Shown: positions 1 to 42,822 of the stretch, one piece after another
Layout of the letters: each line of letters opens with the position of its first letter
How positions within the stretch are numbered: position 1 is the stretch's first letter
Assembly: GCA_015490465.1 (NCBI GenBank)
Contig: WFXS01000031.1
Coordinates: forward strand, 1-42,822
Length of the DNA stretch: 42,822 nucleotides
Direction of reading: 5' to 3'
Source: Caldifarciminota bacterium
Lineage (GTDB): Bacteria; Hydrothermota; Hydrothermia; LBFQ01
Notes under the pieces: model-generated
The model's input: the letters and a program-made list of their open reading frames with translations, nothing else
Told to the model about the DNA's origin: nothing
Databases searched by the model: none
Program-made: the position numbers and the translations under genes

Positions 1-258
1 TATCACCTCCTTAAACTTCCCGTAGACCTTCCAGGGCCACTCCTTTATGTACCAGGTGAAACTACCGTTTGCGTACACCTTCCCCACCTCCCCCACCCTC
101 TCAACGGGGAAGGGTACGTCCGGCATACCCTCAAAGTTTCCCGTCAGGAGGACGACCTCCTGCCCTCTACGGGTCAGATGATAGGCGAGCTCGTAGGTAA
201 ACTTCGCCACCCCCGTTTTGAGGGGAAGGAAACTCTCGGAGAATACGAGTATCCTCAT
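1..258 (-). CDS. Glycosyltransferase, N-terminal fragment (runs off window edge)
   Basis: Minus-strand translation MRILVFSESFLPLKTGVAKFTYELAYHLTRRGQEVVLLTG is typical of a GT-B/GT4 N-terminus; ATGA overlap with the HIT gene stop. Confidence 0.7.
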   Translation of the reverse strand, partial: MRILVFSESFLPLKTGVAKFTYELAYHLTRRGQEVVLLTGNFEGMPDVPFPVERVGEVGKVYANGSFTWYIKEWPWKVYGKFKEVI

Positions 259-593
259 TCGGCGCCGGGGAACAACCTGTGGGGCAGGTTGCCGGAGAGG
301 ACGTGAATGTGGACGTGCATCACCGTCTGTCCCACCGACCTGCCGTTTTTGTTCACGACCCTGAAAGAGTCCATGTTAAACATACCTGCCACTTCCCGTA
401 TCGCTTTGAAAAGCTCGTGAGCCGTCTGCTCGTCGTCAATCTCCTCTATCTTCTCGTAATGCTCCTTCGGTATCACGAGGATGTGGACGTCGGCCTCCGG
501 TCGGATGGTGTGGAACGCTATCACCTTTTCCGACTCGTACACCACGCGGGCCTTCTCCTCACCCCTCGCTATCCTGCAGAAGACGCACTCCAT
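255..593 (-). CDS. HIT family hydrolase
   Basis: CVFCRIARGE N-terminus and HIT motif HVHIHVLSG; TAAAAT-N7-ATG upstream. Confidence 0.93.
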   Translation of the reverse strand: MECVFCRIARGEEKARVVYESEKVIAFHTIRPEADVHILVIPKEHYEKIEEIDDEQTAHELFKAIREVAGMFNMDSFRVVNKNGRSVGQTVMHVHIHVLSGNLPHRLFPGAE

Positions 594-623
594 GGCGGGA
601 ATTTTAAGCCGGATAGGTACACC

Positions 624-1415
624 CTATGCCAGCCATAGGGCCACGAGGGCGGTGGCCGTCAGGAGTTTGAGCATCCCGGACACGAGGCCGTACTTACCGT
701 ACAGCACCGTGGGAGAAATAACGAGCGCAGGAAAGCCCACGAGAAGCAACACGGCTATCACGTAGAGGTACGAGTACCCGAAAAATACGGGTATAACGGA
801 TAGTAGCGGGAGAAGAATTAGTCCCCAGAAGACTATCCGGCGCGTGGTGACCTCTCCGAGGACTATCGCCACGGTTCTGCGGTACGGGGCGTCCCCCTCC
901 ATATCCTGAAGGCTCTTCACGAACTCCCGGAGCAGATGAAGGTACGCCCCTAAGAGTCCGGCGGGTATAACCCTGTGTAAGGCGTATCCCCCACTACCGT
1001 AGAGGAAGGCGAGAAAAACCACGAAGGAGACCGTGAGGTTGCCGATAAAGGGAAGGGCCTTAAGGTAGTAGTTGTACAGGAGGCCGAGGAACATGGCAAA
1101 CGACCCCACAGCCAGAACCCACGGTGAGTGCTTATAGGAGACGTACAGGGCGAAGAACAGCAGAACCAGGGCCAGAACCCACGCCCGATCCTCCCCCACC
1201 TTTCCGGCGGGCAGGGGCCTATCCGGGTGGTTAACGGTGTCCTCAGGGAGGTCAAAGAGGTCGTTGGTAACGTTTATGAAGGAGGTTATGAGGAAGGCCC
1301 CGAGGGCCATCAGCAGGGGCCTTTCGGCGAGACAGTACGAGAGGTGACAGGCGGTTAAAACGACGGCGGCGGAGAGGATGCCGTTAAGAGGACGTAAGAG
1401 ACGGATCAGATGCAC
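624..1415 (-). CDS. UbiA-family prenyltransferase
   Basis: NVTNDLFDLPEDTVNHPDRPLPAGKV matches the NxxxDxxxD motif, multi-TM. Start moved to GTG 1415 from the 1559 ORF start because homology begins there and TAGAAT-N7-GTG precedes it. Confidence 0.85.
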   Translation of the reverse strand: MHLIRLLRPLNGILSAAVVLTACHLSYCLAERPLLMALGAFLITSFINVTNDLFDLPEDTVNHPDRPLPAGKVGEDRAWVLALVLLFFALYVSYKHSPWVLAVGSFAMFLGLLYNYYLKALPFIGNLTVSFVVFLAFLYGSGGYALHRVIPAGLLGAYLHLLREFVKSLQDMEGDAPYRRTVAIVLGEVTTRRIVFWGLILLPLLSVIPVFFGYSYLYVIAVLLLVGFPALVISPTVLYGKYGLVSGMLKLLTATALVALWLA

Positions 1416-1495
1416 GCCCTCTATTCTACGTACGAAACGTTTGCAACCTTCGGGTTGGGAATCGCCGGAGTATGCGACCTTAGAATATAAAACAG

Positions 1496-2641
1496 ATGTC
1501 CGGATACATATACATGCACCGCAGCGAAAAGGGAAAGATCGTAGCCGGGTACGTTCCATGGGATGATGCGAAGATACACGTGCTATCCCACGTCATACAC
1601 TACAGCAGCGGAGTCTTTGAGGGGATACGCGGCTACGTGACCGATAGGGGCGTGGCCATATTCAGGGGCCGTGATCACTACCGCAGGCTCGTAAGGTCCG
1701 CCAAGATATACCGTATGTTCCCGGAGGACTACGCACCGAAGGAGATCTTCAGGAACGGAAAGGTCTACATGGAGGATCTGGTCTCCTACTTCATGGACCT
1801 GACGAAGGAGCTCATAAGGAAGAACGACCTCTACAGGAGGGCGAAGGAGGTGAAGGAGGAGGACAAGATGGCCAACCCCTTCGTGTACATACGTCCGGTC
1901 GTCTACCGCGGGTACGACGTTACGGAGGATCCCATACTCAAGCCACCTCTCGGTGTGAACCCCCTGAACAACCCCGTGGAGTGGTTCATAGCCACCTTCC
2001 TGTGGGACGACTACCTCGGCACCATGGCCATAGAGCAGGGTGCGGACGTCATAACCTCGGCCTGGGCCAAGAACGCCCCCAGCACCACGCCCTTCATGGC
2101 CAAAGGGGCGTCCAACTACGCCACCGGGCAGCTCGCCAAGATGGAGTCCGTCCTGTCCGCTATGTTCAAGACCCCGGATATCGCCAAGCGGGTGAAAGAG
2201 GGGGGAAGCGTTAAGGCGGACGACCTCTACCTCCCCGTTGAGAGTGTACAGTTGACCGTATCCGGTCATGTGGCCGAAGGGACGGGAGAGAACATCTTCG
2301 TCGTCATGTACGAGGACGGTGATCCCGGTAAGGCTACCATATACACCCCGCCTCTCTCCGCTTCTATACTACCCGGAATAACCCGCGACTCCGTAATAAG
2401 GATAGCGAAGGACCTCGGATACCCCGTAATAGAGACCATGATACCGAGGGAGATGTTGTACATAGCAGATGAGGTCTTCTTCACCGGAACGGCGGCCGAA
2501 GTTACACCCATAAGGAGCGTGGACGGGATCCCGGTGGGAGAGGGTAAACCCGGACCCGTCACCCTGCGCATCCGTGAGCAGTACACGGGAATAGCGCGAG
2601 GGCAGATAGAGGACCCTTACGGCTGGGTGGAGTACGTATGA
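1496..2641 (+). CDS. ilvE: Branched-chain amino acid aminotransferase
   Basis: [10 protein letters not shown], lysine region and class IV PLP aminotransferase signatures ([24 protein letters not shown]). Confidence 0.92.
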
Positions 2642-3051
2642 AGACCTACACGAAGTACCTCTGGTTCAACACGCCCACTCGTAGGGCCGTGGTTCACATC
2701 ACGGAGCAGGTCAGGGAGGCCGTGAGGGAGTCGGGAGTAAAGGAGGGGCTGTGTCTGGTGTCGGCCATGCACCTCACGGCCTCCGTCCTCATACAGGACA
2801 ACGAGTCCGGCCTCCACGAGGACATGTGGGAGTGGCTGGAGAGGCTGGCCCCCTACCGCCCCGATTACAAACACCACCGCACGGGCGAAGACAACGCCGA
2901 CGCTCACCTCAAGAACCTCCTTACGCACCTTCAGGTCGTCCTGCCCATAACCAACGGAGACCTTGACCTCGGCCCGTGGCAGGAAATTTTTTACTTTGAG
3001 TACGATGGCCAGCGTCCCAAACGGGTCGTGATTAAAATCATCGGTGAATGA
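2638..3051 (+). CDS. YjbQ/UPF0047 family protein
   Basis: [22 protein letters not shown]...[21 protein letters not shown] overlap with ilvE. Confidence 0.9.
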
Positions 3052-4148
3052 AAAAGGTAGGGAATTTTGACTCGCTTTTGACGGCAATACGGGCGAGCGC
3101 CAACATAGGGGGGGATTTCGTGTGGGAGTTCAAGATAAAGGCTGGCCCCAGGGAAGGCAGGCTCCTCACCCGCGGGGACACGATCCTCTACGCCGAATAC
3201 GGGGATCAGAAGGGTATGGACGCCATAAAGTCCTTAGAGAACTTTGATGTACTCACGTACGAGGTGCAGATCTACGAGGGAGAGGTTCCGGAGTACCACG
3301 CCATAAAGCTCAGGGACCTTGAGAAGGTGGAGTTAAAGGCCGAATACGACGGCCTTGAGCCGGAGGTCGTGGAGAAGAACTTTTACGATCTCTTAGTGGA
3401 GATGGAGGAGAAGAGAAGTACCTCTCTTGTGCTTTTCCCCTCAAAGGAGAAGAGGGTCACCCTGATGGCCTTCGTGGACGGTTACCTCGTGGGTCTGAGG
3501 CCCATAGATGAGGACTTTTCGGTCAGAGAACTTCTGGAGGAGTTCAGGCGGTACAAAACGTACTTCCACATACTTGAGGGGGATTTCGTTCCGTACATGT
3601 CGGGTTACTTCGCTCTCGCCAAGACGGCCGTGGATACGCCTGCTGGAAGCTGGACTCAGGAGAGGATAGTTAACCACGAAGGTACGCTTGAATCCTTCGG
3701 TGCCGGAGATCGTATACTCACCGTATCCGACGGTGAAAAGCTGCTCCTCGTTATGAGGCCCGCCGTACCCCCCACCATAACCTCAAAACTTTTAAAGGAG
3801 TTTCAAAAGAAAGGACGTCTCGTTGACGCCTACCCGGTCATAGACGCGACGCCGCTGTTTAACTACACTTTTGAGGATATTGAGCTGATAAAGGAGGTCT
3901 TTGAAAACCTCATTAAGGAATCCCGGAAGCTCGTCGGGGAGATAATATTCAAGATGGCCAGCGATAAGGTCCTGAACTACGCCCATCCCACAGACGCTTA
4001 TCCCGACGAGTACGCGGAGTTCATCCTGAACGTTTACAAACAGTACGAAACCGAGATAGCGACCTTTACGGGCAAGCGGTGGAAAGAGATAAAGGCCAAC
4101 GTCCTCAGGGACGTGCCGGAGCATATAGCGAAGATCTTCGGAGGTTGA
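3048..4148 (+). CDS. Hypothetical protein
   Basis: 366-aa ORF, ATGA-coupled to the upstream gene; no family recognised. Confidence 0.75.
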
Positions 4149-4714
4149 CGCTTTACAGGATTTACGACCTCCTGGTCGGCACCCTGCGGATCAGGATAGT
4201 AGGGGAAGTTTTCAGGAAGGGTAAGCCCACACTCTTCTTCTTCTGGCACCGCAACCTGTTTCCCCTTCCCCACGCCTTCCGAAGCACACCCATAAGGGTG
4301 ATGGTTTCACCGAGCAGGGACGGGAGGAGGATAGGGGAACTCGTCCTCCGTAAAGGCCTGGGGGTCATCTGGTCCTCCCAGCACAAGTCACCGTACCGTG
4401 GTGTGGTTGAGGTGGTGCGCAGCCTGAGGGAAGGCTGGAACGTGGCCATCACGCCCGACGGCCCCAAAGGTCCCCCGAAGGTCTTCAAGGAGAACACCCT
4501 GATGCTCGCCCGGAGGTTGAACGTACGGATGGTCTTCGCGGGGGTGGCCTTCTCGTCCGCCTACGTCCTCCCCTCGTGGGACTCCTTCAGGGTTCCCATG
4601 CCTTTCTCCTCCGTTGCCGTTCTCCTGAGGGAGGCGTACCCGGAGACACCGGAGGAGGCCTCCTCTCTTCTTACATCTCTGGACGTTGAGGCCTTCAACT
4701 ATCTTGAGATCTGA
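4145..4714 (+). CDS. DUF374 / lysophospholipid acyltransferase-like protein
   Basis: FFWHRNLFPLPHAF and ITPDGPKGPP motifs; TTGA overlap gives a TTG start at 4145. Confidence 0.85.
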   Translation: MTLYRIYDLLVGTLRIRIVGEVFRKGKPTLFFFWHRNLFPLPHAFRSTPIRVMVSPSRDGRRIGELVLRKGLGVIWSSQHKSPYRGVVEVVRSLREGWNVAITPDGPKGPPKVFKENTLMLARRLNVRMVFAGVAFSSAYVLPSWDSFRVPMPFSSVAVLLREAYPETPEEASSLLTSLDVEAFNYLEI

Positions 4715-4770
4715 TCCGTACGTTCACAGTGCGAACCGTAGTTTATGAAGGGGCGTAGAATATCCTCTCC

Positions 4771-5505
4771 GTGTTGCTGCTCTCTCTCATAGGTCTCGCC
4801 GCAGGTCTGGTCGGCTCTCTCCTTGGCCTTGGCGGGGGGGTTATAGTCGTCCCGTCCCTGATACTCATCGGGTTCCCCGTGAAGTCTGCCGTAATGCTGA
4901 GCATATTCGTAACTATAGCCACGTGGTCCATGGCCTCCGAGAAGTACCTCAGGTCCGGCCTCGTTGACTTTCGCGTCGCCTTCCTCCTCGGCCTCGGCAC
5001 GTCCATGGGCGCACTTATCGGGTCTCGCGTCCTGACCTTCCTGCCCGACAGGGTGATCCTCGTCCTCTTCCTGATGATGCTGGCCTTCATAGGGGTCTCC
5101 AACCTCCTGGCCAGAGACTTCGGTCGGGAGGACTTTCGGTTAACCCCCGTCAGGATGGTTGGGGCGTTCTCATTTATGCTCATCGCCGGGATGATGTCGG
5201 CCCTCCTCGGTATAGGGGCGGGGGTGTTCAAGGTATTCGCCATGGACAGGATACTACGTATGCCCTACCGTATGGCCACGGCCACGAGTATGTTTCTCAT
5301 AGGCATAACCTCCTCCACGTCCGCTCTGTACTACGGGAGCCTTCCCGACTTCTCCCCCCGTACCGTGGCGGTAGTGTCCGTCGGAACCCTCACAGGGGCC
5401 TTCATAGGTTCCCGTCTGATGCTCCGCCTCCCGGTTAGAACCCTACGTATCATATTCACTGCCGTGGTCATACTCCTCGGCATATCCCTCCTCTGGCGTG
5501 TATAG
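4771..5505 (+). CDS. TauE/SafE family sulfite exporter-like membrane protein
   Basis: GLVGSLLGLGGGVIVVPSLI and repeated GIGAGVFKV half; 8-TM-like hydrophobicity; GTG start. Confidence 0.88.
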   Translation: MLLLSLIGLAAGLVGSLLGLGGGVIVVPSLILIGFPVKSAVMLSIFVTIATWSMASEKYLRSGLVDFRVAFLLGLGTSMGALIGSRVLTFLPDRVILVLFLMMLAFIGVSNLLARDFGREDFRLTPVRMVGAFSFMLIAGMMSALLGIGAGVFKVFAMDRILRMPYRMATATSMFLIGITSSTSALYYGSLPDFSPRTVAVVSVGTLTGAFIGSRLMLRLPVRTLRIIFTAVVILLGISLLWRV

Positions 5506-5583
5506 AAGGTAGCCTTCCCGGTATCGGGGGTATAATCCCCCCCTGACCTCCCGGAAGGGCAGGTATTAACAAAGGAGGAGAAA

Positions 5584-6954
5584 ATGATTGGACTGTTAAT
5601 AGCATCCGGTTTCAGGCTCTCTTTCGGTACCCAGAGTTTTGCCATAGGGGGAGTGAACTACACCCTCGTGGAGGATTACAGCGCAATATACTGGAACCCG
5701 GCCCGTCTCGCCGATCAGAGGAACTCTTTCGGTATGGACCTGCTCACCATAGCCCCCATAGCTAAATACCAGATGAACACCAACCTCCTCGGATACGACG
5801 GCGGGTATCCACGGCTCAAAGATAACACGGCCTACAGTGAATCTCCACCTTTCTACATTCCGTCCTTCGGCCTGGTAAGGTACGGCGAGACCTTCACGTG
5901 GGGATTCGCGGCCTTTGCCCCCTTCGGTATGGGTACGAGGTGGGATCTGTACGATCCTCCGATAAACTACTACAACGCCTACGATAGCACGTGGGAGAAA
6001 CCCTCCTACCCAAAGTACGACTGGGAGTCGGACTTCAAGTCCCTCGCCCTATGGTTGGGGTTCGGTAAGGAGTTCGGACCCTTCCGTATAGGTCTCTCCG
6101 GTGGCCCCGTCCTGATGTCCATCCTCATAAGGAAGGTCAACCTTCTGGATCCTGCTACCATAAATCCTGATGCTGCTTCCGCTCCCATAGAGTACCGCCT
6201 CTGGCCCATAGACACCAAGTTGAAGGCCTACGGCCTCTCTCTCGGAGGTAGCCTCGGAATAACTTCCCATATCGGCGAGATGTTTACCTTCGCCCTGACG
6301 GGCAGGTACTATACCCCCGCCAACATGTACGGGAATATAAAGCTCCAGCTTTTCACTCCCCGGAACGACTACATAGTTGAGAACGCTCCCGACCTCGCCA
6401 TGCTATTCAGCGGGTACATCTTTCAGGGACAGGGTGAGGGGAGTACGAAGGTTCCTCTGCCTCCGGATATAGGTCTTGGAGTGGCCTTCCGTCCGGTAAA
6501 GATGTTTACCCTTTCCTTCGGTCTGAACTACGTCTTCTGGAGCGTTCTGGACGAAATATCTATGGAATTTGATGACCTCACTCTGCTGTACAACCAGATA
6601 AAGAGCGACACCTTCCACTTCAACTGGAGCAACGTCATAGAGGTGGGGGTCGGGGCCAAACTCAACGTGACCGACTGGCTCTCCCTCAGGGCGGGGTTCG
6701 CATACGACCAGTCACCCATACCGGATAGCACGTTCAACCCCCTGATACCGGACGTCGGTAACCGCATAGGGGTATCCGGCGGTCTCAGCTGGAGCGTTGG
6801 GGACTTCTGGACCTACCATCTCTCCTACACCTACACCCAGACGCCGGAGAGGGAGATATCCAACGAGGGCTACTCCTACGACGCCACCTACATGCCCGGC
6901 ACGTACCGTTTTCAGGGGCATCTGATAAGTCTAGGGCTTACCTACCGCTGGTAG
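5584..6954 (+). CDS. OmpP1/FadL/TodX-like outer membrane protein
   Basis: SFAIGGVNYTLVEDYSAIYWNPARLAD N-terminus, beta-barrel composition, C-terminal LGLTYRW; strong Shine-Dalgarno AGGAGG. Confidence 0.8.
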   Translation: MIGLLIASGFRLSFGTQSFAIGGVNYTLVEDYSAIYWNPARLADQRNSFGMDLLTIAPIAKYQMNTNLLGYDGGYPRLKDNTAYSESPPFYIPSFGLVRYGETFTWGFAAFAPFGMGTRWDLYDPPINYYNAYDSTWEKPSYPKYDWESDFKSLALWLGFGKEFGPFRIGLSGGPVLMSILIRKVNLLDPATINPDAASAPIEYRLWPIDTKLKAYGLSLGGSLGITSHIGEMFTFALTGRYYTPANMYGNIKLQLFTPRNDYIVENAPDLAMLFSGYIFQGQGEGSTKVPLPPDIGLGVAFRPVKMFTLSFGLNYVFWSVLDEISMEFDDLTLLYNQIKSDTFHFNWSNVIEVGVGAKLNVTDWLSLRAGFAYDQSPIPDSTFNPLIPDVGNRIGVSGGLSWSVGDFWTYHLSYTYTQTPEREISNEGYSYDATYMPGTYRFQGHLISLGLTYRW

Positions 6955-6971
6955 CACCCTTAAAATAGGGT

Positions 6972-8516
6972 GTGTACCTTTTACTCACCCTTACGGGTGT
7001 TGAGTACTTCTACGAGGAGTTCAACTCGCTGAACGGGTGGAGGACGACGGGGGGAGGATGGAGGATTGACAGCTCGGCTCCCCTCCCCCCTCCCGGTGAT
7101 GGAATTTTTACCATAACTCGGGGAGATAATTCCCCCGTTCGGGATACCCTCATATCTCCGTCCGTAGCCCTCGTACCCTCTCCCACGTCCCTATATCTGA
7201 CATTTTCTTACTCCTTAGGTTCAATCGGCGGGGACAGTGGCATAGTTCTCGTCCGCTACTTTTCCTCCGGCTCGTGGGGGGGGTGGACGGTCGTGAGGGT
7301 GTACGATAGTACCTCCTCGGGCAGGGATACGGTACCGTTATCCGCGGCGGCCGACAGCGTTGCTCTGGCCTTCCTGTACGTCTCGTCTGGATCGGGCCTC
7401 TACTTCGCCGTGGACGACGTCCTCCTCTACGGCGAGGTGGACTTCGGAAGGGACTGGGAGGCAGCCGGTATAGAGACCCCCGAGTACTGGTACGAGGACA
7501 GTACCTTCACGGTAGTGTACAGGGTGAGGAACAACGGGAGTACCACGGACACGGCTACCGTCATATACGGTGTCCTTACCTACGTGTCGGATACGCTCAG
7601 CCTCATCCTCCCTCCGGGCGGGGATACCCTTATACCCCTTACGCTGAGTGTCCATACCGCGGGCTATACGAACCTTTACCTGATAGTCGCATCTCCCTAT
7701 GACACCTTCGGAAGGAACGACACCCTCGTCAGGTCCGTAAGGATATATCCACGGCCCGTACGGGATCTGGTCTCTTTTCCCGTCTCCCTCGCCCCCTTAG
7801 TGGACGGACTGGTACACTCCGGCACCTCCTACCTTTCCCCGTGGGACTCTGCCGGAAAGGTGCCGGCGTCGGCATGGATGGATGGCGCACCCGTGGGGTC
7901 CTGCACATTACTCACGGTCAACACCTTAACGGCCGTTTACTTCGCCCTCGTCCTTTCGGCCGACCCCGATCCCGACCCTCAGGACCTGATACTGATGGCC
8001 GTGGACGACGACGGGGACGGAACCTGGGCCTCCGACTCCTCCGAGGGCTGGAACCTTATATACCCCAACGGATGGTACACCACCCCCATGCCCGGCTCCG
8101 TACCTCCCTCCCTCAGGACCGATCTGGGAACCGCCCTCTCCTTCCACTACGACCCGACGATAGCCTACAGGATACAGGCGGAGTGGAGACTCAACTGTGG
8201 GAACGAACCTGATCCCGCCTCTCTACCCTGTGATGGGGACACGATTCGTATTTCCATCCTCTACAGGAGTGGGGAGGATAACAGGGTGGTGTGCCGCTGG
8301 CCTCAGGATTCGGATCCCTCTTCCCCGTCCACCTTTGGCAGACTCGTACTCAGGAGGCCCGTGGGTGTGGAGGAGAGGGTTGAGAGGGTAGATAAGGGGA
8401 AGGCGAAGGTGTACGACGTATCCGGAAGGTTCGTGGGATACACTTTAAGGGAACTACCGACTGGCGTTTACTTCCTCGTGGAAGGGCGGAAGGTCAGGCG
8501 GGTGGTGGTGAGGTAA
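6972..8516 (+). CDS. Secreted beta-rich protein with Por/T9SS-like C-terminal tail
   Basis: Signal-like N-terminus, CARDB-like middle, tail VYDVSGRFVGYTLRELPTGVYFLVEGRKVRRVVVR. Confidence 0.75.
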   Translation: MYLLLTLTGVEYFYEEFNSLNGWRTTGGGWRIDSSAPLPPPGDGIFTITRGDNSPVRDTLISPSVALVPSPTSLYLTFSYSLGSIGGDSGIVLVRYFSSGSWGGWTVVRVYDSTSSGRDTVPLSAAADSVALAFLYVSSGSGLYFAVDDVLLYGEVDFGRDWEAAGIETPEYWYEDSTFTVVYRVRNNGSTTDTATVIYGVLTYVSDTLSLILPPGGDTLIPLTLSVHTAGYTNLYLIVASPYDTFGRNDTLVRSVRIYPRPVRDLVSFPVSLAPLVDGLVHSGTSYLSPWDSAGKVPASAWMDGAPVGSCTLLTVNTLTAVYFALVLSADPDPDPQDLILMAVDDDGDGTWASDSSEGWNLIYPNGWYTTPMPGSVPPSLRTDLGTALSFHYDPTIAYRIQAEWRLNCGNEPDPASLPCDGDTIRISILYRSGEDNRVVCRWPQDSDPSSPSTFGRLVLRRPVGVEERVERVDKGKAKVYDVSGRFVGYTLRELPTGVYFLVEGRKVRRVVVR

Positions 8517-8976
8517 CCAGCGTTTTCACACAGTCTCCTTTCTTCGGGAATAGGGGTATGATGATGAAAAACGAAGGTAAAGATTTGCGGTATTCAGTAA
8601 ATAGAGGGATCGTCGGATACGAAGTTGTGAGGCGAGATTACTCTATTAGCGGCAATATGTGTACCCGGGTATTCAGTGAATAGGATGATACAAGCAGTAG
8701 GATGGAAATGTTTCTTGATGATAAAAGACCTGTGTGGTTTATCAGATGGAGGTATCCCGGGATGGATAAGCCGTACCTTCGGTGAATTGTCATCCTTCTA
8801 TCAATGCCAGCACTTTCGCAGTTCTGGTATTGAGACTCAGAATTGAGAGATTTATACTGATTAGGTTAACTTGAGATTGAAAATTCCCACCCAAAATTTT
8901 ACACCCTGCAGGATATAGGCATAAGTCTTAAACGTCCTTATGGTAGCGAAAAGGGTAGTAGAGTTTCTTGGCATCG

Positions 8977-9046
8977 GGCAGAAATCTTGCCTGCGTAGGC
9001 GCAGCAGGGGAGCCGTAAGTGGAGCGCACACTTATGTCTGGCCTCC
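8977..9046 (+). ncRNA. Candidate structured RNA (unclassified; strand uncertain)
   Basis: Adjacent stems: GGCA/TGCC 8977-8991; CTGCG-tagg-CGCAG 8991-9004; GGAGCC/GGC(C)TCC enclosing TAAGTG-gagcgca-CACTTA 9009-9046. Non-coding 590-bp gap. Confidence 0.25.
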
Positions 9047-9106
9047 TGGTACTTCACATCACCAACATAACGCCGTTAACTTATCCTGCACACTTAAAAT
9101 CTCTGC

Positions 9107-9847
9107 ATGAGGACCCTGATACTCGGAGCCAACTCCGCCATAGCAAGGGCTGTGGCCGAAATCCTTGCCGGAAAGGGGGACGAGCTCTATCTGGCCAGCC
9201 GGAATTACAAGGAGACGAAAAGGCTCGCTTCCCACCTGAACGTAAAGTACGGTGTTAAGACCCACGCCGCCCGGTTTGATGCCACGGACTACGACTCCCA
9301 CGGCCCCTTCTTCGGCCAGGTCCTGAAGGATATGGGAGAGGTGGACAGGGTTCTTATAGCCTTCGGCTACCTCGGGGATCAGGAGAGGGCCATAAGGGAC
9401 TTCTCAGAGGCACGAAAGATAATAGAGATAAACTACATGGGGGCTGTCTCCATCCTGACCCACATAGTTCCGTACATGGAGGAGAGGGGAAGGGGAGTGA
9501 TAACCGCCATATCCTCCGTCGCCGGAGACAGGGGAAGGGGAAGTAACTTCCCATACGGGAGCGCCAAGGGGGCGCTGAGCATATACCTGAGCGGACTCCG
9601 GAACAGGCTACACAAGAAGGGGGTGAAAGTAATAACCATAAAACCCGGATTCGTGGACACACCTATGACCGCACACCTGGACCTCCCGAAGAGGCTCGTT
9701 TCCAGACCGGAGAGGGTGGCCAGAGATATAGTTAAGGCCATGGAGAGGGGTGGGGACGAGGTTTATACCCCCGGATACTGGCGCCTCATAATGGCGGTGA
9801 TAAAGGCCATACCGGAGCCGATATTCAAGCGCCTGAACCTCCGTTAG
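9107..9847 (+). CDS. Short-chain dehydrogenase/reductase (SDR)
   Basis: LILGANSAIARAVAE Rossmann motif; AISSVAGDRGRGSNFPYGSAKGAL catalytic Ser/Tyr/Lys. Confidence 0.9.
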   Translation: MRTLILGANSAIARAVAEILAGKGDELYLASRNYKETKRLASHLNVKYGVKTHAARFDATDYDSHGPFFGQVLKDMGEVDRVLIAFGYLGDQERAIRDFSEARKIIEINYMGAVSILTHIVPYMEERGRGVITAISSVAGDRGRGSNFPYGSAKGALSIYLSGLRNRLHKKGVKVITIKPGFVDTPMTAHLDLPKRLVSRPERVARDIVKAMERGGDEVYTPGYWRLIMAVIKAIPEPIFKRLNLR

Positions 9848-10746
9848 ACGTCAACCGTAGAGTAATCTGGGGTCCACGCTGCAAGCAGATGCAGGAAAGG
9901 CGTGGGTAGGTGTCTCCTGTAACCCTCCTCCACGTCCCTTATCGCACCGTATATCCTCTTAAACCGCCTGTAATCCACCGCCCCATCCCTGTACATCTCC
10001 CTCAGGGCGTAGTACCCAAGGCGCAGGCCTATAAGACCCGTCTCCTCCAGGACGTTCAGAAGTTCGTGCGTGGCAACCTTGCTACCCAACACGTACTCCT
10101 TCCACAACTTGATCACCCTGCCGTAGTCCTTAACCTTAGATAGGATACGGAGGGCAACTCCGGGGCTGTGGCCGGACACCTCGTACAGTACCGGATCCTC
10201 CTTCCCTACCACCTTAACGAAGTCCCCGTACCTCAACGGAGAGAACCTGACCTTAAGCGCCCTTGAGCGGATGGTCGGAAGTACCCTGTGAGGGTTAGAT
10301 GTTATCAGGAGAAAGAGCGTCCTCTTCCAGCCCTCCTCAAGGAGTTTCAACATGGAGTTCTGGGCCTCGGGGGTGGCGTTCTCAACGTTCATTATGACCA
10401 CTACCTTGAAGGGCAGGGCAACGGGCGATTTGACCACCCAGCGTTTTACGTCCCGCACCCGGTTTATACCGATGGTAGAGCGGGTTTCGTAGAAGTCGTC
10501 CGGTCGCGGCTTTCCGGGTACGGGCGGAACCGGGGACAGGAACTCCACGTCCTGACATGCGAGGGCGCTGACCTTCTTCCCAAGGCCGTACCGGTCGGCC
10601 AGGGCCATAACGAACTCGTGAGCGAGTGTGGCCTTACCCACACCCTCCGGACCCACGAACATCACCGTGGGAACGTTGAGGTCGGATAGCAACCTCCCCA
10701 GTATCCTCTTTGCCACCTCCTGACCGACCGTCCTCTTAAACGTCAT
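9844..10746 (-). CDS. holB: DNA polymerase III delta'-like AAA protein
   Basis: GPEGVGKATLAHEFV P-loop; ENATPEAQNSMLKLLEEGWKRTLFLLITSNPHRVLPTIRSRALKVRFSPL. Confidence 0.82.
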   Translation of the reverse strand: MTFKRTVGQEVAKRILGRLLSDLNVPTVMFVGPEGVGKATLAHEFVMALADRYGLGKKVSALACQDVEFLSPVPPVPGKPRPDDFYETRSTIGINRVRDVKRWVVKSPVALPFKVVVIMNVENATPEAQNSMLKLLEEGWKRTLFLLITSNPHRVLPTIRSRALKVRFSPLRYGDFVKVVGKEDPVLYEVSGHSPGVALRILSKVKDYGRVIKLWKEYVLGSKVATHELLNVLEETGLIGLRLGYYALREMYRDGAVDYRRFKRIYGAIRDVEEGYRRHLPTPFLHLLAAWTPDYSTVDV

Positions 10747-11717
10747 CTCCGGGAGAGGATCCCTTTCAGAGCCTTTATGCGGTCAATCCGGTAGGGATCT
10801 CCACCGTACTCCACCGTGAGCCAGTAGGATACGAAGTCCCCGAACCAGACCAGATAGAGCATCTGTTCCAGTTTGCTCTCGCCCTTAGCGTTTACGCTGG
10901 AGGCTCCGAGGACGAAATCCCTCAGTATATCCTCCACTATCTCCATGCGCATCTTCACCCTCGGATGGTCGTAATCCGTCTTCAGGAAGATTAACCACGC
11001 TCTCGTATCGAGGAACTCCGGGTGGTCAAACCCCTCTATCTCGTTGTGGTTATGCTCCGGGAAGGGCATAACGTGGGCGAAGGCGTTGGCGTTCTCGTTT
11101 ATCTGATTCTTCCACCTAACGACCACGGACAGGATGGCGCCGTCGGAGTATATCAGGGGAAGGCGGCGGTACATGTGGCTCGCTATCTCGTACGTCGGGG
11201 AGTCCATACCGTCCAGTTCCTCCCTGTACCTCTCAAGGTTTTCGGCCGCTTTAATGAAACTCTCGTACATGACGGAGTCTATCATACCCATACCCTTCGC
11301 CCCGTACACGAGGGCTTTGAGAAGGAACCCGAAGGCCTCACGAGGCTGATAACCCTCCGGAACGAGTACCACCGGTACACCGTCCGCTTCTGCCATTTCC
11401 CTCAGTTTTCCGCCCGTCGTTATTACGAACCCCTTCATACCCCTCTCCACGGCCTGAGAGTAGGCCGAAAGGGTCTCCTCCGTATTGCCCGAATAACTAA
11501 TAGCCACGAAGGTATCCCCCTCACCGTAGAAGGGGGGGAGGTCGTAATGCCTTACCGTCCTTACGTCAAGACCTGACCAATCGGCGAAGAAGTCGCCTGC
11601 GGCTGCCGACCCTCCCATTCCCATTATGGCTATCCTCCCAGTATAATTCCCAAACTCCCCTATTACCTCAGGCTCGTATAGGAGCATATCGGGAAACTTC
11701 CTGATGTTCTCTATCAT
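10743..11717 (-). CDS. Bifunctional phosphoglucose/phosphomannose isomerase
   Basis: GMGGSAAAGDFF, SYSGNTEETLSAY, PFPEHNHNEIEGF motifs. Confidence 0.9.
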   Translation of the reverse strand: MIENIRKFPDMLLYEPEVIGEFGNYTGRIAIMGMGGSAAAGDFFADWSGLDVRTVRHYDLPPFYGEGDTFVAISYSGNTEETLSAYSQAVERGMKGFVITTGGKLREMAEADGVPVVLVPEGYQPREAFGFLLKALVYGAKGMGMIDSVMYESFIKAAENLERYREELDGMDSPTYEIASHMYRRLPLIYSDGAILSVVVRWKNQINENANAFAHVMPFPEHNHNEIEGFDHPEFLDTRAWLIFLKTDYDHPRVKMRMEIVEDILRDFVLGASSVNAKGESKLEQMLYLVWFGDFVSYWLTVEYGGDPYRIDRIKALKGILSRR

Positions 11718-12538
11718 GGAAGGGATTTTAAGCGGGTTGTGTACTCCAACATACTTCCGATAAAGGACGGGGCTTCGTACCTGTAACGGGAGGAGAGGAG
11801 GACGGAGACTTCGGGACGGATGTCCATGGAGGGGCCGGGGTCGTACAGGACTATCCGGGAGGTGGAGTTCAGGGTATCGGCGAGGAGTACGGCGGCCTGA
11901 TAGGGGGTTATGGGTGTCCTTCCGGTTACGTGGTATATCCCACCCGGCACGTTCTTCTCCACCATCTTCAGTATGGTACGGGCGAGAAAGGGGGCGTACG
12001 TGGGTGAGGAAACCTGTCTGTCGTGGGCCTTTATTTCTCTCCCCTCAAGGAGCATCAGGGGTAGGCGGCTGAAGAAGTTCCTCCCTCCGGGGCCGTAGAG
12101 CCATGACGTCCTTATGACTACGGCGTCCGGGTTCTCCTCCAATACGTACCTCTCACCGAGCAGTTTGCTCTTCCCGTAAACGCCAAGGGGCTGGGGATAG
12201 TCGTCCTCGTAGTAGAAGCCTACCTGCCCATCAAAAACGTAGTCAGTGGACACGTGAAAGAGCCTTACACCCATCTCCCTGCACACCTGTGCCAGCACCT
12301 TTGGGAAGTCGGCGTTCACGAGGGTGGCGCTGACCGGATCCCTCTCCGCTCCGTCCACGTCCGTATACGCTGCGGCGTTTATGACCACCTTCAGTCCATT
12401 AAGGAACCTACTGAGAAAAGGGCGTGCTTCTTTCACGTTCCTGAGGTCAAAATCACGTCTGCTGTGGACTCTGGCATTCGGCATAAGCTCCATGAGCGCC
12501 CTTCCGAGGGTACCGGTTGATCCTATTACGCCGACCAC
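11714..12538 (-). CDS. rfbD: dTDP-4-dehydrorhamnose reductase
   Basis: GSTGTLGRAL; NAAAYTDVDGAE; STDYVFDGQ; YGKSKLLGE. Confidence 0.9.
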   Translation of the reverse strand: MVGVIGSTGTLGRALMELMPNARVHSRRDFDLRNVKEARPFLSRFLNGLKVVINAAAYTDVDGAERDPVSATLVNADFPKVLAQVCREMGVRLFHVSTDYVFDGQVGFYYEDDYPQPLGVYGKSKLLGERYVLEENPDAVVIRTSWLYGPGGRNFFSRLPLMLLEGREIKAHDRQVSSPTYAPFLARTILKMVEKNVPGGIYHVTGRTPITPYQAAVLLADTLNSTSRIVLYDPGPSMDIRPEVSVLLSSRYRYEAPSFIGSMLEYTTRLKSLP

Positions 12539-12572
12539 GACCTTCCTATTCTATGCCGGAGAGGGGAAAACC

Positions 12573-14264
12573 CTATCTCCTGCCAAAGGAGAACCTGCCG
12601 TAAAGGTCACTGTATATCCAGTAACTCCGCATCACCCGGCGTACGTAGTTCCGGGTTTCGGTGTACGGTATTATGTCCACAAAGTGGGGAAACTCCAGAA
12701 GCTCGTACCCGTACCTGCAGAGCCACCTGTCCACCGCCCCCCTTCCGGCGTTGTAGGATGCCGCCACTATGTGGGGGGAGGAGTAAAAGGCGAAGGCTTC
12801 CCGAAGTAGAAACGCCCCCATCCGGAGGTTAGTAAGGGCATCGTAGGGGTTCCTCACCCTCTCCTTCATCTCCCTGCGGAACCTCTTCACGTTGAAGGGC
12901 ATGATCTGGGCCAGTCCCATAGCCCCCGCCCTTGACCTCGCCTTCCTCTTAAAACGGGACTCCTCCCTGACTATAGCCCTTAAAAAGAGCGGATCTATGC
13001 CGAACTCTCTGGCTGCCGAGTCTATTTCCTCACCGTAAAGGTGTACCGGGAAGGCCATCTTTCCCCACCACTCCGGCACCCCCTTGCTCTTGTCCGCCAC
13101 CTTATATACTCTCGCAAGAAGGTAGGAGGCCTTCAGGAAGTTGCCCTCATCAAGGAGTTCACGCGATTTCCTGTACCCCGATGGGACGTCCTTAGAGTAC
13201 CACTCAAAGGCGAGACCCCATCCCCCTATCTCCTCCATTATCCTGCCTATACGGTAGTTCCGGAGGCTGCCCGTCGTATCCCATACGTCCTCTTTCCTCC
13301 ATGGCACGGGCAGACCGAGGTCAAGGTAATAGTAACTTACCGGGTTGTACCTGCGGAGATCCTGCAGATAAGATCCGTCACGGGTCAGAAGATAGAGCCA
13401 GTACGTGGCCTGAGTCCATATAAAGGACCCCGTTTCCGCCCTCTCACGGGCCTCGTAGAACCAGTTGTAAGCGTCCTCAATATAGCGTATACCGTAGGCC
13501 GAAAGGCCGAGCCATACGAGACTCTCGGCGTCAAGGCCGTCGTGGGCGGTTGCGGATATCCGGGCGTACAGGTCGGAGGCCTCATAACGGAGGAAGGGTT
13601 TAGCCACCTCCGATGCCATAACCCTGTAGGCCCTTTTATAATCTCCTAACTTTATCAGTTCCATCAGGGCGAGGGTTATGGAGTCGTAGTCCTCGGAGTT
13701 TAGAAAGCGGACGAGGTGTTTTATCAGGGGCCTCTTCCTGTACTCCGGAGGCATTTTGAGGACTTCGGAGAAGGATGTTCCCTCCTTTCTCCACTTCGCA
13801 ACGAGGTAGAGGCCGTATTCCTCGGGATCCGTAGTATCTGCCGTAGAGAGGACACGGTCGTACATCTTATGGGCAAGCATTACGCGGAGCTTGAGTTTTT
13901 TTGAAACGTCCTTCTTGAGCAGGAGTTTAGCCTCCCTGGTACGGGGATATAACCTGCCTATCTCAACTAAGTACGAGAGCTTGTGCGTCTTTTTGTAAAG
14001 ATACTTCAGGACGGGGTACGTCTTCGGACAGGGGGGGACCTTCACGATGGATGAGCCTTTGGAGGCAAGGCGGTTGCAAGCCATCCTGCAGGGACGCTTA
14101 TCCTTAAGGGAGCATATTTTTCTCAGGATCCTTCTGCCTTCGGACGGTGGAGTAGTGGGCAGGGTAACCTTGACCACCATCAGGTAAGGTTCTATCTCAG
14201 GGTAGAGCCGGGCGAGGGAATCAACCGTGTGGGCGTTCCAGACTATGCCAACGAGAAGGGGCAT
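12573..14264 (-). CDS. Soluble lytic murein transglycosylase (SLT domain)
   Basis: LRAIVREESRFKRKARSRAGAMGLAQIMP ... AASYNAGRGAVDRW; TPR-like N-terminal region. Confidence 0.88.
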   Translation of the reverse strand: MPLLVGIVWNAHTVDSLARLYPEIEPYLMVVKVTLPTTPPSEGRRILRKICSLKDKRPCRMACNRLASKGSSIVKVPPCPKTYPVLKYLYKKTHKLSYLVEIGRLYPRTREAKLLLKKDVSKKLKLRVMLAHKMYDRVLSTADTTDPEEYGLYLVAKWRKEGTSFSEVLKMPPEYRKRPLIKHLVRFLNSEDYDSITLALMELIKLGDYKRAYRVMASEVAKPFLRYEASDLYARISATAHDGLDAESLVWLGLSAYGIRYIEDAYNWFYEARERAETGSFIWTQATYWLYLLTRDGSYLQDLRRYNPVSYYYLDLGLPVPWRKEDVWDTTGSLRNYRIGRIMEEIGGWGLAFEWYSKDVPSGYRKSRELLDEGNFLKASYLLARVYKVADKSKGVPEWWGKMAFPVHLYGEEIDSAAREFGIDPLFLRAIVREESRFKRKARSRAGAMGLAQIMPFNVKRFRREMKERVRNPYDALTNLRMGAFLLREAFAFYSSPHIVAASYNAGRGAVDRWLCRYGYELLEFPHFVDIIPYTETRNYVRRVMRSYWIYSDLYGRFSFGRR

Positions 14265-14318
14265 GGTGGCGATTATAAACGTGTACTTCTCTTTCCCGTC
14301 CCTATAATAGGCGTTGGA

Positions 14319-14587
14319 ATGGGTAAACTCTCCGCTTTGAACACTTTAAAGGAGAAACTCGGCGAGGACGGTGTAAACGCCCTGCTTGAGGTAATTGAGA
14401 AGGGAGAAAGGACGAGAGATAACCTCTTTCACCTCCTTGAGGAGAGGTCGCCCGTAGGCTTGCGGAGGAGATGGGAAAGCTACGCTCTGAGATGTACGAG
14501 CAGATGGGTAAGTTAAAGGTCAATATCATGATTCATTTTTTTGGTCTCCCAGACGATAGCAATAATAAGCCTCATCGGTTACGATAA
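14319..14587 (+). pseudogene. Frameshifted small coiled-coil protein gene
   Basis: MGKLSALNTLKEKLGEDGVNALLEVIEKGERTRDNLFHLLEER continues in the -1 frame from about 14450 as ARRLAEEMGKLRSEMYEQMGKLK; promoter-like TATAAT-N10-ATG retained. Confidence 0.5.
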
Positions 14588-14885
14588 CGAGTCTTTGAGA
14601 TGAGGCCATAACTCCCCAACTAAACCCCAGAGCGGTAAGTATGAACCGCATCAGCATCGGCAGTGGAAGGGTGAAACCAGATATGCGCGTTGAAGATTTA
14701 GAGTTGAAGGGTAGCATAAAGGCGACCTCAGAGTTTCTTTGGCATAAGAAACAGATGGCAGGGGTACGTTTATCTCTCCACCAACTTCGGCGGCGATTAC
14801 ACTGGCTCGGTAGAGCCGCCCTTCAGTTTCAACGTAATCCCCTCTTCTCTATTTAAGCGCGAAACTACTGTAAAATTCTTGCGGT

Positions 14886-15680
14886 ATGAGGGGAAGCGTA
14901 TGGGTGGTATTTGTGGGTGTCCTTATCGTTTCAGCATGTAAGAGAAACGCGCCAACGGAGACGATTTTACCCCCCGCTAAACCGCAGTTAATGGCCAGAG
15001 CCATAAACGACGGCGCCGATCTGGAGTTGACGTGGACGGATTCCGAAAACGCCGAGGAGTACGTGGTGTACGGGGACGGATCGTTTCTGGTCCGCACAAC
15101 CTACCCGGCGGTCATACTAAACGGAACGGATGGGGTCTACTCTACCGTTAAGGTATGTGCTAAGAACGAGCTGTACAGATCCTGCAGTACACTGGACCTC
15201 ACACCCCGACATGATAGCTTAAAAGACGTTGTCTCCTCCAACTTACCCGGCAGTTCCTGGGTGAGGATAGTTTTCAGGGATACAATCTCCGTAGAGGTTA
15301 TCCCGCAGAGCGAGGTGGATCCTTTCGCCAGGAGAACGGCGTACTTCGTCCTTTATTATAACGAAGGCGCTCCCGAGCTGAGGGACATCAGCGCCACGAG
15401 CCTTTCATGGGCGAGTATAGAGCTCGCCTTTAATATCAACGCCAGAGGGAACCTCGCACCCGGATACGGAGCCTACTCCAACGTACGGGAGATCACGGAG
15501 GGCGGATTTTACTTCTTCTGGGCGGACTACAACGGTACGGGCAACGGCGTAATAGACACCAACGACTACTTCGGTGCTGTGGAGGTCACCCGGCTGGATA
15601 CCTCCGGCATAGGCTACGAGGCCGACTTCGTGATCCACGTCCAGCACAACGTACCCGGTCTCCGCTGGCTGAAGATGTAG
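14886..15680 (+). CDS. Putative lipoprotein
   Basis: Signal MRGSVWVVFVGVLIVSAC with lipobox; no family recognised. Confidence 0.72.
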   Translation: MRGSVWVVFVGVLIVSACKRNAPTETILPPAKPQLMARAINDGADLELTWTDSENAEEYVVYGDGSFLVRTTYPAVILNGTDGVYSTVKVCAKNELYRSCSTLDLTPRHDSLKDVVSSNLPGSSWVRIVFRDTISVEVIPQSEVDPFARRTAYFVLYYNEGAPELRDISATSLSWASIELAFNINARGNLAPGYGAYSNVREITEGGFYFFWADYNGTGNGVIDTNDYFGAVEVTRLDTSGIGYEADFVIHVQHNVPGLRWLKM

Positions 15681-15711
15681 GACGAATAAAACGGCGATAT
15701 AATACCCGCTT

Positions 15712-15984
15712 ATGGCGAGCAAGAAGAAACTTTCGGTGTTGAGAACGCAGAGGAGACAGGAGCGCAGGCGTATAAGGAACCTCCGCTGGAAGAACCTCTA
15801 CCGCATGTTACGTAAACGCTTCAGGAAGGCCACCACCGTTGAGGAGAAGGAACAGCTACTCCGCGATCTCTACTCCACCCTTGACAAGATGGCCCGCAGG
15901 AGGATCTTCCATCCCAACAAGGCCGCCCGTCTCAAGTCCAAGTTCACCCGTTACTTCAAGGAGTTCGTGCAGTCTCAAGCCTGA
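15712..15984 (+). CDS. rpsT: 30S ribosomal protein S20
   Basis: Small basic protein with S20 pattern (KKKLSVLRTQRRQERRRIRNLRWKN... KMARRRIFHPNKAARLKSKF). Confidence 0.88.
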   Translation: MASKKKLSVLRTQRRQERRRIRNLRWKNLYRMLRKRFRKATTVEEKEQLLRDLYSTLDKMARRRIFHPNKAARLKSKFTRYFKEFVQSQA

Positions 15985-16349
15985 TGCAGGAGTTTCTGGA
16001 TTACATACTTGACCATTACCACCGTCCCCGCAGGAAGGGGGAGATGGAGGGGGCGGAGGTCGTCCTGAAGGGAGGCAACCCCGGATGCGGCGACGTGGTC
16101 GTTATATACCTCAGGCGTGAGGGGGACGGAACACTGAAGGTGTCCTTTACGGGGGAGGGGTGTACGGTCTCTCAGGCCTGTGCCTCCATAGTGTGCGAAG
16201 CGGCCGATGGGAAGACACCGGATGAGATTCTTAACATGGATTACACATTCCTTGAGGAGAGGGTGGGGCCGGATATAATGCGGGGCAGGTTCAAATGCGC
16301 CACCCTTGCCCTTGATACATTAAAGGCCGCAGTTCAGAGCCTCAAGTGA
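15984..16349 (+). CDS. NifU/IscU/SufU-like Fe-S scaffold
   Basis: GGNPGCGD, GEGCTVSQACAS, RFKCATLALDTL: three conserved cysteines. Confidence 0.9.
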   Translation: MQEFLDYILDHYHRPRRKGEMEGAEVVLKGGNPGCGDVVVIYLRREGDGTLKVSFTGEGCTVSQACASIVCEAADGKTPDEILNMDYTFLEERVGPDIMRGRFKCATLALDTLKAAVQSLK

Positions 16350-16353
16350 TGAG

Positions 16354-17082
16354 ATGAGGAGGCTCCTGATCCTTTTTCCCGTACTTCTATCGGCCTGTGG
16401 GACCGACAAAAGGGAGGGTATAGCACTCTCAAACGTCCCCCTCTACTCTGTGGCCTTAGACCTGTGCGATGGGTGCCGTTATCACGTTATCGTCAGGGGA
16501 ACGGGGCATATGCACTCCTACGAGCCGTCGCCAAAGGATCAGGTCGTCGCCACCTCCTCATGCGCCTTCGTACGGATTAAGGAACTGGACGAGTGGGCGA
16601 GGGGATGGAAGGGTGCGGTTATAGCGACACCTGACCCCCACTTCTGGCTTTTCAGGGATGGGGTTGAGGCCGTGGCAGATAGTCTTGACGCCGTTCTCCG
16701 CAGGTGTGAGCCGAAACGTTACGATCCCGAAAACCTGGTCCGGTTCAAGGAAGTCGTGGATTCCCTTTTCTCCGTGAGGTTGGATAGGAAGGTATGCGCC
16801 TCGTCCGTTCTCGTTCAAAGGTTCCTGTCCGAATTTGGGGTAGAGGTGCCGTGCGTCCTTCGGAGCGACGAGTTTCGGGAGCCTTCGCCGGCGGAGGTAC
16901 AGGAGTTTATGAAAAAAGCCCGGGAAGTGGGAATAGTGGTCAAAGACACTTCGGACGCCTTGCCCGCTCTCTCTGAGGGAGTAAGCTTAATAACGCTCAA
17001 CCTTCATCCCGCGCATGGGGAAAAATATACGGAATTTCTTAAAAGAAACGTGGAAAGGCTGGTGCGCGGTTTGGACTACTAA
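16354..17082 (+). CDS. ZnuA-like metal-binding lipoprotein
   Basis: Lipobox LLSAC; GHMHSYEPSPKD and NLHPAHGEKYTEFLKRNVERL resemble cluster A-I substrate-binding proteins. Confidence 0.65.
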   Translation: MRRLLILFPVLLSACGTDKREGIALSNVPLYSVALDLCDGCRYHVIVRGTGHMHSYEPSPKDQVVATSSCAFVRIKELDEWARGWKGAVIATPDPHFWLFRDGVEAVADSLDAVLRRCEPKRYDPENLVRFKEVVDSLFSVRLDRKVCASSVLVQRFLSEFGVEVPCVLRSDEFREPSPAEVQEFMKKAREVGIVVKDTSDALPALSEGVSLITLNLHPAHGEKYTEFLKRNVERLVRGLDY

Positions 17083-17111
17083 CCAGCATTCTGCATTAGT
17101 TTTACGATAGT

Positions 17112-17137
17112 AAAAAAGCGGGGGCGAAAGCCCCCGC
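17112..17137 (-). terminator. Rho-independent terminator of the vWA gene
   Basis: GCGGGGGC-gaaa-GCCCCCGC perfect 8-bp stem followed on the minus strand by TTTTTT. Confidence 0.88.
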
Positions 17138-17143
17138 CGGTCC

Positions 17144-18427
17144 TTACCTCACGATCACCTTGAACTTTACCGTCCTCACCCCTTCGGCCACGCCGAGATA
17201 CACACCGGGTTTGAGCATACCTTTAAGGTCGTACTTTCCGCTCTTCAGTTCCAGCAACTTCTTTCCATCAACGGAATATACGCTGACCGTATAGTTAGCG
17301 GGTACGTTCATGACGTTCCCTGCTACGTAGAGCGAGTTCTCCTTGCGCTCAGCGACGGACGTGGGGTCGTCCCATCCGGTGGTGCAGCTGAACACCCAGA
17401 GGTTCACCAGCTGGGTGTCCACACGTATAGCGTCCCTGTAGTAGTCTATGTGGAAGGTGTACAGGCCGGGGGATGTGGATGAGGGTACGTTGAAGTTTAT
17501 GTTGAAGGAGAAGGTATCTTCCGGAGGAGTAAGGGTTATTCCGGTGTAGTAGGGAGGTGTAAAGGTTACCCACGGCCTGTAGGTGGGTTCCCTTACCATG
17601 GGCCACAGGGAGTCTATGACAAGAGAGGTGGCGCCCACGATAGAGTCTATCTGGCGGGCTATACCGCTTCCCCGTATAGTTGCTATGCCGTTGGCGAGGG
17701 TATCGCTCATCCAGTACCTCCACCACGACAGGTAAGTCGTATAGGAAGCACTTACCATTATGATAGGACGTATACCGGACATGCGGAGTTCCCTTAAGAG
17801 GGGGTACCAGAGTATATCGTCGGCCGTTCCCGCCGTTGCGTCCCGTCCGGGTGAGACACCGGTGTTGGCGTAGTACGGACGACTGGGGTCGTTCAGGTCG
17901 CAGGCGTGGGGAATGTTGTCCAGCCAGTGAATAACAAAGCGGGCACATCCCGTTCTCCACCCTATGGCCGTATCGTGGATCATCTCCCATAGAGCGCGGG
18001 CGTAGCTCTCTGGACCGTCAGATCCGTACCCTATGGAGAGAGAATAAATGGCTGAGCGTACGGATGCCGTGTCGTGGGTGAGGGGACGATCAAGCCTGTA
18101 AGGATAATCGCCAGACGAACCGTACGTTGCGGAGTATCCACAGTAGTTGTAAGCCCGAGGGTAGTCCATGTGCGATGCCACACCGAACCGCACGTCCGGT
18201 ATTGAGGACCTCAGGGAATCCATTATAGCATGTGCGTTGGCCTGAGCGTAGGACAGTTCCCCGGACATGGATCCTGTAAGGTCAAAGAGGAACATCACGT
18301 CCGCGCAGGCGTAAGCCGAAGGCACGCCGAGCAAGGCGCTATCCACAGCCGTTCCGGGACACGTATCCCCCACGTAAACCGTATCGTTTATCACAGGTTG
18401 CACTACCCATCCTATAATTCCCAGCAT
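17144..18427 (-). CDS. Secreted von Willebrand factor A domain protein with Por/T9SS-like C-terminal tail
   Basis: MIDAS DLTGSMS; tail VYSVDGKKLLELKSGKYDLKGMLKPGVYLGVAEGVRTVKFKVIVR. Confidence 0.85.
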   Translation of the reverse strand: MLGIIGWVVQPVINDTVYVGDTCPGTAVDSALLGVPSAYACADVMFLFDLTGSMSGELSYAQANAHAIMDSLRSSIPDVRFGVASHMDYPRAYNYCGYSATYGSSGDYPYRLDRPLTHDTASVRSAIYSLSIGYGSDGPESYARALWEMIHDTAIGWRTGCARFVIHWLDNIPHACDLNDPSRPYYANTGVSPGRDATAGTADDILWYPLLRELRMSGIRPIIMVSASYTTYLSWWRYWMSDTLANGIATIRGSGIARQIDSIVGATSLVIDSLWPMVREPTYRPWVTFTPPYYTGITLTPPEDTFSFNINFNVPSSTSPGLYTFHIDYYRDAIRVDTQLVNLWVFSCTTGWDDPTSVAERKENSLYVAGNVMNVPANYTVSVYSVDGKKLLELKSGKYDLKGMLKPGVYLGVAEGVRTVKFKVIVR

Positions 18428-18511
18428 ACTGAAGATGATTATACGGCTGTAAAACGGGAAGTTCCATTTCGGTTTGCAGCGTTAGATCAAACCGTACGCT
18501 ACGCCTCTTTG

Positions 18512-18937
18512 TTACTTCTCCTCTATAGTCGCGACGAGGAAGGATATCCCCCTGTCCGGGTATATGTTGGTAAGTTTTGCGTGTAGTGGTTCTCCCCGCC
18601 CGAAGAAGGCCCTGCTGGTTGTGTACAGGAGGGGAAGGACGACCAGATCCGGATGTTCGGCGTCTATAGTCTTAACCAAGGCATCCTCGGGAGAACCGAA
18701 GAGGATACGACTCTCCACATCAATCCCGGATTCCTGTGCGTCTTCCATTAGGGACTTCAGCCCCTTCTCTATATCCTCTTCGTAGTCCAGAAAACCCGTA
18801 TCCAGCTCGTCTATAGGGTTTATTGAGGATATTATCAGCAGATCCGTGCCGGTAATCCCGGCCAGATATATGGCCAGCTTCACGGCCCTCCTACCGGTCG
18901 GAGAGCCGTCAAAGTAGGCGAGGATCTTCCGGAACAC
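18512..18937 (-). CDS. Universal stress protein (UspA family)
   Basis: ILAYFDGSPTGRRAVKLAIYLA N-terminus and UspA-like length. Confidence 0.82.
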   Translation of the reverse strand: MFRKILAYFDGSPTGRRAVKLAIYLAGITGTDLLIISSINPIDELDTGFLDYEEDIEKGLKSLMEDAQESGIDVESRILFGSPEDALVKTIDAEHPDLVVLPLLYTTSRAFFGRGEPLHAKLTNIYPDRGISFLVATIEEK

Positions 18938-20130
18938 TACAGGTTCTCTATGAGGGCTTCGGTGTACTCCGTCGTGGAGAGGGGTTCAACACCCATGTGG
19001 CGGGCGAGGTCGTAGGTTACCTTCTTCTCCCCTATGGTCTTTGCCACCGCCTTATCTATCAGTTCCGCGGCCTCCTTCCATCCTATATGCTCCAACATGA
19101 GCTTCGCAGCAAGGATCCCGGCAGTGGGGTTTATAACGTTCTTACCGGCGTACTTGGGGGCGGACCCATGAACCGGCTCAAATAGGGCATGGTGGTCCCC
19201 TATGTTGGCACCGGGCGCCATACCTAAGCCACCGACCAGAGCGGCGAGGGCGTCGGAGATGTAATCACCGTTGAGGTTGGTCGTTGCTATAACACCGTAT
19301 TCGCCGGGCCTCAGGAGGATCTGCTGGAACATGTTATCTGCTATCCTGTCGTTCACGAGGACCTTACCCTCTGTGCGCTCCCCCTCGCCCTCAAAGACGA
19401 CGTGGTCGGCGTATTCGTTCCGTATAAGCTCGTATCCCCAGTCCCTGAAGGCCCCTTCGGTGTACTTCATTATGTTGCCCTTGTGCATAAGGGTAAGGAC
19501 CGGGTAACCGTTCGCTATGGCGTACTCTATGGCCTTCCTGACCAGCCTCTGGCTCCGGAAACGGGATATGGGCTTTACGCCTATTCCAGCGTCCTCGGGG
19601 ATGCTGGCTCCCATCTCCCCGTTCAGGAAACGGCGGACCTTTTCACACTCCGGAGTCCCCATCTTCCACTCTATTCCGGCGTACACGTCCTCCGTGTTCT
19701 CACGGAACACCACCATGTTCACCTTCTCCGGATAACGGAGCGGACTGGGGACACCGGGGTAGTACTTTGCGGGTCGGACGTTGGCGTACAGGTCCAGCAT
19801 CTGACGGAGAGCGACGTTCAGGCTCCTGTACCCTCCACCCACGGGGGTGGTCAGGGGTCCCTTTATGGCCACGTGGTGTTCCCTTATGGCCTCAACCGTC
19901 TCTTCCGGAAGCGGGTTTCCCGCTTCTCTTATGGCCTTCTCACCGGCCAGAAGTTCCTTCCAGACTATACCCCTCTTCCCACCGTAGGCCTTTTGAACCG
20001 CGGCGTCCACGACCTTCCGTACGGAGGCCATAATCTCAGGCCCCGTTCCGTCCCCCTCTATGAAGGGGATTATGGGATGGTCCGGAACCAGAAGTTTCCC
20101 GTTCTCCACATGAATCTTTTCTCCGTTCAT
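18937..20130 (-). CDS. icd: Isocitrate dehydrogenase (NADP-type pattern)
   Basis: [72 protein letters not shown]. Confidence 0.93.
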
Positions 20131-20206
20131 AAAGCCAGCATTTTAAGGTCGGAAACTTCCCTGTCAGGAAGGGGAACGCATCCCGGGTTTGACTGAAAAT
20201 TGACGC

Positions 20207-20989
20207 CTAAAGCCACCCGTGGCGCACGATTCTTACGTCGGGGTAGTACTTAAAGAGAACCTTCACAAACCGATCGTATATCCCCGGAGTTTTTATGAGG
20301 CGTATCCATTCCGGGAACCTATCAAGACTCCTGAGTCCGGGATTTTTGAAAGGTGATAAAAGCTCCACATGTACCACAGGTATCCCGTTATCCTTTAACT
20401 CCGAAATGATCTTTCGGAACTCGTCAAGGGCATCGGGAAATACGGGAGCCACGAAGGCGCCTGTCCTCACCCCCATATCCCTCAACCTCTTCAGGACGTT
20501 AAGGCGCACCTTCACCGGTGGGGAAATCGGCTCAACTTCCCTGAAGTACTCCTCTCCCATGACCGAAACGCTGACGTTCACCACAACACCGAGAGACCGA
20601 AAGAGGTCGGCATCCCTTAGAACCAGCGGTGATCGGGTAAGGATCTCAAGTTTTATCGCGGGAGCCAGTTTCATGAGGATCTCCAGAATGCCCCTGGTCA
20701 GTTTCCTGCGGGCCTCTACCGGCTGGTACGGATCGGTTACGGAACCTATAAGTACGGTTTTTCCATAGAACTTCTGAGGTCTACGAAGCTGCCGGACCAG
20801 AGCCGACAGCATCCCCTCTTTGGGGGATACGAACGTTCCCCACTCCCCCTTCCCTCTCTCAACGAACCTGCCCATGAAACTGGCATAACAGAATTTACAC
20901 CCAAAATGACAGCCAACGTAAGGGTTTATGACGTAGTCCACACCGGGAATCCGTGAGGGGACCAGAGCATTCTTCACAGCGCCGGGCAT
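20207..20989 (-). CDS. Radical SAM protein, SplB-like
   Basis: NPYVGCHFGCKFCYASFM (CxxxCxxC) and SVTDPYQPVEARRKLTR. Confidence 0.85.
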   Translation of the reverse strand: MPGAVKNALVPSRIPGVDYVINPYVGCHFGCKFCYASFMGRFVERGKGEWGTFVSPKEGMLSALVRQLRRPQKFYGKTVLIGSVTDPYQPVEARRKLTRGILEILMKLAPAIKLEILTRSPLVLRDADLFRSLGVVVNVSVSVMGEEYFREVEPISPPVKVRLNVLKRLRDMGVRTGAFVAPVFPDALDEFRKIISELKDNGIPVVHVELLSPFKNPGLRSLDRFPEWIRLIKTPGIYDRFVKVLFKYYPDVRIVRHGWL

Positions 20990-20990
20990 A

Positions 20991-21998
20991 TCACGTGTAG
21001 AACTCCCGCTTCAGTGGTCGGCTCATGAGCCTCTCAAGGGCATCAGGGGGTGAGACCTTTCCCTCTATTATGTCGCACACTACCTCGGTTATGGGTACGT
21101 CTATCCCCTTCGCTCTGGCCTCCTCCCTCACTATAAAGGCCGTGCGTACTCCCTCCGCCACCATGCTCATACCCCCAAGCACCTCGTCTATGCTTTTACC
21201 CTTTCCCAGCTGCTCTCCGACGTACCGATTACGGGAGTTAGGGGAAAAACTCGTCGTTATCATGTCTCCCATACCGGCGAGGCCGAAGAAGGTTTCCCTT
21301 CTCGCTCCGAGGGAAGTGCCGAACCTTATCATCTCGTAAAGTCCCCTCGTCAGGAGCGCCCCCTTGGAGTTGGTCCCAAAGCCGAGGCCGTCGCTTATAC
21401 CTGCGGCTATGGCGATTATATTCTTCAAGGCTCCCCCAAGCTCAACGCCGAGGACGTCGTCCTGCCTGTACACCCGGAAGGTTCTCCCTGAGAAGGCGTG
21501 CTGAACCTCCTGAGCGAAGTCGTCGTCCCTGCTGGCCACCACGACGGACGTGGGTACCCCCTTCACCACCTCAAGGGCTATGGAGGGACCGCTGAGTACG
21601 GCGTACGTAACCTCCGGCATCACCTCCGCAACGGCCTGTGAGACCGTCTTTATCCGATCTCCCACAAAGCCCTTTACGGCACTCACCACTCTTTTCGGCT
21701 CCACTTCCTCCATCACACGGGGAAGGACCTCGGAAACGGCAGCCGACTTGACTACCAGAACGTGGAAGTCCTTGCCCCTCAGATCCTCAAGGGTAGCCGT
21801 GTACCCTATCTTCGGATTCAGGGTGACCCCCGGAAGGCGGGTGTCGTCCCGGTGTTCTCTCCTGAGCCTGTCTATCCTCCCCGGATTCCTGTCCCAGACG
21901 AGGACCTCGTGGCCGTTCTCGGCGAGGAGGTGGGCCAGAGCCAGACCCCAGGCCCCGCCCCCTATTACGCCTACTGTCCTCTTCGGAAGTCCTGCCAT
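20991..21998 (-). CDS. gpsA: NAD(P)H-dependent glycerol-3-phosphate dehydrogenase
   Basis: [75 protein letters not shown]. Confidence 0.94.
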   Translation of the reverse strand: MAGLPKRTVGVIGGGAWGLALAHLLAENGHEVLVWDRNPGRIDRLRREHRDDTRLPGVTLNPKIGYTATLEDLRGKDFHVLVVKSAAVSEVLPRVMEEVEPKRVVSAVKGFVGDRIKTVSQAVAEVMPEVTYAVLSGPSIALEVVKGVPTSVVVASRDDDFAQEVQHAFSGRTFRVYRQDDVLGVELGGALKNIIAIAAGISDGLGFGTNSKGALLTRGLYEMIRFGTSLGARRETFFGLAGMGDMITTSFSPNSRNRYVGEQLGKGKSIDEVLGGMSMVAEGVRTAFIVREEARAKGIDVPITEVVCDIIEGKVSPPDALERLMSRPLKREFYT

Positions 21999-22582
21999 GT
22001 CCGTATGTACCAGTATTCCCCCTTCTTAACGAAGGTAAATACCGCCCTGCCCACGGCTTCTCCCCCTCCCTCGTAGGGTGGCTCTATACGGAGGTAGTAG
22101 TCCCACACCCACGTGGCCCGGTTGCTATCCTCCATTATGGGAGCGCCGTTGGTAAGGTTGAGAATGATCTCGTCGGCGTAATCAAATATCTGCTGGGCGG
22201 AGAGTATCTCCTCGTTGTACCCCCATGAGAGGCTGTCTATACCCCATCTGTCCCGGAGGATGTCGCGGATGTCGCTCTGCGAGGGGTCAAAGTAGAATAC
22301 GAAGCTGTCCGGATCAAGGCAGTTCCTGTACCCTTCCAGATCTCTGGAAGTATAGGCTACCTCCAGATTCTTAACTACGTACTCCGGCTTTACAGGGGGG
22401 TAGTACCTCCCCCTGTCGTCGTAAGTCTTCGGTAAAAAGACGTTCTTACAGCCGAAAAGGGCGAGGGCCAGGATTACTCCGGTATAACGGATACGTACTT
22501 CCTCCCTTTCCTCTCGTGGAACTTTACCACTCCGTCCACCGTAGCGTAGATGGTGAAGTCGGATCCCATCGCCACTCCCCAT
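21971..22582 (-). CDS. Putative lipoprotein (start codon uncertain)
   Basis: Signal/lipobox [16 protein letters not shown]; no ATG/GTG/TTG between the rpmA stop and the signal peptide. Confidence 0.6.
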
Positions 22583-22725
22583 CCGGGATGGATACGGGTT
22601 CCCCTCTGGCGGACTATTATCTGACCCTTCTGAACGAACTGGCCCCCGTACCTCTTTACGCCGAGATATTTGGGGTTGCTATCCCTTCCGTTCTTCGTGC
22701 TTCCACCGGCCTTCTTGCTTGCCAT
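22474..22725 (-). CDS. rpmA: 50S ribosomal protein L27
   Basis: [61 protein letters not shown]; start moved to ATG 22725. Confidence 0.95.
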
Positions 22726-23119
22726 AGTCGTATATTTTACGGTGGATAAACGGGGGATGTCCACGAAAAGGGGTGGGGAATATAAAGGATCGTTCGGAGG
22801 GAAGGGTAGGTGTGTGGTTTAAAGAAATTAGAGTGGTTAACGAGTCTCCGTAATCTACCCCGTATTCGTGATGCCGTCCCTCATAAAAAGGCGTTTTCAC
22901 CGTGCCGTTAAGGTGATATGCGTACAGGGTTGGGCTATAGCACAGAAGTTCGTAATCAGATCAGCATATAGGTGCAATACCTGTAATCTCATCGTATACC
23001 GCATACACGATACGCGATAAAGCCGGATAATTCACCCCTTGGGAGATAAAGGGTATAATAGACGTAAGTCCAAAAATTATCCCACTATTGGGGGTGGGAA
23101 GCGCCCTTAGAATTCGTCC

Positions 23120-26100
23120 GTGGCCGACTTCGTACACCTCCACGTGCATAGCGAGTACAGTCTATTGGACGGCGCCGCCCGGATAAAAGACCTCGTGAGG
23201 AAGGCGAAAGAACTGGGCTTCCCCGCCCTTGCTCTCACGGATCACGGCAACCTGTACGGCTCAATAGAGTTCTACAAGGCGGCAAAGGAGGAGGGCATAA
23301 AACCCATCCTTGGCATGGAGGCCTACATCGTTGAGGATCACTCCAAAAAGGGGAAGGAGCATAAGGAGTACAACCACCTGACCCTCCTCGCCGCAGATAA
23401 CGAGGGATGGAGGAACCTCATGAGGCTGTCCTCCCTCGGATTCCTTGAGGGATTCTACGGCAAACCCCGTATAGACTGGGAGCAACTTGAGAAACACTCC
23501 AGCGGGTTGATCGTCCTTTCGGGATGTCCCAAGGGTACGATAGCCGAGAACATCGTAAAGGGCCGATACGACGAGGCGAAGAGGTGGGTGGAGTGGTTTA
23601 AGGACGTCTTCGGTGAGAGGTTCTTCCTTGAGGTGCAGGACGTGGGAATACCGGAGAACGAGGCCATAAACAAGACCCTGCTTGAGTTTTCAAAGTACTT
23701 TAAGATACCCCTGGTAGCGACGAACGACGTCCACTACGTAAACCCCGGCGACCACGAGCTTCAGGAGATCCTGATGGCCATCGCCCAGAACAAGAAGATA
23801 AACGACAGGAGTCGCTTCATGCTCAGCACGAAACAGCTCTACATGCGGAGCGAGGAGGAGATGCTCCGCCTCTTCTCGTGGATGCCGGAGGCCGTAAGGA
23901 ACACCATGATAGTGGCCGAGATGGTGAACGTTGATATAGAGCTGGACGCCACAAAACTCAAACTCCCCCACTTCCTCCTGCCCGAAGGGTACTCCTCGGA
24001 CGTTGAGTACCTGAAGGATCTGGCAAGGAAGGGACTTGAGGAGAGGATAAGTGATCTACCCGAAAGCGAAAGGCAGAAGTACAGGGAGAGGTTGGAGTAC
24101 GAGCTTTCCGTAATAGAGGGAACGGGATTCGCGGGGTACTTCCTGATAATATGGGATCTCGTCAACGCGTCCCGTAAGATGGGCGTAAAGGTAGGTCCGG
24201 GCAGGGGATCGGCTGCCGGTTCCCTTGTTCTCTACTCCCTCGGTATCACTCAGATAGACCCTCTGAAGTACGATCTCCTCTTTGAGCGTTTCCTGAACCC
24301 GGAGCGTATATCTCCCCCCGACGTGGACATTGACTTTCAGGATAACCGCAGGGAGGACGTTATAAACTACCTGAGAGATAGGTACGGAGACGACAGGGTC
24401 GCCCAGATCATAACTTTCTCCAAACTCAAGGCCAGAGCCGCTTTTAAGGACGTCGCCCGGTACTACGACACCCCCTTTGAGCAGGCCAACCAGATCTCCC
24501 AGCTCATACCTAACGTCCCGACCGACCCCATAACTCTGGCCGAGGCCTACGAGAGCGTTGAGGACTTCCGAAAGGCGGTTGAAAAGGAACCGTGGAAGAC
24601 GGTGGTTGAGAAGGCCATAAAACTTGAGGGCTTTACCCGTGGAACCAGCGTACACGCGGCGGGGGTGGTCGTATCTCCCGACGAGCTCACGAACCACGTT
24701 CCCCTGGCCAAAAGCAAGGACGGACAGGTAATAACCCAGTACGACATGGGAACGCTGGAACTCCTCGGTATGCTCAAAATAGACGTCCTCGGTCTGCGTA
24801 CCCTCTCCATGCTTGACCACGCCGAGAGGCTCGTCCGCCAGCACTACGACCCCCACTTCACTCTGGAGTCCATCCCGATTGACGACCCCGGAACCTTCCG
24901 ACTCCTTCAGGAGGGTAAGACCATGGGAGTCTTCCAGCTGGAAGGGACCAACATGCGCAAGATACTGATAAGACTCAGACCCACAGCCCTTGAAGACATA
25001 ATCGCCCTGAACGCCCTGTACCGTCCTGGTCCCATACAGAGCGGGATGGTGGACGAGTACATAGAGCGAAAACACGGCAAACCCTTTGAGTACGAGTTCC
25101 CGGAATTAGAACCCATCCTCAAGAACACTTACGGACTATTCGTCTATCAGGAGCAGATAATGCTCATGTCCCGCGTGCTGGCCGGCTTTACCCCCGGAGA
25201 GGCAGATACCCTGCGTAAGGCCATAGGAAAGAAGAAGAAGGCCCTGATGGAGAAGATGAAGGACAAGTTCATAAAGGGAGCCGTAGAGAGAGGGTACGAC
25301 GAGAAGAAGATCGTAAAGCTCTGGGAGGATATAGAGAAGTTCGCCTCCTACTCCTTCAACAAATCTCACTCCGCAGCCTACGGCCTCATGGCCTACTGGA
25401 CGGCCTACCTGAAGGCCCATTATCCTCTGGCATTTTATACGGCCGCCCTCTCGTCCTTCAAAGGGTCCCAGCAGCAGAGGTTCTTCAAGAACGCTCCCCT
25501 CTTCATAGCAGAGATGCGTGAGATGGGCATAAGGGTGGTGCCGCCCGACGTGAACCGCAGCGACGTTGACTTCACTCTGGACAAAGAGGAAAACGCCGTC
25601 GTGTGGGGTCTCGGGTTCCTTAAGGACGTGGGCCTTGAAATGGCCGAAAGGATAGTCAGGGAAAGGGAAAGGGGAGGGGAGTACAGGAGCGTATCCGACT
25701 TCGCCCGCCGCACGAAGGCTAACAAGAAGGTCCTTGAGGCCCTGACCAGAGCGGGAGCGCTTGATTCCATATCGGGGATGACCAGATCCCAGCTCCTGCA
25801 GGATATCCGCTCCGGAAGGGTGAGCAAGAGGGCTACGGGTAGCCTTTTCGGAAGCATAATGGACAGCAAGGTGGAGGAAGCGAGGGAGGATCTGAATACT
25901 CTCCTGAACATGGAGAGGCAATCTCTGGGCCTTTACATCTCCGGAAAGCCCTACGACGCCTACAGGGACGTCGCGAAAGCCTACGGTTTCCCGAAAATAG
26001 AGGAACTGGAGAACTACGTTAACCGGGAGGTCGTATTCGTGGCATCCCTCCTCTATTACGACAAGCGCAAGTTCAGGAGCGGAACTAAACTATCGCTCCT

Positions 26101-26626
26101 CTTTGAGGACGACACCGGAACCGTGGACGCCACGATGTTCATATCCGAAGGCCTCACGGAGCTCCTTGAGAAACTGGAGAACGACCTCGTATTCGTGGTA
26201 AAGGGAACCGTAAGGGGTGTATCCGACGACAACGAGGAGGAGGAACGCATAGAGGTCAGAATAAAGGACGCTTCATCCATAATCCCGATCAGGGACTTCG
26301 TCACCCAGAACAGGATACTGCGGAACGGAGACCCGGGGAAGGTCCTTGAGGCCGCCCTGAAGAAGTTTGAGATAATGGCACCGAACGGGTTTAAGAGCAA
26401 AGAGGAGGGCAAGATCGCCTTCGTGAGGTTCTGGATAAGGGATCTGTCCGGTGAGGAGTTCGCCGAAGAGGTACCCTACGGTGTCGGCCTCAGGATCCTT
26501 AAAAGGCTGGTCGTTAAGGACTCAGGTCTTTTCCTTGAGAGGAGGGACGCTTACGATGAGGCGGCCTATGCCCTACTGATTCGGGACGTTGAGAGGTGGT
26601 TGAGGGCGCTGAAGAAGGTGAAGTAG
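23120..26626 (+). CDS. dnaE: DNA polymerase III alpha subunit
   Basis: PHP domain FVHLHVHSEYSLLDGA; GPGRGSAAGSLVLYSLGIT; PDVDIDFQD; full C-terminal HhH/OB region; GTG start. Confidence 0.96.
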   Translation: MADFVHLHVHSEYSLLDGAARIKDLVRKAKELGFPALALTDHGNLYGSIEFYKAAKEEGIKPILGMEAYIVEDHSKKGKEHKEYNHLTLLAADNEGWRNLMRLSSLGFLEGFYGKPRIDWEQLEKHSSGLIVLSGCPKGTIAENIVKGRYDEAKRWVEWFKDVFGERFFLEVQDVGIPENEAINKTLLEFSKYFKIPLVATNDVHYVNPGDHELQEILMAIAQNKKINDRSRFMLSTKQLYMRSEEEMLRLFSWMPEAVRNTMIVAEMVNVDIELDATKLKLPHFLLPEGYSSDVEYLKDLARKGLEERISDLPESERQKYRERLEYELSVIEGTGFAGYFLIIWDLVNASRKMGVKVGPGRGSAAGSLVLYSLGITQIDPLKYDLLFERFLNPERISPPDVDIDFQDNRREDVINYLRDRYGDDRVAQIITFSKLKARAAFKDVARYYDTPFEQANQISQLIPNVPTDPITLAEAYESVEDFRKAVEKEPWKTVVEKAIKLEGFTRGTSVHAAGVVVSPDELTNHVPLAKSKDGQVITQYDMGTLELLGMLKIDVLGLRTLSMLDHAERLVRQHYDPHFTLESIPIDDPGTFRLLQEGKTMGVFQLEGTNMRKILIRLRPTALEDIIALNALYRPGPIQSGMVDEYIERKHGKPFEYEFPELEPILKNTYGLFVYQEQIMLMSRVLAGFTPGEADTLRKAIGKKKKALMEKMKDKFIKGAVERGYDEKKIVKLWEDIEKFASYSFNKSHSAAYGLMAYWTAYLKAHYPLAFYTAALSSFKGSQQQRFFKNAPLFIAEMREMGIRVVPPDVNRSDVDFTLDKEENAVVWGLGFLKDVGLEMAERIVRERERGGEYRSVSDFARRTKANKKVLEALTRAGALDSISGMTRSQLLQDIRSGRVSKRATGSLFGSIMDSKVEEAREDLNTLLNMERQSLGLYISGKPYDAYRDVAKAYGFPKIEELENYVNREVVFVASLLYYDKRKFRSGTKLSLLFEDDTGTVDATMFISEGLTELLEKLENDLVFVVKGTVRGVSDDNEEEERIEVRIKDASSIIPIRDFVTQNRILRNGDPGKVLEAALKKFEIMAPNGFKSKEEGKIAFVRFWIRDLSGEEFAEEVPYGVGLRILKRLVVKDSGLFLERRDAYDEAAYALLIRDVERWLRALKKVK

Positions 26627-26702
26627 TCACGATTATAGAGACGTGATTCATGTGCAGTTCCTGAGTGTTGTTGAAGTACGTACCGCCCTACAATATCCAG
26701 CG

Positions 26703-27032
26703 TTGTGCATGGGAAACGAAGGGGGTAGTATTTTGGAGTTCGTTGAGAGTCTATCCCGGAAGATGAAGGAGTACATGTACACCCACGGTTTACCATCCCC
26801 CATCTTTCGGGTGTACGTGGACGGAGGATCAAGGGTTATCATGGAATCGGAGAGATCCGGGAGGTTTCCCAGATCGCTGAAGTGCGTCTTTACCCCTCCG
26901 ACCTACACGGTCATGGTTGAGGGACGGGTTATAACTTACGACACCCTCCTATCTCACGATGGGTTCAGGGTTGAGGAGAGGATACTGAACACGCTCTTTG
27001 AGGTGATGCTTGAATACGTGATTGAAGATTGA
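26703..27032 (+). CDS. Hypothetical protein
   Basis: Start placed at TTG 26703 (or ATG 26709) after TACAAT-N8; upstream ORF extension to 26643 less likely. Confidence 0.55.
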   Translation: MCMGNEGGSILEFVESLSRKMKEYMYTHGLPSPIFRVYVDGGSRVIMESERSGRFPRSLKCVFTPPTYTVMVEGRVITYDTLLSHDGFRVEERILNTLFEVMLEYVIED

Positions 27033-27049
27033 GGCTTAGAATACCGACT

Positions 27050-27427
27050 ATGCGTAAGTTTGTTCTGCTGATACTGACCGTGTTATTTCTCTCGTGTTCG
27101 GGGGAAGCCTCAAAGTCGGAAGAGGGAACTGACCTCGCGACCGGGGTAACGGAACAGGTAAAGGTTCCCGAAGATCTGAGGAGGTTTTTGTATCCGGGAT
27201 CGGCCGTTGAGAAGGTACTCGTCGGCGAGAGATCTGTAGGCGTGGTTATGCGAACCAAAGACGATATAAAGAAAGTTGCCGAATTCTACCTTAAGGAGCT
27301 CGGGAAGCCCGAAGATAAGGTCGTAAACTCGTGGGCAATCTCTTACCTTTACAGTCGGGAGAACGCCATGATCCACATAGAGAGGGAGGACGGAGGAAGC
27401 GTAATATCCGTCTCGCTTGTAAAATAA
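27050..27427 (+). CDS. Small putative lipoprotein
   Basis: MRKFVLLILTVLFLSCSGE lipobox; TAGAAT-N7-ATG supports start 27050 rather than 27029. Confidence 0.75.
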   Translation: MRKFVLLILTVLFLSCSGEASKSEEGTDLATGVTEQVKVPEDLRRFLYPGSAVEKVLVGERSVGVVMRTKDDIKKVAEFYLKELGKPEDKVVNSWAISYLYSRENAMIHIEREDGGSVISVSLVK

Positions 27428-27447
27428 AAAATGGGCCTTTCGGCCCA
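27425..27447 (-). terminator. Rho-independent terminator downstream of tRNA-Val
   Basis: TGGGCC-tttc-GGCCCA stem with a T-run on the minus strand. Confidence 0.8.
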
Positions 27448-27449
27448 AG

Positions 27450-27523
27450 TGGGCGCGGGAGGAGTTGAACCTCCGACCTCTCGCATGTCAAACGAGCGCT
27501 CTAACCACCTGAGCTACGCGCCC
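27450..27523 (-). tRNA. tRNA-Val(GAC), 74 nt, CCA not encoded
   Basis: Minus strand GGGCGCGTAGCTCAGGTGGTTAGAGCGCTCGTTTGACATGCGAGAGGTCGGAGGTTCAACTCCTCCCGCGCCCA folds as a cloverleaf; anticodon loop TTGACAT. Confidence 0.95.
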
Positions 27524-27580
27524 GGATGAGGATGATATTATACTGTGGAACGGTGTGCGTGTGGGGTTTAGAATTCCCGC

Positions 27581-28423
27581 TTGAAGAGGATACTCCGCTA
27601 CGCCGTCGCCTTTCTCGGAATACTGTTCGCCGTTTATCCCATGCTAAGGGACATTCACCGCCTGCGGGAGATAAGGTTTGACCCTATCCTGTTTCTGGCA
27701 GCCGTAATCATCATGTTACTGTCTTACAGCCTCCTTCCCCTTATCTGGCTATACGTGGGCAGGGCCTTCGGTATACCTCTAAACATAAGGGAGGCCGTAA
27801 ACTCGTGGTTCGTATCGTCGGTCGGCAGGTACATACCGGGGAAGGTGTGGCAGTTCGTGGGGCGGGCCTCCCTCCTGCCCTACCCCGCATCCGTGGTGAT
27901 ATCGGCCATGTTTTACGAACATCTCATCCTTATGACGGGGGCATCCCTGTTCTCCTTCGTACTTCCCCGTTTTCCCCTCCTGCAGGTCCTGATAACCTTA
28001 ACCCTCGCGACCGCTCTTCTGATGTGGAGGTACTTTATCCTCCTTATTCGCAGATGGTTCCCGAAGGTACATCACTATCCCCGTAGATGGAAGGACGTGG
28101 TTGTGGCCGTACTCCTGTCAACCCTCTACTGGGCGATATCGGGGTTTGCGGCTTACCTCATAGCGAAAAGCACCTTCTGGGGTAAGGGCTATCCGGAGAT
28201 AGCCTTCGTCTATTCCTTCTCCTTTGTGGCCTCTTACGTGCTTCCCCTCACTCCGGCAGGCCTCGGTATAAGGGAGGCCATCATATCGGGGATAATGGGG
28301 TACAACCTCCAGTCCTCGGTATTCGCCCTTTTGACCCGTCTGGCCATACTGGCGGTGGACCTTATAACCCTCGGAATAGGGGTTCTGGCCGGCGTTAGAG
28401 GTAATAGGAGAGGAGACTCATAG
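27581..28423 (+). CDS. UPF0104/LPG synthase TM-domain-like membrane protein
   Basis: SVGRYIPGKVWQFVGRASLL and LPLTPAGLGIREAIISGI motifs; TTG start after TAGAAT-N6. Confidence 0.8.
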   Translation: MKRILRYAVAFLGILFAVYPMLRDIHRLREIRFDPILFLAAVIIMLLSYSLLPLIWLYVGRAFGIPLNIREAVNSWFVSSVGRYIPGKVWQFVGRASLLPYPASVVISAMFYEHLILMTGASLFSFVLPRFPLLQVLITLTLATALLMWRYFILLIRRWFPKVHHYPRRWKDVVVAVLLSTLYWAISGFAAYLIAKSTFWGKGYPEIAFVYSFSFVASYVLPLTPAGLGIREAIISGIMGYNLQSSVFALLTRLAILAVDLITLGIGVLAGVRGNRRGDS

Positions 28424-29126
28424 GCAGACCCGCCTCCCCGATCTCCTTTTTCAGGTTGGATAGGTCGTAATTCACCCTGTACCAGGTGAACGACGGCTCC
28501 TCATCGTCGTATATACCGAAGGAGGCCCCACCGAGACCGTCCCGTGGTTGTCCCACGGAGCCGGGATTCACTATGTACCGTACGGAGGGCAGGAACTTCA
28601 TCTTCATACGGTCGCTTACCACCTGTCCCCCAACGACTACCGTCCTGTATCGGGCAAAGTAGGAGGGTACGTGGGTATGACCCACGAAGATCAGACGGGC
28701 GTCGGTACTCCTGAAGGAAATGGTGGCATCCGACGGGTCAAATATGTACTTCCATATCGGATCGTCCGGTGCCGCATGGACGTACAGGATATCTCCCTCG
28801 CGGGCAAGTGGTCTCAAATGGCGAATAAAGTTGAGATTTTCCGGCTTGATCACCTTCTCCGTCCATACGCTACACGTGTAAGCCAGATCGGAGAAGTAGT
28901 TTCGCTCCTCATGGTTTACGAGTGCGGCATCGTGGTTTCCAAGAAGACAAATATCGCACCTCTCCCTGAACCACTCTATAACCTCGTTGGGCCTCGTACC
29001 GTAGTCCACGTAATCGCCGAGGGATACTACGCGGTCGTATCCGATCTTCTCCCTCTCAAGGAAATCCAGAACGGCCCTCAACGCCCACCAGTTAGCGTGG
29101 ACATCGGACAGTATGAGCGTTTTCAC
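28395..29126 (-). CDS. Metallophosphoesterase
   Basis: LSDVHANWWAL; SLGDYVDYG; LLGNHDAAL; GHTHVPSYF; GSVGQPRDG. Confidence 0.92.
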   Translation of the reverse strand: MKTLILSDVHANWWALRAVLDFLEREKIGYDRVVSLGDYVDYGTRPNEVIEWFRERCDICLLGNHDAALVNHEERNYFSDLAYTCSVWTEKVIKPENLNFIRHLRPLAREGDILYVHAAPDDPIWKYIFDPSDATISFRSTDARLIFVGHTHVPSYFARYRTVVVGGQVVSDRMKMKFLPSVRYIVNPGSVGQPRDGLGGASFGIYDDEEPSFTWYRVNYDLSNLKKEIGEAGLPMSLLSYYL

Positions 29127-29156
29127 ATTTTAAACCTACCCTTTAGCATCCTCCGG

Positions 29157-29450
29157 TCAGGAGAGATACTCCTCAAGTCTGTCTAACATCTCGTCAACCC
29201 TCTTCCTCATGGCTTCCAGTTTCTCCGCGGCCTCGCCCCTGAGCTTTCCGGACTTTTCACTGAACTCCCTCTCAATCTGCGCCCTCAACTCCCTCAACTT
29301 CTCACGGGCCATCCTGCCACGATCCACCAGCTTGCCACGTACCTCTTTCCCTGTGTACGGGGTCGTGAGGAGCGTCGCCAGCGCTCCTATGGTCATTCCG
29401 GTCAAAAGTCCCATTACGAACAGCAGTGCATCTTCGCTTTTCCTTGCCAT
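29157..29450 (-). CDS. YtxH-like membrane-anchored protein
   Basis: LLTGMTIGALATLLTTPYTGKEVRGKL; start moved to ATG 29450 after TAGAAT-N8. Confidence 0.8.
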   Translation of the reverse strand: MARKSEDALLFVMGLLTGMTIGALATLLTTPYTGKEVRGKLVDRGRMAREKLRELRAQIEREFSEKSGKLRGEAAEKLEAMRKRVDEMLDRLEEYLS

Positions 29451-29508
29451 AGGGTAAAATTCTAAAGGAGAACGGATACTCTGGACGGGATTAGAATAGC
29501 AACGTCTG

Positions 29509-30153
29509 GTGATGGGAGATACTCTTCTCGTACTTACCCTGCTCTCCCTTGGAGATGGGGATGCAGCACAGGTTGAAGCCCTTCGGGTGAAGTCCAATTA
29601 CCTATACGCGAAGGCTCTGGCACTCTCCGGAGACACCCTGAGGGCCATTAACGTACTATTACAGGAGGAGGGGTGCAGGGCAAAGAGGTACAGGCTCGTC
29701 CTTATGCTGGGGAAATTCTACCTTGACGGTGCCACGGAACTCCTTGAAGACACGGTATGTTTCGGGCATAGGGACATCATCCTGTACAACGCCTACGTCC
29801 TGAATTTCCTTGACGATCCCCTTTCCGACAGTCTCCGTTCCATGCTCCCCCCCCTTCTGGATCCGGGGAAGGCCATACTTTACAACCTCGTACCGGGTAT
29901 GGGTCTCGTATATGCCGGAAGGCCGTGGCAGGGTATTAAGACCTTTCTGGCCAACGTCGTGGGTATAGCGGGTATAACCTACTCCATAAAGAACAAGAGG
30001 TACGTGGATGCGGCCGTGTGGTACGTTTTCTGGGAGGGGAGGTTCCTTACCGGAAGCTTTCAGAATTCAATAAGCGCAGTCTGGAACGAGAATCGTCGGC
30101 GACTAAAACCCTACTTCCGGAAGATTCTGCATATGATAGAGGAAGGAGGATAA
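29509..30153 (+). CDS. Hypothetical protein with DUF5683-like region
   Basis: NLVPGMGLVYAGRPWQGIKTFLANVVGIAGITYSI; family assignment tentative. Confidence 0.6.
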   Translation: MMGDTLLVLTLLSLGDGDAAQVEALRVKSNYLYAKALALSGDTLRAINVLLQEEGCRAKRYRLVLMLGKFYLDGATELLEDTVCFGHRDIILYNAYVLNFLDDPLSDSLRSMLPPLLDPGKAILYNLVPGMGLVYAGRPWQGIKTFLANVVGIAGITYSIKNKRYVDAAVWYVFWEGRFLTGSFQNSISAVWNENRRRLKPYFRKILHMIEEGG

Positions 30154-30172
30154 AAACGTTTCCCTTACCTCG

Positions 30173-30259
30173 CTAAACTTTAGCCCCTGCCATCTGATTC
30201 CCATGCCAAAAAACTCTCCAGACTTTCTCCTTCGCTCTCTCAAGAACGGCCTCCTTCAT
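30173..30259 (-). CDS. 28-aa small ORF MKEAVLERAKEKVWRVFWHGNQMAGAKV, ATGA-coupled to Uma2 gene
   Basis: GGAGGTGATAAG-ATG Shine-Dalgarno; start overlaps Uma2 stop; ends TAG. Confidence 0.4.
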   Translation of the reverse strand: MKEAVLERAKEKVWRVFWHGNQMAGAKV

Positions 30260-30810
30260 CTTATCACCTCCTCAATCTTGAGCTTGAAACCTTTAAGGAC
30301 GCACGACTCAACATCCCCCTTCTCAACAGCAACCGAGTGTAGGACATATCTACCATCCTTCAAACACCAAACCTCTATTACTTTTTCACGCGGGAGAACT
30401 ATCCAGTACTCCCTGACGCCGTGCTTCTCATAGAGCTTGAACTTCTCATACCTATCGCGATGATAACTACCCGGTGAAACTATCTCAACTACAAGGTCGG
30501 GAGGTCCGAATACGCGATCTTTCACAATATCCATCCTTTCTCTAAAAACGAAGAGGAGATCAGGCTGTACGACCACCGTATCCGATAGGATAACATCAAC
30601 AGGTGATATGAGGATATCACCCCTTCCCTTTAAGCTGACCCTAAGGATGTAGTACAGATCACCCAGGACCCTTTGATGTAAAACTGTGGGCGCGGGCATC
30701 TCGTACAACCTCCCGTTTATGACCTCATAGCGTTTGTCGTCCGTGAGGCGAAGGTAATCCTCGTAGGTCCAAATCTTCTCCTTTGGTCTCTCCTTAACCG
30801 CAACAGCCAT
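30256..30810 (-). CDS. Uma2 family (DUF820) endonuclease-like protein, copy 1
   Basis: YEVINGRLYEMPAPT, VQPDLLFV, PDLVVEIVSPGSYHRDRYEKFKLYEKHGVREYWIV; ATG 30810 after GGAGG. Confidence 0.9.
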   Translation of the reverse strand: MAVAVKERPKEKIWTYEDYLRLTDDKRYEVINGRLYEMPAPTVLHQRVLGDLYYILRVSLKGRGDILISPVDVILSDTVVVQPDLLFVFRERMDIVKDRVFGPPDLVVEIVSPGSYHRDRYEKFKLYEKHGVREYWIVLPREKVIEVWCLKDGRYVLHSVAVEKGDVESCVLKGFKLKIEEVIR

Positions 30811-30828
30811 ATTCAACCTCCTTTGTCT

Positions 30829-31395
30829 TCATTTGAAGACCTCCTTAAGGTCTATCTCCAGTCCCTCCAACACCTTGCTCTTAACCTTACCCTCCCCTTC
30901 GGCTACGCTGAAGAGGTCGTACTTACCCTTATCGTTCAGGACCCACACCTCAATAGCCTTCTCATCGGGATAAACGATCCAGTACTCCCTAACTCCAAAC
31001 TTCTCGTATATCTCTTTCTTAACGACCGTATCTCTCCGCACTGTAGCAGGTGATATTATCTCAACGACCAGATCCGGAGGCCCCATTATGGCCTTCTCGC
31101 CTATTATCCCAAGCCTATCCTTGGAGATGAAGATTATGTCCGGCTGAAGGACGTACTTATCCCCTAAAACCACGTCTATGGGAGAGGGGAGAACCTCACC
31201 AGGATCCTTTCTTTCAACGAAGTATATCATAAACTTGGCGATCCTTATAAGTATCCTCTGATGCAAAGGTGTAGGTGCAGGCATCTCGTACAACCTCCCG
31301 TTTATGACTTCATACCGTTTGTCATCCGCAAGGCGGAGGTAGTCTTCGTAGGTCCAAACCTCCTTCTCCGGCCTCTCCTTAACTGCTACAGCCAT
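30829..31395 (-). CDS. Uma2 family (DUF820) endonuclease-like protein, copy 2
   Basis: Same motifs (LQPDIIFI, PDLVVEIISPATVRRDTVVKKEIYEKFGVREYWIV); ATG 31395 after GGAGG. Confidence 0.9.
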   Translation of the reverse strand: MAVAVKERPEKEVWTYEDYLRLADDKRYEVINGRLYEMPAPTPLHQRILIRIAKFMIYFVERKDPGEVLPSPIDVVLGDKYVLQPDIIFISKDRLGIIGEKAIMGPPDLVVEIISPATVRRDTVVKKEIYEKFGVREYWIVYPDEKAIEVWVLNDKGKYDLFSVAEGEGKVKSKVLEGLEIDLKEVFK

Positions 31396-31451
31396 TTTCA
31401 ACCTCCTTCAATTCAAAATTATACCCCCGAAGCGCCGCCGTGTGGTCTAAA

Positions 31452-33386
31452 CTACCCCCTGCCCTTCCTCCTTATCTCCTCCAACACCTCCGGATTAACG
31501 AGAGCCGAAGTGTCTCCGAGGTCTTCGCCGAGGTAGGCCGCCCTTATGAGCCTACGCATCACCTTGGCGTTCCTCGTCTTGGGTAGGCCGCTTACGAAGA
31601 CCACGTCCTTGGGGGCGAGGGCCTTACCCATCTTCCTTACGACGTTCTCCATTATCTGGCGCTTTATCTCCTCCGAAGGCTCGTACCCCTCCTTGAGTAC
31701 GACAAATAGGACGGCCACCTGGCCCTTCACCTCGTCCGGTACGCCGACGGCGGCACTCTCAACCACGGCCGGATGCTCATTCGCGAGGGCCTCAAGCTCG
31801 GAGGGGCCGACCCTCTTGCCGGCGATCTTCAGGGTGTCGTCCGCCCTGCCAAGGATGTACCAGAAGTCGTCCTCATCTATATAAACGAGGTCCCCGTGGT
31901 ACCAGAGACCCTCCCAGCGGCTCCAGTAGGTCCGGATGTACCTCTCGTCGTCTTTCCAGAAGGACCGGGTCATTCCGGGGTTGACGTTGGCGATGGCCAG
32001 ATAGCCTATCTCCCCTTTAACCGGCTTCCCCTCCTCGTTTACGGCCAGAGCCTCCACGCCGGGTACGGGGGTGTTGAAGGAGGTCGGTTTTATAGGCCTT
32101 ACGACCACGCATCCGAGGATTCCGCCGGAGATCTCCGTCCCTCCGGAGTAGTTTATTATGGGTTTCTTGCCCTTCAGGACATTAGTGTAGGTCCAGTACC
32201 ACGACTTCGGGTCCCACGGCTCACCCGTTGATCCCACCATACGCAGATGCTCCATCGCGTACTTCTTGACCCACTCGTCCCCTTCCTTCATGAGCGCCCT
32301 TATGAGGGTGGGGGTTATGCCGAGGATGGTAATGCCGTGCCTCTCAACCATCTCCCAGAGGCGGTCGGGCCTGGGATAGGAGGGGAGACCCTCGTACATG
32401 AAGACGGTGGCGCCGCTCACCAGTCCGCCCCCTATCAGCCACGGCCCCATCATCCAGCCTATGTCCGTCACCCACGTTATGACATCATTGGGCTTTATGT
32501 CAAAGAGGTGATACATGTCCTGGGCGCCCTTTATCATGAAACCGCCGTGGACGTGCCTGGCCCCCTTGGGTTTCCCGGTCGTTCCGGAGGTGTATATGAC
32601 CATAAAGAGGTGATCGGGGTCGTAGGCCTTCACCTCAAGGTCGCTGGACTCACACCTGACGAACTCCTCGTAGTCCAGCTCGTTGCACATCAGGGAGGTG
32701 TTTTTGTCCCGGCGTACGACTATTACCCTGTCAAGGGAGGGGATGTCCTTGTAGGTCTGGCGGAGGGTGTTGAGCATGGGGATGCGGTTGCCCTTGCGCC
32801 AGGCGTAATCCGTCGTTATAACGACTTTGGCGTTGGCGTCCGAGAGCCTAACCCTTATAGGCTCCGGACCGAAACCGGAGAAGAGGGGTACCACCACCGC
32901 CCCGATACGGGATATGGCCAGGAGGGATATGGCGGTCTCCGGTACGAAGGGCAGGTATATGCCGACGGCGTCCCCCTCCTTTACGCCGAGTTGCTTGAGG
33001 GCATTAGCGAGGCGGTTCACCTCCGCCTTCAGCTGGCCGTAGGTGTAGGTACGCACCTCTCCGTTCTCCCCCTCCCATATCAGGGCGCGCTTACTCTGGG
33101 GGTGGCGGTCAAGGGCGTTGTAGGTCCAGTTGAGTTTGCCCCCCACCCACCACTTCGCCCAGGGCTTGCCGCGGGAGAGGTCTACGGTCTGATTGTAAGG
33201 CTCGTGCCAGTAGAAGCCGGTGTCCTCAAAGTAGGCCCGCCAGAACCAATCGTAGTCGCTGAAGGAGCGTTTCAGGAACTCCTCGTAGGAGTCTATGCCG
33301 TACTTCTTCATCTGGTGGTAGATGTTGGAGTTCTCAATCCACTCGTTTGTGGGCTTCCATTCAACGGGGAAACTCAGCACCTTCAT
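31452..33386 (-). CDS. Acetyl-CoA synthetase-like AMP-forming acyl-CoA synthetase
   Basis: YTSGTTGKPKGARH, NYSGGTEISGG, YHGDLVYIDEDDFWYILGRADDTLKIAGKRVGPSELE; start moved to ATG 33386 (TAAAAT-N7). Confidence 0.88.
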   Translation of the reverse strand: MKVLSFPVEWKPTNEWIENSNIYHQMKKYGIDSYEEFLKRSFSDYDWFWRAYFEDTGFYWHEPYNQTVDLSRGKPWAKWWVGGKLNWTYNALDRHPQSKRALIWEGENGEVRTYTYGQLKAEVNRLANALKQLGVKEGDAVGIYLPFVPETAISLLAISRIGAVVVPLFSGFGPEPIRVRLSDANAKVVITTDYAWRKGNRIPMLNTLRQTYKDIPSLDRVIVVRRDKNTSLMCNELDYEEFVRCESSDLEVKAYDPDHLFMVIYTSGTTGKPKGARHVHGGFMIKGAQDMYHLFDIKPNDVITWVTDIGWMMGPWLIGGGLVSGATVFMYEGLPSYPRPDRLWEMVERHGITILGITPTLIRALMKEGDEWVKKYAMEHLRMVGSTGEPWDPKSWYWTYTNVLKGKKPIINYSGGTEISGGILGCVVVRPIKPTSFNTPVPGVEALAVNEEGKPVKGEIGYLAIANVNPGMTRSFWKDDERYIRTYWSRWEGLWYHGDLVYIDEDDFWYILGRADDTLKIAGKRVGPSELEALANEHPAVVESAAVGVPDEVKGQVAVLFVVLKEGYEPSEEIKRQIMENVVRKMGKALAPKDVVFVSGLPKTRNAKVMRRLIRAAYLGEDLGDTSALVNPEVLEEIRRKGRG

Positions 33387-33501
33387 AGGGGATATTTTAA
33401 GCCGGGAGCGGCCGTGTTTAGGAACGGCTCTTGAGGATATGGCCAGAGATTTATCTGAAGTCGTACCGGTACAGGTGTTGTACCCCTTCAGGTCGGGATA
33501 T

Positions 33502-33535
33502 TTACACTTATGCGAAATTTGACCACATAGTGTAA
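33502..33535. promoter_or_regulatory. Operator-like inverted repeat upstream of zinc-ribbon/HTH gene
   Basis: TTACACT(T)ATG-cgaaatttgacca-CATAGTGTAA, 10-bp arms with a 1-nt bulge; further GTGTAA half-site at 33547-33552. Confidence 0.5.
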
Positions 33536-33563
33536 GCATATGAACGGTGTAAAATTTCAGGTT

Positions 33564-34439
33564 ATGTATAGCATTAGGACGATCTTAAGGTGCAAAGTGT
33601 GCGGTAGCTACGACATCATCAAGCACGCTGGCATACCCCTGCGCTTCAAGTGCAGGACCTGTGGTAACACCTTCTCCTTCAACGTCCAGCACCCACTCTA
33701 CAAGAAGCACGGGAAGAGGTTGAGCGACAGGGAGAAGGCCAGCATAGCGGCCGACTACAGGGTAGGTATACCCGTTTCCCATATCATGAAGGATCACTCC
33801 GTCTCCTACGGGACCGTGATGAGGGCGGTAAGGTACTTTGAGAGGGGGAGAAGGATCTACCTGTGGAATATCATGTACATGCCCCGGACGAGACCCAGAG
33901 ATTGGGAAGTGGTTGACATGGACATTATATTGCCGGAGATTGAGGCGGGTAGGTTGAGACAGGGGTGGGGAATAGAAGATCTGCGCGAGGGACCGGATGC
34001 GTTCTACAGGGCGGTGGCGCGGATGTATCCGGAGGAGATAGATCCAGAATATCCCCGTCAACGAAGCAGTATAATTAAGAGCAGATACGATGCCTTAAAA
34101 CTTATGCTCCTTATGAAGCCGGGGGATTATGTAATAGTGCCGAGGTTAGGTAGGTGGAGGGAGAGATTTCTCGTTATAGCCGAGGTATCGGGAGGATACG
34201 AGTTTGACGGCCCGTACTTCTTTGGCCATCACGTCAGGATAGGTCGCACGAAGGTATTCGCTCTGGAGAGTCGGACAAATGACCCCGAGGAGATAGCCGA
34301 AGGCTACGACCACGACTTCCAGGTTCTCTGGCATTTCCTCAGATCGTGGAGGCTCTACAGACCGTTAGAGAGAGGGGCTTCGGTCGTGGACAGGCGAAAC
34401 CGGGAGTTGTACAGGGTGGTCAACCGGATAATGGGGTAG
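33564..34439 (+). CDS. Zinc-ribbon + HTH + SH3/EVE-like 'RQGWG...GDYVIVP' domain protein
   Basis: CKVCGS...FKCRTCGNTF zinc ribbon; HTH region LSDREKASIAADYRVGIPVSHIMKDHSVSYGTVMRAVRYF; GRLRQGWGIEDLREG and MKPGDYVIVPRLGRWRERFLVIAEVSGGYEF. Start 33564 from TAAAAT-N8-ATG. Confidence 0.65.
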   Translation: MYSIRTILRCKVCGSYDIIKHAGIPLRFKCRTCGNTFSFNVQHPLYKKHGKRLSDREKASIAADYRVGIPVSHIMKDHSVSYGTVMRAVRYFERGRRIYLWNIMYMPRTRPRDWEVVDMDIILPEIEAGRLRQGWGIEDLREGPDAFYRAVARMYPEEIDPEYPRQRSSIIKSRYDALKLMLLMKPGDYVIVPRLGRWRERFLVIAEVSGGYEFDGPYFFGHHVRIGRTKVFALESRTNDPEEIAEGYDHDFQVLWHFLRSWRLYRPLERGASVVDRRNRELYRVVNRIMG

Positions 34440-34460
34440 TTTCGTCCTTAAAATGGGCAA

Positions 34461-35852
34461 GTGGATATTCGCAGGAGGGTTATAGATCGCTTTCGGGTAA
34501 TCGTCCTGCACCATAAAGGGCTTGACGTAAAGGAAATTTCGGAGAGAACGGGAATACATCCGAGAACGGTCAGGAGGATCCTCGACACCGGAAAGGTGTT
34601 CCCGGCGGCGTACGAGAAGGTAATACGGGATATTGAAAAGTTCCCCTTTGCGAGCGTGGAGGAGAGGGCCTCAAGGTTAGGGATAAGTAAAGGGTACGTA
34701 TCGCGGATGTACGGCCTCGTGTTCTTTTCGGACAGATCGGAAGGGGAAGAGTGGATGGCCGAATACCTCGTAAGGGTCGGGTTGTACGATCTATCAGCCG
34801 GACTCCTGAGGATCCTCCCGTTTTCGTACAGAACCTACAGCCTCATAAGTTCGCTCCCGGAGGAGTACCTGACGCCCCACCTCAGGATCCTCAAACTCTA
34901 CGGGGACGTAAGGTTCAATCCGTCGGGATACGGGCGGGACTACTACGATAGAGCCTTCAGAAGCCTCATGGAAAGGCTGAGAAGGGACGGATATCACCTG
35001 TCGTATTACCACGCCCTCTACACGTACATGAACGTCCTCATGCTCCAGAGTCGCTGGAGAGATGCCTACGACCTCGCCTTAAGCGTTGAGAGGGATCCCA
35101 TCCTCCTGCCTCCCCCCCTTTCCCTGAACCTCTACGCCCTGATAGGCAAACTGGCCATCACTCTGGGTTATTCAGAGAAATTCAGGGAGCTACTCTCCAG
35201 GCTCAGGCACAAATTGAGGAAGAAGAAGACCTTCGTTCACCTCAGAAAGAAGGTCACCCTTGACCTCATCATAGCGGACGGTAAGTACTCCCAGGCAGCG
35301 CGGTATTCGTTAAGGGACGTTCACGAACCTGATGCCACACTTTTCCGGTGTATATTGCTCTTACAGACGGGGAGATTCAGGGAGGTTATACGGGAGGACG
35401 TTTCCCACGTTGAAGTTCCACTGTACCGTTTTTACACGTCCGTGTTGAAAGGGTACGCCCGGCTGGTCCTCGGATACGTTTCAAACGCCCTTAACGACGT
35501 GGGAAAGTCCTACAGGAAGGTTGAGGGTTTCGGGGCGGCTGAGAGTCTTTACTGCCAGTTCATGGCTTTCTACGAGGCCAGAACGGACAGGTACGAGAGA
35601 TCCGAAGGGTACCTGCGGAGGATAGTTGAGATAAGCGGCGGGTACGGTGTCATGGGCAGGGTATCCAGAGCGCTCATAAACCGTAATACGTCTTTCCTGT
35701 CGGATTTCAGCAGGGAGAACCTCTTGAGGCTCGTGATGGACGGCCGGACGGAAAACGCCCTTGACATGGCGAGGAGGTACGGGATGCTCTTTGACCTGAT
35801 CTATCTCTCAACCCTTGCGGGAAAGCCTTTACGGGTAAACTTCGCCCGCTAA
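34461..35852 (+). CDS. HTH protein with long TPR-like helical repeat region
   Basis: HHKGLDVKEISERTGIHPRTVRRIL HTH, second HTH-like RASRLGISKGYVSRMYG, helical repeats; TAAAAT-N6-GTG. Confidence 0.65.
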   Translation: MDIRRRVIDRFRVIVLHHKGLDVKEISERTGIHPRTVRRILDTGKVFPAAYEKVIRDIEKFPFASVEERASRLGISKGYVSRMYGLVFFSDRSEGEEWMAEYLVRVGLYDLSAGLLRILPFSYRTYSLISSLPEEYLTPHLRILKLYGDVRFNPSGYGRDYYDRAFRSLMERLRRDGYHLSYYHALYTYMNVLMLQSRWRDAYDLALSVERDPILLPPPLSLNLYALIGKLAITLGYSEKFRELLSRLRHKLRKKKTFVHLRKKVTLDLIIADGKYSQAARYSLRDVHEPDATLFRCILLLQTGRFREVIREDVSHVEVPLYRFYTSVLKGYARLVLGYVSNALNDVGKSYRKVEGFGAAESLYCQFMAFYEARTDRYERSEGYLRRIVEISGGYGVMGRVSRALINRNTSFLSDFSRENLLRLVMDGRTENALDMARRYGMLFDLIYLSTLAGKPLRVNFAR

Positions 35853-35963
35853 ATCTGAACTTCACGCGCTCCGGACGAGTGAAAAAGGGATTATTTTCCC
35901 ACTTTCAGGCGAATAGATTCCGCGTCCATCCGGGTGATAAAATCCGGTCGCAGGAGGTAAAGT

Positions 35964-37433
35964 ATGATAGTGCTTCTAACCGCAACAGCAACCAGCCCTG
36001 TGGTAGGTGCAATCGCCCCCGACGAAAAGGGGGTGAGGGTAGTACTACCCGGCTCAACCGATGAGGAGTACCTGAGGGACATCGTCCGCGCAAGAGGAGG
36101 CGAAAGGGACCGGGCCCCCTTTACACCCCTATGGGGAACGGACGTCCTCGTGAGCGATGAGACTCAGGGGTACCCCATAGCCCTCGCCATGGACGTGGCG
36201 GACGACGGAGACATATTCGTGGCCATCGTACGTGAGGTCAGCGGGGCCGAGGACGTAATTCAAATAATGCGTTCAAGCGACGGCCACACCTGGTCCCAGT
36301 GGAGGAGGTTTGAGACGAGGGAGGTCGGAACGAGGGGCGTGGACATAGCCGTGGGACCTGGGGCAGATCCGTGGGTCTATCTCCTCGTAGACGTTCAGGG
36401 GTCGTCGGGTGAGGATCTCTCCCTCTTCCGGGTAAGGGCGAGCGGATCGTCCCCCTCGTGGATACCCGTGGTCTCAGGTTCAACGGATACGGTCCTTCTC
36501 CCTTCAATCTCCGTCAACAACGACGGCGTTCTTGCTCTGTCCTACGTGAGTACCAGCGGGGAGGTGTACAGAGGTCTATCCACAGACGAAGGCTCAACGT
36601 GGGACGTCCTCGCCGCCAACTCGGGTGTTTCGTACGCGAGCATATTCATGTCAGAGAACGGTAGGGGGTACCACGCCTACGTTCAGAACGATACGCTGAT
36701 ATGGATCGTAACGTTTGATTCTCCAGACCTCTTCGCGACCTACGTCAGAAGCATCAGGATCGGCGGGGATACGGCTTACAGTGTAAGCGTGACGGCCTCG
36801 GACGGGACCCCCTCGGCCCAGAAGGTGGTCGTCGTTTACAGTAACAGGCATAGCAGCGGAAACTACACGGATGTACACTGGACCTACTCAACGGACGGAG
36901 GAGAGAACTTCCAGCCCGACGATGTATTTCCACCCGATTTTGGGCCCTCTTATCCCTCCGGAAGTGAAGCCCTGTACCCCTACGTACACCGGGACAGGAA
37001 CGCCATATCTTTCCGTTTCGTATTCACGTACTACGACGGTGGGGCGTGGGACACGGTCTTTTACTCCTACTCGTCCAGCGGAACGTCGGGGTGGGGCAAC
37101 TACCTCCCCATTAACGAGTACAGGGGAACGGGTGCGTTCGGGCCCCGCGCGGATCAGTGCCAGCCCACCGGAGGAGGGTGCGTTGTGTACAGGGGATACG
37201 CTTCGGATAGCGTATGGTTTGACGGGTACACGTTTACGGCGGTAGAGGAGACCTACAACGGCAACCTTCCCTTGATCAGCGTGGTAAACGGAGGGATAAA
37301 GACCACGGGTAAGGTCCTCGTGTACTCCACAGACGGCAGGCTAATCGCATCCGGAAGCGGGTACATAGAGTTGAGATCGGGCCTGTACTTCGTGAGATCC
37401 GGTAAAACGACCCTGAAGGTGATCGTCCGCTGA
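35964..37433 (+). CDS. Secreted sialidase/BNR-like beta-propeller protein with Por/T9SS-like tail
   Basis: SSDGHTWSQW, STDEGSTWDVL, STDGGENFQ Asp-box-like repeats; tail VYSTDGRLIASGSGYIELRSGLYFVRSGKTTLKVIVR; AGGAGGT Shine-Dalgarno. Confidence 0.8.
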   Translation: MIVLLTATATSPVVGAIAPDEKGVRVVLPGSTDEEYLRDIVRARGGERDRAPFTPLWGTDVLVSDETQGYPIALAMDVADDGDIFVAIVREVSGAEDVIQIMRSSDGHTWSQWRRFETREVGTRGVDIAVGPGADPWVYLLVDVQGSSGEDLSLFRVRASGSSPSWIPVVSGSTDTVLLPSISVNNDGVLALSYVSTSGEVYRGLSTDEGSTWDVLAANSGVSYASIFMSENGRGYHAYVQNDTLIWIVTFDSPDLFATYVRSIRIGGDTAYSVSVTASDGTPSAQKVVVVYSNRHSSGNYTDVHWTYSTDGGENFQPDDVFPPDFGPSYPSGSEALYPYVHRDRNAISFRFVFTYYDGGAWDTVFYSYSSSGTSGWGNYLPINEYRGTGAFGPRADQCQPTGGGCVVYRGYASDSVWFDGYTFTAVEETYNGNLPLISVVNGGIKTTGKVLVYSTDGRLIASGSGYIELRSGLYFVRSGKTTLKVIVR

Positions 37434-37453
37434 GGGGTTTACACTCGCGCTTC

Positions 37454-37477
37454 AGGGGGGCGAAGCCCCCCTTCTTT
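37454..37477 (+). terminator. Rho-independent terminator after the propeller gene
   Basis: AGGGGGGC-gaa-GCCCCCCT stem followed by TCTTT. Confidence 0.65.
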
Positions 37478-37511
37478 GATACGACGGGCCATTTCAACCT
37501 TAAAATACGGA

Positions 37512-37964
37512 ATGTTGTTCCTTTTCGGTGCGCTCGTGGAGGTGTCCGGTGTGAGGGTTTTCGGGAACCTCCTCGTACTGGAGGGCTCCCCGGGGAAAGG
37601 CCTGGTGGTCATGGAGATAGGGACGAGCGAGGCCCTCTCAATAAACCTCGCCCTCAGGGGTGAGAGGTTCTGGAGACCCCTGAGCCACGACCTCATGTTC
37701 CACATCGTACGGGTGGCGAACCTGAAGCCTATAAAGGTGGAGATCTACGACCTTCGGGACGGAGCCTACCTGGCCCGTATATACCTTGAGAAACCCGCTT
37801 TCCTGTGGTTCAAACAGAGGGTAGTCCTTGACAGTCGCCCTTCGGACGCCGTAGCCTTCGCCCTGCGTGCCGGGATACCCATATACGTCTCGGATCACCT
37901 TTTCAAGACACCGGAAGAGATGATAGATCCCCCCGAGGTTCCCTCCGGAGGTATAGAGGGATGA
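37512..37964 (+). CDS. Bifunctional nuclease family (DUF151)
   Basis: RPLSHDLM and LDSRPSDAVAFALRAGIPIYVSDHLF motifs; start moved to ATG 37512. Confidence 0.9.
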   Translation: MLFLFGALVEVSGVRVFGNLLVLEGSPGKGLVVMEIGTSEALSINLALRGERFWRPLSHDLMFHIVRVANLKPIKVEIYDLRDGAYLARIYLEKPAFLWFKQRVVLDSRPSDAVAFALRAGIPIYVSDHLFKTPEEMIDPPEVPSGGIEG

Positions 37965-38803
37965 GCCTTCCCTATCTGGAGGAGTTCCTTACCCACCTGA
38001 GGGTACGGGGACGGTCGGAGAATACGATAAACTCTTACAGGCGGGACCTGGCTCAGTTCGCCGACTTCTGTGAAACCCTGAAGGTTGACCCCCTCACCGT
38101 CTCCCGCGACGTTATGCGGCGTTTTCCCCTCTACCTGAAGGATTCGGGCCTGGCCCCCTCCTCCATAGCCCGGAAGATAACGGCCGTAAGGGCGTTTTAC
38201 CGCTTCCTGTTGCAGCGTGGATACATCAAAAAGGATCCGTCGGTTATACTGACGTCCCCGAAGCTCCCGAAGAGGCTCCCCAGACCCGTTAACCTATCCG
38301 CCATAATGAAGATGGTCAGGGAGTGGGAACCCGAAAACGAGCAGGAGCAACTGGCTAAGGATATGGTACTCGTCCTGTACGGTACGGGCCTCCGTATAAG
38401 CGAACTCCTGTCTCTCACCCCGGCGGACATAGACCTGAACTCCGGTATCCTGAGAGTAAAGGGAAAGGGGGGGAAGTACAGGGCGGTTCCCGTACATCCA
38501 AAGCTCTATCCCGTATTTGAGAGGAGAATGGGAGGGGAGAGGCTGTTCCCTATAGACCGCTTTAAGGCTTACCGGTTGATACGCAGGGCTTTTGAGAAGG
38601 TCGCCGGGGTGTACGGCGTCCATCCCCACGTTCTAAGGCACACCTTTGCAACCCACCTCCTTGAGGGGGGTGCGGATCTGAAAACGGTTCAGGAGATCCT
38701 CGGCCACGCCTCCATAGGCACGACCCAGATATACACGAAGGTGTCCCTCAGGAGGATGAGGGAGATGTACAACCGGGTATGGGGTGACGAAGAGGAGGGT
38801 TAA
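37961..38803 (+). CDS. Tyrosine recombinase XerC/XerD-like
   Basis: GTGLRISELLSL, HPHVLRHTFATHLLEGGADLKTVQEILGHASIGTTQIYTKV: R, K, H, R, H, Y present. Confidence 0.93.
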   Translation: MSLPYLEEFLTHLRVRGRSENTINSYRRDLAQFADFCETLKVDPLTVSRDVMRRFPLYLKDSGLAPSSIARKITAVRAFYRFLLQRGYIKKDPSVILTSPKLPKRLPRPVNLSAIMKMVREWEPENEQEQLAKDMVLVLYGTGLRISELLSLTPADIDLNSGILRVKGKGGKYRAVPVHPKLYPVFERRMGGERLFPIDRFKAYRLIRRAFEKVAGVYGVHPHVLRHTFATHLLEGGADLKTVQEILGHASIGTTQIYTKVSLRRMREMYNRVWGDEEEG

Positions 38804-39594
38804 AAGAAGAGGTCCTTCACCACCCAGAAGGCCGGTAGCGAGAGGAGGAGGCTGTCCACCCGATCCAGAAGGCCCCCGTGTCCCGGAAGGAGCTTACCCG
38901 AATCCTTTACCCCCTTCTCCCTCTTCAGGGCGGATTCCACGAGGTCCCCTATCTGGGCAAAGAGGCCTATGTACGCCCCCACGAGGGTGGAAATTAAAAC
39001 GTTGTATCCGAGGAGGTAGCCAACGATCCCGCCCACGAGGGCGCTCCCAAGGATCGCCCCGACGTACCCTTCAAGGGTCTTACCCCGGCTGATCTGGGGA
39101 AATATACGGTGCCTCCCGAACAGTTTGCCGGAGAAGTAGGCGAAGGTGTCGGAGGACCAGTTACACGTCATAACGTAAATGAGGAGCCAGACGGATTCGT
39201 CCCGGAGCTTCACGGCGACGTAGGCCGGTATGAGAATGAACACGGCTACGGATATGAGCATAAAGGCTTCCTTAACCGAGAAGCCCATGAGGTAGTTGGC
39301 GAGGCCAAAGACGGCGAGGAGGAGGACGGTAAGGGCGAAGTTCTCCGTCCAGAAGGCCACCGTTATGGCGACGGCGCCGGCAAGGAAACTGACCACACTG
39401 AACTTAAAGGCGACGAGGCGGTAAAGTTCGTAGTATACTATGAGGACGGCAGCGTAGGCCACCAGACGGAAGGCGAACCCACCGAGGTAGAGACCTACCC
39501 CCAGGATGGCGATCAGTACGACCGCCACGACCACCCTGGGAAGCAGATCAGAGAACTTTCCCAAACTTCCTGACCCTCTTTGAGTAGTCCTCAA
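38800..39594 (-). CDS. cdsA: Phosphatidate cytidylyltransferase
   Basis: C-terminal signature RDSGKLLPGHGGLLDRVDSLL-like (KDSGKLLPGHGGLLDRVDSLLLSLPAF). Confidence 0.92.
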   Translation of the reverse strand: MRTTQRGSGSLGKFSDLLPRVVVAVVLIAILGVGLYLGGFAFRLVAYAAVLIVYYELYRLVAFKFSVVSFLAGAVAITVAFWTENFALTVLLLAVFGLANYLMGFSVKEAFMLISVAVFILIPAYVAVKLRDESVWLLIYVMTCNWSSDTFAYFSGKLFGRHRIFPQISRGKTLEGYVGAILGSALVGGIVGYLLGYNVLISTLVGAYIGLFAQIGDLVESALKREKGVKDSGKLLPGHGGLLDRVDSLLLSLPAFWVVKDLFF

Positions 39595-40237
39595 GCGCCC
39601 GGAAGAAGTCCTCCTCCCGGAAGTCCGGCCAGAGGGTGCTGGTAAAGTAAAGCTCTGCGTAGGCCGACTGCCACAGGAGGAAGTTGGAAAGCCTGTACTC
39701 CCCGGCTGTCCGTATTATGAGGTCAACGTCCGGGAGGTCGGGGTCGTAGAGGTACCTGCGGAAGCTCTCCTCGTCCACCTCCTTAACACCCTCCCGGATT
39801 ATCTTATTCACGGCGCTGACGATCTCCCTCCTTCCCCCGTAGGAGAGGGCGAGGGTCAGAACTAACCTGTCGTTTTTGGAAGTCTCCTCTACGGTGTGGT
39901 TCAGGATGTTCAGGACGTCGGGCGGGAGGAGGTGTAGCTCCCCTATAGCCCTGACCTGAACACCGAGATGGTTCAGGTTCTTTATCTCCCTCCTCAGGAG
40001 TATCCTGAGCATGTACATGAGCGCCCCCACCTCCTCCGCCGGCCTCTGCCAGTTCTCCGAAGAGAAGGTGTACAGGGTCAGGTACTTGACCCCCACCTTC
40101 CTCGCGGCCCTTATAACGGAACGGACGGACTCCACGCCGACCTTATGCCCCATCACGCGCGGCAGGCCCCTCTGCTGGGCCCACCGCCCGTTCCCGTCCA
40201 TTATTATCCCGACGTGGGTGGGGACCTTACTCTTCAA
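39548..40237 (-). CDS. uppS: Isoprenyl transferase (undecaprenyl diphosphate synthase)
   Basis: HVGIIMDGNGRWAQQRGLPRVMGHKVG; YTFSSENWQRP; IRTAGEYRLSNFLLWQSAYAE. Confidence 0.94.
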   Translation of the reverse strand: MKSKVPTHVGIIMDGNGRWAQQRGLPRVMGHKVGVESVRSVIRAARKVGVKYLTLYTFSSENWQRPAEEVGALMYMLRILLRREIKNLNHLGVQVRAIGELHLLPPDVLNILNHTVEETSKNDRLVLTLALSYGGRREIVSAVNKIIREGVKEVDEESFRRYLYDPDLPDVDLIIRTAGEYRLSNFLLWQSAYAELYFTSTLWPDFREEDFFRALEDYSKRVRKFGKVL

Positions 40238-40784
40238 GAATTTCCTTTTCCTTCTTCTGGAGTATCTCGTTAACCTGCTCTATGTACTTATCGGTTATCT
40301 TCTGGATCTCCTTCTCAGCGCGGAAGCGGTCGTCCTCCGTTATCTCCTTGGCCTTCTCCATCTCCCTCACCTTCTCTATGGCTTCACGTCGGGCGTTCCT
40401 TATGTGGATGCGGGTCTCCTCCGCCAGCTGTTTGGCCAGTTTCAAGAGCTCCTTCCTCCTCTCCTCCGAGGGTTTCGGTATGGGTACCTTCAGGACCTTG
40501 CCCTCCCGTATGGGGTTGAGGCCGAGGTTGGCGGCCCTTATGGCGTTCTCAACGCTGGATATGGCGGAAGGGTCCCACGGCTGGACGATGAGGGCGCTCT
40601 CCTGCGGATGAACGTTTATGCCGGCTATCTGCCTTATGGGGACCTTCTGGCCGTAGTAGTCCACCTTCACACCTTCCAGTATGGCGGGATTCGGCCTCCC
40701 TATCTGGATTCTGGAAAGCTCCTTTTTGAGGTACTCCACGGCCTTCTTCATGGAGTCCTCCATTTCACGGTAGATCTCGTTCAT
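40227..40784 (-). CDS. frr: Ribosome recycling factor
   Basis: RPNPAILEGVKVDYYGQKVPIRQIAGINV ... RNARREAIEKVREMEKAKEITEDDRFRAEKEIQKITDKYI. Confidence 0.95.
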   Translation of the reverse strand: MNEIYREMEDSMKKAVEYLKKELSRIQIGRPNPAILEGVKVDYYGQKVPIRQIAGINVHPQESALIVQPWDPSAISSVENAIRAANLGLNPIREGKVLKVPIPKPSEERRKELLKLAKQLAEETRIHIRNARREAIEKVREMEKAKEITEDDRFRAEKEIQKITDKYIEQVNEILQKKEKEILEE

Positions 40785-40813
40785 AGCGTATATTCTAACG
40801 CCGCATAATTAAC

Positions 40814-41590
40814 TTAAGTTGCGGATAGGACTATTGATAGTTCCCTCATCAGGATCGCCCCGACGCTCCCGCACCTATGGGAATGGTCAAGGGTAGGCAG
40901 GTACTCCACGATCTCCGCACCCAATAGTTTCCCCTTAAGGGCGTAGAGCAGTTTCAGGAGTTTTACGAACCTGACGCCCATAGGCTCCGGGTTGCTCACG
41001 CACGGGAACTCCGAAGGGTCTAAAACGTCCACATCCAGAGAGAGGTAGACCTTACCGTGGACCTTTACGAAGTCCAGCGCACCGGAGAGGTCGTACATGT
41101 TGCCGTACTTCGGTACGTACTCCTGAGAGCCGACGGTCCGGTACCCGAAGGTCCCGACGGTAAAACCCTCCTCCTCCAACCTCCTCATTACCGTGGCGTG
41201 GGAAAACCTCCCTCCGTAATCGTCCCACCTGTCCAGATGGGCGTCTAAATGTAATATGGCGAAGTTCCCTATCCAGTCCCTCAACGCCCTGACCGTAGCC
41301 CACGTGATGGTGTGGTCCCCTCCGAGGAACAGGTACGGAGCCTTACGCGGGTCGTTGCGGGCGAACAGGGACTTTATGCGCACGGCTATGCGGTCAAGCC
41401 TCTCTTCCGGCTTCAGGTCAAAGTTGACCCAGAGGTCACCGGCGTCGTGAAGGGAAGGCATCCGGGCCTTCTGGAGTGGGCTGTACTCGTCTATACCCCA
41501 GAGGTGCCACCTGAGGTGGGCAGGTCCCAACGCCGCCCCGCGCAGGAAGTTGGCCTCCGTCTCAAAGGGTACGCCCACTAAGTTTATCAT
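40814..41590 (-). CDS. Arginase/agmatinase (ureohydrolase) family protein
   Basis: LGGDHTITW, HLDAHLDRWDD, SLDVDVLDPSEFP metal-binding motifs. Confidence 0.87.
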   Translation of the reverse strand: MINLVGVPFETEANFLRGAALGPAHLRWHLWGIDEYSPLQKARMPSLHDAGDLWVNFDLKPEERLDRIAVRIKSLFARNDPRKAPYLFLGGDHTITWATVRALRDWIGNFAILHLDAHLDRWDDYGGRFSHATVMRRLEEEGFTVGTFGYRTVGSQEYVPKYGNMYDLSGALDFVKVHGKVYLSLDVDVLDPSEFPCVSNPEPMGVRFVKLLKLLYALKGKLLGAEIVEYLPTLDHSHRCGSVGAILMRELSIVLSAT

Positions 41591-42516
41591 AGGAGAACCG
41601 TCCCGTCGGGTACTCTCTCGTCCTTCAGGACGCGCCCCGGCCCTATAACGCAGTCCTCACCTATCACCGTATCCCCGAGCAGGGAAACGCCCGGATATAT
41701 CACCGTATCTCGTCCTATCTTAACGGAGTACTCCACGTAAACGGTCTCCGGCAGGACGAAGGTTACCCCCTCGTCCATCCATCCCTCTTTGATCCTCCTC
41801 TGCATGATCCTCTCCACCTCCGCGAGCTGGCGGCGGGTGTTTACACCGAGGATCTCCTCCCAGTCGTCCGTCCTATGAACGAGGACCCTCTCCATGAAGT
41901 TGAAAACGTCCGTCAGGTAGTACTCACCCTGTGCGTTCTCCGGAGTTATCCTTTTAAGGGCTTCAAAGAGCCTGTCGGCCCGGAACATGTAGAATCCGGC
42001 GTTTACCTCCCTTACCTTCCTCTCCTCCTCCGTGGCGTCCCGATGTTCAACTATGCGCAGGAAACGGTCCCCCTCCCTTATCACCCTTCCGTACCCTTCG
42101 GGGTTGGGTACCTCGGCCGTGAGTACGACCGCGTCGGCATCGCTGGAGAGGAGTTTCTCGTACATCTCCCTCAGGGTACCGCCCCTTATGAGGGGGGCGT
42201 CCCCGCTTCCGACGTACACTACGGCTCCCTTCGGGATCTCGCTTTCGGCGTACCTGACCGCGTCCCCCGTCCCCCTCGGAACCTCCTGAACTATGACCGA
42301 GACCTTTTCGTACCGTGACGTTACCTCTCTCAGGAGGGCGTGGTTCGTTGAGTTTCCCACCACGATTATTTTCACGGGGTCAAGGGTCTTCGCACTCTCT
42401 ATAACCCATTCAATCATCGTCCTCCCGGATATCCTGTGGAAAACCTTCGGAAGCTTTGACTTTATCCGTCTGGATTGACCACCGGCCAGTATAACGGCGT
42501 AGAGGTTTGAAGCCAT
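41587..42516 (-). CDS. GlmU-like nucleotidyltransferase with very short left-handed beta-helix tail
   Basis: VILAGGQSRRIKSKLPKVFHRISGRTMIEWVI; VYVGSGDAPLI; short DTVIYPGVSLLGDTVIGEDCVIGPG repeats. Confidence 0.85.
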   Translation of the reverse strand: MASNLYAVILAGGQSRRIKSKLPKVFHRISGRTMIEWVIESAKTLDPVKIIVVGNSTNHALLREVTSRYEKVSVIVQEVPRGTGDAVRYAESEIPKGAVVYVGSGDAPLIRGGTLREMYEKLLSSDADAVVLTAEVPNPEGYGRVIREGDRFLRIVEHRDATEEERKVREVNAGFYMFRADRLFEALKRITPENAQGEYYLTDVFNFMERVLVHRTDDWEEILGVNTRRQLAEVERIMQRRIKEGWMDEGVTFVLPETVYVEYSVKIGRDTVIYPGVSLLGDTVIGEDCVIGPGRVLKDERVPDGTVLL

Positions 42517-42683
42517 GGGGAGGGTATTTTAAGACGGAGAGGCGCGGATATGCCAGCGGGGGAGGGGTGAACCTTCAACTGAAATTACGTTTTCCCCTGC
42601 CCTGAAACACCTCTTCACGCGTTTGCGGGTGATCCCCTCCGAATTCCGTCCACGTAATACGTTTCATCCGTAGAATAGGCGAA

Positions 42684-42822
42684 ATGAGGAAGGTGGTTCT
42701 GTTCTTTCTGTCCCTTATCCTGGTGGTGGGGTACATCCTGTTTGCGGCTTCCCGTAACTACGTCTACTACCTTACGGCGGACGAACTCGTTGTGCAGGCT
42801 CAGAAGTACGACGGCAGAAAGG
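42684..42822 (+). CDS. ccmE: Cytochrome c maturation protein CcmE-like, N-terminal fragment (runs off edge)
   Basis: MRKVVLFFLSLILVVGYILFAASRNYVYYLTADELVVQAQKYDGRK; TM followed by YYLTxxEL. Confidence 0.6.
   Translation, partial: MRKVVLFFLSLILVVGYILFAASRNYVYYLTADELVVQAQKYDGRK

Follow-up and report, generated by a model that had tools for sequence, protein, structure and literature searches.

The gene described here lies on the forward strand of the window (the whole stretch of 42,822 nucleotides that was analysed) and encodes a three-part protein, in which a zinc ribbon and a helix-turn-helix (HTH) are followed by a second conserved domain and then by a short helical tail. The gene and its architecture had been pointed out in a first-pass annotation of this DNA, and both were confirmed by the open reading frame, the CxxC...CxxC pattern, the HTH and the conserved blocks of the C-terminal half. 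As a whole, the architecture matches no curated model in scans of Pfam, NCBIfam and PADLOC. The features of the locus are as follows, residues of the protein being counted from 33540.

33540-34439, forward strand: open frame of 299 amino acids from the first ATG, from the list of open reading frames.
33564-34439, forward strand: the gene, 291 amino acids from the probable start Met9, placed by the N-termini of homologues.
33591-33662, forward strand: zinc ribbon C18-x2-C21-x16-C38-x2-C41, with cysteines nearly invariant in family alignment A1; IS1/IS1595 Zn model.
33720-33851, forward strand: HTH, residues 61-104, Pfam HTH_23; the IS1 transposase model spans residues 18-102.
33852-34268, forward strand: Mrr-type N-terminal (putative sensor) domain, residues 105-243, from hhalign comparison with two Mrr-type restriction endonucleases (REases).
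33948-33971, forward strand: GRLRQGWG motif, residues 137-144, conserved in alignments A2 and A5.
34122-34142, forward strand: GDYVIVP motif, residues 195-201, with GD invariant in alignments A2 and A5.
34269-34436, forward strand: C-terminal tail, where most family members carry a Y-x-x-[DN]-x-Q motif (alignment A1).
33430-34390, no strand: island of divergence from genome G004 that covers the gene together with the region upstream, identity ranging over about 55-97% in stretches of 60 bases.

Relatives in related genomes, indels that remain in frame and a dN/dS of 0.24 (0.167/0.699, against the closest relative, the G004 allele) identify a genuine coding gene, which is under purifying selection. 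In most of the related proteins the start lies 6-10 residues ahead of the first zinc-ribbon cysteine, and therefore Met9 (33564), the start chosen in the first-pass annotation, is favoured over 33540. Relatives with the whole architecture occur in 9 of the 147 genomes of the phylum, all of them within one order: at 73%, 72% and 35-39% identity in the same genus and family, and as more distant proteins in one genus of a second family, with none elsewhere among the 147 genomes. Among named assemblies, those of candidate division WOR-3 come closest to the genome that carries the window. The phage records and viral contigs that were searched contained no relatives of the protein, and weak phage matches with E of 3 or more were attributed to chance.

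The N-terminal head is of the type found in IS1 transposases. The IS1 transposase model matches the N-terminus of 9 of the 12 family members (best 1.4e-6) and the IS1/IS1595 Zn model matches 8 of the 12 (best 2.8e-6), the window protein's own scores for both models being below the curated cutoffs; its match to Pfam HTH_23 (E=1.2e-4) is just under the cutoff. Since the IS1 match in the window protein is limited to positions 1-81 of 199, with the Mrr-type domain as the remainder, the catalytic part of the transposase is absent, and no DDE or DD(E/H)N catalytic core was detected by domain-model scans. The family thus shares with the IS1/InsA and IS1595 transposases a CxxC...CxxC ribbon followed by an HTH, but the window protein lacks their DDE domain and scores far below the transposase cutoff. 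The model matches and their truncated coverage bear out the earlier description of an IS1/InsA-type zinc ribbon and HTH without a DDE core, while the suggestion of a domesticated transposase holds for the DNA-binding head and not beyond it, neither a transposase core nor mobility having been seen. A decayed or domesticated transposon protein without current function would account for the IS1-type head, but is extremely unlikely in view of the dN/dS of 0.24, the in-frame indels, the retention of the gene at the same locus in three genomes, the invariant residues kept across an order and the missing transposase core.

The second domain has, in the family alignment, the pattern W-R-[IV] ... G-R-L-R-Q-G-W-G ... 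L-K-x-M-L-x-x-K-P-G-D-Y-V-x-V-P ... G-Y-x-F ... G-H-x-V-x-V; L-x-QG-x-G, GD, Y and H are conserved within it. 'GRLRQGWGIEDL' and 'MKPGDYVIVP...VIAEVSGGYEFD...FGH', the two C-terminal stretches singled out in the first-pass annotation, turned out to be the conserved blocks of the family. No significant Pfam model was found for this domain, and several family members have weak matches (1e-4 to 1e-3) to the PADLOC models for PDC-S02, a defence candidate. The sole find in a plasmid collection was an annotated restriction endonuclease of Nitrosococcus halophilus plasmid pNHAL01 (WP_013028125.1), with an N-terminus that reads YWAIRTDRYNKPLLLSELRDGRLRQGWG...VQPGDLILVPNLPEDGYFLLAEVTGTYYYD...DYGHVLPV and a C-terminus that, at 20.8 bits, falls short of the Mrr_cat cutoff of 21. 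This search was performed with a lightly edited, consensus-like query and the unedited query reached the enzyme at E=0.2 only, therefore homology was judged from profile comparisons.

The family profile A2 aligned with the N-terminal domain of the Nitrosococcus enzyme at a probability of 97.9% and a score of 77 (hhalign), compared with scores of at most 19 in 60 shuffles. A profile that included the Nitrosococcus domain then retrieved, at 2.9e-9, a 353-amino acid protein with a clear Mrr_cat domain (78 bits) from G115, a genome of the same phylum. The N-terminus of this second REase aligned with the original profile at 94.7% and a score of 49, while control scores did not exceed 18 in 60 shuffles or 19 with unrelated proteins of the window; the shuffles for both enzymes gave probabilities of at most 2.6%. 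A third and more distant Mrr REase (G050) reached only 48.9% against the family profile. By these profile comparisons, homology between the second domain and the N-terminal domain of Mrr-type enzymes is established, in agreement with the link to Mrr-like proteins suggested earlier for the C-terminal half. GD-[hydrophobic]-VP, Y and H are common to the family and to the Mrr-type REases (PDC-S02; WP_013028125.1), and GRLRQGWG occurs also in the Nitrosococcus enzyme. The order of the parts differs: in the Mrr-type REases the domain is N-terminal and is followed by Mrr_cat, whereas in the window protein it lies C-terminal of the zinc ribbon and HTH and the nuclease is absent.

The SH3/EVE-like fold that had been suggested together with the link to Mrr-like proteins is not established. 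AlphaFold modelling of the full protein and, separately, the domain, with sequences restricted to the window protein plus two close relatives, gave no reliable model (pLDDT 43-44), so this fold is unproven; Foldseek searches with these models gave no significant match and the hits were not usable, and the PDB contains no sequence relative of the protein. A direct relation to the EVE proteins of the phylum was also compared, and the EVE profile reached 28% against the second-domain profile. Since the models do not resolve the fold, the label of sensor derives from homology. No match to Mrr_cat or to any other nuclease domain was obtained for the protein with Pfam, NCBIfam or PADLOC, and these collections do not recognise the tail, where no nuclease motif was seen. 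A stand-alone nuclease of unrecognised type, to which the Mrr-type domain and the conserved tail motif Y-x-x-[DN]-x-Q could be related, is considered very unlikely: a tail of 55 residues cannot accommodate a PD-(D/E)XK core, a D...(E/Q)xK motif was not seen, and the members in G008 and G010 have lost Y-x-x-[DN]-x-Q.

Neighbourhoods of the family were surveyed for nuclease and defence genes, as had been proposed with the first-pass annotation, at eight distinct loci, G003:C129 and G005:C31 being cut by contig ends. The result was divided. Type II restriction-modification (R-M) genes adjoin the family gene at three of the eight loci, and none adjoins it at the remaining ones, among them the window copy together with the G004 and G005 orthologues. 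A TaqI pair is present at two loci. At the second family copy of the window's own genome (G000:C20), a methylase with a TaqI_C domain and a TaqI REase lie directly upstream on the same strand; at G002:C10, in an assembly with 7% contamination, such a pair is also found upstream on the same strand, with a DUF805-like gene between, and an unrecognised 366-amino acid protein and then an N6/N4 methylase (two genes downstream) are encoded on the other side. At G004:C60 the divergent adjacent gene encodes an N6/N4 DNA methylase. The chance of three in eight loci is about 4e-4 to 6e-3 at assumed per-locus rates of 2-5%, a range estimated from methylase counts. TaqI systems also exist without an adjoining family gene (G006:C117, G029:C27), thus the link with R-M genes is a tendency and not a rule.

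These arrangements bear on two further explanations. The protein could be a targeting or specificity subunit: its head would bind DNA, its Mrr-type domain would recognise the sites, and a nuclease or methylase from another gene, such as the adjoining R-M enzymes, would be recruited to them. The same-strand position downstream of the TaqI-type methylase and REase at G000:C20 and G002:C10 is consistent with such a role, but the two TaqI systems that lack a family gene, the variation of the neighbouring enzymes between loci and the absence of such a partner at the window copy make it improbable. A general host transcription factor outside defence, in which a small ligand would bind to the Mrr-type domain, is likewise judged unlikely. 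Its targets in the window could be the acetyl-CoA synthetase gene, from which the gene is divergent in G000, G004 and G005, or the downstream gene for an HTH/repeat protein; neither neighbour is conserved outside the window locus, however, and other loci adjoin R-M genes. The downstream gene (34461-35852) encodes a 463-amino acid protein that has an HTH_23 at its N-terminus, a long region of uncharacterised sequence and diverged relatives elsewhere in the order. As a constant partner it was rejected, its relatives in G005 and G001 being located on other contigs.

Controller (C) proteins of R-M systems are short XRE-type HTH proteins with C-boxes. The family resembles the C proteins of type II systems in being an HTH protein that adjoins methylase and endonuclease genes at some loci, but differs from them in its zinc ribbon, its HTH_23-type head, its large second domain and the lack of a significant operator repeat. 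A candidate cis operator upstream of the gene (TTACACT/AGTGTAA and three copies of GTGTAA) was rejected because 44% of random 180-base stretches contain some hexamer three times.

The reading preferred here, which is advanced tentatively and falls somewhat short of probable, is that the protein is a nuclease-free DNA-binding regulator or sensor, with an Mrr-type domain placed on a transposase-type head, that serves R-M or other defence systems. Having no cutting domain of its own, the protein is probably a regulator or sensor rather than a nuclease. The putative sensing N-terminal domain of an Mrr-type enzyme would have been detached from its cutting domain and joined to the zinc-ribbon/HTH head, which would bind a specific DNA site and act there as a local sensor or as a regulator of transcription. 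This binding may be tuned by the Mrr-type domain to the state of the DNA (e.g. modified bases) or to a nucleotide signal or other ligand, and the tuned binding would in turn serve R-M or other defence genes; the window copy, with no R-M neighbour, might act in trans or on itself. DNA binding, sensing of modified DNA or of a ligand, and regulation of R-M genes are inferred roles. A published precedent for the fusion of an HTH with a PUA-like domain is XRE-HTH joined to ASCH (PMC7641849), which is similar in its DNA-binding head, its putative reader of nucleic acid modification and its setting in conflict systems; in the protein described here the HTH belongs to another family, the second domain is only putatively PUA-like and a toxin-antitoxin operon was not seen. 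If the preferred reading is true, the domain with which a poorly understood class of restriction enzymes senses its signal can also operate apart from any nuclease, inside a regulator. This would offer a clean way to find out what the domain senses, since DNA-binding reporters are simpler to assay than nucleases, which are toxic, and the R-M systems of an uncultured phylum would gain a control protein of a new type.

The gene is kept at the same locus in three genomes and its sequence diverges sharply between them. Against G004 it shows 78.6% nucleotide and 73% protein identity, with values down to 55-68% in places, whereas the flanks are about 97% identical on both sides (97.5% for the acetyl-CoA synthetase part, 97.6% for the next gene); it is the only such trough of identity in the 8.2 kb aligned to G004. 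The dS against G004 is 0.70 for the gene and 0.08 and 0.14 for two downstream genes. Relatedness shifts within the gene, the HTH region of the window allele being nearer to G005 and its RQGWG region nearer to G004. Positive selection in its simple form was rejected as the cause of the divergence, since dN/dS stays below 1 while dS is also elevated, a combination indicative of alleles that are old or were imported. These patterns of identity fit a mosaic exchange between old alleles better than rapid point substitution. A bolder extension of the preferred reading, somewhat unlikely as a whole, is that the family comprises lineage-specific transcription factors linked to R-M systems that would read the methylation status of DNA with a reused Mrr sensor and a transposase-derived head and would adjust R-M expression or defence to it, their alleles diversifying by recombination.

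The 5' part of the acetyl-CoA synthetase gene (32590-33387) is about 97% identical among G000, G004 and G005, which suggests that the segment was exchanged recently or is very strongly constrained. Elsewhere in the window G005 mostly shows an identity of about 73-78%, and identity falls at or near the start of the acetyl-CoA synthetase gene.

Other neighbours were also recorded. Genes for small, probably exported proteins (L061:3584-5365, L060:1142-3576 and L059:7481-8209) are found near family copies in both G000:C20 and G008:C36, where they are alike, and occur also in G003 and G005 on other contigs; these proteins are a possible second conserved neighbour of the family. In G004:C60 (L063:8150-10292) a small protein with a GDIVF pattern is followed by an McrB-like AAA+ ATPase, and a similar small protein (L060:3818-4318) is encoded about 3 kb from the family member in G008. 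Within the window, two tandem genes at 30256-31401 look by eye like Uma2-type nucleases and belong to a family with many scattered copies in G004 and G005. Dispersed repeats at 14287-14512 and 14785-14876 have no Rfam match. The second of them is present at many places in G004, and as several of its copies lie at about position 41-60 of contigs, it may break assemblies.
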